DNA from: Cellvibrio sp. KY-YJ-3
GTDB lineage: Bacteria; Pseudomonadota; Gammaproteobacteria; Pseudomonadales; Cellvibrionaceae
DNA length: 64,000 bases
Direction: 5' to 3'
NCBI RefSeq assembly: GCF_008806955.1
Contig: NZ_CP031727.1
Coordinates: 744,001-808,000, forward strand
Both the position numbers and the translations under genes were made by a program. Under the pieces are notes generated by a model that saw only the letters and a program-made list of their open reading frames with translations, did no database searches and was not told the DNA's origin. This document shows, piece after piece, positions 1-64,000 of this stretch. Numbering within the stretch: the first letter of the stretch is position 1; every line of letters begins with the position of its first letter.

Positions 1-536
1 AATGCCTGCACTGCCAGCGAGCGCAGGCGCGGTTGGGTCAAGCCTTCGGTGGCGGGGTAAATCGGGGTGAGCGACTGTTCCAGCGGCAGCGGCGCGGCGC
101 TATCCAGCTCGTCGTATTCGGGGTGGTACATCTCCAAACCCGCGGCGCCGCGGCGTGTCTCACCAAAAATACGCAGGCGTGTGCCCTGCACCAACCGCTG
201 TTTTTGCGCATTGTTGAAGTGATAAAAACGCAGGGTAATAGTGCCAGTGCCGTCCTGCACCTTGCATACCAGACTGCGGCGCTTGCCAAATACCACGTCG
301 CAGGCGCGCACCTCCGCCTCCAACACCGCATTGATATTGGGCTGTAGCGCGCCAATCGGCGTAATACGGGTGCGATCCATATAGCGCAGGGGCAGATGGA
401 GCAGAATGTCTTGCACGCTAAACAGGCCGATCTTTGCCAATTTAGCCGCTAAAATGGCACCAACCCCCTTAATCGCGGTGACCGGGATCTGGTCGAGAGT
501 TTTACTGGTATTGATGGCTATGCTCACATTGGACAT
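1..536 (-). CDS. recG: ATP-dependent DNA helicase RecG, N-terminal part (cut by window edge)
   Basis: Translating the reverse strand from the ATG at 536 gives an open frame running off the left edge (about 178 residues). It opens with a helix-hairpin-helix-like stretch (IPVTAIKGVGAILAAKLAKI), then FSVQDILLHLPLRYMDRTRI, which is typical of the RecG wedge region, and continues into the OB-fold wedge. RecG is a branch-migrating helicase that remodels stalled replication forks and Holliday junctions. The helicase motifs lie outside the window. The start is 12 bases past the oxyR stop, so the two are probably co-transcribed, as in Pseudomonas. No strong Shine-Dalgarno sequence is visible before this ATG, so the exact start is less certain than the identity. 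Confidence 0.9.
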   Translation of the reverse strand, partial: MSNVSIAINTSKTLDQIPVTAIKGVGAILAAKLAKIGLFSVQDILLHLPLRYMDRTRITPIGALQPNINAVLEAEVRACDVVFGKRRSLVCKVQDGTGTITLRFYHFNNAQKQRLVQGTRLRIFGETRRGAAGLEMYHPEYDELDSAAPLPLEQSLTPIYPATEGLTQPRLRSLAVQA

Positions 537-548
537 CAAAGATCATGC

Positions 549-1463
549 CTAATGGCGACAGGCCTTGATCGCCGTGCGCAGCGCGTCAATCGCTTTGTGA
601 CGGGGGAAACTCGCGCGCCAGGCCAGAGCCACAGTGCGGCTGGGTGAAGGTTCGGTAAAGGGGCGAGTGACCAGTACTTCGGCGCTGTAGAGTGAACTTT
701 CAGCGGCAGACGCGGGCAGAATGGTCAGGCCGAGACCCGAGGCCACCATGTGGCGCAGGGTTTCAAGGGAACTGCCCTCGGCGGCGGTGCGCACGTTGCT
801 GCTATTGGCGCTGGCTTCGGCGCTGTGTTGCAGGCTAGGGCAGGTGGTGAGCACCTGATCGCGGAAGCAATGGCCTTCGCCGAGCAATAACAGCTGCTCA
901 CTATTGAGATCGAGCGGGTCGATGGCGGTTTTGGCGGCGAGAGGGTGATCCTTGGGCATCAATACCACAAAGGGTTCGTCGTACAGCGCCTGGGTGACTA
1001 CGTCCGGTTCCACAAATGGCAGGGCGACAATAATCACATCCAGCTCGCCGTTGCGCAGTTTTTTGCGCAGGTTGTGGGTATAACCCTCTTCCACATAGAG
1101 CGGCATTTTGCTCGCCAACTGTTGCAGGTGGGGAATAAACTTGGGCAACAAGTAAGGCCCAATGGTGAAAATCGCGCCCACCGACAGCGGGCTGCTGAGC
1201 TGGTCTTTACCGGCGTCGGCCAGGTCTTTAATCGCCGCGGTCTGCTCCAACACTAAATTGGCCTGGGCGACAATTTGTTCGCCGAGTGGCGTGGGCTGCA
1301 CCCGCGACTTGGTGCGTTCAAACAGGGCTACCCCCAGCTCGTCCTCCAGCTTTTTCACCGCAATACTCAAGGTGGGCTGGCTAACGTAACAGCGGTCGGC
1401 GGCACGGCCAAAATGTTGTTCCTGGGCAAGGGTGACTATGTAGCGCAGTTCGGTCAGGGTCAT
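549..1463 (-). CDS. oxyR: Hydrogen peroxide-sensing LysR-type regulator OxyR
   Basis: This 304-residue LysR-family protein has an N-terminal winged helix-turn-helix (HFGRAADRCYVSQPTLSIAVKKLE, residues 17-40) and a substrate-binding-like sensor domain. The two redox cysteines fall at residues 199 and 208 (GHCFRDQVLTTC), matching the numbering of E. coli OxyR, where a disulfide between them activates the protein. The frame is open 29 codons further upstream, but the ATG at 1463 is preferred: a CGGAG ribosome site precedes it and MTLTELRYIV is the usual family start. It would activate peroxide defence genes. recG follows 12 bases downstream. A half-palindrome resembling an OxyR site lies just upstream, suggesting autoregulation. 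Confidence 0.95.
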   Translation of the reverse strand: MTLTELRYIVTLAQEQHFGRAADRCYVSQPTLSIAVKKLEDELGVALFERTKSRVQPTPLGEQIVAQANLVLEQTAAIKDLADAGKDQLSSPLSVGAIFTIGPYLLPKFIPHLQQLASKMPLYVEEGYTHNLRKKLRNGELDVIIVALPFVEPDVVTQALYDEPFVVLMPKDHPLAAKTAIDPLDLNSEQLLLLGEGHCFRDQVLTTCPSLQHSAEASANSSNVRTAAEGSSLETLRHMVASGLGLTILPASAAESSLYSAEVLVTRPFTEPSPSRTVALAWRASFPRHKAIDALRTAIKACRH

Positions 1464-1514
1464 AATACAGCTCCGCAGGATGGGCTTTTTTAAAAAGCGA
1501 GGGCGTTTCTTGGA

Positions 1515-1529
1515 ATAGCCTAAAACTAT
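1515..1529. promoter_or_regulatory. Candidate OxyR binding half-site between oxyR and the SDR gene
   Basis: ATAG, seven bases, CTAT lies 52 to 66 bases upstream of the oxyR start codon. This is the half-site spacing of the E. coli OxyR consensus (two ATAG-N7-CTAT units separated by 7 bases). A degenerate second unit (GCAA-N7-CAAA) follows at the correct spacing, so only one half is good. The position between divergent genes fits autorepression of oxyR or control of the SDR gene. This is inferred from sequence only. Confidence 0.4.
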
Positions 1530-1614
1530 CAGATAAGCAACATTTATCAAATACTAATTAACGCAACTTCACACCATCGCACCATCACACTATCACCCAA
1601 ATGAAACCGAACCT

Positions 1615-2478
1615 ATGAATGAACCTGTGTTGAGTGAAAAGTTATTAATTATCGGCTGCGGCGATATAGGCCAGCGCCTCGCACAGCAACTGGCGCCGCG
1701 CGGCTATGACATAACCGGCCTGCGCCGCCGCGCTTGCAGCGACCTGCCCTACCTCCGCTATCGCCAGTGTGATGTCACCCAGGCCGGGCAACTGGCGCCG
1801 ATCCTGGCTGAGGGTTTTGACGTGATTGTGATCAGCATGACGCCCGCCGAGCGCAGCGATGCGGGCTATCAACAAGCCTATGTGCAGAGCTGCCAGCAGT
1901 TGGTTGTAGGGCTAAAACAACAGACACACACACCGCGCCTGATCCTCTTTGTGTCCAGCACGGCGGTTTACGGCCAAAACGATGGCAGCTGGGTGGATGA
2001 AACATCGCCCACCCAGCCCGAGGGCTTTAGCGGTCAACGATTACTGGAAGCGGAGCAAACCCTGCTTAATAGCGGATATAACAGCAGTATCCTGCGTTTT
2101 AGCGGCATTTACGGTCCCGGCAGGAATCGCTTGATTGAGCAGGTGATCAACCACCGCGCCTCCGCCAGCCCTCATTACACCAATCGCATCCACGTTGAGG
2201 ATTGCGCCGGGGTGCTCGCCCACCTGATCGAATTGGCCAAAGTTCAAGCGCTGGAGCCAGTTTATCTGGCCACGGATTCCAGCCCCACCCCCATGCGGGA
2301 GGTGGTGAGTTGGATTGCGCAGCAACTGGATCTTAGCGACTTTTTGGCCGCCGATGCCGTCAACGAACGCGGCAATAAACGTATTAGCAACCAGCGCTTA
2401 CTCAGCACTGGCTACGTACTGCGCTACCCGGATTTCAGGCTGGGCTATCGCGAGTTAATCGCCGACTATCGCCACTAA
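1615..2478 (+). CDS. YeeZ-like NAD(P)-binding SDR family protein
   Basis: This 287-residue protein has a Rossmann nucleotide-binding motif at its N-terminus (IIGCGDIGQRLA, residues 12-23) and the extended-SDR stretch FVSSTAVYGQNDGSWVDE in the middle, with ILRFSGIYGPGR further on. This pattern matches YeeZ-type atypical NAD-dependent epimerase/dehydratases, whose substrate is unknown. It is transcribed divergently from oxyR. Its stop overlaps the stop of the convergent CE12 esterase gene by two bases. No specific reaction can be assigned from sequence. Confidence 0.85.
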   Translation: MNEPVLSEKLLIIGCGDIGQRLAQQLAPRGYDITGLRRRACSDLPYLRYRQCDVTQAGQLAPILAEGFDVIVISMTPAERSDAGYQQAYVQSCQQLVVGLKQQTHTPRLILFVSSTAVYGQNDGSWVDETSPTQPEGFSGQRLLEAEQTLLNSGYNSSILRFSGIYGPGRNRLIEQVINHRASASPHYTNRIHVEDCAGVLAHLIELAKVQALEPVYLATDSSPTPMREVVSWIAQQLDLSDFLAADAVNERGNKRISNQRLLSTGYVLRYPDFRLGYRELIADYRH

Positions 2479-3266
2479 TGGGCGGGTTGGAGGAACGGAA
2501 TCAATCCATCCACTACCAGTTTGGCGGTGACGGCAGCGCCCTCGGGCTGGAAGTGGGTATTGTCCTTGAGGCCGTCGGGATAGGCCGGATACTTGCCGGC
2601 GGGCAAGTTCATAAAATAATGGCTGCTGACGTAGGCTTCGCCCTTGGCGCTAAAAAATTCAGCCGATAACAAACCCAAATCCAGCAGCGGTACCGCTAAC
2701 TCCTGCGCCACGTCCCGGGCGGCGGCGGGATAGTCGCCGTGCGCATTGCCCAATTTACCCTCCATCCAAGGGTAGTTGCGGCTCACCGGGGTGAGCACTA
2801 CCGGCCGTGCTTGTCGCTCCCGAGCCTGCTGCACAAACAAGCGCAAATACTGTTTATAGGCGGCGATGTTGGTGTAGCGCTCGGTTTTGTCGACGGCGGC
2901 ATCGTTGTGGCCAAACTGTATCAATACCCAATCACCCGGCTGCAGGTTGCGATAAATTTCATCCCACCGCCCCTCTTCAAAAAAAGTCCGTGTGCTGCGC
3001 CCACCGCGCGCTTTATTCGCCACAAGCAGTTGTTTTGCACCAAAGAGCTGCTGGCGCTGCGCCACTGGCAGCACATCAAGTTGCGCCTGCAACGCCTGGC
3101 CCCAGCCGGTGACCGGGTGGCGTTTGGCTTGATAGTCTTCATTCAAGGTGTGGTCAGCGGCGGTGGAATCCGAGGCGATATAAATAGTGCTACTACTGGT
3201 CTTGGGCAATTGACTGCAACCGCCCAAGACTAAACACAGGCTCATCAACACAACATAGATTTTCAC
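2475..3266 (-). CDS. CE12-type rhamnogalacturonan acetylesterase (SGNH lipoprotein)
   Basis: This 263-residue SGNH/GDSL hydrolase resembles carbohydrate esterase family 12, which removes acetyl groups from the pectin backbone rhamnogalacturonan. The signal peptide ends in a lipobox LGGC (Cys17), so it is probably an outer-membrane or periplasmic lipoprotein. Block I is ASDSTAAD with nucleophile Ser34; RGGRSTRTF (87-95) is block II; GHND (119-122) is block III; Asp235 and His238 in DNTH complete the triad. The start is GTG at 3266, preceded by an AGGAG ribosome site. It lies downstream of a large TonB-dependent receptor on the same strand, but a terminator hairpin between them argues for separate or attenuated transcription. 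Confidence 0.85.
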   Translation of the reverse strand: MKIYVVLMSLCLVLGGCSQLPKTSSSTIYIASDSTAADHTLNEDYQAKRHPVTGWGQALQAQLDVLPVAQRQQLFGAKQLLVANKARGGRSTRTFFEEGRWDEIYRNLQPGDWVLIQFGHNDAAVDKTERYTNIAAYKQYLRLFVQQARERQARPVVLTPVSRNYPWMEGKLGNAHGDYPAAARDVAQELAVPLLDLGLLSAEFFSAKGEAYVSSHYFMNLPAGKYPAYPDGLKDNTHFQPEGAAVTAKLVVDGLIPFLQPAH

Positions 3267-3283
3267 AGACTACTCCTGGTTGT

Positions 3284-3310
3284 TAAAAAAACCGGAGCAC
3301 AGGGCTCCGG
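3284..3310 (-). terminator. Rho-independent terminator after the 1078-residue TonB receptor
   Basis: A 7-bp stem CCGGAGC/GCTCCGG (3292-3298 and 3304-3310) with a 5-base loop is followed on the minus strand by a run of T. It ends the receptor transcript just before the CE12 start. Confidence 0.85.
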
Positions 3311-3406
3311 AAAGGGTCATTGGCATCATGACAACAGCGGGGAAACTGCCGGCTTACACCGGCAGGTGGTACTTTCAATTACCTAAACACAATCACCTGA
3401 GCGGGC

Positions 3407-6400
3407 TTAGAACTTGTAGCGCGCACCCAGGTAGTACTGACGGCCCGTATGCGAGTATCTGAGCGGGGTCATTAGCTCGGAGTTATCGTAACGGTCATCA
3501 AACTCATCGGTCAGGTTGATGGCTTCAAAGGTCATGGTCAGCTGGTCGCTCAACTTGTACGACATATTAAAATCGTAGTTAGTGGTCGCTTGCTTACCCT
3601 GCACATCAGCGGTGTAGACATCATTACCATCCAAATCAAAACCCAGCTCGGGCACCAGAATGCCGGTCAGGTAGCGGTCGCGATAGGAAGTGGAGATACG
3701 CGCGCTGAAGGTGCCATCATCGTAGTAGAAGGTGGCGTTATAGGATTTGGGCGACATATTCACCAGATCATTGGTCTTATACACCGTGGTCACTTCACGG
3801 GTAGTGTTGTTCACAGAACTGCTTTCCACATAATCCAGTTCCGACTCCACCTGGGTGTAGTTTGCCTGGAAACCAAAGTTCTGCCACAGGCCGGGCAGGA
3901 AGGTGAACGGCTGCTGATAAGTCAACTCAAAACCCTGCAGCGGACCGCCGGGGGTGTTGTAGTAGCTCTGAACACTGAAGGATTCATTGCCATCAAACCC
4001 TTCCGGCAGTAGTTCCACTGGCCAGCCGGTCTGGTCCCAGGTTTGCACCTGACGCACGCGCTGGATATAGCTCTTGATGTCCTTGTAAAACACCGCTGCC
4101 GACAGCAATGCACCCTCGGAGAAATACCATTCCGCACCCAAGTCGTAGGTATCAGCGCGGTAGGGGTTTACCTGGGGGTTGCCCGCATTGATGCTGTAGA
4201 GCGCATCGTCATTGCTATAAGTGCTGGGGTTGCCGCTGATGGTGGGCGACAAGTGGTTGAGGTTAGGGCGCGCCATGGTTTTAGCCGCGCCAAACCGCAA
4301 TACCACATCCTCGGCCAGATCCCAGGCGAGGTTGATGGAGGGCAGCCAATCGTCGTAGTCATGGGTCGCCTCAATCGGTAAGTAATAACGCATACCCGGG
4401 GTCGCCGTTGCACTGGCGATACCGTAAAACTCCTCACTGCCCTCACAATTATTGTCGCCCGCCGGGATGGCCGGAATGGCAGGTGTAGTGTCTGTGGCCG
4501 GTACCGCGCGCACGCCGGGACAGGTCACATAACCGGAGGAGGTAATATTAGTTTTGCTGTAGCGTGTGCCCAGGTTGCCGCGCAGGTCGCGATCCCAAAG
4601 ATTGGCGGTAAAATCGATTTGGAAATAGGCGCCGTAGGTTTCTTCGTTCACGTCATAATTATTGCCCGAAGCACCAAAGTGACCAACGCTGGCCAGGGTG
4701 TAGTTACCGCCGGGTTGCCCGTTATCCTCATTGTTGTAGATGCCGAGCAGATCGGCGACCTGACCAAAGTCGGGTACCAGCCAGCTGTCCACTGCACCAT
4801 CCAACCCTTTGCCATAACCATCCAATACTTCACTGATATCGGCAACTGTCACCCCGCTGGGCAGGGCTTGGGGCAAGAGGCCATAACTCAGATGGCGGAA
4901 CTCCTGCGAGCGCATGGTGTAATCCTTGTAATTGACACCCGCGGTAAATTTCACCGCGTCATTCAGGTCGTAACTTAAATCGACCTTAGCCGTATCAAAG
5001 GTGTTATCCACATACATTGGGTTCAGACGCACTTCGCTGATATTGGAACCACGCGCCGAACCGTTGGAGTTTACGGGTACTTCGCCGTAACCCAGCCAGT
5101 CCCAGTTGTTGCTGTCCGTCAAGTCAAAGGGGAATACCATCGTGGGTTCTTTGAAACTCTGGCGCGCATCCCATACAAAACCGTCAAGGTCGGTATTGTC
5201 GAGGGTAATCAGCGAGTTGACCGGGCGCTCGTAATTGGACTCGGAAGTACCCACAATCGCATCCAGACGCAACTGGTCGTTAAACTCATGCTCCATGCTC
5301 AGGCTGTACTGCGCAAACTCGGTAGTTTCTTCAAACATCGCCGATTCGGTGCGGAAATCCACGTTATCCATCACCGCGTAAGTCAGGCGATTCAGTGAAT
5401 CCTTCTCTGCTTCACGCACGACAATCTGGGTTTTACCCCCCAAATTTACCGCGCGATGCAGGTTGACCCCCAGGGTATCCTCGCGCTGGTTTTTTTCGTA
5501 ATTGGAGTAAAGGATATCCAGGTTAAACAGCGTGGAATCACTCGGCTGGAATTGGAAAGCCGCGGTCACACCCAAGCGGCTCAAGTCATGCTCCTGACGG
5601 CGCCAGCCAGGGTAGCGCGGGTGCCAGGATTCCGTTGCGGTTTCATAGGCGGCGATATTTTCCGGCGTATTGGCCGGGCGCGGCAGGCCTGTGGCACAGT
5701 TGTTCTCATCGATACCAAAAGTGCCGTAGCCGTTATTGCGATTGAGGTTGGCTGCACTGCCGGTTTCATTGCTAATCGGGTTGCGCGGTGTTTGTGGGTC
5801 ATAGCCCACTGGCGAGCAAAAACCGTACATGTTGTTCGGATTGGCAATCCCCGTTACCGGGCGACCAGTATTGGCGTTGCCGCCAGTACCAAAACCATTG
5901 CCCCAGTCAAAGCGCACCGGGTTGAAGCCCTCTTCCAAAATTTCCCGCTCGCTGTAAGACAGCGACATTAAGGCACCAAAGCGACCATCCTCGGTTTTAT
6001 TGCTGATCAATCCAGAGAAACGGGGGTCGGTGCTTTCACTCAGTTCGTTGTAACCACCCTGAGCGCTAGCTGAAAACTGAAAGCCATCAAAATCAAAGGG
6101 GCGCGATCCGCGTAAATCCACGGTAGACCCCAAAGAACCCTCATCGATTTGAGCTGATTGGGTTTTATTCACCTTCACCTCACTAAAGAGTTCGGAGGCG
6201 AAGGTATTGAAATCAAAGCCGCGACTGCGGTTGGGACCGTTGGAGCCCTGCCCGGCGGTGGACAAGGCCTCCAGGCCATTGATGCGTACCCGGGTAAAAT
6301 CCGAACCCAAACCGCGGATCGAAATCTGGCGCCCTTCGCCACCATCGCGGTCAATAGAGACGCCGGCGATGCGCTGCATGGATTCTGCCAGGTTCATATC

Positions 6401-6643
6401 GGGGAATTTACCTATATCTTCGGCAACAATCGCATCCACCTGGGTGGTGCTATTGCGCTTGATATCCAGTGCCTGCGCCAAACTGGCGCGGTAGCTACCG
6501 GTTACTACCACTTCTTCCAAATCTTTATTGTTCTCTTGCGCAAAAACAGCCGGAGCACTCGCTGCACAGGCAATGGCAACTGCCAGCAATTTTTGGTGAT
6601 AGGTGTGAGTTGTGGCCGCAGGGGCCTTGTCTTTGTTGAACAC
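3407..6643 (-). CDS. Large TonB-dependent outer-membrane receptor, probably for oligosaccharides
   Basis: This 1078-residue protein starts with a signal peptide (about residues 1-35, cleavage near AVFA-QEN), then a TonB-box-like segment LEEVVVTGSYRASL. The plug domain follows (DIGKFPDMNLAESMQRIAGVSIDRDGGEGRQISIRGL), then a long beta-barrel ending in an aromatic residue (YYLGARYKF). Length and plug sequence match the TonB-Xanth-Caul type common in plant-polysaccharide degraders, which usually carry oligosaccharides rather than iron. The start is GTG at 6643 with GGGAG eight bases upstream. The adjacent CE12 esterase suggests a pectin fragment as substrate; that is inference. Two LacI-type palindromes upstream suggest sugar-responsive control. 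Confidence 0.88.
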   Translation of the reverse strand: MFNKDKAPAATTHTYHQKLLAVAIACAASAPAVFAQENNKDLEEVVVTGSYRASLAQALDIKRNSTTQVDAIVAEDIGKFPDMNLAESMQRIAGVSIDRDGGEGRQISIRGLGSDFTRVRINGLEALSTAGQGSNGPNRSRGFDFNTFASELFSEVKVNKTQSAQIDEGSLGSTVDLRGSRPFDFDGFQFSASAQGGYNELSESTDPRFSGLISNKTEDGRFGALMSLSYSEREILEEGFNPVRFDWGNGFGTGGNANTGRPVTGIANPNNMYGFCSPVGYDPQTPRNPISNETGSAANLNRNNGYGTFGIDENNCATGLPRPANTPENIAAYETATESWHPRYPGWRRQEHDLSRLGVTAAFQFQPSDSTLFNLDILYSNYEKNQREDTLGVNLHRAVNLGGKTQIVVREAEKDSLNRLTYAVMDNVDFRTESAMFEETTEFAQYSLSMEHEFNDQLRLDAIVGTSESNYERPVNSLITLDNTDLDGFVWDARQSFKEPTMVFPFDLTDSNNWDWLGYGEVPVNSNGSARGSNISEVRLNPMYVDNTFDTAKVDLSYDLNDAVKFTAGVNYKDYTMRSQEFRHLSYGLLPQALPSGVTVADISEVLDGYGKGLDGAVDSWLVPDFGQVADLLGIYNNEDNGQPGGNYTLASVGHFGASGNNYDVNEETYGAYFQIDFTANLWDRDLRGNLGTRYSKTNITSSGYVTCPGVRAVPATDTTPAIPAIPAGDNNCEGSEEFYGIASATATPGMRYYLPIEATHDYDDWLPSINLAWDLAEDVVLRFGAAKTMARPNLNHLSPTISGNPSTYSNDDALYSINAGNPQVNPYRADTYDLGAEWYFSEGALLSAAVFYKDIKSYIQRVRQVQTWDQTGWPVELLPEGFDGNESFSVQSYYNTPGGPLQGFELTYQQPFTFLPGLWQNFGFQANYTQVESELDYVESSSVNNTTREVTTVYKTNDLVNMSPKSYNATFYYDDGTFSARISTSYRDRYLTGILVPELGFDLDGNDVYTADVQGKQATTNYDFNMSYKLSDQLTMTFEAINLTDEFDDRYDNSELMTPLRYSHTGRQYYLGARYKF

Positions 6644-6766
6644 AGCGTGATCTCCCTCATTATCTTTATGGTTTTGGTATCAATCATTAACTTCATCAAT
6701 CACAACCCCCGAGAATAATGCTTAAAACTATTCCCGGATGATGCTAACTCGAAAAAGCTAAGTTTT

Positions 6767-6798
6767 AGTATAAAAGACCATTTGATAAAAAGAGTCAA
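6767..6798 (-). promoter_or_regulatory. Weak candidate promoter for the TonB receptor
   Basis: On the minus strand TTGACT (6793-6798) is followed by TATACT (6767-6772), good matches to sigma-70 hexamers, but with a 20-base spacer that is longer than ideal. The pair lies about 125 bases upstream of the receptor start. Confidence 0.3.
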
Positions 6799-6983
6799 CA
6801 GCTTGGAGGTTGGTCGCAAAATAAGGCGCCAAACAGGAAACATATCCTAAAAATGGGGCTTTTATATTGAGTGGAATTTGAAACAAGGCGGCGAGCGATC
6901 AATTTAATGGAGCTAATTTGATTAGCACGCAATTTTTGTCATCTATCGGGTTATCCAGCCATGTTCTTTACTTACGGCACAAG

Positions 6984-6997
6984 TGAAAACGATTACA
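6984..6997. promoter_or_regulatory. LacI-family-type operator candidate 1
   Basis: Read on the minus strand this is TGTAATCGTTTTCA, a full match to the general LacI/CcpA-type consensus TGWAANCGNTNWCA with a central CG. It shares the half-site CGATTACA with the palindrome at 7163-7180. The cognate regulator is not in the window. Confidence 0.4.
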
Positions 6998-7162
6998 TAT
7001 TGTGCGATGGCAAAACTGATCAAGTTACATGGGGCACCAGATCAAAACTGGCGCCAATATCAACATAAAAGAACAGATTTTTTCCTTAGTTGCCGCAAAG
7101 GAATTTACTGGAGGGGCAGATTTGCTACCTGCCCTGCCAGTTATAAAATGTATAAAAAAATA

Positions 7163-7180
7163 TGCGTAATCGATTACACA
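7163..7180. promoter_or_regulatory. LacI-family-type operator candidate 2
   Basis: The perfect 12-bp palindrome GTAATCGATTAC (7166-7177) has flanking TG and CA that extend the symmetry to TG-N-GTAATCGATTAC-N-CA. The central CG is characteristic of LacI-family operators. It is about 520 bases upstream of the receptor start and 175 bases from operator candidate 1, a spacing compatible with looping. Confidence 0.45.
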
Positions 7181-7249
7181 GCACCCAATCAAGGTTGAAT
7201 CCCGTCACCTTGGGTAACATCCACGGGAATCATCCAAATCGCAGGCAAT

Positions 7250-7278
7250 AAAAAACCGGCACTCAGGCCGGTTTTTTA
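7250..7278 (-). terminator. Terminator after the OmpA-family gene
   Basis: A near-perfect hairpin of the form A6-CCGGC-loop-GCCGG-T6 lies 16 bases past the stop of the ompA-like gene. Its symmetry would also stop transcripts from the other side. Confidence 0.85.
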
Positions 7279-7293
7279 ACACGCAAGAAACTA

Positions 7294-8337
7294 TTAATTG
7301 CGAGTTTCAGTCTTGGTTACCTTAGTAGACACTTGACCAACTACGCGACGGTTTTGCTCGCGACCATCAGCAGTCATGTTGTCTGCAACCGGTTTGGCTT
7401 CACCGTAACCAATTGCATTTACGCGATCAGCAGCAATACCGTATTTGGTAATCAGCGCTGCTTTCACTGCATCAGCACGGCTTTGTGAAAGCTTTTGGTT
7501 GTAGGCATCAGAACCCTGGCTATCAGTGTGGCCTTCAACAGTCACTTGAGTATCAGCATACTGATCCATAAAGGTAGCCAGTTTAGCTACTTCACCTTCA
7601 AAATCAGGCTTGATAACTGACTTGGCAGTATCGAAGGTAATGTTCAGTTCAATGGCAACAGTTTCAGTCAACTTCAAAGAACAACCAACAGCGTCAACCT
7701 TGTGAGTTGATGGGGTGTTAGGGCACTGGTCTTTGGAGTCAAATACACCGTCGCCATCGCTGTCTTTTTCAACAACCGGTGCTGGTGCTGGCGCTGCTTT
7801 TACTGGCGCAGGTGAACCGCCAAACAGATAGCTAATACCAGCATTCAGGGCTAGATCGGTGTACTCATTGTCCAAGCTATTGAAAGCGCGAACATCGGTG
7901 CGGAATTCCCAGTTACCGCCCAGTGAACGCTTAACACCGGCACCGAGGTTCAACAGGGTGTCGCGCTCGGATGATGGAGTAGCGGCGTTGAATTCACGCT
8001 CCTGGTCACCTACACCAAAGGCAACATAAGGGCGCCACAGGCTTTCAGTGTTGATGTTGTACAGGGCATCCAAACGGTATTGAGTGCCATCTACGTCAAC
8101 AGCGCCCGCTTGGGTTTCACTGTCCCACTTGCTGGCAACGGCTTCCAAAGTCCAGTTTTCGTTCAACACGTAACCAAAACCCAGACCCCAGGTATTGGCA
8201 TCTTCAAGAGCTTCGTCAAAGAATACACGGCCAGCATCGGCACGTACTTCGAATTTGTGGTTATCGGCGCTAGCGCCTGCTGATAAAGCGGCAATTACTG
8301 CAGATAAAGCTAATACTTGTGTGTGTTTCATAGTCAT
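7294..8337 (-). CDS. OmpA/OprF-like outer-membrane porin with TSP3 linker and peptidoglycan-binding domain
   Basis: This 347-residue protein has a signal peptide (about 1-24, cut near ASA-DN) and an eight-strand beta-barrel-like N-terminus (FEVRADAGRVFFDEALEDANTW, repeated aromatic/glycine strands to about 175). A Pro/Ala linker and a thrombospondin type 3 calcium-binding segment (DSDGDGVFDSKDQCPNTP) follow. The C-terminal OmpA domain carries EGHTDSQGSDAYNQKLSQSRA and AIGYGEAKP, which binds peptidoglycan diaminopimelate. The role is a structural link between outer membrane and cell wall, possibly with slow porin activity. Two in-frame ATGs are available (8337 and 8331); GGAG precedes both. 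It is flanked by its own terminator and is probably monocistronic. Confidence 0.93.
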   Translation of the reverse strand: MTMKHTQVLALSAVIAALSAGASADNHKFEVRADAGRVFFDEALEDANTWGLGFGYVLNENWTLEAVASKWDSETQAGAVDVDGTQYRLDALYNINTESLWRPYVAFGVGDQEREFNAATPSSERDTLLNLGAGVKRSLGGNWEFRTDVRAFNSLDNEYTDLALNAGISYLFGGSPAPVKAAPAPAPVVEKDSDGDGVFDSKDQCPNTPSTHKVDAVGCSLKLTETVAIELNITFDTAKSVIKPDFEGEVAKLATFMDQYADTQVTVEGHTDSQGSDAYNQKLSQSRADAVKAALITKYGIAADRVNAIGYGEAKPVADNMTADGREQNRRVVGQVSTKVTKTETRN

Positions 8338-8531
8338 AGTTCTCCGTTGAAAATAGCGAGTTCCAAAAAAACAATCGGGCTGGTTACTTTATACATACCC
8401 GGATTGATAAAAAATGATCAAAACGATCAGTCAACTACACCGGCTTAAAATCCGTTTCATGATTATTTTCAGTCGCTTACATTAACAAATTAAAGTGCTG
8501 TCTGCCAATTTAAGCGACTTTGAACGCCAGT

Positions 8532-9278
8532 TTATGCTGTTTTCTTGAACAAAAGATCCCAAACACCGTGCCCCAGGCGCTCACCGCGCTTTTCAAACTT
8601 GGTGATTGGCCGATACTCCGGTCGTGGTGCATAGCCGGTTTCTTTAAATTCAGTGGCAAATCCCGGCGCCCCATTCATCACTTCCAGCATATGCTCCGCA
8701 TAGGCTTGCCAGTCAGTGGCCATGTGAAATATGCCGCCGTCGACGAGTTTAGGGCGGAGTTTCTGAACAAAGGCTGACTGCAGGATTCGCCGTTTGTGAT
8801 GTTTCTTTTTGTGCCAAGGGTCAGGAAAGTAAAGTTGCAGGCGATCTATGCTGCCGTCGGGAATACAATCTTCCAGTACATCCATGGCATCAGCCATGTA
8901 CACCCGCAGGTTGGTTAACCCCTCCTGCCCGGCTACGTTAATCAAGCGCCCGACACCTGGCGGGTGTACTTCAATACCGATAAAGTTTTTTTCCGGCTCG
9001 TTGCGCGCCATCTCCAACAGGGAATCGCCCATGCCAAAACCGATTTCCAATACCAGTGGCGCCTTGCGGGCAAACACCACTGCCGGGTCAATTCGCCCCT
9101 TAAACAAGCTCAAACCAAAGCTAGGCCAATAGGTATCAAAGGCATTTTTTTGCCCGACAGTAATACGCCCTGCGCGAATCACAAAACTGCGAATCGCTTT
9201 GGGTTTAAATTCAGGCTTGATAAGAAACCCTTGCTCACCGCCTTCAAGGTCGGGAGTTAACTCAGGAAAATCAGACAT
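8532..9278 (-). CDS. trmB: tRNA (guanine-N7-)-methyltransferase
   Basis: This 248-residue class I SAM-dependent methyltransferase would make m7G46 in tRNA variable loops. Motif I is LVLEIGFGMGDSLLEMA; the TrmB-specific stretch NFIGIEVHPPGVGRLI follows, then the catalytic region LQLYFPDPWHKKKHHKRRI. The length is normal for the family. The ATG at 9278 is preferred over a TTG four codons upstream, although neither has a strong ribosome site. The DUF423 gene lies 39 bases upstream on the same strand and may share its transcript. Confidence 0.95.
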   Translation of the reverse strand: MSDFPELTPDLEGGEQGFLIKPEFKPKAIRSFVIRAGRITVGQKNAFDTYWPSFGLSLFKGRIDPAVVFARKAPLVLEIGFGMGDSLLEMARNEPEKNFIGIEVHPPGVGRLINVAGQEGLTNLRVYMADAMDVLEDCIPDGSIDRLQLYFPDPWHKKKHHKRRILQSAFVQKLRPKLVDGGIFHMATDWQAYAEHMLEVMNGAPGFATEFKETGYAPRPEYRPITKFEKRGERLGHGVWDLLFKKTA

Positions 9279-9317
9279 ATAGGTTATCAATCGTTAGACA
9301 AGAAAAAGGCCGCACCA

Positions 9318-9701
9318 TCAGGCATCCGGTTTGGTTTGCCAGGCCGCCAGCAGTAGCAACAGCCAGCCCAGCAGGAAGCACAGACCACCAAGCGGAGTCA
9401 CTGGCCCCAGCCAGCGCGGTGCACCCAGCGCCAATCCGTAAAGGCTGCCACTGAATAACAGGATGCCCAGTATAAAGGCTAGGCCAGCAGCTTTTAACCC
9501 TGGTGTTGCCGGTTTATGTAACAACCAGAACCCCAGAAACAACAAGGCAAAGGTGTGATAGAACTGGTATTGCACCCCCGTTTTTACAGTCGCCAAGGCG
9601 CTGGTTGAAAGTATTTGCGCCAAGCCATGTGCCGCAAATGCGCCGATAATTACCGCTAAAAAACCGCTAACTGCAGCGATTGTAATCAATAAACGCGCCA
9701 T
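9318..9701 (-). CDS. DUF423 family small membrane protein (YgdD-like)
   Basis: This 127-residue protein has four predicted hydrophobic helices and the DUF423 signature near its start (IIGAFAAHGL) followed by VQYQFYHTFALLFLG. The family is widespread in bacteria and its function is unknown. It is transcribed toward trmB and lies just beyond the rpoH terminator, so it has its own promoter in the short gap 9702-9743 or depends on readthrough. Confidence 0.88.
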   Translation of the reverse strand: MARLLITIAAVSGFLAVIIGAFAAHGLAQILSTSALATVKTGVQYQFYHTFALLFLGFWLLHKPATPGLKAAGLAFILGILLFSGSLYGLALGAPRWLGPVTPLGGLCFLLGWLLLLLAAWQTKPDA

Positions 9702-9743
9702 TCATTCCTCCGCAAAAGGCTTGTTATAAAACAAAAAAGCAAT

Positions 9744-9771
9744 AAAAAAGCCGCGCAATGCGCGGCTTTTT
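9744..9771 (-). terminator. Terminator after rpoH
   Basis: The stem-loop GCCGCGC-AAT-GCGCGGC (9750-9766) flanked by A6 and T5 lies 22 bases past the rpoH stop. It is symmetrical and strong. Confidence 0.9.
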
Positions 9772-9793
9772 AGTAGTCAATAATCGCTCTTGG

Positions 9794-10654
9794 TCAGGCT
9801 TCCAACATCATGGTTTTGACTTTGTTCATGGCATTTTTTTCCAACTGGCGGATACGCTCGGCTGAAACACCGTATTCGGCAGCCAGATCATGCAGTGTCG
9901 CCTTGTCTTCATTTAACCAGCGGCGCTGCAAAATCACACGGCTACGATCATCCAACTGTTCAATCGCTTTTTCCAAACTGTTGACATTGGACTCCTCCCA
10001 ATTGGACTCCTCCAAACGCACAGCAGGGTCGTAGCGATTGTCTTCGAGGTAATGGGCTGGCGCCACATAACCATCGTCTTCGTCATCTTCACCGGCATCA
10101 AAACCTGCGTCATAAGAAGCGAGGCGGCCTTCCATTTCGCGTACTTGCTTAACATCAACACCCAGATCTGCCGCGACGGCGTGGGCTTCGTCGTTGCTCA
10201 ACCACGCCAAACGCTTCTTGGCGCCACGCAGATTGAAGAACAATTTGCGTTGGGCTTTGGTGGTGGCGATTTTCACGATGCGCCAGTTTTTCAGGATAAA
10301 TTCATGAATTTCGGCTTTGATCCAATGCACAGCAAAAGACACCAAACGCACGCCCTTATCGGGATCGAAACGTTTAACGGCTTTCATCAGACCGACATTG
10401 CCTTCTTGCACCAAATCGCCCAACGGCAAACCATAACCATTGTATGAACGTGCAATGTGCACGACAAAACGCAGATGGGCCATTACCAATTTACGCGCGG
10501 CATCAAGATTGCCGTTGTGGTGCAGATCGCGCGCCAGCTCTTGCTCCTCCTCCACAGTGAGGATAGAAAAAGCACTGACCGCTTGAACATAGGCGTTCAG
10601 GTTTGCACCAGGGGCAAGGATGCCAATAGGTTGCAGACTTGTACTTGCGCTCAT
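9794..10654 (-). CDS. rpoH: Heat-shock sigma factor RpoH (sigma-32)
   Basis: This 286-residue sigma-70 family protein has region 2 ([43 protein letters not shown]) and the RpoH-specific box QRKLFFNLR, which separates RpoH from other group 3 sigmas. A C-terminal region 4 helix-turn-helix follows ([27 protein letters not shown]). It directs transcription of chaperone and protease genes after heat stress. The start is ATG 10654, preceded by TGGAGG at ideal spacing; a TTG four codons earlier includes that ribosome site and is rejected. It follows ftsX, as in Pseudomonas and E. coli. An acidic insert (EDDEDDGY, about residue 190) is somewhat unusual. Confidence 0.96.
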
Positions 10655-10773
10655 GTATACCTCCAATAACTGTGGTCCGAGTGTACCACCGGCTATTTAG
10701 TTGTGCTAGCACCGAAAAAGTTCACTTTACGCGAATGTTGCACCGGCTAGGGACACCAGATTTACCCGCCGAT

Positions 10774-11844
10774 TTAACGTGGTTGGATCTGGTACAAGTG
10801 GCGCGCCACCGCGATCCAGGCGCCGATCAACCCCGTGACTCCCGCAAACAGGATTAACTGTAAGCTCTCTATAAAACCTAAGCCTTGTAAACGAAAGCTG
10901 CTTTGATACAGATCAGCCAACTGTGCAACTGGCGCCGCTAACCACCAAAAACCCAGGCCCAATAAAATGGCCGCGACAATGCCCCCGCCGACACCAAACC
11001 AAAGACCGGTATAGAGAAACGGGCGGCGCACATAGGCGTCGGTGCCACCTACCAGTTTCACGACCAGAATTTCATCGCGGCGATTTTCAATCGCCATACG
11101 AATGGTATTACCGATAACCAACAACACCCCCAGCGCCAGCAGCCCCGCCAAGGCGGTGACAAAACGCTCGGCCAAGGCAATAAATTGATGCAAGCGCTTC
11201 ACCCAGAGCATATCCAGTCGCACATCCGCAACCAGCGGGTTGGCGATCAAGGTCTGCTGCAGATCGGCCAGCGCCGCCGGTGTATTTTCGACCATTTTCG
11301 GGGTAACCAAAATCACCCCGGGCAGTGGATTTTCATCCAAATGATTGGCAAGTTCACCCAACCCGGAACCCTGCTTGAACTCTGCAAGTGCCTGTTCGGG
11401 CGAGATATAATTTGCCTGTAACACATCCGGGCGCTGGGCCACACGGCCGCGTAAATCCTGGGCTTGGGTAGCAGTGACATCCTTCTTTAAAAACACCGAT
11501 ACCTGACTGGAATCCTGCCAGGTTTGGCCAATTTGCTGCAGATTATTGAAAACCACAAACAGCGCAGCGGGCAGTGCGATAGCAATCGCAATCACCAACC
11601 AGGTCATGGCACTTTGCAGCGGCGTTTCAAACATGCGCAGCAAGCTTTCAATAGCCGAGTTGCTGTGATGGGCACTCCAGGCGTCAAACTTGTCGCGCCA
11701 GGACATTTGGCTCTGCACCGCACCTTGCGGACGCACAGTTTCTACACGCGGCGGCGCTTCGCGGCGCGGGCGATCAGCACGGCTAGTGGTGCTCGCGCCC
11801 ATACGATTGCGGCGCTCGGGTTTTGCGGGACGATTCGATTTCAC
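10774..11844 (-). CDS. ftsX: Cell division ABC transporter permease FtsX
   Basis: This 356-residue inner-membrane protein has a long basic cytoplasmic N-terminus (residues 1-75), TM1 (about 76-100), and a periplasmic ECD domain (QVSVFLKKDVTATQAQDL). Three more TM helices lie in the C-terminal FtsX/MacB-type domain (RFVTALAGLLALGVLLVIGNTIRM onward). With FtsE it controls septal peptidoglycan hydrolases through periplasmic activators. Its ATG overlaps the ftsE stop by 4 bases, indicating translational coupling. Confidence 0.95.
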   Translation of the reverse strand: MKSNRPAKPERRNRMGASTTSRADRPRREAPPRVETVRPQGAVQSQMSWRDKFDAWSAHHSNSAIESLLRMFETPLQSAMTWLVIAIAIALPAALFVVFNNLQQIGQTWQDSSQVSVFLKKDVTATQAQDLRGRVAQRPDVLQANYISPEQALAEFKQGSGLGELANHLDENPLPGVILVTPKMVENTPAALADLQQTLIANPLVADVRLDMLWVKRLHQFIALAERFVTALAGLLALGVLLVIGNTIRMAIENRRDEILVVKLVGGTDAYVRRPFLYTGLWFGVGGGIVAAILLGLGFWWLAAPVAQLADLYQSSFRLQGLGFIESLQLILFAGVTGLIGAWIAVARHLYQIQPR

Positions 11845-12509
11845 CAGAGCACCCCGTCGTGTACCAGTTTACCTTGCACCAAGCCCAACACCCGTTTGTT
11901 CATCCGCTTTAACAATTCCACGTCGTGGGTGGCGATCATCACGGTGGTGCCCACCTCGTTGAACTGACGAAACAAGGTCATGATTTCATTGGCTAACTCA
12001 GGGTCTAGGTTGCCGGTGGGTTCATCGGCCAGTAATAAAGTAGGTTTATTGACGACGGCACGGGCGATGCCCACGCGCTGTTGTTCACCACCGGAGAGCA
12101 CCACCGGGTTGCTGCGTTCTTTATCCAGCAAGTCAACCTTGTCGAGCGCGGCGCGCACACGTTTGCCGATTTCCTGATGAGGGTAGCCGGCAACCTGCAG
12201 TGGCAGGGCAACATTATCGAACACCGTGCGATCAAAGAGCAGTTGGTGGTTTTGGAAGACTACGCCGATATTGCGGCGAAAATAGGGGATCTGGCTTTTG
12301 GGCATGGTTTCCAGATGATGACCATCCACAAATACCTGCCCCAGCGATGGCTGCTCCATGAGCATGATCATTTTCATCAGCGTGCTTTTGCCGGCCCCCG
12401 AGTGGCCGGTGAGGAAAACCATTTCCCCCGCCTGCACTTCAAAGTCGACGCGTGCCAAGGCTTCGTAGCCGGTGTCGTAGCGCTTGCTTACGGTTTCAAA
12501 TCGAATCAC
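11841..12509 (-). CDS. ftsE: Cell division ATP-binding protein FtsE
   Basis: This 222-residue ABC ATPase has Walker [10 protein letters not shown] (residues 35-43), Q-loop VVFQNHQLL, signature [14 protein letters not shown], Walker [14 protein letters not shown] and H-loop IATHDVELL. It couples ATP hydrolysis to FtsX conformational change at the division septum. It sits 23 bases after ftsY and overlaps ftsX, giving the classical ftsY-ftsE-ftsX operon. Confidence 0.97.
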
Positions 12510-12532
12510 AACAAACCCTGTTTGCTAAATAG

Positions 12533-13657
12533 TTAAGCGGCATCCGTTTGGTTAAACAGCGCCTTGATAAACGGCTCAGCCGCAAACGGCTGTAAATCAT
12601 CAATCGCCTCGCCGACACCAATAAAACGCACCGGCAGGCCAAATTTCTTGCTCAGGGCAAAAATCACTCCGCCTTTGGCGGTGCCATCGAGCTTGGTTAA
12701 TACCAACCCGGTTACACCGGCAGCGTCGCGGAAAGTTTCGGTTTGGTTGACGGCGTTCTGACCAGTGCCGGCATCCAGCACCAATAACACCTCGTGAGGC
12801 GCAGAGCCATCAACCTTGGCCATCACCCGCTTGACCTTGGACAACTCATCCATCAAATGGTTTTTGTTGTGTAAGCGACCGGCGGTATCAGCGATGATCA
12901 CATCAATTCCCCGCGATTTGGCCGCTTGCAGGGCGTCGAATATTACCGACGCCGAATCCGCACCGGTGTGCTGGGCAATCACCGGGACATTGTTGCGCTC
13001 ACCCCAAACCTGCAGCTGTTCGACCGCCGCCGCGCGGAAAGTATCCCCCGCCGCCAACATGACTTTTTTACCCTCGTTTTGCAGGCGCTTGGCAAGTTTG
13101 CCGATGGTGGTCGTTTTGCCCACCCCATTCACACCCACCACCAGAATCACATAAGGTTGCCTGCTACTGTCGATCACCAGCGGTTTTTCCACCGGGCGCA
13201 GCAAATCTGTGAGCTGGTCGCGCAGGGCTTGATAAAGTGCATCCACATCGTTGAGCTGCTTACGGGCGACGCGGGCTGTCAGGCTATCGATAATTTCTGT
13301 GGTTGCATCCATCCCCACATCGGCAACCAATAATTGGGTTTCCAGCTCTTCAAACAGCTCATCATCGATGGTTTTGCGACCGAGAAACAGATTGCCCAAA
13401 CCCTCGGCAAAGTGACTGCTGGTGCGGCTTAAACCCTGTTTGATACGGGCAAAAAAGCCGAGTTTCGCGGGGGCTTCCGGTGGGTTAACTACTACCGGGG
13501 ACTCGACAACGGGTGCGGGTTCGCTCTCGCTGACCACCTCGACAGCAGGCGATTCGATAAGCGGGTTGTTATCGGAATTGTTATCGAAACTGCCATCGGG
13601 CTTGGCATCAACCTTAGCGTCAGGCTTATCGGATTTTTTAAAGAGATTGAAAAACAT
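12533..13657 (-). CDS. ftsY: Signal recognition particle receptor FtsY
   Basis: This 374-residue SRP GTPase has an acidic, Asp/Glu/Pro-rich A domain (about 1-75) for membrane and translocon contact. The N domain follows, then the G domain with G1 [30 protein letters not shown] and the C-terminal [12 protein letters not shown]. It receives ribosome-nascent chain complexes for co-translational membrane insertion. The frame is open 25 codons further upstream, but [10 protein letters not shown] at 13657 is the usual family start. It is divergent from rsmD with only a few tens of bases between starts, so its promoter must overlap the rsmD 5' region. Confidence 0.95.
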
Positions 13658-13683
13658 AAGTGTGATCTGGGGTGTTGGCAAAA

Positions 13684-14409
13684 ATGGATGAGTGGCGCAA
13701 AGCAGCAGATATGGATTCTGCAAAGCCAGCAAAGGCGCTATCCTACCACTTCTTCACCGCCCGCAGAGAAAAAGCCTTGTCCAAACCCGTCGCAAAATCG
13801 CTCACAAAATCACCCAAGGGTAGCAACCAACTGCGCATTATTGGCGGCCTGTGGCGCGGGCGAAAACTCGGTTTTCCTGATGTGGATGGCCTGCGCCCCA
13901 CCGGTGACCGGATTCGCGAAACCCTGTTCAATTGGCTGGCGCCGGATATTCAAGGCGCTCACTGCCTGGATTTGTTTGCCGGTTCCGGTGCCTTGGGGTT
14001 GGAGGCACTGTCGCGTGGTGCCGCGAGCAGCCTGCTGATTGAACGCGATAGCCGCGCCGCTGCTCAGCTCAACGCCAACCTTGAGTTACTCAAGGCAGAG
14101 GGTGGGAAAGTATTGCAGATGGATGCACTGGGGTATTTAGGTACTGCAACGGCACAACGCCAGACACCGCGGTTTGATGTAGTGTTTATCGACCCGCCGT
14201 TCCAATTAAACCTGTGGCAAGCCGTGATCGACCTGATAGAACAGCAGCAATTATTAAGCGAAGGGGCGGCGATTTATATTGAGTCCGGCCTGCATGACCA
14301 GTACCTGCCCCCTGCCAGCTGGCGCTTGCACCGAGATAAAACCTCCGGCAGCGTTCACTACCGGTTGTTCTATCGCGATGCCCCTGACCAAACGCAAACC
14401 TCGACCTAA
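13684..14409 (+). CDS. rsmD: 16S rRNA (guanine966-N2)-methyltransferase
   Basis: This SAM-dependent methyltransferase modifies G966 of 16S rRNA. The conserved part begins at QLRIIGGLWRGRKL and includes DRIRETLFNWL, motif I CLDLFAGSGALGLEALSRG and the catalytic DPPF (FIDPPFQLNL). The first 40 or so residues are not conserved. Possible starts are GTG 13672, ATG 13684 and ATG 13711, none with a clear ribosome site, so the start given is a compromise. It is divergent from ftsY, the usual neighbour arrangement in gammaproteobacteria. Confidence 0.93.
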   Translation: MDEWRKAADMDSAKPAKALSYHFFTARREKALSKPVAKSLTKSPKGSNQLRIIGGLWRGRKLGFPDVDGLRPTGDRIRETLFNWLAPDIQGAHCLDLFAGSGALGLEALSRGAASSLLIERDSRAAAQLNANLELLKAEGGKVLQMDALGYLGTATAQRQTPRFDVVFIDPPFQLNLWQAVIDLIEQQQLLSEGAAIYIESGLHDQYLPPASWRLHRDKTSGSVHYRLFYRDAPDQTQTST

Positions 14410-14423
14410 ATCACGGCCATCAC

Positions 14424-16652
14424 TCAGTTAGGTGCGATTTTGATAAAACGGCTGTAGAGACCATTTTTATCAAACGCGGCCACCTCAAACACATAAGTCC
14501 CTTCCAACCAAGCTAGATTCAGCTCATTGGTGTAGGCATTCTCGACGCTCACATAGGTGTACTCGGTATCAGTCAGCCGGCGATATCGCACCTCATAACC
14601 ACCTAACTCACTGATGTCGAGTGTGGTTCCGTCTTCACGCAAGCTTGGGATATTCCAGCGCAGATACACCGGCCCTGCAACCGCGCTGCCCTCTGAACCC
14701 AGTGAACTTGCAGCTGACGAACTTGATGAACTGGTGATCGGTGCTGCCGAACTGGAGGATGAACTGGATACCACCGGCGCGCTGCTGGTTTGCGAGGAAG
14801 TTGATGAGGCAACCGACGAAGTGGAGCTGGACGAACTGGACGAGCTGGAGACTGGCTCCGTATTACTCGGTACCGAACCGGCAGGTGCCTCCTCAATTTT
14901 AAACCAGTTAATGTTGTAACCCTTGGCAAGCGCGGTCATGCCAAAAATATGAGGGCCAGCCTCGAGTGTGACTATACGCTCCACATCCACCCATTTTTGG
15001 AAACTTCCGGTTTTGGGCACGGCAACCACATCATACTGTTTACTGCCATCCGCCTCATGAAATGCAAGACTGCCGCCGCCGTAGAGGCTGGAGGTGCGAT
15101 AAGTAACTTTGTAATTACCGGTAACGGGAATATCGATCACCTTATTTTCATAAGACAACCAATCGCCCGCGTCGATAGCGCCAATGTTTGAACCACCACC
15201 CACATCGGTGGTGGCCTCCACTTTGATACCGGACATAGCAGCAAAATCTTCCGCCTGGATTGTGACTGGCAGAGCTATGCCTTTGTAGTCCACTTGCATC
15301 CAATTGAGATTAAAACCCTTGACGAGGGCAGTGATGCCCAACTTATGAGTGCCCGCTGGCAGGTTAATGGTCTGTTCGATGGTAATCCATTTCTGGAAGC
15401 CGCCCGTTTTGGGCACGGCCACGGGTGCAAATTGATGCCCCGTATCCAGATTGTAGAGGTAGAAACTTCCGCCCCCATAAAGGCTGGAAACGCGATAGCT
15501 CACCTTGTAATTACCGGCGGTAGGCGCATGGATTTCATGGTTGCCATAGGCCAGCCAATCACTGGCATCTATCGCACCGATATTGAAGCCGCCACCTTCA
15601 TCAGTGGTGGGTTCAACTTTAATACCCCCCATCGCGGTATAAGCTTCTGATTCGATACGCAGCGAGGTAGTCGGCGCAGTGCCCGTGCTGCTTGCCGTGC
15701 TGGATACCGCAGCGCTGCTGGGCTGCGATGAACTCGATACGGCCACACTGCTCGGTTGTGACGAGCTGGATACCGCAACACTGCTGGGCTGGGAGGAACT
15801 TGACACTGCCACACTACTCGGTTGCGATGAGCTGGATACCGCTACGCTGCTGGGCTGGGAGGAGCTCGACACGGCCACACTACTCGGCTGTGACGAACTG
15901 GAAGTGGGGGCCGGTGCCTCTTCCGCTATCTTGTCCAATTTAAACCAATTGATATTAAAACCCTTGCTCAAGGCTTTAATACCCAAAGTGTGACGCCCCG
16001 CGGGCAAGGTCACTGTCTGCTCCACGCTAACCCAAGTTTGCCAACTACCGGTTTTGGGAACTGTAACCCTGTCATATTCGGTATCGGTGTCGAGCTCGTA
16101 CAAATAGAAACTACTGCCACCCTGCGGGCTGGATAGGCGATAAGTGATTTTGTAAGTGGTAGGTACCGCTATCTCGATAACCGTATTTTCATAAGCCAGC
16201 CAATCGCCCGGATCTATCGCACCAATATTCGAGCCACCGCCCGTATCTTTGGTGGCCTCAACCTTGATCCCTTTCATGGCCGAAAAGTTTTCCGCCTGAA
16301 TCACCAGCGAACTGGTCGTTGAGCTGCTGCTCGTGGTGGTATTCGTCGTGGTCTGTGCCACCGCACCACCGGCGGCACTCATTATCGGCGCCACCAGGCT
16401 CATCACCAGGGTCATTTTGCGCAGGTACATCTGCCAATTCAGACCGCGCTTCAATTGTTGGCGCGTGATGTAGCCCATTTCAATCAGGATTTCACCCAAA
16501 GAGGTGGCATCCATCATGCGTTTATCGCTGGGGTCTACCGTGGCACGACGGCGTTTTTGCTCCGCGATGGCCAGTTGCAATTGATCCTCTCGCAGTAGTC
16601 CCTTCTCTCGCAGGATGTCCCCTAACCGCGTCGCCTTGATGTTGCCAGCCAT
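14424..16652 (-). CDS. Triple-CBM6 protein with N-terminal MshEN-like motifs and polyserine linkers
   Basis: A 742-residue modular protein. Residues 8-32 and 50-74 are two similar motifs (RLGDILREKGLLREDQLQLA and SLGEILIEMGYITRQQLKRG) that resemble the paired half-motifs of MshEN/GspE-N domains, some of which bind cyclic di-GMP. A basic-then-hydrophobic segment (75-99, ending AVA-Q) follows and looks like an internal signal peptide or anchor. After it come CBM6 modules at about 116-242, 329-455 and 462-588, each with the repeated core GSNIGAIDAGDWLSYEN or a variant, then a polyserine linker and a fibronectin III-like domain (about 659-742). CBM6 modules bind glycans such as beta-glucans or xylan. 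No catalytic domain is present. GGAGG six bases before ATG 16652 makes the N-terminal domain real. Confidence 0.85.
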   Translation of the reverse strand: MAGNIKATRLGDILREKGLLREDQLQLAIAEQKRRRATVDPSDKRMMDATSLGEILIEMGYITRQQLKRGLNWQMYLRKMTLVMSLVAPIMSAAGGAVAQTTTNTTTSSSSTTSSLVIQAENFSAMKGIKVEATKDTGGGSNIGAIDPGDWLAYENTVIEIAVPTTYKITYRLSSPQGGSSFYLYELDTDTEYDRVTVPKTGSWQTWVSVEQTVTLPAGRHTLGIKALSKGFNINWFKLDKIAEEAPAPTSSSSQPSSVAVSSSSQPSSVAVSSSSQPSSVAVSSSSQPSSVAVSSSSQPSSVAVSSSSQPSSAAVSSTASSTGTAPTTSLRIESEAYTAMGGIKVEPTTDEGGGFNIGAIDASDWLAYGNHEIHAPTAGNYKVSYRVSSLYGGGSFYLYNLDTGHQFAPVAVPKTGGFQKWITIEQTINLPAGTHKLGITALVKGFNLNWMQVDYKGIALPVTIQAEDFAAMSGIKVEATTDVGGGSNIGAIDAGDWLSYENKVIDIPVTGNYKVTYRTSSLYGGGSLAFHEADGSKQYDVVAVPKTGSFQKWVDVERIVTLEAGPHIFGMTALAKGYNINWFKIEEAPAGSVPSNTEPVSSSSSSSSSTSSVASSTSSQTSSAPVVSSSSSSSAAPITSSSSSSAASSLGSEGSAVAGPVYLRWNIPSLREDGTTLDISELGGYEVRYRRLTDTEYTYVSVENAYTNELNLAWLEGTYVFEVAAFDKNGLYSRFIKIAPN
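15705..15902 (-). repeat. Six 33-base tandem repeats encoding an 11-residue Ser-rich linker
   Basis: Residues 251-316 of the CBM6 protein are six copies of SSSSQPSSVAV (the last is SSAAV). The DNA copies are similar but use alternating codons, so they are moderately diverged rather than a fresh expansion. The repeat is a likely site of copy-number variation. Confidence 0.9.
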
Positions 16653-16769
16653 CTCACACCTCCAAAAACCCTTGTCTATACTTCAGTTCGTCCATCGAGA
16701 ACTGAAACCTCTGTTCAGTCTAGTAGAGGCTAACCCAGGTTTGTGGAGCGCCTATAGACAAATTGGTGA

Positions 16770-17330
<561 letters not shown>

Positions 17331-17337
17331 TCAATTC

Positions 17338-17850
17338 TCATCCGCCATTACGGACGAATACCGGCTTAAGGCGATCAATGTTTTTAGGCCCATTTTTGGT
17401 GCTGTTGCAGGAAGTACACATGGGCTGTAGGTTGCTAAAATCGTTGTATGCCTCAATCACATCGCTTTTACGCAGCCCTTCCCAATAGCCATTAGCAGCC
17501 CTGACACTTATCCAGTCACATTGATCGAGCACGTGGCTCGTCCAATTTTTGCGGTGATCAATACTGTCTGCCGCTTTGCCACATTTCACACAGGCGACTT
17601 TTCCTCGGCCGCCCCATTTATTCCAAACATCGTCCGCATTCTGCCATCCCGGACGCGTACCTTTGAATAGATAAGAGGGAGCGGCAGGCTGAATGAAATA
17701 CTCCCCGCTCTCAAACTCCCGCAATACTTTGGCTTTACTGCGCGTATTGCGAGGGTTGCGCAAAGCAGCCTGCCTGGGTTTATCCAACCCGAATTGACTC
17801 TTCATCCGCGCCTTACGCAGGGTTCTCGCTTTTGTATCTGAATGGGGCAT
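17338..17850 (-). CDS. HNH-nuclease-like zinc-ribbon protein, function unknown
   Basis: This 170-residue basic protein has two CxxC pairs (Cys87/Cys90 in CVKCGKAADSIDHR, and Cys145/Cys148 in LQPMCTSCNSTK) around Asp98-His99, with Asn140, Asn149 and Lys152. The arrangement CxxC-DH-N-CxxC-N-K is that of Zn-stabilised HNH endonucleases. The N-terminal 80 residues are Arg/Lys-rich and unlike anything I recognise. It has no signal peptide. It converges on coaD with a 7-base gap and has no obvious partner or immunity gene beside it. Nuclease activity is inference. Confidence is high that the gene is real and moderate on the fold. Confidence 0.7.
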   Translation of the reverse strand: MPHSDTKARTLRKARMKSQFGLDKPRQAALRNPRNTRSKAKVLREFESGEYFIQPAAPSYLFKGTRPGWQNADDVWNKWGGRGKVACVKCGKAADSIDHRKNWTSHVLDQCDWISVRAANGYWEGLRKSDVIEAYNDFSNLQPMCTSCNSTKNGPKNIDRLKPVFVRNGG

Positions 17851-17931
17851 AACCTATCTCCTTATGATTGATCGATATCGCTGATTCTACGTCTCTACCC
17901 ACGGCACACCATTACACCAGATAACGTCAGC

Positions 17932-18744
17932 CTATTTCTGGCACGCCACGCAATACACCGTGGTGCGATCATTCATGCGCACCTCTTTGAGCGGTTTTTT
18001 ACAGGTCATACAGGGCTGATTACCGCGCCCGTAGACCAGTAGTTGCTGCTTGAAGTACCCCGGTTTGCCATCACCACCGACAAAATCGCGCAATGTCGTG
18101 CCGCCCTGATCAATGGAGCGTTGCAGTACAAATTTAATATCGCGCACCAGTTGCTCACAATCCTTACGCGTCAGTGCGCTCGCTTTGCGAATCGGTTTGA
18201 TGCCCGCCATAAATAGCGATTCATTGGCGTAGATGTTCCCCACCCCCACCACGATTTTGCTGTCCATGATGAACTGTTTCACCGCCTGGCTGCGCTTGCG
18301 GCTGCGCTCGTATAAATAATCTGCAGTGAATGTATCGGTAAGCGGCTCCGGCCCTAAATCGGCCAATAGCTTGTGAGTTTTGGGGTCGCCCTCCACCCAT
18401 AACCAGCAACCGAAACGGCGCGGATCGCAATAACGCAGCGCCTGTTTACCGAAGATCAGGTCAACATGATCGTGAAACAGCGGCGGCTCGTCGGCTTGCA
18501 CAATACGCAGGCTGCCGGACATACCCAAGTGGATCAACGCATGGCCGTGACCGAAATCCAGCAATAGATATTTGCCGCGCCGGTAAGCACCGCGCAGTGA
18601 ATGGCCGACAACCCGCTCCTGCAAGTCGGTGGGGATAGGCCAGCGCAGGCGCGGCTGGCGCACAATCAATGCCGTGGTTTTACGGCCGACGACGTGGGGC
18701 GCAATACCGCGCAAGGTAGTTTCAACTTCGGGCAACTCGGGCAT
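17932..18744 (-). CDS. mutM: Formamidopyrimidine-DNA glycosylase
   Basis: This 270-residue bifunctional base-excision enzyme removes 8-oxoguanine and nicks abasic sites. The N-terminus PELPEVETTLRGI carries the catalytic Pro (after Met removal) and Glu. The central helix-two-turn-helix contains VGNIYANE. The C-terminal zinc finger is CMTCKKPLKEVRM with YCVAC. The length is standard for the family. It lies between coaD and the rpmB/rpmG genes, as in E. coli. Confidence 0.96.
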   Translation of the reverse strand: MPELPEVETTLRGIAPHVVGRKTTALIVRQPRLRWPIPTDLQERVVGHSLRGAYRRGKYLLLDFGHGHALIHLGMSGSLRIVQADEPPLFHDHVDLIFGKQALRYCDPRRFGCWLWVEGDPKTHKLLADLGPEPLTDTFTADYLYERSRKRSQAVKQFIMDSKIVVGVGNIYANESLFMAGIKPIRKASALTRKDCEQLVRDIKFVLQRSIDQGGTTLRDFVGGDGKPGYFKQQLLVYGRGNQPCMTCKKPLKEVRMNDRTTVYCVACQK

Positions 18745-18789
18745 AGGTAATCCTGTGAGCGGTAGACGCCGCTATTATGCCAGCGGCGC

Positions 18790-20196
18790 TCACTGGGTAG
18801 CCGCATTCAAACGCATCATCAGGTTTAATTGATTGGCGATCAGCTGGAATTCCTCAAATTGGCGTGCATTCAAACCACTGCGTTCACCATCGGCATAAGC
18901 GATAGCCAGGAGCCGTTTATTGAGCTGCAAGGGCGCCAGAAATAAACCACCAGTAGCTCCCATCACTTGTAACGCCCCCATGTCTTTTAACGCCACCTTG
19001 GGTTGATACCAATAAGGTTCCTGCTGGCGCAAAAACTCATGCAGTAATTCACCTTTGTGCAATTGTTCCAAGTTGATTTTGACCTGCTGCCGCCACAGGT
19101 GCGTTCCCTTGCCCGCCACGTAACGCACGTCCAGTTGTTTGGTTTTATGATCGACAAACAAAATGGCGACCCGCGCTATAGCCGCGCCCTCATGCAGGGC
19201 CGCGAGCGACAATTGAGTCACTTTGGGCAAGCTGTCACCGGCCATCATGGCTTTGTGGATCTGGTTCAAGCGCTGCTGGAACAGGTAATCAGCCACATCG
19301 CTGGAGGGCTGCTCTTTGGCATCTATATCATCGGGGTCAGGCAAGGCGCTGATGAGCATATCCACGCCGTAAATCTTGGCGATTACCGACGCCTCATCTG
19401 CCATCAATAGAATCTGCTGCTGGGCGTCTTCCAGTGGCAACTTACAGAGGCTGGCCGTCTGCTGGCAGAGCTTATGCATTTCGGGGCTTTTAATCCCGCG
19501 CTGGATATAGGTCGCAATCTGGTTGCCCAGATTCACGGCGCGTGCGGCGGCGCTGGAATGCACATGATTCTCGCAGGCCTCGCTCAGCAAATCGCCCAAG
19601 GTCCAGTCTTTGATCAAATGGCGGGAGAGCAGGCTGGTATCCACCCCCAAATACTCCAGGGCAAGGCTGTGCTCCGCCTGCGGTTCGCGGTCGCGCGCCT
19701 CGATAAACTCCGCCACCACCGGCAAGCCAGTCGATATAAGCGCCAACTCGCTGATATTGCGCAACAGCGCCGCGATAAATATCTGTTCTTTTTTATCGCC
19801 ATCCAAAAACGGCACCATCGCCTTGGCTTGCACTGCGGCGTGGAAGGAGCGTGCGAGACTTTGGATCAAGAGCGCTTTGGGTTTGCCCTGCAAAAAGTTC
19901 TCGATCAGGGTAGTAGCGAGTGTGATATTACGCAGGTTGTCAAAACCCAAGTGCACTATCGCGCGCGATACCGTCTTAATCGATGCAAATGCCGGATTAT
20001 AATGCACAGAATTGGCGATTTTTAACACTTTGGAGGTTAAGTCCGCATCGCGCAGGATGATTTTGGTGAGATCCTCTGCGCGACACTTTTCGTTTTCACT
20101 CAGCTCGCAAATTTCCCGCACCACCGCATTCAAGGTGGGTAATTCCTGCTCCGCGAGTGTGTCCATCCACTCCTGTAAACCCTGGGGGTTGATCAT
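18790..20196 (-). CDS. HDOD domain protein with GAF-like C-terminus
   Basis: This protein of about 468 residues has an N-terminal HDOD domain (roughly 20-220: LPTLNAVVREICEL, DADLTSKVLKIANSVHYN, IVHLGFDNLRNITLA) and a C-terminal region of about 150 residues resembling a GAF sensor fold (AIARVAILFVDHKTKQLDVRYVAGKG). HDOD proteins are catalytically dead relatives of HD phosphohydrolases and often take part in signalling, motility or stress regulation. ATG 20196 is preferred over a GTG three codons upstream. It is transcribed toward mutM with a 45-base gap. Confidence 0.85.
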   Translation of the reverse strand: MINPQGLQEWMDTLAEQELPTLNAVVREICELSENEKCRAEDLTKIILRDADLTSKVLKIANSVHYNPAFASIKTVSRAIVHLGFDNLRNITLATTLIENFLQGKPKALLIQSLARSFHAAVQAKAMVPFLDGDKKEQIFIAALLRNISELALISTGLPVVAEFIEARDREPQAEHSLALEYLGVDTSLLSRHLIKDWTLGDLLSEACENHVHSSAAARAVNLGNQIATYIQRGIKSPEMHKLCQQTASLCKLPLEDAQQQILLMADEASVIAKIYGVDMLISALPDPDDIDAKEQPSSDVADYLFQQRLNQIHKAMMAGDSLPKVTQLSLAALHEGAAIARVAILFVDHKTKQLDVRYVAGKGTHLWRQQVKINLEQLHKGELLHEFLRQQEPYWYQPKVALKDMGALQVMGATGGLFLAPLQLNKRLLAIAYADGERSGLNARQFEEFQLIANQLNLMMRLNAATQ

Positions 20197-20379
20197 AGTT
20201 GGCACCGGGAACTCGTCACTGAAATAGGTTTTTTTATTCTGTCTTGAGTGTAGTTCAGCGCCGGATTTACGCCGACCTTGGCGCGAATTTCTTTTTTTGG
20301 GTGTATGCAGCGGCGCAAATTGGCGCCTAAGTAGCGTCGGAAAAGGCGGGGGGAAAGCTGGAGCAGGTACACAGGCAAT

Positions 20380-20416
20380 AAAAAACCCGGCGCTGGTTAA
20401 CCAGGGCCGGGTTTTT
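20380..20416 (-). terminator. Terminator after rpmG
   Basis: A long hairpin, CCCGGC-GCTGG-TTAA-CCAG-GGCCGGG, flanked by A6 and T5, lies 17 bases past the rpmG stop. It ends the rpmB-rpmG transcript. Confidence 0.9.
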
Positions 20417-20432
20417 AAAGCAGATCAAGTAA

Positions 20433-20588
20433 TTACTTGATTTTGCCTTCTTTGTAGACCACGTGCTTACGCACTACTGGGTCAAACTTTTTGATTTCCA
20501 TCTTTTCCGGCATGGTGCGCTTGTTCTTGTCAGTGGTGTAGAAGTGACCAGTACCAGCAGAAGAGTTCAGACGAATTTTTTCGCGCAT
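20433..20588 (-). CDS. rpmG: 50S ribosomal protein L33
   Basis: Read from the reverse strand: a 51-residue protein beginning [19 protein letters not shown], with [18 protein letters not shown] at the end, which is clearly L33. An AGGAG ribosome site precedes ATG 20588. The start lies 15 bases after the rpmB stop, and a strong terminator follows the gene. The gene is short but unambiguous, and this copy lacks the four zinc-binding cysteines of the C+ form of L33. Confidence 0.97.
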
Positions 20589-20603
20589 GACAATAGCTCC
20601 TAA

Positions 20604-20840
20604 TTACACTTTGTGGCCGTTGGCACGAACATCAGCCAACACAGCGTCAATGCCACGCTTGTCGATGATACGCATACCTTTTGGAGTCAGGCGCAGAGTT
20701 ACGAAACGCTTCTCAGCTTCTACCCAAAAACGGTGAGATTGCAGGTTTGGCAAAAAACGACGCTTGGTGTGGTTTTTTGCGTGGGAAACATTGTTGCCGG
20801 TAATGGGACGTTTACCAGTAACTTGACATACCTTGGACAT
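20604..20840 (-). CDS. rpmB: 50S ribosomal protein L28
   Basis: This 78-residue protein begins [21 protein letters not shown] and contains [16 protein letters not shown], diagnostic of L28. It is the first gene of the rpmB-rpmG operon, with two promoter-like elements in the 300-base region upstream. Confidence 0.97.
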
Positions 20841-21022
20841 TTTAGTGCCTCATTAAATAAATCAGCGCGCTAAGCTGGAAGCGCTGTGCTAGAACCGTAA
20901 AACAGACTAACAACCAGCCTAGAGCATTGTTGTAAGCAGCCTATTCTTTCCTAAACGCGGCTTGAAAACGGGGTCGGCGCAGCAAATTTCATAGGGGGAA
21001 ACTTGCGCGAAAGTGGCGCTCT

Positions 21023-21050
21023 TTTATACGCCTTCACAACCCTGCCGCAA
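21023..21050 (-). promoter_or_regulatory. Candidate proximal promoter of rpmB-rpmG
   Basis: On the minus strand TTGCGG (21045-21050) and TATAAA (21023-21028) are separated by 16 bases, about 185 bases upstream of rpmB. The rest of the 20841-21146 gap shows no gene. Confidence 0.35.
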
Positions 21051-21060
21051 AGAGCCGCGT

Positions 21061-21089
21061 TTTATACCAAAACAGCCCTGTGATAGCAA
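21061..21089 (-). promoter_or_regulatory. Candidate distal promoter of rpmB-rpmG
   Basis: On the minus strand TTGCTA (21084-21089) and TATAAA (21061-21066) are separated by exactly 17 bases, a good sigma-70 match. It lies in tandem with the proximal element. Confidence 0.45.
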
Positions 21090-21146
21090 TGAAAAGCTGC
21101 TTTTTTAGCCAAAAAAACTGGCGCCCGCCACATTCGTGCAGCGATT

Positions 21147-21821
21147 TCAGAGCAATCCCCGCTCGGCAAAGGAAATTACCTCCGCATCGCCCACCACCAT
21201 ATGATCAATCACCCGCACGTCGATCAAGTCCAGCGCTGCTTGCAACCGCTGGGTGATACGACAGTCGGCTTGGCTAGGCTCTGCAACTCCGCTAGGGTGG
21301 TTGTGACTGAGGATCACCGCGGCACAGTTATGCGCCAATGCGCGCCTTACGACTTCGCGCGGGTAAACCGAGGCGCCATCGATAGTGCCGAAAAATAATT
21401 CCTCGTAGGTGATCAGGCGATTTTGGTTATCCAAAAACAAAACCGCAAAAACTTCGCGCGGTTGATGGCGCAGCTGGGCACTTAAATAGTTGCGCACAAG
21501 ATCGGGGCTGGTGAGCAAGTCGCCCGTTTTCATCGCCGCCGAGAGATGTCGCCGCCCCATTTCCAGTACCGCCTGTAACTGCGCATACTTGGCGTTGCCA
21601 AGCCCGAGTCCGCGACAGAATTCAGCTTGCGAGGCTTCCAATAGCGGGCGCAGACCGCCGTACTGCTGCAACAACTCACGCGCAAGGTCTACGGCAGATT
21701 TGCCCACGCAGCCAACACGCAGGAATATGGCGAGTAATTCAGCATCGGATAAGGCACGGGGCCCAAGAGATAGTAGTTTTTCGCGCGGGCGTTCGGCGGC
21801 GGGCCAATTGGCAATCGACAT
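21147..21821 (-). CDS. radC: RadC family JAB/MPN-domain protein
   Basis: This 224-residue protein has an N-terminal helix-hairpin-helix region ([18 protein letters not shown]) and a JAMM/MPN-type metal-binding motif ([23 protein letters not shown], then LSHNHPSG and a following D). The biochemical role of RadC is unsettled; the early repair phenotype of E. coli radC was later assigned to recG. ATG 21821 has an AGGAG ribosome site and gives the conserved start [17 protein letters not shown]; the frame extends 12 codons further without support. It is divergent from coaBC. Confidence 0.95.
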
Positions 21822-22071
21822 GGTGTTCTCCTGTATGCGCCCTGTTAAAGAGCGCAATTCCTTGTAGTGAGGTCAGATCATTCCTTTTTAGTATCGCAAC
21901 AGCCAGCGGACAGTTACGAAAACGCTGGCAAGAATGGTATCTTAACCAGCTTTCGTCAAGCCCTGCGCGGTCAGCGCCGTAAGTGGCCAATTACGTCAAT
22001 GCAAGCTAAGGTTTGCACTAGCTGCTTGTTTATTCACCCGTGCGTGTAGCGCCAGAGCTTTGTGGGTACCT

Positions 22072-23280
22072 ATGTCATCCCTTGCCAATAAACAGATTCT
22101 ACTCGGTGTCACCGGCGGTATTGCGGCCTATAAAAGTGCCGATCTGGTGCGTCGCCTGCAAGATGCGGGTGCCAGCGTGCAAGTGGTGATGACGCCGGCG
22201 GCGCAGGAATTTATTACGCCGCTGACCCTGCAAGCGCTATCGGGGAACCCGGTGCATACCCAATTGCTCGACCCTGAGGCGGAAGCGGGCATGGGCCATA
22301 TTCAGCTGGCGCGCTGGGCGGATTTGGTATTGATCGCCCCCGCCAGCGCCGATTTTATGGCACGCCTGACCCAAGGCATGGGTAATGATTTGCTCACCAG
22401 CATTTGCCTCGCGACCGCCGCCCCTATTGCGCTGGCGCCGGCGATGAACCAGGGGATGTGGCGCAATCAGGCGACACAAACCAATCTGGATTTACTAATC
22501 GAGCGCAAAATTCATATTTTTGGCCCCGCCGACGGCGGTCAGGCCTGTGGTGATATCGGTCCCGGGCGGATGCTGGAACCTTTACAGTTGGTCGATGCCG
22601 CTGCCAGTCTGTTTGCGACCGGTAGCCTCGCGGGCAAAACGCTTGTGATTACCGCTGGCCCCACCCGCGAAGCGATTGACCCAGTGCGCTACCTGAGCAA
22701 TCACAGCTCCGGCAAGATGGGTTATGCCCTAGCCGAGGCTGCTGCAGAAGCGGGCGCCAAGACGATTCTGATTAGCGGCCCGACCCAGCTGAAAACACCG
22801 CCGCGGGTGCAGCGCATTGATGTCACCAGCGCGCAGCAAATGTTCGACGCCAGCATGGCCGCTGCCGACAGCTGCGATGTGTTTATCGCCGCTGCCGCCG
22901 TGGCCGATTATCGCCCCGCGCAGGTTGCGCCCCAAAAGCTTAAAAAAGGTGCTGATGAAAGCATCACACTGACCCTGGTCAAAAATCCCGACATAGTCGC
23001 CAGCGTTGCCGCGCTGCCCAAGCGCCCTTTTACCGTCGGTTTTGCCGCCGAGAGTGAAAACCTACTGGACTATGGCCGGGCGAAGCTGGTGCACAAAAAG
23101 CTGGATCTGGTGATTGCCAACAATATCAGCGACAGCCGCATCGGCTTTAATAGTGATGACAATGCGGTGACGGTGATTGATGAACACTCAAACCACGAAC
23201 TGAGCCAGCGCAGCAAACAGCAGCTGGCACGGGAATTGATTGCACTGATCGCACGCAAAGTGACAGCACCCACACAATAA
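22072..23280 (+). CDS. coaBC: Bifunctional phosphopantothenoylcysteine decarboxylase/phosphopantothenate-cysteine ligase
   Basis: This 402-residue protein supplies steps two and three of CoA synthesis. The N-terminal CoaC flavoprotein half has GVTGGIAAYKSADLVRRL, the PASADFMARLTQG segment, LAPAMNQGMW (PAMN motif) and the catalytic Cys in GGQACGDIGPGRM. The C-terminal CoaB half has TAGPTREAIDPVRYLSNHSSGKMG. ATG 22072 is preferred to a TTG four codons upstream. In E. coli and Pseudomonas dut follows directly; here the 29-base gap leads straight into algC. Confidence 0.96.
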   Translation: MSSLANKQILLGVTGGIAAYKSADLVRRLQDAGASVQVVMTPAAQEFITPLTLQALSGNPVHTQLLDPEAEAGMGHIQLARWADLVLIAPASADFMARLTQGMGNDLLTSICLATAAPIALAPAMNQGMWRNQATQTNLDLLIERKIHIFGPADGGQACGDIGPGRMLEPLQLVDAAASLFATGSLAGKTLVITAGPTREAIDPVRYLSNHSSGKMGYALAEAAAEAGAKTILISGPTQLKTPPRVQRIDVTSAQQMFDASMAAADSCDVFIAAAAVADYRPAQVAPQKLKKGADESITLTLVKNPDIVASVAALPKRPFTVGFAAESENLLDYGRAKLVHKKLDLVIANNISDSRIGFNSDDNAVTVIDEHSNHELSQRSKQQLARELIALIARKVTAPTQ

Positions 23281-23309
23281 CGACGACTGAATTAGCAAAA
23301 GGTAACTAC

Positions 23310-25820
23310 GTGAAACCACGGGATATCACTATAAAAGCAACAGGTACGGCGCCCCTATCACGCAGCGCCCAACGTGCACTGGAGCAAGCCAAACGCAAAG
23401 CGGCAGTGCAGCAAAAAATCCTCCTCACCCTGCTGGGAATTGCGCTAGTGGTTAATTTGTTGGCTGCCTATTTCCTGCACCAGCAGCTGGTAGTGGTAAA
23501 AAATCACGAAAACCTGCAACGGCTTACCCAGGAAACGGTCAATGAGCGCAAAAGTGCGCTTGAAAACCATTTGCGCGAGCAGGCCAATGCGGTTGAATTG
23601 CTGGCCAATAACCCGGCCTGGCTGGCAGCGCTGGATAGCAGCAACCCGGACAATAGCGATGAAACGCGCCAACAATTAACGCAGCGCCTGGCGGCCGACA
23701 ACCCGGGGATCCTGCATATCCGCCTGACCCCGACGGGAACAGCGGCCCTTGATCGAGAGGCTGAATTCCCGGTGCGCTATCTGGAATTGGACTTGATCCA
23801 GCGTGCCGAGCAGCGCAAACCCGCCCTGCCTGAATTGATCGAACTGGATAACCGCTGGATGCTGCAATGGGTAAAACCGCTGGCAGCCAACCCTGAGTCC
23901 GCCCCCTTGGGTACGCTCCTCATCACCACTGATGCCAGCCAACTGGTGGAACTGTCAGCCGGTGGGAACCAAAGTGTGGGCGAGACAATATTGTTACAAC
24001 AGTTCAGCGGCAGCCCGGTGCAGACCATTCGCAAATCCGGCAGCGGCAACGCGGGAGCCAAAGCGAGCGCCAATATCGACCAAAGCCACCTTGTGGTGCA
24101 ATTTACCCCTTCTGAACAACTTAAAAACACCGCCGAAGAAATGCCAACACTCTGGCTGCTGGTTGTCAGCCTGATCGCCGCCGCCAGTTTGGCGCTCTGC
24201 TGGTTCCTCAGCAAAGTGATTACCCGCGCCACATTTAAAGATACAGATAGCCCAACACCTAGCCTGCAAGACACAGTGAAAGCCAGTAAAGATTCTGTGG
24301 ACGAAGAAAACCTTATCAATCCACTGTTCCAAACCCAGGACATTCTGGATATTGCGGTTATCGATGAAGATGAGGATATCCTCGGGCTGAGCGAAAACTC
24401 GGGCAAAAAAGCCAGCAGTGCCAAACGCAGCAGCCTCACCGAAAGTGATGTGCCTCTGGAGATCTTCCGCTCTTATGACATTCGCGGTTTGGTAAACAGC
24501 CAAATTACGCCGCAGCTGGCACAGCTAATCGGCCAGGCAGTGGGAAGCGAAGCAATCGATCAGGGTGAACACAGCATTGTGGTCGCACGCGACGGTCGCA
24601 CTCACAGCGAAGCGCTCACCCAGGCGTTGATTAAAGGTATTTTGCGCACCGGCTGTAATGTAATTAATGTGGGCGTGGTCCCGACGCCGCTCATGTACTT
24701 CGCCACCTTTCATTTTGACGATACCCACAGCGGTGTGATGGTGACCGCCAGCCACAACCCCAAGGAATACAACGGTTTTAAAGTGGTGATCAACAATCGC
24801 GCGCTGGCCGATGACGCGGTAGTGGAATTGCGCTCGCGTATTATTGCGCAGCGCTTCCATCAAGGCTTGGGTGAGGAGACTCCGCGCGCAATTATCCCCG
24901 ACTATATCGAACGCATTTTTTCCGACGTGGCGCTGGCGGGAAATATCAGCATAGTGGTGGACGCCGGCAATGCGGTGCCCGGTTTGGTTGCACCGCAATT
25001 ATTTGAAGAATTGGGCTGTGATGTCACATCGCTTTTTTGCGATCTGGATGGCGAATTCCCCAATCACAATCCCGACCCAACCATCGAAGAAAACTTGCAA
25101 GCACTGATCGCCAAAGTCAAAGAGGTCAAAGCCGATATTGGTGTCGCTTTCGACGGTGATGGCGACCGCTTGGTGGTGGTCACTCCCAAGGGCGATATTA
25201 TTTGGCCCGACCGTTTATTGATGTTATTTGCCAAAGATATTCTCGCGCGCAACCCCGGCGCCGATGTGCTGTTCGACGTAAAATGCTCACGCCAGTTGAA
25301 CCAGGTAATCAGCAGTTATGGCGGCCGGCCGATCATGTGGAAAACGGGTCACTCACCGATGAAAGCGAAAATGGAAGAGACGCAAGCGCTTATCGGCGGC
25401 GAATATTCCGGCCATATTTTTATCAAGGATCGCTGGTACGGCTTCGACGACGGTATCTACGCCATGGCCCGTCTGTTGGAAATTATTACCCTGCGCGATC
25501 AAAACATCGATGACATTTTTGCCGGTTTCCCGCAGTTGCATGCAACACCGGAAATCAAGATCAACATCAGTGATCAGGACAAATTTGGCTTGATTAAAAA
25601 ACTCGCCGAAACCGGCGATTTTGCCAATGGTGCACTCACCACTATCGATGGTTTACGCGTGGATTACACCAAGGGTTGGGGCTTGGTGCGCGCGTCAAAT
25701 ACCTCACCCGCACTCACCCTGCGCTTTGAAGCGGAATCACCCGAAGCACTGGAAAAAATACAACAGATTTTCAAACGCGAATTAATTAAAGTTGATGCCA
25801 ATCTGCACATCGATTTTTGA
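23310..25820 (+). CDS. algC: Phosphomannomutase/phosphoglucomutase with N-terminal membrane-anchored sensor-like region (long AlgC)
   Basis: An 836-residue protein. The C-terminal part (about 380-836) is a complete alpha-D-phosphohexomutase: phosphoserine Ser481 in TASHNP, metal loop DGDGDR (615-620), sugar loop GEYSGH and phosphate loop RASNTSP. It interconverts mannose- or glucose-1- and 6-phosphates for LPS and exopolysaccharide precursors. The first 380 residues contain a TM helix (about 38-60), a periplasmic domain of about 220 residues, a second TM helix (LWLLVVSLIAAASLALCWFL) and a cytoplasmic linker. Long AlgC forms are also annotated in Pseudomonas. The start is GTG 23310 with AAAGG upstream. 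argB follows 64 bases downstream. Confidence 0.92.
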   Translation: MKPRDITIKATGTAPLSRSAQRALEQAKRKAAVQQKILLTLLGIALVVNLLAAYFLHQQLVVVKNHENLQRLTQETVNERKSALENHLREQANAVELLANNPAWLAALDSSNPDNSDETRQQLTQRLAADNPGILHIRLTPTGTAALDREAEFPVRYLELDLIQRAEQRKPALPELIELDNRWMLQWVKPLAANPESAPLGTLLITTDASQLVELSAGGNQSVGETILLQQFSGSPVQTIRKSGSGNAGAKASANIDQSHLVVQFTPSEQLKNTAEEMPTLWLLVVSLIAAASLALCWFLSKVITRATFKDTDSPTPSLQDTVKASKDSVDEENLINPLFQTQDILDIAVIDEDEDILGLSENSGKKASSAKRSSLTESDVPLEIFRSYDIRGLVNSQITPQLAQLIGQAVGSEAIDQGEHSIVVARDGRTHSEALTQALIKGILRTGCNVINVGVVPTPLMYFATFHFDDTHSGVMVTASHNPKEYNGFKVVINNRALADDAVVELRSRIIAQRFHQGLGEETPRAIIPDYIERIFSDVALAGNISIVVDAGNAVPGLVAPQLFEELGCDVTSLFCDLDGEFPNHNPDPTIEENLQALIAKVKEVKADIGVAFDGDGDRLVVVTPKGDIIWPDRLLMLFAKDILARNPGADVLFDVKCSRQLNQVISSYGGRPIMWKTGHSPMKAKMEETQALIGGEYSGHIFIKDRWYGFDDGIYAMARLLEIITLRDQNIDDIFAGFPQLHATPEIKINISDQDKFGLIKKLAETGDFANGALTTIDGLRVDYTKGWGLVRASNTSPALTLRFEAESPEALEKIQQIFKRELIKVDANLHIDF

Positions 25821-25881
25821 ATTATTAGCGGTTATCAAACACTTTTCATCAACGACTTTTTATTATTTACAGGATATTTGA

Positions 25882-26790
<909 letters not shown>

Positions 26791-26847
26791 TGAAATGGCA
26801 GGCTGCATTAGCAAAAGCAGGTGCAGCCTGCAATGAATGGAGGCTCT

Positions 26848-27462
26848 ATGATTAAAACCCCAAACACAACAACACCGCGCCGTCAGCAAATATTGGAATG
26901 TCTGGCGCGGATGCTGGAAGCCAGCCCCGGCGAGCGCATTACCACCGCGGCACTGGCGAAAGAAGTCGGCGTGTCGGAAGCGGCGCTCTATCGCCACTTT
27001 CCCAGCAAATCCAAAATGTTTGAGGGCTTAATTGAATTTATTGAAGAGACGATTTTTTCGCGTATTACGCTAATCCTGGCAGATGAAAAATCCACCCTTA
27101 AACGCTGCGAAAAAATTCTTTCCCTGCTACTTAATTTTGCCGAGCGCAATCCGGGCTTAACCCGCTTGCTCACCGGCGATGCTCTCACCGGTGAAACCGA
27201 GAGACTGCGCACACGCATCGAACAATTTTTTGATCGCATCGAAACCCAACTCAAACAAATTTTGCGCGAAGCGGAATTGCGCGAGGGGGTGCATCCCCAA
27301 TTGCCCATCGCCGCTGCGGCCAACTTATTAATCGCCTTGGTGGATGGCCGAATCGCCGAATTTGTACGCACCGGTTTTCGGCGCCGCCCCACCGAACACT
27401 GGCAGGAACAATGGCAATTAATCGCCCAGGGTTTTTTAGTGTCCAGTGCCGTACAGGCGTAA
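26848..27462 (+). CDS. slmA: Nucleoid occlusion factor SlmA (TetR family)
   Basis: This 204-residue TetR-type protein has the helix-turn-helix [37 protein letters not shown], which is highly specific for SlmA/Ttk, and a C-terminal [22 protein letters not shown]. SlmA binds specific chromosomal sites and blocks FtsZ ring assembly over unsegregated DNA. ATG 26848 is preceded by TGGAGG; an upstream GTG (26821) is rejected. It lies between argB and pyrE, as slmA does in E. coli relative to pyrE. Confidence 0.95.
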
Positions 27463-27463
27463 A

Positions 27464-27485
27464 AAAACCGGCAATTGCCGGTTTT
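27464..27485. terminator. Bidirectional terminator between slmA and the DUF4124 gene
   Basis: The perfect 22-base palindrome AAAACCGGCAA-TTGCCGGTTTT begins right after the slmA stop and serves the convergent gene as well. Confidence 0.9.
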
Positions 27486-27514
27486 AATTACTACTAGATG
27501 AAGATGCAAAATAC

Positions 27515-28117
27515 TTATTGGGTAATTTCAATAAACCGTGTGCGATCTTCATCAAACTTTTTAGACATCTCACTGTATTCCTGCTCGCGCTGCTGGATTT
27601 GCAACTGAATATCCTTTTCTTCCTGGGTGAGATTATTAATGCTTTTAAGCAGGTCTTCCGGTAGTTGACGGCCGCTGCGCTCAACCGCTGCCGCTTGCGA
27701 TTGATAATCCTGCAAGCGTTTATTAGCTGAGTGTAAATTGGCTTCCAGAATGCTGATATTGCCGCGCAAACTCTCAAGGTTACGCTGCTTGGCAGCATCT
27801 ATATCACCGACATTGCTATAGCTGCGGCGCAACTGTATATCCTCGCGCTCGCGCTGTTCGCGCAATTGCTTTTCGTGCAGCGCACGCTTGGCAGCATCGC
27901 CCTCGGGAGCGGGCGGCACCACTTCAATCACCTTGCCGCTAATACTGACAACTTCATAACCCTTACTGACAAACTCAGCGGGAATATTACTGTCCATCAC
28001 GGTGACACCTTCGCTGTTTTTGTAGCGATAGATTACCTTGGCTGATTTGTTAGCCTGTGCCGCAACACCCTGCGCAAACATCACTCCAATAGCAAACACC
28101 ACCAACAGTTTACGCAT
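27515..28117 (-). CDS. Exported DUF4124 protein with coiled coil
   Basis: This 200-residue protein has a signal peptide (1-20, cut near VAA-QA), then a DUF4124-type segment (KVIYRYKNSEGVTVMDSNIPAEFVSKGYEVVS), then a long charged helix from about 85 to 200 likely to form a coiled coil (ESLRGNISILEANLHSANKRL, EEKDIQLQIQQREQEYSEM). Function unknown; DUF4124 proteins are envelope proteins common in gammaproteobacteria. It lies downstream of pyrE on the same strand with a 45-base gap and may be co-transcribed. Confidence 0.8.
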   Translation of the reverse strand: MRKLLVVFAIGVMFAQGVAAQANKSAKVIYRYKNSEGVTVMDSNIPAEFVSKGYEVVSISGKVIEVVPPAPEGDAAKRALHEKQLREQREREDIQLRRSYSNVGDIDAAKQRNLESLRGNISILEANLHSANKRLQDYQSQAAAVERSGRQLPEDLLKSINNLTQEEKDIQLQIQQREQEYSEMSKKFDEDRTRFIEITQ

Positions 28118-28162
28118 CTGGATTCATCACCTCGTTAGCGTTATCGACAACAGAATGGTGGA

Positions 28163-28813
28163 TCACGCCAGATCCACACCGTAGGTTGCACGATAAGTTT
28201 TAATTTTTTCCACCATCGCCTCTTGCCCTGCCTGACCTTGCAGATAATCGATGATGTGATTCAAATTGATAATGCTAATGACCGGAATCCCAAAGGTCTG
28301 TTCCACTTCCTGAATGGCCGATAACTCACCCTGGCCTTTTTCCTGACGGTTCAAACCAATCAATACGGCCGCTGGTTTGGCACCGGCCGCATTAATAATC
28401 GCCATCACCTCGCGCACCGCAGTGCCTGCGGTAATTACATCGTCCACAATCAGAACTTTTCCCTGCAGCGGCGCTCCTACCAAGGTGCCGCCTTCGCCGT
28501 GATCTTTGGCTTCTTTGCGGTTATAGCAGTAGGGCAAGTCGCGTCCGTGCTGGTCAGCCAAGGCAATCGCGGTGGTGGCTGCCAGAGGGATGCCTTTATA
28601 AGCCGGGCCAAAGACTATATCGAATTCCACGCCAGATGCCGTGATCGCCGCCGCATAGTAACGTCCCAACTCAGCCAGTGCCTGACCGGTTTGAAAGCGG
28701 CCGGCATTAAAGAAGTAAGGGCTGGTGCGCCCGGACTTGAGCAAAAACTCACCAAAGCATAGGGCTTGGTGTTTGACTGCCAGCTGAATGAAGTCAAATT
28801 GGTATTTTTCCAT
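28163..28813 (-). CDS. pyrE: Orotate phosphoribosyltransferase
   Basis: This 216-residue enzyme converts orotate and PRPP to OMP in pyrimidine synthesis. The PRPP-binding motif is [28 protein letters not shown] and [15 protein letters not shown] are family hallmarks. The length is standard. It is divergent from crc with about 210 bases between, an arrangement shared with Pseudomonas. Confidence 0.97.
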
Positions 28814-29025
28814 GCAAAGTATCCGACTATGAACTAAGTTTGAGGTGACAAAAATAAATACAACGAGGTCTCAACCATGAGTGAGACCCGCATTTGGATC
28901 AACCCGCCGAGCCAAATGTAAGGATGTGAAAAATAGTAACACCTACCACAAAAAACCCAACCGTAGCGGTAACACAATCACACCAAGCTCGGGTATGATA
29001 CACAGTCCGTAATCAAGGGGCTAAC

Positions 29026-29796
29026 ATGAGAGTTATCAGTCTTAGCGTCGATGGCATTTTTCAGGCGGCGCAACGCGGCCTATACACTTGGCTCGCGAAT
29101 CAGGATGCAGATTTCATCTGTCTACAAGATCTTCGCGCGCTTGAGCGTGAACTGGAAAAACCCGAGTTCCAACTCAAGGGCTACCACGCCTATTTTTTCG
29201 ATTCAGGTACCAAACACTACAACGGTGTCGCTATTTATTCGCGTATGCAACCCAAAGCACTAATTTACGGGTTAGGTTTTGCGTCGGGCGTGGATATGGA
29301 AGGCCGCTATTTACAAGTCGATTTTGAGCAGTTGAGCATTGGCTCACTGCTCGCGCCGAGCGCCAGCTCGGAATTGGAATCGCAAGAAGTCAAAATTAAA
29401 TTTTTTGACGACTTTCAGGCCCATCTGGACAAAATTACCCGCAAACGCCGTGAATATATTTTCTGCGGCAACTGGCAAATGGCCCACACGCCCAAAGATG
29501 TGAGTAACAGCGCGGAAAACCAACACAACTCCGGGTTTTTACCCCACGAGCGTCAATGGTTGAGCCAACTGTTTAACCAAATTGGTTACGTCGATGCCTT
29601 CCGCAAGGTCAACAAAGACAGCGATGAATACAGCTGGTGGCCAAATGGTTTAAAAGATGATGGCGATGGCTGGCGCACCGATTTTCAAGTGGTGTCCAAC
29701 AGTCTCGGCGGCAAAGTGGAGTATGCGGCAATTTATAAAACCCAGCAGTTCTCCAGCCATATGCCGGTAATTATCGATTACGACATAGAGCTGTAA
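29026..29796 (+). CDS. crc: Catabolite repression control protein Crc
   Basis: This 256-residue member of the exonuclease III/AP endonuclease fold aligns with Pseudomonas Crc along its length: MRVISLSVDGIFQAAQRGLYTWL, ADFICLQDLRA, SGLGF-like GLGFASGVDMEGRYLQVDF, KRREYIFCGNWQMA, SPGFL-like HNSGFLPHERQW, and YSWWPNG. Two catalytic positions differ from nucleases (CGNWQMA where GDFN is expected; SSHMP where SDHAP is expected), consistent with Crc having no nuclease activity. In Pseudomonas Crc assists Hfq in repressing translation of catabolic mRNAs. It is divergent from pyrE, which is the Pseudomonas arrangement. Confidence 0.9.
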   Translation: MRVISLSVDGIFQAAQRGLYTWLANQDADFICLQDLRALERELEKPEFQLKGYHAYFFDSGTKHYNGVAIYSRMQPKALIYGLGFASGVDMEGRYLQVDFEQLSIGSLLAPSASSELESQEVKIKFFDDFQAHLDKITRKRREYIFCGNWQMAHTPKDVSNSAENQHNSGFLPHERQWLSQLFNQIGYVDAFRKVNKDSDEYSWWPNGLKDDGDGWRTDFQVVSNSLGGKVEYAAIYKTQQFSSHMPVIIDYDIEL

Positions 29797-29825
29797 ATCG
29801 CACCCAATTAAATACCGTAAAATGT

Positions 29826-29863
29826 AAAAAAGCCCGCTGCGGTAATCCGAAGCGGGCTTTTTT
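29826..29863. terminator. Bidirectional terminator between crc and the Dabb gene
   Basis: The stem A6-GCCCGCT / AGCGGGC-T6 with a 12-base loop sits between the two convergent genes. Confidence 0.88.
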
Positions 29864-29889
29864 ATTATCTGCCATTTGGCAAAAATGGT

Positions 29890-30303
29890 TTAAACCGCAA
29901 GTGCGTCGTACACCACAACTTTGCTCCACAGGTGTTTATGCTCATCGATAAACTTTTGATGCAGTGGATGAACCTGATAAATATCCTGCCCCGCCACATC
30001 ATCAAAACCGAGCAATTCGGAAACATGGTAGGAGTTATCCACCACGTCACGCTTTTCCGTAGAGGCAGGCACACCCACGTGGATGCTGCGCACGGTTTCA
30101 ATCGCCGCAAGTGATTTCACCCCAGCTATTAATTTTTCCAGATCTTCTTTTGAATCCGGATTTTTCAACCAGAAAAAAACATGGTGCAACAATTTCGGCA
30201 TAGCATTGGCTCCGGCTACAGGTTTGGCGAGTGCATCGCCCGCCACCAACGCGGCACCGGCGATAGCACTGGTGGTAAGAAAATCACGGCGTGTAGTTGT
30301 CAT
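29890..30303 (-). CDS. Tat-exported Dabb-domain (stress-responsive alpha/beta barrel) protein
   Basis: This 137-residue protein begins [20 protein letters not shown], a twin-arginine signal, so it is exported folded. The mature part is a Dabb-type ferredoxin-like domain: [56 protein letters not shown] and [20 protein letters not shown]. Dabb proteins include dimeric alpha/beta barrels, mostly of unknown function. Tat export of such a small domain suggests a cofactor or early dimerisation, which is inference. It faces crc across a shared terminator. Confidence 0.82.
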
Positions 30304-30464
30304 AGTCGCTCCTTTTTATCGATTCATTATCATTAACGAATGTGTTTTGATAGAGCAGTAAAGTTGCCGCGAATCCCCCTTTGACGCAAAGTTATTTACG
30401 CAAGATTACCCAATCAGCACCACAACACAGCTTACCAAACCCGCACAGGTGCGAGCGACTGTGT

Positions 30465-31673
30465 TTATTCACTGATAAAAGTTTGTAATACCCGATTTAA
30501 AAAGCGGCGACCTAAAACGGTTGGGCGCGCGCAGCCTTGTGCAATTTCTACCAAACCTTGCTGCGTTAATGTGTGCCACTGGGGCTCAAGTTGTTGCCAA
30601 TCAAGGCCGGTGCGCTCAGTGAAATAATTTACTGGCACTCCCCCGTGCAAGCGCAGTGCATTCATCATAAATTCCAGCGGTAGCGCTGCAGGCAGCAACA
30701 AATCGCTGCCGCCGCCAAATGTATTTTGATGACCGCCAAGATTGGTGGGGATTTTTTGGGATTGGGCCGCATCCAAATAATGTTTGGGTAAGCGGGTTTT
30801 CCACAAGCGCAGAATTTTATCTTCGGCAGGTAAAGTAATTTTGCCGTGAGCGCCCGCCCCTATTCCGAGATAATCGCCAAACTCCCAGTAATTGAGATTA
30901 TGGCGTGCATATTTTTTAGCGCGTGCATAGGCGGAAATTTCATATTGTGCGTAGCCAGCCGCAGCCAATAATTCCACGCCTGCATCCTGAATATCGGCGA
31001 GGATTTCCTCTTCCGGCAATACCGGCGGCGCAGAATAAAAGGCAGTGTTTTGCTCGATGGTGAGTTGATACCAGGAGAGATGCTCCGGCGCCAAGTCAAT
31101 CGCCTGTTGCAAATCCGCCTTGGCAGCAGCAACGGATTGCTCAGGTAAACCGTGCATTAGATCCAGATTGATATTGTCAAACCCGGCCTTGCGTGCAACA
31201 CCCACAGCGCGCAGTGCTTCTTCACGACCATGTACACGGCCGAGCAATTTTAATTGTTGATCATTAAAACTTTGAATGCCGATGGATAAACGATTCACCC
31301 CTGCCGCGCGAAAACCGGAAAATTTTTCCTGCTCAAACGTACCGGGGTTTGCTTCGAGGGTAATTTCTATATCAGGTTCAAAACCGATAATTGTCTCTGC
31401 ATCTTTTAAGATCTGCCCAATCGCCTGCGCCGACAACATACTGGGTGTGCCACCGCCAAAAAAAATGCTGGTGAGTTTGCGGCCTTGCGCAAGCACTTGA
31501 TCCTGTTGTAAATCCAAACGCAGCGCATTTACATATTCTGCTTCAGGAATATCATTATTCGCTTGATGGGAATTGAAGTCGCAATAAGGGCATTTGCGAA
31601 TACACCAAGGCACGTGAACATAGAGCGCTAATGGTGGTAATTGTAGTGATAGCGACGGCAGTATCAGTGACAT
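30465..31673 (-). CDS. hemW: Radical SAM heme chaperone HemW
   Basis: This 402-residue protein resembles HemN but lacks its N-terminal extension. The radical SAM cluster motif CIRKCPYCDF (CxxxCxxC) lies near residue 23, followed by FFGGGTPSMLSAQAIGQIL and RLSIGIQSFNDQQLKLLGRVH. HemW carries heme to target proteins; the former annotation as coproporphyrinogen oxidase is not supported for this subgroup. Its ATG overlaps the rdgB stop codon by one base (TAATG), indicating translational coupling. Confidence 0.94.
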   Translation of the reverse strand: MSLILPSLSLQLPPLALYVHVPWCIRKCPYCDFNSHQANNDIPEAEYVNALRLDLQQDQVLAQGRKLTSIFFGGGTPSMLSAQAIGQILKDAETIIGFEPDIEITLEANPGTFEQEKFSGFRAAGVNRLSIGIQSFNDQQLKLLGRVHGREEALRAVGVARKAGFDNINLDLMHGLPEQSVAAAKADLQQAIDLAPEHLSWYQLTIEQNTAFYSAPPVLPEEEILADIQDAGVELLAAAGYAQYEISAYARAKKYARHNLNYWEFGDYLGIGAGAHGKITLPAEDKILRLWKTRLPKHYLDAAQSQKIPTNLGGHQNTFGGGSDLLLPAALPLEFMMNALRLHGGVPVNYFTERTGLDWQQLEPQWHTLTQQGLVEIAQGCARPTVLGRRFLNRVLQTFISE

Positions 31674-32275
31674 TATTGGCTCTTCAGTGCAGATAATTTT
31701 TGTAACATTTCCTGCATGGCTTTACCGCGATGACTGATGCGATTTTTTTCGGCCTTATCCAATTCAGCGGATGCACAGTTGTGGCTGGGCACAAAAAATA
31801 ATGGATCATAACCAAAACCACCTTCGCCGCGCGGTTCAGAAAGAATCACCCCCTCCCATATACCGTGACACAAAATCGGCGTTGGGTCTTCTGCATGGCG
31901 CATAAACGCCAGCACTGCATGGTAGCGCGCCGTGCGCTTTTCTGTAGCAACGCCATGTAACTCCTGCAAAAGTTTTGCATTGTTGTCTGCGTCTTTTGCG
32001 GCTGCACCCGCATAGCGCGCGGAATAGATGCCGGGGCGGCCATTAAGCGCATCGACTTCAATACCCGAATCATCGGCAATGGCTGGCAAGCCGGTTTTGG
32101 CGCAGGCATAACGCGCTTTAATAATCGCATTTTCAACAAAGGTTAAACCGGTTTCTTCCGCGTTCTCGCTAAAAAAATCAGATTGCGGTACCACGTCAAA
32201 ACCGCAGCCATTGAGTAACTGCTGGAACTCGCGCAATTTACCTGCATTGCCACTGGCCAATACTATTTTTTGCAT
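31673..32275 (-). CDS. rdgB: XTP/dITP diphosphatase (Ham1/RdgB)
   Basis: This 200-residue house-cleaning enzyme hydrolyses ITP, dITP and XTP. It has the N-terminal [18 protein letters not shown], the catalytic stretch [30 protein letters not shown] and [14 protein letters not shown]. It overlaps hemW by one base. The DUF4426 gene is 73 bases upstream, past a hairpin, so rdgB may have its own promoter. Confidence 0.96.
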
Positions 32276-32307
32276 TGCATTTTTTCCTGAGAATCATCAT
32301 TAGAAAC

Positions 32308-32330
32308 AAAAGGCGCCCGCAGGCGCCTTT
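32308..32330 (-). terminator. Terminator after the DUF4426 gene
   Basis: The stem AAAGGCGCC/GGCGCCTTT with a short loop lies 19 bases past the DUF4426 stop. It separates the metX-metW-DUF4426 group from rdgB-hemW. Confidence 0.75.
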
Positions 32331-32348
32331 GTCATTCAATAGGTGCTG

Positions 32349-32810
32349 TTATTTATCCGCATAAAGTGTGCGATTAAACGTGAGTTTAAGTGGCCGCGCC
32401 GCGCCTTCCACGTTTAATTCGATATCGAAATGCAATAACTCTTCATTGTTAAAAACAAAGGGCGCTAAATAATAGGTGGCGTCGCCTTCGCTCACTTCAA
32501 TAAATTTTAGCGTTTGTTTTTGCTGCATTAAATTGCGACGCACACCACTGACCTGTGCTGGCAAACCCAAACTCGTTGCACCATTTTCAGTTTTGGTCAC
32601 ACTGATATTGACCAGCGCCCGATCCTTACCGCGCACCAACTTATAGGCTTCCGCTACGTTTGCCGGAATATCAGTGCTGTTAAATACGTTGTAGTGCACG
32701 GTGTAAACACCAAACTGCTGCTGGGTAGCGATTTCTTTGGGTTGATCAATTTGGGCCTGAGCTGTTAGGGCAATCAGGCTTAACAAAAAACCCTGTAGTA
32801 ACTTTTTCAT
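32349..32810 (-). CDS. Exported DUF4426 protein
   Basis: This 153-residue protein has a signal peptide (cut near AQA-QI) and a DUF4426 domain (FGVYTVHYNVFNSTDIPANVAEAYKLVRGKDRALVNISV). Function unknown. In Pseudomonas this family sits between rdgB and metW, exactly as here. It lies 71 bases after metW on the same strand. Confidence 0.85.
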   Translation of the reverse strand: MKKLLQGFLLSLIALTAQAQIDQPKEIATQQQFGVYTVHYNVFNSTDIPANVAEAYKLVRGKDRALVNISVTKTENGATSLGLPAQVSGVRRNLMQQKQTLKFIEVSEGDATYYLAPFVFNNEELLHFDIELNVEGAARPLKLTFNRTLYADK

Positions 32811-32881
32811 AACAACACTCCTGTAATGAATGAATCACGACGGTACAGGTAAAAATGCAAAGTAGTATTTGCCTGAAGCCA

Positions 32882-33469
32882 TTATTTACTTAAATGATAA
32901 ATCGCCGTCTCACCGAACAGATTGGGCATAAAATCTTTGAGCGTCTGACCGGACTGTTCGTTCACCACCTGGCGATGGATCACTTTGATATTACGCTCGC
33001 GGCACAGCACTTCAAAGTCTTTAAACGTACAGAAGTGAATGTTGGGTGTGTCGTACCACTCGTAGGGCAGCAAGTCTGATACCGGCATACGGCCGCGCGT
33101 CGCTAAATAGAAGCGCGCTTTCCAGTGGCCAAAATTCGGGAAGGTGACAATACATTCTTTGCCCACGCGCAACATTTCATCCAATACCAAATGGGGAAAA
33201 TGCAGGGTTTGCAGCGCTTGAGTCATGAGCACTGTATCAAAACTTTTATCGGCGAAATTGCCGAGGCCGCGATCCAGGTTTTGCTCGATCACATTCAAGC
33301 CTTTATCGATACAGGTATTGATTTGCTCTGCATCAATTTCCAAACCATAACCTTGCACTTGTTTGGTATCGATTAAAAATTTTAGCAGCGTGCCATCGCC
33401 GCAACCCAAGTCGAGAATGCGGCTGCCTTGAGTGATCCAGTGTTGGATTTCGTTTAGATCAATACGCAT
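32882..33469 (-). CDS. metW: Methionine biosynthesis protein MetW
   Basis: This 195-residue class I methyltransferase-fold protein has motif I ILDLGCGDGTLL (residues 18-29) and the MetW-specific stretch LTFPNFGHWKARFYLATRGRMPVSDLLPYEWYDTPNIHFCT (partly quoted). It is always paired with metX and is needed with it for homoserine acylation in several bacteria. Its ATG overlaps the metX stop by one base. Confidence 0.95.
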   Translation of the reverse strand: MRIDLNEIQHWITQGSRILDLGCGDGTLLKFLIDTKQVQGYGLEIDAEQINTCIDKGLNVIEQNLDRGLGNFADKSFDTVLMTQALQTLHFPHLVLDEMLRVGKECIVTFPNFGHWKARFYLATRGRMPVSDLLPYEWYDTPNIHFCTFKDFEVLCRERNIKVIHRQVVNEQSGQTLKDFMPNLFGETAIYHLSK

Positions 33470-34611
33470 CAGATTTCCACTCCGGCAAGGTAGCGACTAA
33501 ACACTTGCTGGTAGCGTTCGTCCGGCAATAAAAAGGCATCGTGGCCGTGTTTGGATTCAATTTCCGCGTAGGTCACTGCACGATTAGCGCCGACCAATGC
33601 GTTGACAATTTCATGCGAACGTTCGGGTGCAAAACGCCAGTCGGTGCTGAACGAAATCACCAAATAATTTGCCTGGGTTTGTTTAAAGGCGAGCACCGGG
33701 TCGTCGTTGTATTCGCGCGCCAAATCAAAATAATCCAGCGCTTTGGTGATGCGGATATACGAATTGGCATCGAAGGCATTGGCAAAACTATCGCCCTGGT
33801 AACGCAGGTAACTTTCGATTTGAAATTCCACCGGCTCCGTGATGCCCAGTTCAAAACTGCCGCTGCGCAAATCGCGGCCGAATTTTTCACCCATCGCATA
33901 ATCCGACAAGTAAGTGATGTGGCCAATCATGCGCGCGACTGCCAAACCGTTTTTGGGAATGGTGTTGTGCGCGAGGTAATCGCCGTCAAAAAAGTTGGGG
34001 TCGCTAACAATCGCTTTGCGCGCCGCTTCGTTGAACGCGATGTTTTGCGCCGAGAGTTTCATTGCCGAGGCGATCACCACTGCATGGCGAATCCGCTGCG
34101 GGAAATCCAGCGCCCAGCGCATCACTTGCATACCGCCGAGGCTGCCACCAATCACGGCGGCCCAGACATCAATACCCAATACATCGGCCAAACGCGCCTG
34201 ACTGGCGACCCAATCGCGCACGCGGATCATCGGGAAATCTGCGCCCCAGGCTTTGCCTGTTGCGGGGTTGATGGAGCGCGGCCCGGTGGAGCCATGACAG
34301 CCGCCGAGATTATTGAGCGCAACGACAAAAAATTTGTTGGTATCAATCGGTTTGCCAGGGCCGATATAGGCATCCCACCAGCCGGGGCGTTTGTCGTCCA
34401 TGCTGTGATAACCTGCAGCGTGATGATGGCCGGAAAGCGCGTGGCAAATCAGTATCGCATTGGATTTTGCCGCATTTAACTGGCCGTAGGTTTCGTAGAC
34501 CAATTCATACTCATCGAGCGTGCGCCCGCAGGCCAGCAACAGCGGCGCCGTGAAGTGATGAGTCCGGGGAGTAACAAGACCCACCGAATTGGCGGGTAGT
34601 TCGTTTGGCAT
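33469..34611 (-). CDS. metX: Homoserine O-acyltransferase MetX
   Basis: This 380-residue alpha/beta hydrolase-fold transferase starts methionine synthesis by acylating homoserine. The nucleophile elbow is GGSLGGMQ (Ser in the middle), the catalytic Asp is in [11 protein letters not shown], and the His is in [10 protein letters not shown]. Gammaproteobacterial MetX enzymes may use succinyl-CoA rather than acetyl-CoA; sequence reading alone does not settle this. It is coupled to metW. The 100 bases upstream contain a GC-rich hairpin but no riboswitch I recognise. Confidence 0.95.
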
Positions 34612-34716
34612 GGTGATCTCTTACCGCAAGCAGTGGGCGCGCCAGTGGCGGCGCGCTCATCGACATTAAATGATGCGACAGTCTAAAGAGAGCACCTGCC
34701 TGCTGCAAGGTAGAGT

Positions 34717-36741
34717 TTATGAGTTGCCCTGCAACACCGCTTTGCTTTTGGCAAAGGGCAGCACACGCGCGCCGGTGGTGTCGGTGGTGGCAGGTAGATC
34801 ATCCATCAATTCTGGCTCCAGGGGTTCGGCCAGAATTTCGCGGTAGAGCGGTTCGATACTCATCAGCGCCGATTGCAACTGGTAAAGGTTGGTCTGCAGG
34901 GTTTGCAACTGCTCGGCGTGACTATTGCGCTGGGACTGCATTTGCGTCAGCCGCAGCATGTGGTGTTCCAGCAGCTGCTTTTGATATTGGTTTTGATGGA
35001 ACAGCGGCGCCAATGCTTCCTGCATCCAGTGATTGATGTGCTGATGCAGATCCATATATACCGCGCGCACCTCCTGCACCAACGTATTGATAAAACGGCT
35101 GATCAGCGCACTTTTATGGGTGAGTACGGTAGTGAGCGACTTGCGGAACTCCTCGGCGCGGGTCTGTAACTGACGTAACTGGCGGCGCTGCTTCTGGATT
35201 TTAAGCAGGTGCCGCATCATCAAATCATCACCCGACAGGCTGTGCTCCGGGCGTTCGTAAATGGAGGTGAGCACGCGGTTACAGCGCTCAATCTCCCGCT
35301 CAAGGTGATTAATGTTGCTGTCCACCGCGTCAAAGAAACTGGCGATGGCGCGCGCTAACCCCAAGGTTGTCCAACTCTGGGCGAGGTTGCTGTGCGCCTC
35401 CTCGATTTGCCGGTCCAGTGACGGCATGCCAATCGGGCTTAACAGCGACAATTGCTGGGATTCCAATAAGCGCTGACTGGTGCGCAGCGACAGTGCTTGT
35501 TTATGGTATTCGTGATGGGTGCGCCGAATAGTGTCGCGCAATGCCTGTAACTTTTCATTGGCCTGCTCGGGGGCAGCGGCACGCAAACTTTCCAACTCTG
35601 CTTCGCACTCGGCGATGCGCTTGGCCAACCCGCTGCGGGTATTGATCACCATGGCGTAACTGTCACCAATCAGCGCGTGGCCGATAATTTGTTGCTGGTT
35701 GCGCAATACCGCTTCCGCAAGCATGGATTCCAACTGCGGGAAGTTGCTGCGCGCCAGTTGCGCCTGATTGCGCCCGACTTTGCCGAGCAGCCCCTGTTTG
35801 GCCGACACCGCCACCACATGCTGTGACGCGAGGCCAAGCTGATGCGCCGTGAGCTGACGCAGGCGATCGATGCTCGCCGCCACTTCATCGGCGGGAGTAA
35901 GGTCGTCCCACAGACTATCGATTTTGTTGAGCAGGGCGATGACGGCGGTGCAGTTATTGTCGCGCAGGCCCTGAATATGCTCGCGCCAGATCTCCATATC
36001 GCTCGCAGTCACGCCAGCATCGGCAGAGAGCAAAAACAGAATCGCCTGGGCATCGGGCAGGGTTTTTAAGGTGAGTTCAGGTTCGTTGCCCAGCGCGTTC
36101 AGGCCGGGGGTGTCCACAATGCGCAGACCTTGGCGCAGCAATGGGTGATCGAGGCTAATCAGCGCATGGCGCCAGGCCGGGAGAGTGACCATACCCTGGG
36201 CATCGCGCTCACCCAGCTCGTCCTCGGCAAAGCCTAACTTAATTGCATCGGCCACGCTGACCTGTTTACTGGCTGAGACTTGATTGATCGCCGCGCGGGT
36301 CTGTTCGTAATCCCTGGCATCAAACTGAATAGTCACCCACTTTTGCGGGATTCGCTTGAAACTCTGCAGGCTGGTATTACTGCGGCGGGTTTCGATGGGG
36401 AGCAGGCGCACGCAATTGGCGGGCTGGCTAGCATCCCAGAAAATTTCGGTCGGGCACATGGTGGTGCGGCCCGGTTGCGATGGCAACAGGCGACGACCGC
36501 CGCCAGCGTAGAGCAGCGCGTTAATCAGCTCGGTTTTACCGCGCGAGAATTCGCCGACGCAGGCGATGGTAAAACTCTCGCCGCGCAACAGCTGACGGGC
36601 GCGGTGCAGGGTTTTGTCCATGCTCTGGCCAAACAGGCTGTGCGCCTTGCCCCAATGCTCAAACCGCTGCAGGCGCTCATCCAACTGGCGCTTCCAACGG
36701 TTGTAATGGGTCATTTGGCGATGCAAGGATCTGACGTCCAT
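34717..36741 (-). CDS. Bacterial dynamin-like GTPase
   Basis: This 674-residue protein has an N-terminal GTPase domain with P-loop GEFSRGKTELINALL (about 63-77), switch I RTTMCPTE, G3 DTPGLNALG and G4 NKID. Long helical segments rich in Gln, Leu and Arg follow (about 360-640), typical of the dynamin stalk/bundle. There is no signal peptide and no TM helix I can see. Bacterial dynamins remodel or protect membranes, and some take part in anti-phage defence. It stands alone, not as the tandem pair often seen for bacterial dynamins, at the left end of the accessory block next to metX. Confidence 0.85.
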   Translation of the reverse strand: MDVRSLHRQMTHYNRWKRQLDERLQRFEHWGKAHSLFGQSMDKTLHRARQLLRGESFTIACVGEFSRGKTELINALLYAGGGRRLLPSQPGRTTMCPTEIFWDASQPANCVRLLPIETRRSNTSLQSFKRIPQKWVTIQFDARDYEQTRAAINQVSASKQVSVADAIKLGFAEDELGERDAQGMVTLPAWRHALISLDHPLLRQGLRIVDTPGLNALGNEPELTLKTLPDAQAILFLLSADAGVTASDMEIWREHIQGLRDNNCTAVIALLNKIDSLWDDLTPADEVAASIDRLRQLTAHQLGLASQHVVAVSAKQGLLGKVGRNQAQLARSNFPQLESMLAEAVLRNQQQIIGHALIGDSYAMVINTRSGLAKRIAECEAELESLRAAAPEQANEKLQALRDTIRRTHHEYHKQALSLRTSQRLLESQQLSLLSPIGMPSLDRQIEEAHSNLAQSWTTLGLARAIASFFDAVDSNINHLEREIERCNRVLTSIYERPEHSLSGDDLMMRHLLKIQKQRRQLRQLQTRAEEFRKSLTTVLTHKSALISRFINTLVQEVRAVYMDLHQHINHWMQEALAPLFHQNQYQKQLLEHHMLRLTQMQSQRNSHAEQLQTLQTNLYQLQSALMSIEPLYREILAEPLEPELMDDLPATTDTTGARVLPFAKSKAVLQGNS

Positions 36742-36973
36742 AACGCGAATCTCGTCTGTTGTTAGTAATAACCCAGCGAAATAACCAAAGGGTGATTACA
36801 TAATTATTTTAGGTAGAGGAGCATTAAAGCCGAAAAACGCGCCATTGGCTAGAAGTTGAGCAGCCAGCGGTTAATTGCGGGGGCTGAGTGGCGGCTAAAT
36901 TGCGACTTTACAACATCTTTCTGTCAGGGAATTGCGACGCGCACCGCGCGCGATGAGGGAATTGTTGGGGCAA

Positions 36974-37001
36974 AAAAAACGCAGCGAGTCGCTGCGTTTT
37001 T
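36974..37001 (-). terminator. Terminator after the PEP-CTERM gene
   Basis: The perfect stem AACGCAGCGA/TCGCTGCGTT flanked by A and T runs lies 24 bases past the stop. The 230 bases between it and the dynamin gene show no further gene. Confidence 0.9.
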
Positions 37002-37024
37002 CAGGGTTTGCAAAGCTGTCTTAC

Positions 37025-37615
37025 TTAGACATTTTGCTTGCGACGACGCAGGCAGACCAATCCAGCCAATGCAATCGCCATTAACACCAGGGAAGATGAC
37101 TCTGGCACGCTGGTGCTATTAATCTGGATATCATCAACCAGAAAATAATAGCTGGAGGTGATTTGCAAGGTATCGATATTGGCGAAGTTCAGCGCCACGT
37201 TCTGCCAGGGGCTACTGAAACTGACTTCAACCATATCTACCAGGCCACCATTGAACCAGCCGATAACAGCGCCGGTTTGCCATTCAGCTTGCCAACCGTG
37301 CAGCCACAGGTCCTGCACGCTGAAGCTACCGCCGCCCTGCTGGGTCATGAACATATCATCGCCATAGTTGTTCAACGCAGCAAACTTGCCACTGTGGCCA
37401 CCACCGGTACCGGTAGCCCACCAACCACCGGTTTCACTTACATCAATCACATCCATATTAGTGCTGAATACAAAACCTGAGTCCACAAAACCAGCCCCGG
37501 AACTTGGCCCAAAAGTACCAGGCGCGACCTGGCTGTCAAAATCAATAATGGTGGCGCTGGCGCTAATGCTGACCAACAACATAAAGGGAATTAATAAGAG
37601 CTGCTTCAGTTTCAT
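37025..37615 (-). CDS. PEP-CTERM sorting-signal protein
   Basis: This 196-residue exported protein has a signal peptide (1-22, cut near ASA-TI) and a C-terminal tripartite sorting signal VPESSSLVLMAIALAGLVCLRRRKQ: the PEP-like motif, a hydrophobic helix and a basic tail. Such proteins are processed by an exosortase (EpsH/XrtA type) and are usually tied to exopolysaccharide loci. The central part is Gly/Ser/Trp-rich and beta-sandwich-like, perhaps carbohydrate-binding, but I cannot assign a family. No exosortase or exopolysaccharide cluster is in the window. Confidence 0.85.
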   Translation of the reverse strand: MKLKQLLLIPFMLLVSISASATIIDFDSQVAPGTFGPSSGAGFVDSGFVFSTNMDVIDVSETGGWWATGTGGGHSGKFAALNNYGDDMFMTQQGGGSFSVQDLWLHGWQAEWQTGAVIGWFNGGLVDMVEVSFSSPWQNVALNFANIDTLQITSSYYFLVDDIQINSTSVPESSSLVLMAIALAGLVCLRRRKQNV

Positions 37616-37825
37616 AGGTATGTCCGTTTATAAGCATCTAAATAGAATAGTTAATATTTCTACTAACTATAATGAACCCCCTTTTATATGCAAAAAATGA
37701 TCCACGCGCCAAATTCGGTTTTCTAGATAAAATAAACCCTTAATAATCATTAAGTTAAATAAATTTCACTGCAGCGGATAAAAGCTTGAAATATCACAAT
37801 CTGTAAAAAAAACCGACACCCGCAA

Positions 37826-39901
37826 TCAAAAATCCAGCTGCACCGACACGCGTAGGCTGCGCGGTTCGAGCGGATGAAAATGCACATCCTCCACCCCCTC
37901 GTCCACCTCGCCCGGCAGGCGCGAGGGGTAAAAATAGGTGATGTCGTGATCGCGGCTGTTGGCCAGATTGAGCAGATCCAACCCCAGCGACCACTGCGCC
38001 CAGCGATAGCCTAGACCCAGGTTAACCACACTGGTGGACGACGCGCGCTGCTGATTAAAACTGTCCAAAACCCGCGCGCCAAAATAGCGGTAGCGCAAAT
38101 TGCCATGAAAGCCCTGTGCCGCCGGCGCATAACTCACACCGGCACTGGCGACAAACGGCAGCGAACCATCCACATACTTGCCCTGCCCGGTTTGTTGTTC
38201 GCTAAAACGCGAGTGGGTCCAGGCCAGTTCGGTATCCAGGCTCCAGCCCTCGGCAAACCAGACATAGCTGGCGATTTCGACACCAGAACGCTCAGAGGCG
38301 CGACTCGCCTCGGTATTGCCCGCATCGCCCACAAACAATAATTCTGAGTCCAGCGCCAGATACCAAATCGATGTGGAAATACTGTAGCGCCGGTTATCGA
38401 ATAATTTTGCACCCAGCTCTGCCCCTTGTGAGCGCGATAATAAATCCACCGGTTCACTCAACTCACCCGATAGCGGATCAATCACAATCGTTGCACCGCG
38501 TGCATCATTGGAATGAAAACCCTGACCGAGGTTTAAATAGGTTTCAACATTATCGCTAAAGCTATAACTCACACCCGCTTTAATACTAGTGATGTCATCT
38601 GATGCCCTGCCGGAGTTTTGTGCAAGATCGCTATCTACCTCCACTTGCAGATAATCATGACGCAAGCCCAGATGAGCACGAATTTTTTCACTTAGTTGAA
38701 TATCACTCTGCGCAAAAAGCGCCAGCGATGTTTCATCAATTGCATCCACGCGTGTCGCTGACAAACGTTCGCGCGCGCGGGTTTTATACAAGCCCACTTC
38801 ATCGATCGCATCGTGGCGAATTTGCACACCGAGTTTATGGGTTGCGGATTTTCCGGCAAGGCTGGTTTGCCAGTTGCGCACCAGCTCACCGCCGAGCAGT
38901 TGCCGATCATCCACTTGCTCAAACTCGTCACCGTTAACCGGGTCATCCAAAAAATAGGTGAAGTTGGAAAATAAATGTAATGTTGAATCAACTAGGTAAG
39001 CGCTGATCGACCAATTGGAGTTCGCCCATTGTGTTGACAGACTGTAACGGCTGGCATCACCGCCCACATCGGTATCCAGTGAGCCCAGTGCATCAATCAT
39101 GCCCTGCTCCACCGCGCGCTGTGGAATTTGATCGGCCGAGTTCCAACGATTGCGATAGCCCATCGCTGTAAGTGAAAATTCACCGCCGGCAAGGCGCGAT
39201 GAATAACGCGCAAGCAGATTGGTTTTGTGCAGGTCTTCATCAATATCTTTCCAGGGGCCCGCGTAAGCTTGCGCCTCCATTCCAACTAATAAATGCCCAT
39301 CATCAATAATGATTGGTGTCGCGCTGTATAAACGCTGATAGCCGTAATCACCCGCGGTAAGCGCCAGTTCACTATTATCCAAGGTATTTTTTACTACAAA
39401 CGCTGCGGCTCCTGCACCGGAAAAATCACCGACCTCGGCGTAGTAAGGACCTTTGCGATAATGAATGGTGTGAATTAATTCAGGGATAATAAAATTTAAA
39501 TCCGTATAGCCCTGACCGTGACCGTGGCTGCGCATATTTACCGGCATAGTGTCGATGCTGGTGGCAAAATCAGTGCCGTGATCCAAATTAAAACCGCGCA
39601 AGAAATATTGGTTCGCTTTACCGGAACCACTGTGCTGGGTAACCACCATACCGGGAACCATTTCCAGAATTTCACCGGTGCGCGCAAGTGGTCGGTTGGC
39701 AATTTCAGCGCTGCCGATAACACCCTCTGCGGCGGCCAAGCTGCTGCCCACTAAATTCAGGCGATGGCCGTAGACCACTAAATTCTCCAGCGCTGGCATT
39801 GGCCGTGTCGCGGTAGCAAGCGCAAGTCGCTCCGGCTCACTGGCGCTGCCGTAAAGTGGAATAACAATCGCTGCAAAAAAATACTGTATTTTTTTCATCA
39901 T
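37826..39901 (-). CDS. TonB-dependent outer-membrane receptor linked to a HupE-type protein
   Basis: This protein of about 691 residues has a signal peptide (cut near GSA-SE), a TonB-box-like LENLVVYGHRL, a plug (VIGSAEIANRPLARTGEILEMVPGMVVTQHSGSGKANQYFLRGFNLDHGTDF) and a 22-strand-type barrel ending SLRVSVQLDF. The plug carries a His-rich loop, NMRSHGHGQGY, compatible with metal binding. ATG 39901 has TAGGAAAG upstream and starts 7 bases after the HupE-type gene stop, so the two are co-translated. A nickel or other metal substrate is inferred from the HupE partner only. It is the last gene of the DUF4331 operon. Confidence 0.88.
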   Translation of the reverse strand: MMKKIQYFFAAIVIPLYGSASEPERLALATATRPMPALENLVVYGHRLNLVGSSLAAAEGVIGSAEIANRPLARTGEILEMVPGMVVTQHSGSGKANQYFLRGFNLDHGTDFATSIDTMPVNMRSHGHGQGYTDLNFIIPELIHTIHYRKGPYYAEVGDFSGAGAAAFVVKNTLDNSELALTAGDYGYQRLYSATPIIIDDGHLLVGMEAQAYAGPWKDIDEDLHKTNLLARYSSRLAGGEFSLTAMGYRNRWNSADQIPQRAVEQGMIDALGSLDTDVGGDASRYSLSTQWANSNWSISAYLVDSTLHLFSNFTYFLDDPVNGDEFEQVDDRQLLGGELVRNWQTSLAGKSATHKLGVQIRHDAIDEVGLYKTRARERLSATRVDAIDETSLALFAQSDIQLSEKIRAHLGLRHDYLQVEVDSDLAQNSGRASDDITSIKAGVSYSFSDNVETYLNLGQGFHSNDARGATIVIDPLSGELSEPVDLLSRSQGAELGAKLFDNRRYSISTSIWYLALDSELLFVGDAGNTEASRASERSGVEIASYVWFAEGWSLDTELAWTHSRFSEQQTGQGKYVDGSLPFVASAGVSYAPAAQGFHGNLRYRYFGARVLDSFNQQRASSTSVVNLGLGYRWAQWSLGLDLLNLANSRDHDITYFYPSRLPGEVDEGVEDVHFHPLEPRSLRVSVQLDF

Positions 39902-39908
39902 CACTTTC

Positions 39909-41042
39909 CTAGGCTGCCCAGCGCTGCAAAATCCATTGCAGTGCCACCAACGCAATCACTGCCGAGGTGCCTCCCAAGGCATAGCGCGCATACCAAAAGT
40001 AATGGCGCAATAACATCAACACCGGTAACAGCAGTAATACGATTGTCATTTGCCCCAACTCCACACCCAAATTAAAGGCCAACACCGCCAACAGTTGTTG
40101 ATCGGCAGGCAAACCCAATTCACCTAACACGCCGGCAAAACCCATCCCGTGTAGCAAACCAAACCCAAAGGTGAGCCAACCCAAACGCAGCAACAGCGGG
40201 AAAATATTATTGAGGGCAACCAGCAATACCGAGACTGCAATACCCAATTCCACCCAGCGGCTCGGCAGGTGAATAATGTGTAGCGCCGTAAGTGTCAGGG
40301 TGATGGAATGCGCGAGGGTAAATGCAGTGACAATCCAGCAAGCGTTAATAATAATTTGCCGATTATTGCTGACCGCCTGCCAGCGATGGTTGCGCCGCTC
40401 CACCACACAGGCGACTAACAACAACAGCAAAAATAAAATATGGTCCAGTCCAATCCAAATATGCAGCACGCCCTGATAAATAAATTCACCCAGCGTCGCA
40501 AGTTTACTGCCCTGCTCCGCCTGCCAGTTTATCTGGCGCTGTGTATCGTCCAGCACTCTGATACTGGATGATTTGTTATTGCTGGTACTGGAAAGTGTCA
40601 GCAATAATTTATGGTCGGCATCGTCTTTAAAGATTGCGCTGTAGTGAACAGCTATATCGCCAGCAAGTGAACACTGCGCACGCAGCGGAATTACCACATA
40701 AGCTTCATTAAAATGCGCATCAATTTGCCAGTCATCACCCAATACCACCGGGCACTCGCTGCCGCGCGTCAATTGCAAGTGGTTGGTTAAATATTTTTTT
40801 ACGGCATCTGCACGATTTTGTAATTCTTGCCAGCGCAATTGGCCGTCGCCATCCACATCCACCAGTAGCGCACGCTCCAAATCATACAGGCGCACTTGCA
40901 GCTCACCGGTTACTAATCCCTGCGAATTAATTTGCACATTCGCGTAGGCGGTACTGAGTTGGTGGGCCGCAGCGTGGTTGGTAAAAGCCCAGCTGATCAA
41001 CAGCAATACAAAAAATCGATGCAACATTTTTATCTGCGTCAT
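39909..41042 (-). CDS. HupE/UreJ-family membrane protein with periplasmic EF-hand-containing domain
   Basis: This 377-residue protein has a signal peptide (1-25), an exported domain of about 160 residues, then six or seven TM helices (about 190-375). The exported domain contains a complete EF-hand loop, DVDGDGQLRWQE (62-73: Asp at 1, 3 and 5, Gly6, Leu8, Glu12). The membrane part carries HupE/UreJ signatures: HIWIGLDHILF (His194, Asp200, His201), FTLAHSITL (His245), FGLLHGMGFAG (His298) and FNLGVELGQ (Glu328). Short HupE/UreJ proteins are nickel permeases; substrate for this long form is unknown. GGAGG before ATG 41042 lies inside the last codons of the TPR gene, so translation is coupled. 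Confidence 0.85.
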   Translation of the reverse strand: MTQIKMLHRFFVLLLISWAFTNHAAAHQLSTAYANVQINSQGLVTGELQVRLYDLERALLVDVDGDGQLRWQELQNRADAVKKYLTNHLQLTRGSECPVVLGDDWQIDAHFNEAYVVIPLRAQCSLAGDIAVHYSAIFKDDADHKLLLTLSSTSNNKSSSIRVLDDTQRQINWQAEQGSKLATLGEFIYQGVLHIWIGLDHILFLLLLLVACVVERRNHRWQAVSNNRQIIINACWIVTAFTLAHSITLTLTALHIIHLPSRWVELGIAVSVLLVALNNIFPLLLRLGWLTFGFGLLHGMGFAGVLGELGLPADQQLLAVLAFNLGVELGQMTIVLLLLPVLMLLRHYFWYARYALGGTSAVIALVALQWILQRWAA

Positions 41043-41044
41043 GC

Positions 41045-42178
41045 TTAACCCTCCTGCTGCAAATGAGTCAGGTCAAGCGCAACGGCTTGTTGCGCACGTT
41101 CCAGCAATAATTTATCGCTTGCTTCCCGCGCCAGTTGCCAATTGCGTTCAGCCCAGTAGAGCGCTTGTTGTGCATCCGGTTGCACTTGCAAAAAAAACAG
41201 TGCCACTTCAGCGGCATGCGCTTGGTCATCGCGTGCAATACGCAACTGCATTCGCTGCGCAAGTTGTTCGTGTATTGGCGAATCCTGCAGCAGATTTTTT
41301 TCCGCTATCACTAGGCGCAACAACAGCGCATCATCCTGCTGCGGCGCATTATTTATTAAAGGCGTTAATTGTTGGATTACCGCCGGCGAATCGCCCAGCG
41401 CCAGATTAATATCAGCCCACTGCACCCAATAGCTGAGGGAATTTTTATTACTAACCTGCTGTAAATGCTGCAAGGCGCGCTCGGGTTGATTCAACCGCAG
41501 CGCCATATCCGCCAACATTTGTAATAGCCAGAGGTTGCGTTCATCCGTGGGTAAACCTTGGCTCGCAATTAATTGTTGTAACTGCGCATAGCTTTCGCGC
41601 AATGCCTGCTCACTTTCACTGCTGCGCACTTCCAAACTGCACGCACCCAGGGTCACTAAATCCACTTTGCCGAGTAAGGCCATACAGGTTTTTTTGGCGG
41701 CGGATAATTCGCCCTGAATTAAATGCAAGCGCGCTTTTAATAACAGCGCCGTTGGTTGCGCTGCGTCTTGCAGCAAAATAAGGCTGAGGGTTTGCTGCGC
41801 CAAACTAAAACGATGTTGATGTTGTTGTACCTGCGCCCAGGCCAGGAGTATTGGCAAGTGATTACTGCCGGATTCAACCTGCGGCTTTAACACTGCTTCA
41901 GCTATACCGTAAAGATGGCTATAACCCGGTTGTGATGCTTTGCTTAAATAATCATTCGCTAATTGGCTGATGCTATCAGCATTCATCACCCGCGTTGTGT
42001 TAGTTACTTGCGCGGCAGTTGTATCCCAATGCGCAATAATTTGCTCTGGTGAGTGGGGTTGATAACGTGCGTTTGATTGGGTCAATGTTTGTGCATTTGT
42101 TGTCGCCAACACATTGGCGGTTGGCAACAATAGGGCAAGATAAAATCCAACCCAAGTTAACAAAGATAATGTTTTCAT
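41045..42178 (-). CDS. Exported TPR-like protein of the DUF4331 operon
   Basis: This 377-residue protein has a signal peptide (1-25, cut near VLA-TT) followed by helical repeats with TPR spacing (LPILLAWAQVQQHQHRFSLAQQTLSLIL, PTALLLKARLHLIQGELSAAKKTC, LLQMLADMALRLNQPERALQHLQQV, ALYWAERNWQLARE). It probably acts as a periplasmic scaffold. It ends two bases before the HupE-type start and lies 133 bases after the Ig-like lipoprotein gene. It has no catalytic motif. Confidence 0.8.
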   Translation of the reverse strand: MKTLSLLTWVGFYLALLLPTANVLATTNAQTLTQSNARYQPHSPEQIIAHWDTTAAQVTNTTRVMNADSISQLANDYLSKASQPGYSHLYGIAEAVLKPQVESGSNHLPILLAWAQVQQHQHRFSLAQQTLSLILLQDAAQPTALLLKARLHLIQGELSAAKKTCMALLGKVDLVTLGACSLEVRSSESEQALRESYAQLQQLIASQGLPTDERNLWLLQMLADMALRLNQPERALQHLQQVSNKNSLSYWVQWADINLALGDSPAVIQQLTPLINNAPQQDDALLLRLVIAEKNLLQDSPIHEQLAQRMQLRIARDDQAHAAEVALFFLQVQPDAQQALYWAERNWQLAREASDKLLLERAQQAVALDLTHLQQEG

Positions 42179-42311
42179 CGGTCATACCCGCTGCAATTCA
42201 GCTAATAAAATAGAGTCGTTTTTAACGGAGATATTTTTATTAATTTTAAAAAGCCTGCCATCCATAGCGGGCATCAAGGTAAGGAACTTTTTAATCAAAA
42301 ACTATTTCACG

Positions 42312-42812
42312 TTAAGGCGCCAACAGATCATCAAACGCGTTTTCATCACTTACATCTTGCGTGATGTTGCGGCTGTTGAGTGACAAGGGTGTATCGTTGG
42401 GCTGTTGATTAAATGCCGTGCGGGTATAACTGCTCATGGCAACCGTCAGTAAATCAATAGTGATATTGACTGTGGCTACCGCCGAGCTGGTTTTGCCATC
42501 GCTCACACTAAAGGTAAATTGATCAGCACCCACAAAATCCGGCGCCGGGGTGTAACTAAAACTACCGTCGGTTTGCAGGCTAAGCATGCCGTTTTGTGGT
42601 GCTGTCACCACTGCAAAACTGAGCATGTCTTTATCCAAATCACTCGCCATTAATTTTCCGGTAAATGGCGTGTCGGCCTTGGTACTGAGCGCCGCATTAT
42701 TTGCCGTGGGTGGCGCATTGACTTTTGGTTTTTTAGCGCCGTCACCACCACAAGCCGTGATGAATAAACTGCCCGACAAAATCAGCGGTAAGAGTGCGTT
42801 AGAAATTTTCAT
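42312..42812 (-). CDS. Lipoprotein with one cadherin/Ig-like (tandem-95 type) repeat
   Basis: This 166-residue protein has a signal peptide ending in a lipobox (LFITAC, Cys21). One repeat follows with the pattern PPTANNAALSTKADTPFTGKLMASDLDKD, then FSYTPAPDFVGADQFTFSVSDG, characteristic of the tandem-95/VCBS-like bacterial Ig fold that usually binds calcium and occurs in long arrays. A single unit on a lipoprotein is unusual. It starts 9 bases after the DUF4331 gene, so it is the second gene of that operon. Confidence 0.82.
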   Translation of the reverse strand: MKISNALLPLILSGSLFITACGGDGAKKPKVNAPPTANNAALSTKADTPFTGKLMASDLDKDMLSFAVVTAPQNGMLSLQTDGSFSYTPAPDFVGADQFTFSVSDGKTSSAVATVNITIDLLTVAMSSYTRTAFNQQPNDTPLSLNSRNITQDVSDENAFDDLLAP

Positions 42813-42821
42813 GACAACTCC

Positions 42822-44411
42822 TTAGTTAGAACCGGGCAGTGGATCGGCCAGATAAGGGAAGGAATTTTTCATCATCATCGCGTTAAGTGGTGCACCGTCG
42901 GTAAAAGGCACATTACCCACATTGGCGTCTTCGGGTTTACACAATCCCAAATCGGTATCCACACCGCCAACAGGAATTGGATAACACAAACGCCCCATAA
43001 CAACGCGCAACGCAATATCCACCACATCGTCACCCGGGCGACGGCCATTAGGGAAACCAGCCAGATCATTACCCGCCACACCAAAATTGGATTGCTCCGC
43101 TTGTGCCGTTGCAGCAATGCCAGTGTTCAAGCGCAACATTTCTGACGGCGTAACGGTTTTTAATTGATTGACGCCGGGGAAGCCGGTGAGAAAAGCAGTG
43201 ACTAAATCCATGCGCGGGAAATTAGTGGGAGCCAGCGTGGGCAAATTGGCACCGAGCGTGGTGTTAACCGCATCTTTAAATAAAATATTTAATAATTCAG
43301 GTAGCGAGGGATGCGTAACGTAATCGGCAAACTGGCCATCAGTTTTTGGTTCGGCAGTGGAAAAGCGATCCTTATCTTTTAAACCAATCACCAATTCATT
43401 CACCAGCGGGTTGCCCAAACGCGATACTTGGGTGAGCGCACCGCCATTCACTTCCGTTTTATTAAACGATGCCTGCGGATTTAAAATACGCGCCTGCGGC
43501 AAGCTCGCAGTAGTCCAACTGCCAATCACACCATTGCCACTGCCCACCAAACAGCTTTTGGGAATTTCGAGCGAAATGGCAGTGACATTTTTATCGAGTA
43601 AATCATCATTCATTGCCGATTGAGTAATACCACCGGGGAAGCCGCCGCCGTCGCCAGCTCCAGCGGCACTATCGCCTTCCACAGGAACATAATTGACTAA
43701 ATCAAAAGTTTTTCCGAGATTGACCACAAAGGGATCTTTGCGCTGACCGACAAATACTTTGCCGTTGGCACTACACCCGGGAATCGCAATTTCATAAATA
43801 AAACTGTTGGCGTAGCTTGCATATTCTGCCGGTGAAGTGAAGGTTTTATTACCGATAAAATCCAATGGTTTGTTAAATGTCATACCCATGCCCGACGCCA
43901 TAGTGACATCGGCACGCATACCGGTTTTACGATCACCTGTGCGCAATTTAACGGTATAACTTTCACTGAAATTGGCAGCAGACATATCGCTTGCAGAAAT
44001 GCCGCCGACATTTTTCAAAGGAACCGCAACTGAACGGCTGTTACCTTCTGGCCCTACCGTCAGCTTTACACCTTCACCGCCTGCCAGTGCCTGGCTGAAA
44101 CGAAATTCAAAGGTAAGGTCTTCTACAGCATCGCCGGTGTTATCCACGTGGATGCTGTACACCGCGTGTGGGTCCATCGCAAAATAATTGGGGCCGCCGT
44201 AAGCATCTTGCAGCGGAATATAGTTGGCGATCAACGTGACATAATCTTCGCGCCCGCTTTCATAGGAATTAAACGCGTAAAAATCGGTTGAATCGAGCGC
44301 GGGTGCGCGGGTGATATTCGGCGCTTCGCGGTGGGATGATGCAAAACTGCCCGAGGCAAGCAAGCTCGCACAGAGGGTACCAATAACGGCCGATAAATAA
44401 TTATGTTTCAT
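42822..44411 (-). CDS. Exported DUF4331 protein
   Basis: This 529-residue protein has a signal peptide (1-24, cut near SFA-SS). The diagnostic DUF4331 start is SSHREAP (25-31), then ALDSTDFYAFNSYESGREDYVTLIANYIPLQ; the family also shows FDLVNYVPVEGD and GRRPGDDVVDIALRVVMG, both present. Function unknown; members are often found with ECF sigma factors. ATG 44411 has CGGAG upstream; the frame opens ten codons earlier without support. It is the first gene of a five-gene operon, and the promoter-like element at 44447-44475 lies immediately upstream. Confidence 0.88.
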   Translation of the reverse strand: MKHNYLSAVIGTLCASLLASGSFASSHREAPNITRAPALDSTDFYAFNSYESGREDYVTLIANYIPLQDAYGGPNYFAMDPHAVYSIHVDNTGDAVEDLTFEFRFSQALAGGEGVKLTVGPEGNSRSVAVPLKNVGGISASDMSAANFSESYTVKLRTGDRKTGMRADVTMASGMGMTFNKPLDFIGNKTFTSPAEYASYANSFIYEIAIPGCSANGKVFVGQRKDPFVVNLGKTFDLVNYVPVEGDSAAGAGDGGGFPGGITQSAMNDDLLDKNVTAISLEIPKSCLVGSGNGVIGSWTTASLPQARILNPQASFNKTEVNGGALTQVSRLGNPLVNELVIGLKDKDRFSTAEPKTDGQFADYVTHPSLPELLNILFKDAVNTTLGANLPTLAPTNFPRMDLVTAFLTGFPGVNQLKTVTPSEMLRLNTGIAATAQAEQSNFGVAGNDLAGFPNGRRPGDDVVDIALRVVMGRLCYPIPVGGVDTDLGLCKPEDANVGNVPFTDGAPLNAMMMKNSFPYLADPLPGSN

Positions 44412-44427
44412 GATGACTCCGTTGGTT

Positions 44428-44444
44428 GTTGTGACATTCACAAC
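44428..44444. repeat. Perfect inverted repeat at the DUF4331 transcription start region
   Basis: GTTGTGA-CAT-TCACAAC is a 7-bp perfect palindrome with a 3-base spacer, placed between the proposed -10 element and the start codon. It could be an operator or a 5' stem-loop in the leader. A second, imperfectly centred pair (AAGTTGA/TCAACTT, 44457-44479) overlaps the proposed -35 element. Confidence 0.5.
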
Positions 44445-44446
44445 AG

Positions 44447-44475
44447 CAAACGGCTCAAGTTGATTTTTGGATTCA
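44447..44475 (-). promoter_or_regulatory. Candidate ECF promoter of the DUF4331 operon
   Basis: On the minus strand TGAATCC (44469-44475), 16 bases, CGTTTG (44447-44452). The 12-base block TTGAATCCAAAA is identical to the one upstream of the ECF sigma gene, and the spacing to CGT is identical. This is the architecture expected of an ECF-dependent promoter, about 35 bases before the start codon. Confidence 0.65.
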
Positions 44476-44536
44476 ACTTTTTGTGATTATTTTTAAATTA
44501 TTGTGTAAGTGCGCCAATATATTTTTTGACGGGCAT

Positions 44537-44562
44537 AAAAAACCCCGCGCGGGGCGGGGTTT
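44537..44562 (-). terminator. Terminator after the anti-sigma gene
   Basis: The stem AAACCCCGC/GCGGGGTTT with a 5-base loop lies 27 bases past the anti-sigma stop and is followed by a T run on the minus strand. It separates the sigma/anti-sigma transcript from the DUF4331 operon. Confidence 0.85.
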
Positions 44563-44588
44563 GGTTTAGCCGAGTCTCAGGAATATTT

Positions 44589-45299
44589 TTACATCGCCAC
44601 CAATTCCGCCGTGTACAACACGGTGGTCGGCTGGCCAGTGGGCGAGCCACCGAGTGGTTCCAAACTCACTGCGAGTGCAGCGACTTGTAGCTGATCGAAC
44701 AGTGCCGAACGCGGCAAACTCAACTTGCCGGTTTTGGGGAGCAGGCCGAGTGAGATTGGCGCGCGACCATCGGCGGCGACCATCCACAATTCATAGTCCT
44801 GATTGTCCAGCGGGGTGAACTTGTCGGTGGCGCTCACCACTAGTTGGTCCTCGCGCAATTCAATCAACCACAGGGCTTGGGCTTTTTCGCTTTGCACCAC
44901 GGCGATTTGGGCCGGCGATAAAGGTTCGACCGGTTGCAGATTCACCAGCAAGACCGCCATCAGGATTGCCGCGGCGGTAGCTAACCCGGCGAACCATTGC
45001 AAGGCGCGTGGTTTGCGTTGCGGCAGTGCCAGCACATTACTGACCCTGTCGGTGCTAGCACCGGTGCTGACAAAACCCAACTGCTGTTGGATACGCTCCC
45101 ACACCTCGGGCGCGGGCTGGACATTGGGCAGTGCAGCACCCAACTCATTCAGGCGACTCTCCCAGCGCCACAGGCTGGAGCGCAGGCCTGGGTGTTGCAT
45201 CAGCAGTCGCTGGTAGCGGACACGCGCAGGGCCTTGCAAGCTGCCGAGCACATATTCAGCCGAGAGTGCATTTTGACGTTCATCGGTAAGGTAATTCAT
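44589..45299 (-). CDS. RskA-like anti-sigma factor
   Basis: This 236-residue protein has a cytoplasmic N-terminus typical of RskA-type anti-sigmas (SAEYVLGSLQGPARVRYQRLLMQHPGL), one TM helix (about 96-116, ALQWFAGLATAAAILMAVLLV) and an extracytoplasmic RskA domain (QALWLIELREDQLVVSATDKFTPLDNQDYELWMVAADGRAPISLGLLPKTG, partly quoted). It would hold the ECF sigma factor inactive until an envelope signal. The start overlaps the sigma gene stop by 4 bases. No zinc-binding HxxxCxxC motif is visible. Confidence 0.9.
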   Translation of the reverse strand: MNYLTDERQNALSAEYVLGSLQGPARVRYQRLLMQHPGLRSSLWRWESRLNELGAALPNVQPAPEVWERIQQQLGFVSTGASTDRVSNVLALPQRKPRALQWFAGLATAAAILMAVLLVNLQPVEPLSPAQIAVVQSEKAQALWLIELREDQLVVSATDKFTPLDNQDYELWMVAADGRAPISLGLLPKTGKLSLPRSALFDQLQVAALAVSLEPLGGSPTGQPTTVLYTAELVAM

Positions 45300-45844
45300 G
45301 ATTCAAGGCACCTCTTTAAACGTTCCAATCCGCGACGAATCCAGGTTTTGATGGTGCCTAGTGGCAGCTCCATCCGGGCGCAGACTTCCATGTGGGTCAA
45401 ACCGCGAAAATAGGCGAGTTCGATGGCGCTGCGCTGGCTGTCTTCCAGCCGATCCATGCAGCGATCGATGCGCACCCGGTCGCGCTGCTCATACAACTCT
45501 TGCTCGGGTGTCTGATGATGAACTGCCTCTTCCAATTCCTCGGCGCCAGTCTCGCGCCGACTCTTGGTGGCGCGCAGCATATCCAGCGCGCGGTAGCGCA
45601 CTATGCTGATCATCCAGGTGAGCACTTCGCCCTTCTCCTGCTGATACTCGCCCGCGTTGTGCCATATCCGCACAAATGCCTCCTGTACCGCCTCTTCCGC
45701 CAGATCGCGACGGCGCAACATCTGCAGGCTGACGGCGTAAAGTTTGCCCGCACTGCGCTGGTAGAGGTTGGCGAAAGCCTGCCTATCGCCCTGCGCGGTG
45801 GCGCTGAGCAGCTGCAAAAACTCCTGATTCGGATCCATAGTCAT
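45296..45844 (-). CDS. ECF RNA polymerase sigma factor (SigK-like)
   Basis: This protein of about 182 residues has sigma region 2 (FANLYQRSAGKLYAVSLQMLRRRDLAEEAVQEAFVRIWHNAGEY, partly quoted; then LTWMISIVRYRALDMLR) and region 4 (RSAIELAYFRGLTHMEVCARMELPLGTIKTWIRRGLERLK). It has the SigK/RpoE-like layout usually paired with RskA. Starts at 45844 and 45838 are both possible. A promoter-like element identical in layout to that of the DUF4331 operon lies 72-100 bases upstream, indicating autoregulation. Confidence 0.92.
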   Translation of the reverse strand: MTMDPNQEFLQLLSATAQGDRQAFANLYQRSAGKLYAVSLQMLRRRDLAEEAVQEAFVRIWHNAGEYQQEKGEVLTWMISIVRYRALDMLRATKSRRETGAEELEEAVHHQTPEQELYEQRDRVRIDRCMDRLEDSQRSAIELAYFRGLTHMEVCARMELPLGTIKTWIRRGLERLKRCLES

Positions 45845-45915
45845 TCTCGTTGTTATCAACCGTTAAGGATTCATCGGGTCACTGGACTCCGCCAGAATGT
45901 GGCCCATTCAGCTGC

Positions 45916-45944
45916 TTTACGGCCCGCCGCGGGTTTTGGATTCA
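45916..45944 (-). promoter_or_regulatory. Candidate autoregulated ECF promoter of the sigma/anti-sigma operon
   Basis: On the minus strand TGAATCC (45938-45944), 16 bases, CGTAAA (45916-45921). The block TTGAATCCAAAA (45934-45945) also occurs before the DUF4331 gene at the same distance from CGT. I did not notice a third copy with this spacing while reading, but no systematic search was run. Confidence 0.65.
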
Positions 45945-46085
45945 ATTTTTTTACAGAATTGCTGAAGTGAGACGCCCTGCGCACTCGCAAGGCAGTATCG
46001 GAGCAATAGAAAAGAAGGGAGGCAGCCGCTGGCAGTTGCATAAGCGCCACTGCCAGCAGGTAATGAGGGAGCAACAAGAAAGAAA

Positions 46086-46685
46086 CTAGTACCAGTAACC
46101 CAGCACCACTTGCGGGTTGAGTTGCAGCCAAATGGCCAGTTCACGGATCAGGATTTTCTCCACGATCTGCAGGCCGAGCAGCACGACAATCGGCGAGACA
46201 TCAATCACCCCACCTAGCGGTGGAATCACTTTGCGGATAGGTTTGCAGAGCGGATCGATAATTTGATTGGCGAGGCTGAGCAGCGGGTGATGGCTCATGG
46301 GTGCGATAAAACTGCCGATGATGCTGATAATCATGCACCAGAAGAACACGTTTACGATGATGGTGAGCGCGCCCACAAACCCCCAGGCCAGCAGGATATG
46401 CGGCAGCGCGATTAACCCGGTCAAGCCGGTGATCAGGCAGAGAATGGCGCTCGCAATCAACTGCACCAGCAGGATCAATACTACCGACGCTGTATCGATA
46501 CCGAGAATACTGGGGATCACTTTGCGCAGCGGGCGCAGTGGCGGCATAGTGATTTTAACCAGCGCCTGGGAGATGGGGTTGTAAAAATCAGCGCGCACCA
46601 GTTGCAGCAAAAAACGCAGCACTACAACCAGTAGCACCAGCGACAAAAGGCTGTAGGCGATCAAATGCAAAATATTGGCAAACAT
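46086..46685 (-). CDS. yggT: YggT family membrane protein
   Basis: This 199-residue inner-membrane protein contains two YggT repeats, each with the motif (Y/D)NPISQ...PLRPLRKVIP or DPLCKPIRKVIPPLGGVIDVSPIVVLL. It has four to six TM helices. The function is not settled; the family is linked to osmotic tolerance and membrane homeostasis. It is in the conserved yggS-proC-yggT order. Confidence 0.93.
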   Translation of the reverse strand: MFANILHLIAYSLLSLVLLVVVLRFLLQLVRADFYNPISQALVKITMPPLRPLRKVIPSILGIDTASVVLILLVQLIASAILCLITGLTGLIALPHILLAWGFVGALTIIVNVFFWCMIISIIGSFIAPMSHHPLLSLANQIIDPLCKPIRKVIPPLGGVIDVSPIVVLLGLQIVEKILIRELAIWLQLNPQVVLGYWY

Positions 46686-46727
46686 GCAAAGCTCCGGTGA
46701 TGAAAGAAATTCTGGCCTGACAACAGA

Positions 46728-46787
46728 CGCTGTTACTTACCTACAGGCGCCGTTACTTACCTACAAGCGCCGTTACTTACCTAATAG
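46728..46787. repeat. Three 20-base tandem repeats spanning the proC 3' end
   Basis: Three near-identical 20-base units (core CGCCGTTACTTACCTA) run from 46728 to 46787. The third unit contains the last codons and stop of proC, so the 3' tip of proC, including its TAA, has been copied twice downstream. It contributes no protein. Confidence 0.85.
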
Positions 46788-47621
46788 TTCCGATAATTCC
46801 ACCGCGCGATTGCTGCAGGCCGTCATGGCGCGGGCGACAACGGCGCGGATATTATCCTGCTCAAATGACAATATCGCCTGCTCGGTAGTGCCCTTGGGCG
46901 AGGTAACGCGGCGGCGCAGCTCGGCCACATCATACTCACTTTCTTTAGCGAGCATGGCGGCACCCAGCGCGGTTTGCAAGGTCAACTCCGTCGCACATTC
47001 ACGGCTCAACCCCAGCTCCACACCGGCATCAATCATGGCTTCCATCATTAAAAAGAAATAGGCGGGGCCGGAGCCGGAAACGGCAGTGACCGGGTTTAAT
47101 AAGGCTTCGTCATCCAACCATTGCACTATGCCTACTGCACCGAGAATCGCGTTGGCGAGGGATTTATGTTCATCATTCACCCGGCTGTTAGCAAATAAAC
47201 CACTGGCACCGGCGCGCAATTGTGAAGGCGTGTTGGGCATGCAGCGCACGATGGGCAAGTCGCCGCCCAGCCAGGTGCCGATACTGTCGGTGGTAATGCC
47301 CGCTGCGAGCGAAATAACCAGCGGCTGATGCGACAGCGAATCGCGCAGCGCCAGAGTCACTTCTTTAAGCATTTGCGGTTTAACCGCCAGCACTATTACA
47401 TCCGCCCAGGCCGCCGCCGCGTTATTGTCAGTGGTGGTTTCAATAGCAAATTCCTGCTGCACTTTATCCAGCGTTTCCTGACGCGGGCCGGCAGCGAGAA
47501 TCTGGCTGTGATTAAAACCTTCGGCAAGCAGGCCGCCGATAATGGCCTTGGCCATATTGCCCGCGCCGATAAAGGCAATCTTGGGTGCTGTCTTGGGTAC
47601 TGCGATTTTTGGTGTAGCCAC
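46773..47621 (-). CDS. proC: Pyrroline-5-carboxylate reductase
   Basis: This 282-residue enzyme performs the last step of proline synthesis. It has the Rossmann motif IAFIGAGNMAKAIIGGLL, VVLAVKPQ-like VIVLAVKPQML, RCMPNTPSQLRAGASGLFAN, TAVSGSGPAYFFLMMEAM and the C-terminal VTSPKGTTEQAILSFE. A 20-residue N-terminal extension (ATPKIAVPKTAPK) precedes the core. The last codons form part of a 20-base tandem repeat. It follows yggS by 29 bases. Confidence 0.96.
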   Translation of the reverse strand: MATPKIAVPKTAPKIAFIGAGNMAKAIIGGLLAEGFNHSQILAAGPRQETLDKVQQEFAIETTTDNNAAAAWADVIVLAVKPQMLKEVTLALRDSLSHQPLVISLAAGITTDSIGTWLGGDLPIVRCMPNTPSQLRAGASGLFANSRVNDEHKSLANAILGAVGIVQWLDDEALLNPVTAVSGSGPAYFFLMMEAMIDAGVELGLSRECATELTLQTALGAAMLAKESEYDVAELRRRVTSPKGTTEQAILSFEQDNIRAVVARAMTACSNRAVELSELLGK

Positions 47622-47650
47622 AATAAATCCTTAACAAAAAGTAAAAGTAA

Positions 47651-48352
47651 TCACGCGGTCGCCGGTTTGGCGCGCGCGCCAAAAATATCAGTACCAACCC
47701 GCACATGGGTCGCGCCCTCGGCAATGGCCGCTTCCATATCGCCGGACATGCCCATGGACAAACAATCCAGCGCCAGGCCCTGCTGGTTTAATGCCGCAAG
47801 CGCCAGGCGCAATTTGGCAAAGGCAGCGCGCTGCTGATCGGTATTATTCGTCGCCGCCGGAATTGCCATCAAGCCGCGCAGCTTTAGGCGATTCAACGGC
47901 GCTATGGCGGCAACTAACGCGGGTAATTCGATGAGGCTGATACCCGACTTGGTGGTTTCATCGTCTATATTCACCTGCACACAGATATTCAGCGGCGGCA
48001 GGGATTCAGGCCGCTGCTCATGCAAACGCTGGGCGATTTTAAGCCGGTCGACCGAATGCACCCAGTCAAAGTGCTCGGCAATCGGGCGGGTTTTGTTGGA
48101 TTGGATCGGGCCAATAAAGTGCCATTCGATATCCGCCAAACCCGCCAGCTGGACTTGTTTGTCCAGCGCCTCCTGCAGGTAGTTTTCACCGAAGGCGCGC
48201 TGGCCCCAGGCATAGGCTTCGCTCAAGGCTTGTGCAGGTTGGGTTTTGCTCACAGCGATCAACTGCACAGTTTGCGGATTTCGCCCGGCAGCTGTGGCAG
48301 CTTGATGAATTCGTGCGGTGACTTTCGCGAGCTGGTCGTCTATCTTGTGCAT
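47651..48352 (-). CDS. yggS: YggS family PLP-binding homeostasis protein
   Basis: This 233-residue PLP-dependent fold III protein has the lysine motif LIAVSKTQPAQALSEAY, the FGENYLQEALDK segment, WHFIGPIQSNKTR and CLSMGMSGDMEAAIAEGATHVRVGTDIFG. It buffers pyridoxal phosphate and affects amino-acid pools. MHKIDDQLAKV at 48352 is the conserved start; the frame opens 73 codons earlier across the pilT start and is not used. It is divergent from pilT with a 75-base gap. Confidence 0.95.
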   Translation of the reverse strand: MHKIDDQLAKVTARIHQAATAAGRNPQTVQLIAVSKTQPAQALSEAYAWGQRAFGENYLQEALDKQVQLAGLADIEWHFIGPIQSNKTRPIAEHFDWVHSVDRLKIAQRLHEQRPESLPPLNICVQVNIDDETTKSGISLIELPALVAAIAPLNRLKLRGLMAIPAATNNTDQQRAAFAKLRLALAALNQQGLALDCLSMGMSGDMEAAIAEGATHVRVGTDIFGARAKPATA

Positions 48353-48427
48353 ATTCCGTTTTCTTAAAAATCGCTGAAATTGCCCACAAACGTCTGCGGC
48401 GCAGACGAATAACAAAAGGTTGCTCTG

Positions 48428-49462
48428 ATGGATATCACCGAACTGCTGGCGTTTAGTGCCAAACAAGGCGCGTCTGACTTGCACCTCTCGGCGGGTTTGC
48501 CGCCGATGATTCGTGTCGACGGCGACGTGCGCCGTATCAACCTGCCGCCGATGGAGCACAAGCAGGTGCACGGCTTGATTTACGACATTATGAATGACAA
48601 GCAGCGCAAGGACTACGAAGAATTTCTGGAAACCGACTTCTCGTTCGAAGTGCCCGGTGTGGCCCGCTTCCGGGTAAACGCCTTCAACCAGAACCGCGGC
48701 GCCGGCGCCGTGTTCCGTACCATTCCCTCCAAAGTATTAACGATGGAAGAATTGGGCATGGGCAATGTGTTCCGCGATATCTGCGCGGTACCGCGTGGAT
48801 TAGTGTTAGTGACCGGGCCGACCGGTTCGGGTAAATCCACCACGCTCGCGGCGATGATCGACTACATCAACGACAACAAATACGAACACGTACTCACCAT
48901 TGAAGACCCGATTGAATTTGTCCACGAATCCAAAAAGTGTTTGATCAACCAACGTGAAGTGCACCGCGATACCCACGGTTTTAACGAAGCACTGCGTTCG
49001 GCACTGCGTGAAGACCCGGATATTATTCTCGTCGGTGAGATGCGCGATTTGGAAACCATTCGTTTGGCACTCACCGCCGCCGAAACCGGCCACTTGGTAT
49101 TCGGTACCTTGCACACGACCTCCGCTGCAAAAACCATCGACCGTATTGTGGACGTATTCCCCGCGAACGAAAAATCCATGGTGCGTTCAATGTTGTCGGA
49201 ATCGCTGCAAGCGGTAATCTCACAAACCCTGATGAAGAAAAATGGCGGCGGCCGTGTCGCGGCGCACGAAATTATGCGCGGCACCTCGGCGATCCGTAAC
49301 CTGATCCGCGAAGACAAGGTCGCGCAAATGTATTCGGCAATCCAAACCGGTGCATCGCTCGGTATGCAGACCATGGATCAGTGCTTGGCCGATTTGGTCG
49401 CGCGCCGTATTATCAGCCGCGATGCCGCCAAATCCAAAGCTAAATTCCCGGAAAACTTCTAA
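48428..49462 (+). CDS. pilT: Type IV pilus retraction ATPase PilT
   Basis: This 344-residue secretion ATPase has an N-terminal PAS-like domain, Walker A GPTGSGKSTTLAAMIDY, the Asp box EDPIEFVHESKKCLINQREV, Walker B DIILVGEMRDLETIRLAL, the His box GHLVFGTLHTTSA and the PilT-specific AIRNLIREDKVAQMYSAIQTG. It drives pilus retraction for twitching motility and DNA uptake. pilU follows 90 bases downstream. Confidence 0.97.
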   Translation: MDITELLAFSAKQGASDLHLSAGLPPMIRVDGDVRRINLPPMEHKQVHGLIYDIMNDKQRKDYEEFLETDFSFEVPGVARFRVNAFNQNRGAGAVFRTIPSKVLTMEELGMGNVFRDICAVPRGLVLVTGPTGSGKSTTLAAMIDYINDNKYEHVLTIEDPIEFVHESKKCLINQREVHRDTHGFNEALRSALREDPDIILVGEMRDLETIRLALTAAETGHLVFGTLHTTSAAKTIDRIVDVFPANEKSMVRSMLSESLQAVISQTLMKKNGGGRVAAHEIMRGTSAIRNLIREDKVAQMYSAIQTGASLGMQTMDQCLADLVARRIISRDAAKSKAKFPENF

Positions 49463-49552
49463 CTAAAAGCCCATGAAAACGTCTAGTTAGAAACAAAAGG
49501 TTTAATCATTTTTTGCAGCACAACTTTTCAATAATATTTAAGGTGCATTGTT

Positions 49553-50698
49553 ATGGATTTTGATCGGTTATTGTCCTTGATGGTAGAAAAAGGCGCGTCG
49601 GATTTATTTATCACCGCCGGTGTACCGCCTTCGATCAAAGTCCACGGCAAGGTTGTGCCTGTGACCGCCACTCCACTCGCGCCAGAAAAAGCGCGCGAGC
49701 TGGTGCTGAGTGTGATGAATGAAAAACAGCGTAATGAATTTCTGGAGAAAAAAGAACTTAACTTTGCGGTAAGTGCACGCGGTATTGGCCGTTTCCGCGC
49801 CAGCGCGTTTTACCAGCGCAACCTCGCGGGCATGGTATTGCGCCGTATTGAAACCAAAATTCCGCAAGTGGATGAATTGGGCCTACCGGAAATTATTAAA
49901 GAATTGGCCATGACCAAACGTGGCCTGATTATTTTTGTAGGCGCGACCGGTACCGGTAAATCCACGTCACTCGCCTCCATGATTGGCCATCGCAACCAGA
50001 ACAGCAAAGGCCATATTATTTCTATCGAAGACCCAATTGAATTTATCCACCAACATCAAGGCTGCATCATCACCCAGCGCGAAGTGGGCATTGATACCGA
50101 ATCCTTTGAGGTTGCACTGAAAAATACCCTACGCCAAGCGCCCGATGTGATTTTGATTGGTGAGGTGCGCTCGCGCGAAACCATGGATCACGCCATCGCC
50201 TTTGCGGAAACCGGTCACTTGTGTCTGTGTACGCTGCACGCCAACAACGCCAACCAGGCCCTCGACCGTATCATTCACTTCTTCCCGGCGGATCGCCATC
50301 GCCAATTGTGGATGGATTTATCACTGAACTTAAAAGCGATTGTGGCGCAGCAATTAATCCCCACACCCGACGGCAATGGCCGCCGCGCCTGTCTGGAAAT
50401 TATGATCAACACCCCACTGGCGCAGGATTTAATTCGCAAAGGGGAAGTATCAGAATTAAAAGAATTGATGAAACGCTCCACCGAATTAGGAATGCAGACC
50501 TTCGACCAAGCGCTTTATGCACTCTACGACGCCGGTGAAATCACCTACGAAGACGCGCTGCTGCACGCCGACTCACCCAACGACTTGCGCCTGATGATTA
50601 AACTCGCCTCGGAAACCGATTCAAATTATTTGTCCCATGCGGCAGATAGTTTGTCGATCCAATCTGACGATCAAAATAATCGCGGGAAAATGTTTTAG
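49553..50698 (+). CDS. pilU: PilT-dependent retraction ATPase PilU
   Basis: This 381-residue paralogue of PilT has Walker A GATGTGKSTSLASMIGHRN, EDPIEFIHQHQGCIITQREVG, Walker B DVILIGEVRSRETMDHA and GHLCLCTLHANNANQALDRI. The C-terminal tail (residues 350-381, Ser/Asp/Asn-rich) is typical of PilU. It supports retraction against load together with PilT. AAGGTG precedes ATG 49553. Confidence 0.96.
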   Translation: MDFDRLLSLMVEKGASDLFITAGVPPSIKVHGKVVPVTATPLAPEKARELVLSVMNEKQRNEFLEKKELNFAVSARGIGRFRASAFYQRNLAGMVLRRIETKIPQVDELGLPEIIKELAMTKRGLIIFVGATGTGKSTSLASMIGHRNQNSKGHIISIEDPIEFIHQHQGCIITQREVGIDTESFEVALKNTLRQAPDVILIGEVRSRETMDHAIAFAETGHLCLCTLHANNANQALDRIIHFFPADRHRQLWMDLSLNLKAIVAQQLIPTPDGNGRRACLEIMINTPLAQDLIRKGEVSELKELMKRSTELGMQTFDQALYALYDAGEITYEDALLHADSPNDLRLMIKLASETDSNYLSHAADSLSIQSDDQNNRGKMF

Positions 50699-50732
50699 CC
50701 TTCCACGCTTACATAATTATTTTTTTGTAATA

Positions 50733-50757
50733 ACCCCGCTAGGATTTTCCGGCGGGG
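50733..50757. terminator. Possible terminator between pilU and rsmE
   Basis: CCCCGC and GCGGGG pair around a short inner stem (GGA/TCC). There is no long T run, so the hairpin is only a candidate for the two convergent genes. Confidence 0.4.
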
Positions 50758-50821
50758 GAATTAACTCGATAGCCTACATTCGATAACCAAAAAAGTAGTT
50801 ATTATCCACCCAGATCGACTA

Positions 50822-51547
50822 CTAAAAATCCCCCCACAAATACTGCACCAAACTAATTGCCGCAACCGGCGCAGTTTCTGTACGCAATACTCTTGGCCCG
50901 AGGGTGAGCGCGTTAAAATTTTTCGCCAAGGCCTGTTCGATTTCACTCTCGCTTAATCCACCTTCTGGGCCAATCAACAAGGTAACGTTTTGCGGTTTTT
51001 GTTCAGCGGGTAGCGTTTTGCTGTCGCGGTGATGTAATACAAAACGCAAATCGGAATTGACGCTAGGAAGCCAATCGACGATTTGGATGGGGGCGGATAA
51101 TTGCGGCAATAAATTGCGTTGGCACTGCTCGCAGGCGCTGATGAGAATATGTTGCCAGCGATCGTGCATTTTTTCCTGGCGGTCACCATTCACTTTGACT
51201 TCGGTGCGTTCAGTAATTAACGGGGTGATTTTTGTTACGCCCAACTCGGTCGCTTTTTGTAGCACCCATTCAAACCGTTCACCGCGCGAAATACCAATCG
51301 CAAGCTCCAGTTCCAATGGCGATTCACGGTTTTCGGCGCTGTGTTCTTGCACGCTGACGATCACATGTTTTTTATTCACTTCATGGATAATCGCAGCGAA
51401 TTCGCCACCGGCGCCGTTGAATAAAATCAATTCGCGCCCGGCTTGCATGCGCAGCACCTTGCTTAAATGGTGCGAGGCGGCTTCTTCCAGTTCGATCTGT
51501 TCGCCGCTCAGCAAATTTTGTTCGGTAAAAATTCGTGGGATTCGCAT
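50822..51547 (-). CDS. rsmE: 16S rRNA (uracil1498-N3)-methyltransferase
   Basis: This 241-residue SPOUT methyltransferase has the N-terminal PUA-like start MRIPRIFTEQNLLSGEQIELEEAASHHLSKVLRM (partly quoted) and the C-terminal knot LLIGPEGGLSESEIE, LTLGPRVLRTETAPVAAI. It modifies U1498 in the ribosomal P site region. It is convergent with pilU. Confidence 0.95.
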   Translation of the reverse strand: MRIPRIFTEQNLLSGEQIELEEAASHHLSKVLRMQAGRELILFNGAGGEFAAIIHEVNKKHVIVSVQEHSAENRESPLELELAIGISRGERFEWVLQKATELGVTKITPLITERTEVKVNGDRQEKMHDRWQHILISACEQCQRNLLPQLSAPIQIVDWLPSVNSDLRFVLHHRDSKTLPAEQKPQNVTLLIGPEGGLSESEIEQALAKNFNALTLGPRVLRTETAPVAAISLVQYLWGDF

Positions 51548-51603
51548 AGTCGCTAGTTTCTTAAAAGATCAATTGGTTGCGTAGAAGATCAACTGCGCAA
51601 AAA

Positions 51604-52692
51604 TCAATGCTCGGTTTTGGCATGCAGTGATTGGTCTGTATCATCCACTGCAGATTCCACTATTAATGCAGATTGAATAAATAGACGCGCCGCGCCTGTA
51701 TGTTCGGTGAGGGCATCGGCGGCTAATAAAATCGCGCCGGTGGTCCAGGTAGTTTTTTCGCGCGGCCAGATTACGTCATCGCGGAAATTGTAGCCCGTCC
51801 AATAGCCGCCATCTTCATCCATAAATTGGAATAACCAACTAAATAAATTCACCGCTTTGGCGTGTTCGCCTGCTGCTAATAATGCGAGTGTTAATTCACA
51901 GGATTCTGCAACGGTTACCCAGGGTTCATCGCTTACGCAGCGGCAGCCGATATTGGGTTCAACAAAAGTATGCCATTTACTGTCGATGCGTTGCTGCGCA
52001 GATTTTCCCTGGGCAATTCCCGTCAGAATGGGATAGAACCAATCCATAGAGAAACGGGTTTTGGGTTCCCAGGTGCGATCAAAACATTCGGGATGATGAC
52101 GTAATGTATTTCCGAGATGTTGATACGCTTTATACCAATGCGCCGATTCTTCGCCCAGTGTCTGTGCGATTAAAATCGCGCATTCAAGGCTTTTATAAAT
52201 TGAGCTGGACGCTGTTACCAACGCATCTTTTTTTGCGCTGCCATCTTCAGCAACTGCCCAATAGACTTCGCCCGTCGGTGCTTGATAGCGCAAGACAAAT
52301 TCAATCGCTTTTTTTACGGATGGGAAAAATTCGCGCAAAACGCTTGCATCTTCCGTCACTAAATAATAATGCCAAATGCCAGTGGCGATATAAGCAATAA
52401 AATTGGTTTCACGGTGATTTTTATCGACAGGCTTTTCATCTAAATAATTCGCCCACCAACTGCCATCTTCCAGTTGTTCTTGCGCAAGCCATTGATAGGC
52501 GCGGCGTGCAGCTGCTAATTCACCGCCAATGGTTAAACCCATGGCAGCTTCGATATGATCCCAGGGATCAGCCTTGCCGCCGGTAAACCATGGGATGCAG
52601 CCGTTAGGTAATTGGGTTTGCAAAATATAATTCACGGTTGGACGCAGCAACGACTCGGGGAAAAATCCTTTAGTGAGAAGTAAATTTTTCAT
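51604..52692 (-). CDS. Alpha/alpha-toroid (prenyltransferase-like) protein of a glycosyltransferase operon
   Basis: This 362-residue protein has repeated helical pairs with the pattern of six-hairpin or prenyltransferase-type toroids: YILQTQLPNGCIPWFTGGKADPWDHIEAAMG, YQWLAQEQLEDGSWWANY, FVLRYQAPTGEVYWAV, LFQFMDEDGGYWTGYN. The Asp-Gly and Trp residues in the QxxDGSW-like motifs are conserved in these folds. No signal peptide is present. The start overlaps the methyltransferase gene by 4 bases; ATG 52692 is preferred over an open extension of 60 codons. It probably acts on a glycan or lipid carrier; this is inference. Confidence 0.75.
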   Translation of the reverse strand: MKNLLLTKGFFPESLLRPTVNYILQTQLPNGCIPWFTGGKADPWDHIEAAMGLTIGGELAAARRAYQWLAQEQLEDGSWWANYLDEKPVDKNHRETNFIAYIATGIWHYYLVTEDASVLREFFPSVKKAIEFVLRYQAPTGEVYWAVAEDGSAKKDALVTASSSIYKSLECAILIAQTLGEESAHWYKAYQHLGNTLRHHPECFDRTWEPKTRFSMDWFYPILTGIAQGKSAQQRIDSKWHTFVEPNIGCRCVSDEPWVTVAESCELTLALLAAGEHAKAVNLFSWLFQFMDEDGGYWTGYNFRDDVIWPREKTTWTTGAILLAADALTEHTGAARLFIQSALIVESAVDDTDQSLHAKTEH

Positions 52693-53402
52693 TGTGAATT
52701 CTCTTTCCTGAAATACATCACCACACTTTTTCCCATAATCGGATTCAGCCATTTTTCCAGCGTTTGTGTAATCCAGGGTTTTTCCATTAAATCCCAAACT
52801 AATAAACGATGATAGCTTTTGATTAGCGGATTGGTATCCTGAGTTTTCCACCAAAGACATTTTAGCCACCAAAAAGGTGAATGCAGTGCATGCGCCCAGT
52901 GGCGTTTATAAAAATTAAATGGACGCTGTTCTATTTCACGGCGCAGATGTGATCCATTAAAAATACGAATATGGCCACCCTCAACTTCATGGTATTCACT
53001 GCTTAACCACCAGCAGATTTTTTCTGGCCAGGCGCGCGGCACAGTGATAGCTAACAGTCCGCCAGGTTTGAGGATGCGTTCGATTTCGGCAAGCACACCT
53101 TGATAGTCAGGAATATGTTCCAGCACTTCGCTGCAAATAATTTTGTCGAAACTGTGATCGGCAAACGGCAGCTTGGTTGCGTCAGCTTGTTGCAAATAGA
53201 ATTGTTTGTCCGCGCCAGTTTGGGAAAAAGGTAAAAAGCGTTCGCGGCTAGTGAGTAAATCGCGGTGATTTAAATCGACACCGATGGCGGTGACATCGCC
53301 GTGCAAATAGGCGTTGATCACATGGCGGCCTTCGCCGCAGCCGAGATCCAATACGCGGTCGCCTGCGTTAAGCGGAAAATCGTGAAAATTAATCGTAAGC
53401 AT
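52689..53402 (-). CDS. SAM-dependent methyltransferase of a glycosyltransferase operon
   Basis: This 237-residue class I methyltransferase has motif I VLDLGCGEGRHVI (residues 16-28), the acidic residue in AIGVDLNH, and a methyltransferase-11-type KIICSEVLEHIPDYQGVLAEIERILKPGGLLAITVP (partly quoted). It lies between the glycosyltransferase (14-base overlap) and the toroid gene (4-base overlap), so the three are tightly coupled. A GTG five codons upstream is an alternative start. Confidence 0.88.
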   Translation of the reverse strand: MLTINFHDFPLNAGDRVLDLGCGEGRHVINAYLHGDVTAIGVDLNHRDLLTSRERFLPFSQTGADKQFYLQQADATKLPFADHSFDKIICSEVLEHIPDYQGVLAEIERILKPGGLLAITVPRAWPEKICWWLSSEYHEVEGGHIRIFNGSHLRREIEQRPFNFYKRHWAHALHSPFWWLKCLWWKTQDTNPLIKSYHRLLVWDLMEKPWITQTLEKWLNPIMGKSVVMYFRKENSQ

Positions 53403-54774
53403 TTTGCACTCGCTCACTCGCTACTTCACGTTCAACTACTGGATCAACCTGCAACTGTTGTTGCAACACCTGATAATAGTAGCGTTCCATTTTTTTACCG
53501 ACGCAATCCCAACTGAGTTGTTGCAGAATATGTGCGCGACCCTGTGCGCCTAATTGCTCGCGTGCATTTTCGTCGATTAATAATTCGCGCAGCGCGCTTT
53601 GTAAATCATCCACATTGCCGGCGCGCACCAAACGCGCGGCATCACCCACTACTTCTGGCAGTGCACCGCCGTCGCTGCAAATGAGTGGCACTGCACAAGC
53701 CATGGCTTCGGCAGCGGGCAAGCCGAACCCTTCATAGAGCGAAGGTACTATGGCGATACTCGCCTGCGCATATTCTTCGACTAGTTGTTGGTTACTGATA
53801 CCGGATTTAAATTGCACTACGTCTTGTAAATTTAACGCCTGTAATTCTTTTTGCGTTTCGCCATTCTCTTTCAATTTTCCGATGACAATTAACTGCAACT
53901 CGGGAAACTCATTGCGCAGTGACGCCAGCGCGCGCAATAACACGCTTAATCCCTTCAAGGGCTGATCAGAGGAGGCTGTGGTAATTAACCGGAATGGTGC
54001 GCGCGAAATATTGTCGAGCGGTTTAAAAATACTGGTATCCACACCGTTGGGAATCACCTGAATGTTTTGCGCCGGGCGGTCAAATGCGGCGGCGATATCG
54101 CGCTGCGATTGCTGCGATACAGTGATCACATGGCTGAGTTGCTGCACCACCTTTTTTTGCATCGCCAAAAAACTGTACCAGCGTTTGATTAACCAACGCT
54201 GGCCTTTTTCCGTCGCCGCAGCGAGCGCGAGATCACGATCCCGGGTGATGGGATGATGCACAGTGGCGATCACATTCACTCCGCGTTTTTGCAAATCTAA
54301 CAAACCATAACAAAGGCTTTGGTTGTCGTGGACGATATCGTACTGCGGTTTGTATTTTTTAAAATGCGCACGCAACCGGCGGCCAAACGAATAAGGCTCG
54401 CCAAACGCACCGCTCAATTTGCTCCACCACTCGTAAAAATCCGCGAGCGATAAAAAATGTTGTGGCCGCAGCGCGCGGGTGGGATTCGGGTGCGCGTATA
54501 AATCGAGGCTTGGCAGTTGGATCAAGCGCACACGCGGATCTAATTCAGGATAGGGGGGGCCGGAAATGACATCAACGCTGTGACCTAACTCCACCAATGC
54601 TTTGCTCAAATACTGTAAGTAAATCCCCTGCCCGCCCACATGCGGGTGGCTGCGGTAGCCCAATAATGCGATACGCAAGGCGCGCGGTTTAGCCGGAGAA
54701 ATATCGAAACGCGCTACTGACGGCAGAGTGCCAGTAGTATTGGGCTGTTCATTGGTGACAGGGAAATAAGACAT
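53389..54774 (-). CDS. Glycosyltransferase family 4 protein
   Basis: This 461-residue GT-B glycosyltransferase has the glycine-rich donor loop IALLGYRSHPHVGGQGIYLQYLSKAL near residue 34 and the C-terminal GT4 EX7E motif within SLYEGFGLPAAEAMACAVPLICSDGGALPEVVG (partly quoted). VIPNGVDTSIF is also typical. It is cytoplasmic. It is the first gene of a three-gene operon with a methyltransferase and a toroid protein. The acceptor is unknown; the operon looks dedicated to one glycan modification. ATG 54774 gives MSYFPVTNEQ; an upstream alternative exists. Confidence 0.9.
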   Translation of the reverse strand: MSYFPVTNEQPNTTGTLPSVARFDISPAKPRALRIALLGYRSHPHVGGQGIYLQYLSKALVELGHSVDVISGPPYPELDPRVRLIQLPSLDLYAHPNPTRALRPQHFLSLADFYEWWSKLSGAFGEPYSFGRRLRAHFKKYKPQYDIVHDNQSLCYGLLDLQKRGVNVIATVHHPITRDRDLALAAATEKGQRWLIKRWYSFLAMQKKVVQQLSHVITVSQQSQRDIAAAFDRPAQNIQVIPNGVDTSIFKPLDNISRAPFRLITTASSDQPLKGLSVLLRALASLRNEFPELQLIVIGKLKENGETQKELQALNLQDVVQFKSGISNQQLVEEYAQASIAIVPSLYEGFGLPAAEAMACAVPLICSDGGALPEVVGDAARLVRAGNVDDLQSALRELLIDENAREQLGAQGRAHILQQLSWDCVGKKMERYYYQVLQQQLQVDPVVEREVASERVQNAYD

Positions 54775-54864
54775 GGACAACAGACACCTGAATGTTTTGC
54801 GCATTATAGGTGTTTGTTGCCGACAGGTGTTTGTCGGTGCTGCCCGACAGTTTTCTGGCTGGTG

Positions 54865-55953
54865 CTATTCGCTGGGTAGAGATTCGGGCGCGGTAACAGG
54901 TTCCTTACTCGGTAATTCCGTAGCAGGGGCTGCAACAACCTGAAAGCGCAGGATACCAATGACCTGATTGGCTTCAGTTACCACCCTGATATTCCAACGC
55001 CCGACGGAATCCTCGGGGAAATTTTCTTTGCGCGACCAGGAGCGATAGCCCGCCTCGCGCGCACCGCTGATATGCAGCGCCACTTTATCAATGACTTTGC
55101 CGTTATGAGTCCACACATGGTAAATGCGCTCATTTAACCCGCGCGGAGCGTGGATCGCCGTGTAGGCATAAATACCGTTACGCAGCTGCTCGGCCGACAC
55201 CTTTTTGTACACACGCACCGGTACGCGATCTTCAGTATTTATTTCATCGGTGATTGCCACCTCGGTAAGCCAAAGCGTCGCCGGTGGAATCCATGGGCGC
55301 ATCAATAATCCCAAGGCACCGGCAGCCGCCGCCAGCAAGATCACCACAAAAAAGCGCTTCCACCACACTAATTGCAGTGAGCGCGCCACATTGGGCAGGG
55401 TGAGCGCTACCGCAATAAGTAGCGAATAGAGATACGCCTTGGGTGTCGGCAGTTGGAAAATAATCGGTAAGGCAGTGAGCGATACCGCAAAAATCGTAAC
55501 GCCATGATAAATAAAATACAGCCAACGGCGCGGCGCCAACCAGCGATAGTAAATAGGGTCAACAATCGAGACAAACGCGGCGACGATTAAAAATGCAGTA
55601 AATACCATCTGCCCGCTATTCCAAGCAGTGGTGATAAAAAAGAAGGGGACAACAAAGAACAGGCTTTCCTGATGCACCATCTGCGTGGCAAAACTGACCA
55701 ACGCGGGCGGCAACTTAAAGCCAAACCAGTGAAAGATACCGCGCGTTAACAACACCTCTGATGCCAGCCATACCCAACTCACCAGCATCAGGATGGCAAT
55801 GACTTTCACCAACTCCTGATTGCGCTCCACCATCACAAAACTGAGCACACCTGAGACAAAACCAAACAGCGCTATCGCAAACGGATAGCGCTGCGCAAAC
55901 GCAAATAGCCACTCAACTAGCGCTGTAATTCTCGAACGCACCGACAACATCAT
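54865..55953 (-). CDS. DUF5924/DUF2914 membrane protein
   Basis: This 362-residue protein has about seven TM helices in residues 15-230 (YPFAIALFGFVSGVLSFVMV, VIAILMLVSWVWLASEVLL, LYFIYHGVTIFAVSLTALPIIF, FFVVILLAAAAGALGLL). An extracytoplasmic DUF2914 domain follows (VPVRVYKKVSAEQLRNGIYAYTAIHAP, ERIYHVWTHNGKVIDKVALHI, GRWNIRVVTEANQVIGILRFQV). Function unknown. It may be co-transcribed with the 39-residue membrane protein gene 90 bases upstream. Confidence 0.82.
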   Translation of the reverse strand: MMLSVRSRITALVEWLFAFAQRYPFAIALFGFVSGVLSFVMVERNQELVKVIAILMLVSWVWLASEVLLTRGIFHWFGFKLPPALVSFATQMVHQESLFFVVPFFFITTAWNSGQMVFTAFLIVAAFVSIVDPIYYRWLAPRRWLYFIYHGVTIFAVSLTALPIIFQLPTPKAYLYSLLIAVALTLPNVARSLQLVWWKRFFVVILLAAAAGALGLLMRPWIPPATLWLTEVAITDEINTEDRVPVRVYKKVSAEQLRNGIYAYTAIHAPRGLNERIYHVWTHNGKVIDKVALHISGAREAGYRSWSRKENFPEDSVGRWNIRVVTEANQVIGILRFQVVAAPATELPSKEPVTAPESLPSE

Positions 55954-56043
55954 TCACTATCACTCGTTGTTATCGACAAAATAGCCAATAAGTCACTGCA
56001 GTGTATAGGTTAAGCGCTGCCAGGCTGTGAACTATCGCAAAAG

Positions 56044-56163
56044 TTAGTGCTCGCGCCCCGCATCAAAATGTTTATCCACCGCCGCAAGCGCCAAACCGCC
56101 TACCAACAAGAGTACCAACACAGCCACTAAGGATGCAGTTGCAACAATACCTGAAATTAACAT
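56044..56163 (-). CDS. 39-residue single-helix membrane protein, paralogue A
   Basis: Read from the reverse strand: a short frame starting MLISGIVATASLVAVLVLLL and ending DKHFDAGREH. It has one TM helix of about 22 residues and a charged C-terminal tail. GGAG precedes ATG 56163 at good spacing. It resembles the neighbouring 39-residue frame (same length, IV near residue 7, GxAL about residue 24, V.K, and the tail REH). A perfect FNR/Anr box is about 90 bases upstream. No family recognised; size and control suggest an accessory subunit for a respiratory complex, which is inference. Confidence 0.7.
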   Translation of the reverse strand: MLISGIVATASLVAVLVLLLVGGLALAAVDKHFDAGREH

Positions 56164-56252
56164 GGTGATTTCTCCATCGGTTATTGCACTGGTCTGTTAA
56201 TGGAAAGACAGTGCCTTCAGGTATAGAGTGCGCGCGTCAGGACCGGGTGTTG

Positions 56253-56266
56253 TTGATCTCGATCAA
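56253..56266. promoter_or_regulatory. Perfect FNR/Anr box
   Basis: TTGAT-CTCG-ATCAA matches the FNR/Anr consensus TTGAT-N4-ATCAA at every defined position. It lies about 90 bases upstream of the first 39-residue gene; a TATACC -10-like element follows at 56220-56225 on the minus strand, which would centre the box near -46, slightly off the usual -41.5. Confidence 0.65.
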
Positions 56267-56370
56267 TTGTGCGTGGCCGCACTTGCACCCGTGCAATATT
56301 ATTTGATCCAGCACAAATTCCACTTGTGCCAGTATTGCGCAGAGCATTTGGCGGAATTTAATTTGCGCAT

Positions 56371-56402
56371 AAAAAAACCGGGCTTAAATGGCCCGGTTTT
56401 TT
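56371..56402 (-). terminator. Terminator after the second 39-residue gene
   Basis: CCGGGC/GCCCGG with a 7-base loop, flanked by A7 and T6, lies 32 bases past the stop. It ends the transcript that comes from the retropepsin-like/transglutaminase/ATP-grasp genes. Confidence 0.88.
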
Positions 56403-56434
56403 ATCTATCACTTGTGTTCAATCGCACATGCATA

Positions 56435-56554
56435 TTAATGCTCGCGCTTTGGCTCCAAGCGTTTTTCAACGAATGAGAGAGCAAAACCGATGAGGATGAT
56501 AAGTGCAAACGTACCCATTAACAGGCCAGGCCCAACAATAGCGGATGTCGCCAT
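56435..56554 (-). CDS. 39-residue single-helix membrane protein, paralogue B
   Basis: Read from the reverse strand: MATSAIVGPGLLMGTFALII at the start and RLEPKREH at the end, with one TM helix. TGGAG precedes ATG 56554. It is the same length as paralogue A and shares IV, GxAL, V-K and the REH tail. It lies 60 bases after the RimK-like gene and before a strong terminator, so it is probably the last gene of that operon. Function unknown. Confidence 0.7.
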   Translation of the reverse strand: MATSAIVGPGLLMGTFALIILIGFALSFVEKRLEPKREH

Positions 56555-56614
56555 GATTACTACTCCAGTCAGGTTTAGGGCGATAGTCGCCGCTGATTAA
56601 AAAATTACGCCAGA

Positions 56615-57649
56615 TTACAAACCATCTGCCGTAAACGTCTTCATTACATAATCCACCCGCTGTTCGGCGGTGCGGTGCATGCGTTCTTTGAGCGATTCAA
56701 CATGGCGCAGGCGCGGCAGTAAGCCGCGGCCATTGGCTACTTGAATTGCAAGACCCGGGCGAGCGTTGAGTTCCAGTAATTGCGCGCCGCGCACTTTGTC
56801 CAATACCAGATCGGTACCGATATAGCCGAGGCCGGTCATTTCGTAGCACTTGGAGGCAAGCAGTAGCCAGTTGCGCCAATCAGCGATCTGGATCTCGTTG
56901 AGTGCGCGCTTGGTATCCGGGTGATGGGTTACCGGTTTGGAGTGCTGCACGGCTTTGAGTGCGCGGCCAGTGGCTATATCCAAACCCACACCCACCGCAC
57001 CTTGGTGCAGGTTGGCTTTGCCGTCGGACTTGTGGGTCGCGAGGCGCAGCATGGCCATTACCGGGTAGCCTCTGAAGATGATGATGCGGATGTCCGGCAC
57101 ACCTTCATAGGAGTAATCCTTGAAGTAGTCATCGAACTGGATCAGGTCTTCAACGATCACCACATCCGGCTTGCCGCCCAATGAATAGAGGCCAGCAAGG
57201 GCATTGGTCATATGGCGGCGAATATCTTCGATGGTGATTTCCACACCCGACGATTTGATGAACTTGTCGCCACGGCGGCCGATGATGACCAAAATCCCCT
57301 TGCCGCCCGAACCCTTGGCGGGTTTCACCGCAAAAGCTTCCAACGCCATCAGTTTGTTTTCAATGGTGGCGATTTCATGCTGCGCATTGACCACAAAAAA
57401 CAGCTGGGGAGTGGCGACTTCGTACTCTTCCGCGAGCAGTTTGGTTTTGAGTTTGTTATCCACCAAGGGAAACAGACTGCGCGGGTTGTAGGTAGCAATA
57501 AAGTCGTGGTTGCGGCAATTCATGCCGAGTATGCCCATGCGCTTTAAACGCCAGGGACTAACCCAGGAGTTCCACCAGCGCTTGATACCGTTAGGTGCTG
57601 CGGGTGCCAGTGGTGTAGTGCTGCTTGGTGCAGTGGGAGCCTGACTCAT
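56615..57649 (-). CDS. RimK-related alpha-L-glutamate ligase-like ATP-grasp protein
   Basis: This 344-residue ATP-grasp protein has the lid/nucleotide region FAVKPAKGSGGKGILVI, the DIRIIIFRGYPVMAMLRLAT stretch and the metal-binding LLELNARPGLAIQVAN. A Pro/Ala-rich N-terminal tail (1-20) precedes the core. It belongs to the RimK-related ligase group found beside inactive transglutaminase membrane proteins. It would form an amide bond using ATP; substrate unknown. Its ATG overlaps the transglutaminase stop by 4 bases. Confidence 0.88.
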   Translation of the reverse strand: MSQAPTAPSSTTPLAPAAPNGIKRWWNSWVSPWRLKRMGILGMNCRNHDFIATYNPRSLFPLVDNKLKTKLLAEEYEVATPQLFFVVNAQHEIATIENKLMALEAFAVKPAKGSGGKGILVIIGRRGDKFIKSSGVEITIEDIRRHMTNALAGLYSLGGKPDVVIVEDLIQFDDYFKDYSYEGVPDIRIIIFRGYPVMAMLRLATHKSDGKANLHQGAVGVGLDIATGRALKAVQHSKPVTHHPDTKRALNEIQIADWRNWLLLASKCYEMTGLGYIGTDLVLDKVRGAQLLELNARPGLAIQVANGRGLLPRLRHVESLKERMHRTAEQRVDYVMKTFTADGL

Positions 57650-59229
57650 GCATCGGCTCCTTTGGCTGGGTCAGCGGCTTTGGTTGGCTCGTTTAATTTG
57701 CCCACCTCGGCGTTATCCACCATGGCGCGGAAACGACGCAATTCGGAAAGTTTGTAGCCGGTGTATTGACCCATCAACATAATCAGCGCGAGTGCCACCA
57801 AATTCAGTTCGGGGAAGTTGAAGGTCAGATGCCCCACCAGCGACAGCTGCATCAGTGCATAGGCCAAGACTGCTACCAGCAAGCTGCCACCGCCCTGCAC
57901 CAATACTTCTTTGGGGCCCTCTTCTTCCCACAGGATCGACATACGCTCAATCGTCCAGGCGATGATGATCATTGGGAAGAAAGTGATGGTCATGCCGGTA
58001 TTCAGGCCCATTTGATAGCCGACCAAGCTGAGCACCGAGATGATAAAAATCACCAGCACTACCAGCGTCGCAATCCGCGAGATCAATAACAGGTTGAGCC
58101 GTGACAGGTAGGTGCGCAGCACCAGACCCATTGCCACCACCGTCACAAAACTGACCACCCCCAATACCAATGAAGTCTGCAAAAAGGCCATGGCGATCAG
58201 GATCGGCATAAAGGTGCCCGAGGTTTTAAGGCCGATAATGATGCGCATAAACACCACCACCAACGCGCCCATAGGCAAGAGCAGCAGCAGTTTAAACATG
58301 CTCTGCTCTTCAATCGGCAAGTGCTGGATGCTGAGCACACTGAAAGCGCTGTCCTTATTCTGTGCATTAACAAGATCCAGCGCCGGTACGGTCTGGTGGA
58401 TCATGGAGAAGCTGACCCGCGAACGGTTGCCGCCGGCCACATCCAGAATCGATTCACTGCCGGTGTGCCACAACAGCAGGTTGTGGGGCACGCCTTGCTC
58501 CCCGGTATAGGGATTGAACAGCACCCAATGTTTATCATCGTAAACCTGCACCAGACGGGTCAGGTTCTGGTGGCGGCGTGCGTCTTCCAGATACAAACCC
58601 AGCGCCGGGCGCGCGGGAATGCCCGCTTGATTGAGCAGCTTTTCCAGCAGCTGGGACTTTTCACTCTGGGCAGCCAGCAACAGGGCGGCATTTTGATCCA
58701 GGGTTTCGCTATTGAGCAGTTTGATCAGTTCCCGTGCCAGGCTGCGCGGGCTGCTGGATTTTGCCCAAGCGGTATCCAATACCTGCTGGGCTGCGGTCTC
58801 CTGCGATGAACCGTCCCAATCAACCAATCGGCTCAGCGGCTCCTCCAGCACTTCATCGGCCTGGGCATCTTCCGCTTCCATAAATTGGGTTTTGTAGTAA
58901 ATGGTCTGCGGGCCCACGGCTTCGCGCTTTGACCACTCCCCGCGACGCACACCATTTTCACTCACTACCGAATAGCCATAACCCGGTGCAGCCGCTTGCT
59001 CACTGAAGCTGCGATAGCCGGGTGGGCTGTCGGGCAGCCCCAAGCGCGCCGTCACCGGTTCGCCAGTGGCGTCAAAGTCGATACGCGCCTCAATCAACCA
59101 CACCGGTTTTTGCACACCCGGCACAAAGGGGATTTCCATTTGGCTATGGCGCATCCAGGCGGTTACCACACCGACCAGAACTAACAGGCCGATCACGGTG
59201 TAAAAGGGAGCACGGGAAGGTTTTTTCAT
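57646..59229 (-). CDS. Inactive-transglutaminase membrane protein with 7 TM helices
   Basis: This 527-residue protein has an N-terminal TM helix (about 8-26), a periplasmic region of about 300 residues with a transglutaminase-like fold (SRLVDWDGSSQETAAQQVLDTAW, LLEKLLNQAGIPARPALGLYLEDARR, VQVYDDKHWVLFNPYTGEQGVP) and a C-terminal seven-helix domain. The usual catalytic Cys is not apparent where the active-site helix should begin (ETLDQNAALLLAAQ). ATG 59229 with AAGGA is chosen over a GTG ten codons upstream. It is coupled to the RimK-like gene. Confidence 0.88.
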   Translation of the reverse strand: MKKPSRAPFYTVIGLLVLVGVVTAWMRHSQMEIPFVPGVQKPVWLIEARIDFDATGEPVTARLGLPDSPPGYRSFSEQAAAPGYGYSVVSENGVRRGEWSKREAVGPQTIYYKTQFMEAEDAQADEVLEEPLSRLVDWDGSSQETAAQQVLDTAWAKSSSPRSLARELIKLLNSETLDQNAALLLAAQSEKSQLLEKLLNQAGIPARPALGLYLEDARRHQNLTRLVQVYDDKHWVLFNPYTGEQGVPHNLLLWHTGSESILDVAGGNRSRVSFSMIHQTVPALDLVNAQNKDSAFSVLSIQHLPIEEQSMFKLLLLLPMGALVVVFMRIIIGLKTSGTFMPILIAMAFLQTSLVLGVVSFVTVVAMGLVLRTYLSRLNLLLISRIATLVVLVIFIISVLSLVGYQMGLNTGMTITFFPMIIIAWTIERMSILWEEEGPKEVLVQGGGSLLVAVLAYALMQLSLVGHLTFNFPELNLVALALIMLMGQYTGYKLSELRRFRAMVDNAEVGKLNEPTKAADPAKGADA

Positions 59230-59295
59230 TGGGGGATCCTTAACAGGCGGGTCTTGCACGGCCGGTGCGGTGCGCCGGCCTGGGATTAATCGGTA

Positions 59296-60090
59296 TTAGT
59301 TTTTCCCGGCGTCATCGCTGCGCTGGAGTGGTGCGAGGTTATTGCCACTCACATCTACCAGCATCACATCGCGCAGCAGGTTGCGGCCAATCAGGATGGG
59401 AAACTCAGAGTCGCTGCGATCTGCCAGCACAAATTCACCGCGCTGGCTGAGCTTGCCAATGGTGAAACGGATCTCTACCACCGGACGGCGGTCAGGGTTA
59501 GCACTGGTGGCGGTTTGCACGGTTTGGAAACGCAGACGTTTGCGTTCCAGTACATGGGGCTCTTTGGTGTCGGGGTTGTAGATAGTAAAACGCACCCACT
59601 CTTCGCTGTTGCGCTCAAACATCTGGATGTTGCGCGCATCTATCACCGAGTGCGGCACATTGGTACTGATACGCGCCTGCATCACCACGTTCAGACCGGC
59701 GATGAGCGCTTGCTCGCGCAGACCGACAATTTGTTTATCGCTCAACGGCGGCTGGCTGCTGAGGAACTTTTCGGGCGGTGGTGGTGGCGGGCAATCGGTT
59801 TTGGGCTGCGCCGCCATTTGGATCACTTGTGGACGCTCTGCCAGCATAGTCTGCTGTACGTTGAGTTGGGTTTGTACTTTCTGCAGCTGTTCCATTAGCG
59901 TCGCCTGTTGCGACACCATCAACTGGCCCTGCTGTTCCTGTTTGACAAGGCACTCGCGCGCGCTGGTTAATTCAGTTTGGGTTTGCACCAGTTTTTGCTG
60001 GGTGCAAGCACTTAGGGATACCACCGCCATCGCGGCCAAGGTCAAGGTGCGCGCCGAGCGACCTGCCATCAACAGAGTTTTTTTATTCAT
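59296..60090 (-). CDS. Retropepsin-like (Zn_protease/RimK-domain) lipoprotein with degenerate active site
   Basis: This 264-residue protein has a lipobox LSAC (Cys29), a coiled-coil stretch (about 35-85), a Pro-rich linker (PPPPPP, 101-106) and a C-terminal domain of the putative ATP-dependent zinc protease/retropepsin type. The signature FER near MFERNSEEWVRF, RPVVEIRFTIGKL and DRSDSEFPILIGRNLLRDVMLVDV are intact. The catalytic DTG is replaced by Ser142-Thr143-Asn144 (QARISTNVPHSV), so the protein is probably not a protease. It lies 66 bases before the transglutaminase-like gene on the same strand. Confidence 0.85.
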   Translation of the reverse strand: MNKKTLLMAGRSARTLTLAAMAVVSLSACTQQKLVQTQTELTSARECLVKQEQQGQLMVSQQATLMEQLQKVQTQLNVQQTMLAERPQVIQMAAQPKTDCPPPPPPEKFLSSQPPLSDKQIVGLREQALIAGLNVVMQARISTNVPHSVIDARNIQMFERNSEEWVRFTIYNPDTKEPHVLERKRLRFQTVQTATSANPDRRPVVEIRFTIGKLSQRGEFVLADRSDSEFPILIGRNLLRDVMLVDVSGNNLAPLQRSDDAGKN

Positions 60091-60185
60091 CACCACAACC
60101 GGAAGTTTTTAGAAAAGCGTTATTGAGATTACAAGTGCGCTAATTGTAGCCGCTGGTGTTTGCTAAAACACCCTCGCCACAGGAT

Positions 60186-61073
60186 TTATCCTTTAAATCT
60201 ATAGTGTTTGGGGTACTCGGGCGGCAGGCGACGAAAGCGTTTGTATTCCCATTGATACTGGGCCGGAGCGCGCTGCACACAGGCCGCCACGCTGGCATTC
60301 AAACCAGCCACCGAGGTGAGCTGATCCTCGCTGTAAATCGCCGGGTCAGCTTCCATCACCACCATTTTGAACCCCCCGGCAACCCGCTCGGCATAACATG
60401 AACACACCGCGCAGCCGGTACGCTGGATTAACCCGTGCACCAGCGTCATGGTCAGCGCAGGCTGCCCCATGAAAGGTGCCACTTCACCGCCGGCATCAGC
60501 AGCGGGCACTTGATCGGGCAAAATACCCACAATAGTGCCGCCCTGCAGCGCCTTGAATAACATCATTACACCTTTGCGATTGGTGGGCGCCATGGAGATG
60601 TTTAACTTGCTGCGCCCCGCCAGAACCAGCGCATCCATTTTGGGATTTTCCACCGGTTGATACATGGCCGTAAGCCGTGCCACGCTCGCCAAATAGGGTG
60701 CCACCACTTCCCAGTTGCCATGGTGCGGAGCGAGTACTAATACGCCCTTCCCCTCCGCCAATTTACGGCGCAGCAAATCGTCGCCCTCTTTGGTGACAAT
60801 TTTGCTATCCAGCCACTCCCAGGAGTTGCGCCAGATAGCGCCAGCTTCCATCGCTGTTTTGGCAGTTTCCTGCAAACTTTGTTTGGCCAGTAAACGCTGC
60901 TCGGCCGGCGATAATTGGGGGAAACACAAACGGATATTTTCAGTAGTGATTTTGGCAGCGCGACCATTCACCAGCCACCAGCAGCGCCCGAGTGTGGCGC
61001 CGATAACACGCAAAAATCCCAGCGGCAGCAGCGCAAATAATTTAACTAACAGTGGAGCTATGTTGTCTTTCAT
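60186..61073 (-). CDS. LpxL/HtrB-type lipid A acyltransferase
   Basis: This 295-residue lysophospholipid-acyltransferase-fold protein has one N-terminal hydrophobic segment (LLVKLFALLPLGFLRVIGATLG), the HX4E catalytic motif in APHHGNWEVVAPYL, and ILPDQVPAADAGGEVAPFMGQPALT. It would add a secondary acyl chain to lipid A at the inner membrane. The sequence suits the LpxL/LpxM family but I cannot say which position it acylates. It is transcribed toward the retropepsin-like operon but not in the same direction of control, as about 90 bases separate them. Confidence 0.9.
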   Translation of the reverse strand: MKDNIAPLLVKLFALLPLGFLRVIGATLGRCWWLVNGRAAKITTENIRLCFPQLSPAEQRLLAKQSLQETAKTAMEAGAIWRNSWEWLDSKIVTKEGDDLLRRKLAEGKGVLVLAPHHGNWEVVAPYLASVARLTAMYQPVENPKMDALVLAGRSKLNISMAPTNRKGVMMLFKALQGGTIVGILPDQVPAADAGGEVAPFMGQPALTMTLVHGLIQRTGCAVCSCYAERVAGGFKMVVMEADPAIYSEDQLTSVAGLNASVAACVQRAPAQYQWEYKRFRRLPPEYPKHYRFKG

Positions 61074-61159
61074 GGTGCAACTACCCGATCAACACAAAGT
61101 GCGCGCAGCTTACCGGAAAAACACCGCAGGTACATTATTCCGCCAGAAACGAGGCGCAT

Positions 61160-61187
61160 AAAAAAACCGGCGCTGTCAGGCGCCGGT
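61160..61187 (-). terminator. Terminator after the GH81 gene
   Basis: The 8-bp stem ACCGGCGC/GCGCCGGT with a 6-base loop, preceded on the plus strand by A6 (a U run on the minus-strand transcript), lies 29 bases past the stop. Confidence 0.9.
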
Positions 61188-61216
61188 CAAGCGGTTGGAG
61201 GAGAAAACTGAAGGGC

Positions 61217-64000
61217 TTACTGCACAATCCACTGATGTGGCTGATTGTTGTTGTTTGCCTCACCGCGGGTGGCGGTGCTTACCGTGAAGTAATAGCTGAT
61301 CGCTGTACCCGGAGCCACATTGGGGATAGTCACCTCAAAGCTATTGCCTTGTACCCGTGTCATGTTGTTCCAACCGGGGGTGAATACCCATGCCCAGTTG
61401 AGGTTTTCACTGGTAGTGAAGGTGATTTTCACCCCGCCGTTGCTGTAGTTCGCAGTGGTGGTGTAAGCCACTGGCGCGCCATTCGGCATTATCGCGTTCG
61501 CCGAGTAGCCGGTGGTGGCGGAGGACGAGGAGGTGGAACTGCTTGATGACAGCGATGAGCTGGAAACGCTGGAGGGTACCGATGAACTGGATACACTCGA
61601 AGGCGCCGACGAACTGGAGCTGGATATACTCGATGCCGAAGAAGCTCCCGCGTAGGTCATTGCCGTCCAACTATTTTCGATTGGCCCCGGGTAGAACAGC
61701 TGGCCGCTCGCTGGCGTGAAGGTATAGAAGCGCGCCTCGACCAAATCACCTGCCGTATAGACACCACTGCGGCTGGCTTGGTAGGTGTAGGTGCCATCGC
61801 CATTATTGATTTCACCACCAGCTTGCGCATGCAGGTCAATTCTCACAAAGTCCTGCGCACCATTGCGACGGGCAAATAAATGCACTTGTTGTTTACGCTC
61901 TGGCAGACGGATGCTGAATTGCATACCGCCGCCCGCCAACGCGGTCATTTGCACCGCACCCGTTGTCACTGCCGATGAAGACGAACTGGAGACGGATGAA
62001 GTTGACAACATACTCGAGGCAGACGATTCGCTGGATGAGCTGCTCATTGAGGTGGCCGAACTGCTACTGACCGAAGACAAACTGCTCGCTGACGACAGGC
62101 TGCTCAGGGAAGACGCACTGCTGGGCGCCGAACTGCTGCTGGAAGATACAGGTACTACCACTCCGGTATAGACCTTCAGCTCACCGGGGCTGACCAGCAG
62201 GCTGGTGCCATCGTTAAAAGTCACGTTTTTGGCATCGGTAGCACTAGCGTTGTAGGCCACGTAGGTGCGCTCATTGTCCTTGCGGAACACTGCAAAGGTG
62301 GCGTGATTGGTGGCAACTACCTCGTTGTCGATACGACCAAAGCGGTGGAATGTTTTGATCCAGGCAAAGGTATTGGCCAGTGAGTTGCCTTCCTCGGTGT
62401 AAGACGCCGGGCCAGCAACCGAATTGCGCATCCGCCCTTCGTTGGCATTAAAGTTAGCCAGCGCAGTGGTCGGGTCATACACCGCTTGGTAGGCATAAAA
62501 AATCGCATCCCACATAGTAAACATGGTGCGGCCATTGGCCATGTAGTCAAAGTTCTTGCGCGCATACTCGGGGTATTGGCCCAGATAGAGCGAACCTGAC
62601 TGGATCGGTAACAGAATAATGCCGTGCATGGCCTCTGCCAACGGGCTGAACCAGGTGGCGTAATCTGTTTTGCCGCCCCACACCAGCGACGCCATGGGGC
62701 GTTTGTAGGCGGGGTGGTAGTTCTCTTCATGCACGTTGTTCCAGTATTCCTGGATGGCAGTCATCTCGGTGGTATAAAGGAAGATACCGGCATCACGCAC
62801 AGCGGTATTACCAGTTTCTTCGCCCCAGAGGATCATCGCAGTCCAGGCGTTCATCGCTTCAGAGGATGACTCGTTGTTATTGCCCGCACCAAAACGCGCA
62901 TGGCCTGAGGCCCAGGAATGGCCGGCATAAATGTCAAAGTTGCGCAGGAAGGGGAACATTTTGCCGGTAGTGCTGGTAGCCGGGTTGCGTGGACGCTCCC
63001 AGTTGCCGTAGTCGCGCATCAGCAATTCAATCATGCCGCCAAACTGCTGGGGTTGGGCCCAGTTTTTGTCGTTGCGCGCCACTTCAGCCGCCGCCCGCAC
63101 AAAGTAACCATAGTGGAAGTGGTGATCGTTCAGCTCTTTTAAACTGCCGAAGCTGCCATCAATACCAAGCAAAGTGCCCCAGTTACTGTTGTAGTAGAAC
63201 AGGTTTTTGGCGAAGGGCGATGGTTCCAAATCATCGATCACATCCGCCTTTAACCAGCCTTCCAACCGCCACTTCAACTCATCTTTAAATTGGGTTTCGG
63301 CGGCGGTATTGCCCGCCTGTTGTGCCAGTGGGATAAGGGTTGCCACCTTGCCCAGGCGCTTACCGGTGTAATAGGTGTCGCGGTTGCTGAATACTTCCGA
63401 GCGCACATTGTTAACCAGACCGGATAAACGGGTTTTGTCCGCCTGATCGGTCAGGGCTGGCAGCGAGGGAATCACCCCCTGGTAGGTAATGGCGGTAGTG
63501 AACGAAGCACCCTCGGCCAATTTCATATAACCGCGAGGAGTGAAATAGCTGTCGCCCGTCAGGCTGGCACCACCGGCCAGTTTGCGCCACTGGTGCGGAT
63601 ACAGGCCCATCAGGGTGCCAGTGCCGGTTGATTCGGGGTAGTTGTTGGTTGTTACCGCATAGGTACTAAGCAACTTGCTGTTGCTCGCTTGATAGTTCCA
63701 ACTCACTTGCGATCCGGTCACGTGGTTGTAGGCATATTTGCTCACCACAGGCAGAGCCGCACGACTGGGAAGCGCCGCCACCGAGAAGTATTTTTTACCT
63801 GCTGGCAGGTTGGCGGTGATTTTGGAGGTGCCAAGCCCGGACCAAGTGGTGCCGGCCGGGGCAAAAGCAGCGTAGTTGCGGCCCTGTACCGAGAAACCGA
63901 TAACCGCCGAACTGCTATTGCCCGACCAGATTTCCGGTGTGCTCGCGGCGACAGGGGCGGTGCTGTGGGTGGCAAAACTCAGGGTGGGATTACCGTTGCT
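61217..64000 (-). CDS. GH81 endo-beta-1,3-glucanase with C-terminal accessory modules (5' end beyond window)
   Basis: At least 927 residues remain; the start lies past the right edge. The GH81 catalytic region (visible residues 1 to about 615) contains NDHHFHYGYFVRAAAEV (candidate catalytic Asp at visible residue 292) and GNNNESSSEAMNAWTA with two Glu four residues apart (377 and 381), matching the family's acidic cluster. The enzyme cuts beta-1,3-glucans such as laminarin or curdlan by inversion. A polyserine linker follows (about 61990-62160), then a beta-rich module (61660-61960), a second Ser/Ala linker (61520-61635) and a C-terminal module (61217-61510) that may be a CBM56-like glucan binder. 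Translation is open at 64000. Confidence 0.9.
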   Translation of the reverse strand, partial: SNGNPTLSFATHSTAPVAASTPEIWSGNSSSAVIGFSVQGRNYAAFAPAGTTWSGLGTSKITANLPAGKKYFSVAALPSRAALPVVSKYAYNHVTGSQVSWNYQASNSKLLSTYAVTTNNYPESTGTGTLMGLYPHQWRKLAGGASLTGDSYFTPRGYMKLAEGASFTTAITYQGVIPSLPALTDQADKTRLSGLVNNVRSEVFSNRDTYYTGKRLGKVATLIPLAQQAGNTAAETQFKDELKWRLEGWLKADVIDDLEPSPFAKNLFYYNSNWGTLLGIDGSFGSLKELNDHHFHYGYFVRAAAEVARNDKNWAQPQQFGGMIELLMRDYGNWERPRNPATSTTGKMFPFLRNFDIYAGHSWASGHARFGAGNNNESSSEAMNAWTAMILWGEETGNTAVRDAGIFLYTTEMTAIQEYWNNVHEENYHPAYKRPMASLVWGGKTDYATWFSPLAEAMHGIILLPIQSGSLYLGQYPEYARKNFDYMANGRTMFTMWDAIFYAYQAVYDPTTALANFNANEGRMRNSVAGPASYTEEGNSLANTFAWIKTFHRFGRIDNEVVATNHATFAVFRKDNERTYVAYNASATDAKNVTFNDGTSLLVSPGELKVYTGVVVPVSSSSSSAPSSASSLSSLSSASSLSSVSSSSATSMSSSSSESSASSMLSTSSVSSSSSSAVTTGAVQMTALAGGGMQFSIRLPERKQQVHLFARRNGAQDFVRIDLHAQAGGEINNGDGTYTYQASRSGVYTAGDLVEARFYTFTPASGQLFYPGPIENSWTAMTYAGASSASSISSSSSSAPSSVSSSSVPSSVSSSSLSSSSSTSSSSATTGYSANAIMPNGAPVAYTTTANYSNGGVKITFTTSENLNWAWVFTPGWNNMTRVQGNSFEVTIPNVAPGTAISYYFTVSTATRGEANNNNQPHQWIVQ

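Follow-up and report, generated by a model that had tools for sequence, protein, structure and literature searches.

A shared promoter element links a SigK-like ECF sigma factor to a DUF4331 operon and suggests an autoregulated metal-type regulon in Cellvibrio and its relatives

Several described systems resemble parts of the locus analysed here, which lies in the single-contig 4.49 Mb genome of Cellvibrio sp. KY-YJ-3, in a stretch of 64,000 nucleotides (G000:C1:744001-808000) that we call the window. In the account of ECF18/ECF19 drawn on here, the SigK/RskA pair targets mpt70/mpt83 (PMC7509140); like that pair, the window has a SigK-aligning sigma factor with both cysteines, followed by an RskA_C protein, but its predicted target is a DUF4331 operon of metal type. 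FecI/FecR/FecA signalling likewise gathers an ECF sigma factor, an anti-sigma factor and a TonB receptor in one region. The window differs from it in that the anti-sigma factor is RskA-type, the receptor has no STN match and the receptor gene is the last of the operon; at E values up to 0.001 we found neither a FecR-type anti-sigma factor nor a receptor signalling (STN) domain, the matches being to RskA_C only and, for the receptor, to plug/barrel models. NikR-controlled nickel TonB receptors, known from HoxN/hydrogenase neighbourhoods, interleave with the window receptor on our best tree, whereas the latter is linked to an ECF sigma factor in a genome without a NikR match. The Ang-1 - HupE/UreJ-2 proteins, or 'anglerases' (PMC12537917, PDB 9GCE), have a counterpart here whose operon is ECF-linked and also encodes DUF4331 and a TonB receptor; the main text of that paper contains none of the terms DUF4331, sigma, extracytoplasmic and tetratricopeptide (0 occurrences each). 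In the literature searched, no paper names DUF4331 and none contains the conserved gene combination described below.

The locus reads, on the minus strand, ECF sigma, RskA anti-sigma, a hairpin with a T-run, DUF4331, Big_9 lipoprotein, TPR-like protein, HupE_UreJ_2 and TonB-dependent receptor (Table 1), so that the five-gene content originally predicted for the operon agrees with gene and profile matches and the predicted terminator between the two transcripts has a terminator-like counterpart. By homology the sigma gene starts at the ATG at 45838 of an ORF that opens at 45859, and its stop codon is overlapped by the RskA ATG (ATGA). DUF4331 starts, again by homology, at the ATG at 44411, 38 bases beyond the CGT of its promoter, the GTG at 44441 being a mere ORF opening. 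Some details had to be amended. The 'TPR' protein is repeat-like, but its best Pfam match (ANAPC3, 21.1 bits) falls under the cut-off of 27.2; the gaps are short as described except for the 133 bases that separate the Ig and TPR genes; and at the operon end, for which coupled translation was proposed, the HupE and TonB genes need not overlap, since the TonB ATG lies at 39901 or 39898 and leaves 7 or 10 bases to the stop codon of HupE. Directly 3' of the operon (37025-37615) lies a gene for a protein with a sub-threshold PEP-CTERM motif.

Table 1. Features of the locus (window positions) and the shortened Alishewanella HupE genes
Feature	Position	Strand	Remark
Putative promoter (-35/-10) TTGAATCC-N16-CGT, 5' of ECF sigma gene	45919..45945	-	kept in relatives
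ECF sigma factor, SigK-like	45296..45838	-	two cysteines aligning with SigK C133/C183
RskA-type anti-sigma factor	44589..45299	-	RskA_C 1.3e-21
Terminator-like GC hairpin and T-run between the two transcripts	44537..44562	-	by reading the sequence, no program score
Promoter element TTGAATCC-N16-CGT, 5' of DUF4331 operon	44450..44476	-	kept in relatives
Exported DUF4331 protein	42822..44411	-	PF14224 1.3e-148
One-repeat Ig-like (Big_9) lipoprotein	42312..42812	-	9.3e-21; lipobox ITAC by reading the sequence
Exported TPR-like repeat protein, often accompanies DUF4331	41045..42178	-	sub-threshold Pfam match
Ang-1-type HupE/UreJ-2 protein	39909..41042	-	N-terminal metal-binding-type domain and membrane permease domain
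TonB-dependent receptor, last operon gene	37826..39901	-	plug and barrel matches
Alishewanella HupE genes	L012:13158-13667, L013:13157-13666, L014:13158-13664		

Ahead of each transcript stands the identical 12-base block TTGAATCCAAAA, at 44465-44476 and 45934-45945, both on the minus strand, with CGT exactly 16 bases past TGAATCC both times. For TTGAATCCAAAA, 0.02 copies are expected by chance and none of 100 shuffles held two; TGAATCC-N16-CGT is found in the window at these two places and nowhere else (0.14 expected; two reached in 1 of 100 shuffles). The shared block, its coordinates, strand and spacing are thus all borne out and exceed chance by shuffling, and the shared promoter is a real observation, stronger than first claimed. 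In the whole genome TTGAATCC-N16-CGT has six matches and its reversed control none: two lie at this locus, one before an exported-protein gene and three (L004-L006) within opposite-strand ORFs. A third genome copy, TTGAATCCAAAA-N12-CGT, is at G000:C1:922801-922827 (L003:1501-1527). The ATG 42 bases 3' of it opens a 224-residue exported protein, weakly DUF4097-like below the cut-off; this copy is kept in two of six same-genus orthologues, this genome counted.

Across relatives the element generalises to TG[A/C]ATC[C/T]-N16-CGT. When the spacer of TG[A/C]ATC[C/T]-Nk-CGT was scanned from k 8 to 25 in 71 deduplicated upstream regions, 40 matches fell at k=16 (21 of 47 DUF4331 regions and 19 of 24 ECF regions) and 0-4 at each of the 17 other spacers. 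Four more exact copies seen by eye (both genes of L026, ECF of L031, DUF4331 of L033) were missed in this count because the ORF start was over-extended; near-misses are the ECF regions of L027 and L032, where the first T is replaced by C, and the DUF4331 region of L020, with TGCAACT. All four Cellvibrio-type loci (L008-L011) have TGAATCC-N16-CGT at both promoters. TGCATCC or TGCATCT-N16-CGT is the form in the same-genus G012 and most other lineages, namely Alishewanella, Pseudoalteromonas, Marinobacter (DUF4331 side), Saccharospirillum (sigma side), Derxia and Verrucomicrobiota. We then compared 62 deduplicated DUF4331 regions, the window's own among them, 8 contig-edge regions (3 with the element) being set aside. 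Where an ECF or RskA gene lies no more than 3 kb away, 22 of 28 regions carry the element; where none does, 1 of 26. This linkage is significant (Fisher test, p = 9.5e-9) with related loci counted though non-independent. Two of the six linked DUF4331 genes scored as motif-less (L026, L033) carry the motif further in, and the motif-bearing linked genes span Pseudomonadota and Verrucomicrobiota. The element is kept 5' of both orthologous operons, as the original prediction of an autoregulated regulon would have it; the regulon is well supported and conservation shows its architecture, with this sigma factor as the putative activator. That the promoter is kept across phyla is a new point.

The best explanation, and to our mind a fairly probable one, is an autoregulated SigK-like regulon for the capture of a Cu/Ni-class metal; a metal of this class is what the conserved gene combination most likely captures. 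The RskA-type anti-sigma factor would hold the SigK-like sigma factor, which would activate two matching promoters, one for its own gene pair and one for the DUF4331-Ig-TPR-HupE-TonB operon; these read TGAATCC-N16-CGT here and TGCATCC-N16-CGT in most other lineages seen. The operon products would form the route for the metal: DUF4331, whose role we infer, as an exported metal-binding protein, the TonB receptor, to judge by its relatives, carrying metal or a metal complex across the outer membrane, and the N-terminal-His domain of HupE catching the ion and passing it through the inner membrane, as published Ang-1 work suggests (PMC12537917). The sigma cysteines and the anti-sigma sensor may couple the regulon to a redox or an envelope/metal signal. 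Against this explanation count a genome without a convincing nickel-enzyme or NikR match, Alishewanella HupE proteins without the permease part, three loci without the TonB gene, the six linked DUF4331 genes scored as motif-less and the motif before other genes.

The identity of the metal was approached through HupE, the receptor and the enzymes of the genome. HupE matches PF13795 (HupE_UreJ_2 membrane domain, 3.4e-42), with HX5DH in the permease domain, and its His27 becomes His1 after predicted signal cleavage. All 22 rows have a His directly behind the predicted signal peptide (cleavage by rule), 21 of them with Ala at -1, and a second His (144) is conserved in 21 of the 22. The N-terminal domain has the Ang-1 beta-sandwich fold, that of a Cu-bound domain; the solved Ang-1 domain has a higher affinity for Cu2+ (Kd 74 nM) than for Ni2+ (220 nM) (PMC12537917). 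The Alishewanella proteins differ: in all three loci they consist of the soluble N-terminal domain alone (about 170 residues), the membrane permease part being absent, while the operon is kept. As to the receptor, 7 of 11 annotated relatives lie near nikR/HoxN/hydrogenase genes. No match to NiFe hydrogenase, Ni-SOD or NikR was found in this genome. Its one partial urease alpha match (25.7 bits, cut-off 23, positions 56-106 of 121) is read as another amidohydrolase, full matches in other genomes scoring 180-193 bits. Of the metal uptake or sensing route first suggested, the metal part is supported by the Ang-1 fold of HupE and the neighbourhoods of the receptor relatives, but nickel itself is no more than a candidate, given the lack of a convincing urease, NiFe hydrogenase, Ni-SOD or NikR here, the Cu2+ preference of Ang-1 and the Alishewanella proteins. 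Within the family (24 genomes), full urease (G002, G014, G023) or NiFe-hydrogenase-family (G006, G012) matches occur in 5 of 11 DUF4331 holders versus 0 of 13 others (p 0.011 ignoring kinship). For this count weak urease matches were dropped (holders G000, G001, G003; non-holders G007, G015, G017) and two genomes in which DUF4331 matches were weak and partial, G021 and G022, were taken as non-holders. Beyond the family, urease is also present in several genomes that have no DUF4331 match, such as G024, G027, G029 and G030.

It is conceivable, if rather doubtful, that the regulon serves copper and not nickel, either for capture on behalf of secreted copper enzymes (e.g. LPMOs) or for keeping copper off the envelope. 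ATCUN-type X-X-His and His1 sites are good Cu2+ binders, the affinities of the Ang-1 domain point the same way, and the genome has one LPMO_10 match with no convincing nickel-enzyme match. The nickel-type neighbourhoods of most receptor relatives argue against it, however, and LPMO_10 does not track DUF4331 in the genus, with none in the holders G006 and G009 and six each in the non-holders G013 and G015.

A second alternative concerns the signal. The sigma factor has regions 2 and 4 and aligns with SigK (PDB 4NQW, 3.4e-28); NCBIfam SigK is its top model at 157 bits, under the cut-off of 226, and we do not claim membership of the SigK subfamily itself. Both cysteines equivalent to SigK 133/183 are present. 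This SigK-type pair is found in 17 of 17 sigma factors with an adjacent RskA gene and in none of 9 without an RskA match. In the five Verrucomicrobial and Derxia loci tested, a ChrR-type cupin follows the sigma factor, in contrast to the RskA of the SigK/RskA pair, while the target genes (DUF4331-TPR-HupE) and the type of promoter stay the same. The anti-sigma sensor is thus exchanged, RskA or ChrR-type cupin, which is also new. One might therefore read the system as an envelope or oxidative-stress regulon in which the cysteines and RskA/ChrR sense oxidants, DUF4331, Ig and TPR act in surface or repair functions, and metal binding is defensive and not for uptake. Cysteines and cupin both favour this reading, which we nevertheless regard as unlikely, since the recurrent DUF4331-TPR-HupE core and TonB receptor resemble the parts of an acquisition system (these families being the ones for which neighbourhoods were searched).

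The element is also found elsewhere. A search of 21 genomes of the genus for TGAATCCAA-N14-CGT gave 53 matches versus 5 for the reversed control; by position, 18 of the 53 are sigma and DUF4331 promoters, and the others include a recurrent site 39-73 bases before a MacB-like gene (named by eye) in five Cellvibrio-type genomes (L159:1578-1603, L144, L146, L154, L163), two of them without an orthologue of the sigma factor. G006 has the sigma-RskA pair and a DUF4331-Ig-TPR-HupE operon without the TonB gene; a same-family receptor, which shares 43% identity with that of the window over 660 positions, is encoded on another contig behind TGAATCC-N16-CGT, with its ATG 56 bases downstream. The TonB gene is absent from the Pseudoalteromonas and Marinobacter loci, and TPR, HupE and TonB are all absent from that of Saccharospirillum; no displaced receptor under TGCATCC-N16-CGT was found in Pseudoalteromonas (plasmid only), Marinobacter or Saccharospirillum. 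Among the further ECF sigma genes of this genome is another with an RskA partner (L087, G000:C1:946168-946707), 37% identical, whose promoter-like sequence by eye, TGCAACTT...CGTAG, differs from that of the window and recurs in similar form in several same-genus loci. That another sigma factor governs both promoters, or that the shared block simply follows from a general ECF consensus, is improbable despite these further sigma genes and the motif sites in genomes lacking the window's sigma factor, because the paralogue's sequence differs, the element tracks linkage to the window's sigma factor, and none of the 18 regions tested 5' of paralogous or more distant ECF genes (among them L072, the in-operon sigma of G026) has TGNATCY-N16-CGT.

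DUF4331 matches PF14224 with 496 bits (cut-off 27). His27 is invariant in 28 aligned proteins, and by signal-peptidase rules a mature X-X-His start, mostly Ser-Ser-His, is compatible with 45 of 46 N-termini, Ala standing at -1 in 40 of the 46; cleavage right before the His is equally compatible (45 of 46). In the window protein the mature N-terminus is by this rule probably Ser-Ser-His, and X-X-His corresponds to the ATCUN motif, which binds Cu2+ and Ni2+. A fold comparison of DUF4331 gave no usable match. Among 43 DUF4331 loci, found by short conserved peptides and hence weighted to closer relatives, TPR accompanies 27, HupE 24, both 22 and TonB 11, many contigs being short. DUF4331-TPR pairs also occur on plasmids of Streptomyces, Miltoncostaea (Actinomycetota) and Adhaeribacter (Bacteroidota), in Streptomyces followed by an annotated nickel transporter, and the core of this partnership is wider than the regulon. 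On the Streptomyces plasmid the DUF4331, TPR and nickel-transporter genes precede one for a fasciclin-domain protein (L126:10229-10882); mycobacterial SigK has proteins with this domain among its targets. On Rhodobacterales plasmids DUF4331 adjoins type II secretion genes in all four contexts opened (L093, L109, L110, L111), which suggests that it may be a type II secretion substrate; in three of the four a gene of the A24 family, which we take to be that of the prepilin peptidases, is divergent from it. One might speculate, as a long shot, that DUF4331 is a type-II-secreted protein metallophore, which would bind Ni2+ or Cu2+ at the ATCUN-like Ser-Ser-His and hand it to the TonB receptor and then to His1 of HupE, under one cross-phylum ECF promoter code with an exchanged anti-sigma factor (RskA or ChrR-type cupin).

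The link of DUF4331 to a sigma regulon is new: this widespread family now has recurrent partners, a promoter from which its regulon can be predicted and a testable chemistry. If the proposed capture is true, the uptake of nickel or copper by bacteria would gain a protein-based capture step, some of the Ang-1 permease domains already published would be placed in their working context, and there would be a natural case of one sigma promoter code that spans phyla while its sensor has changed.
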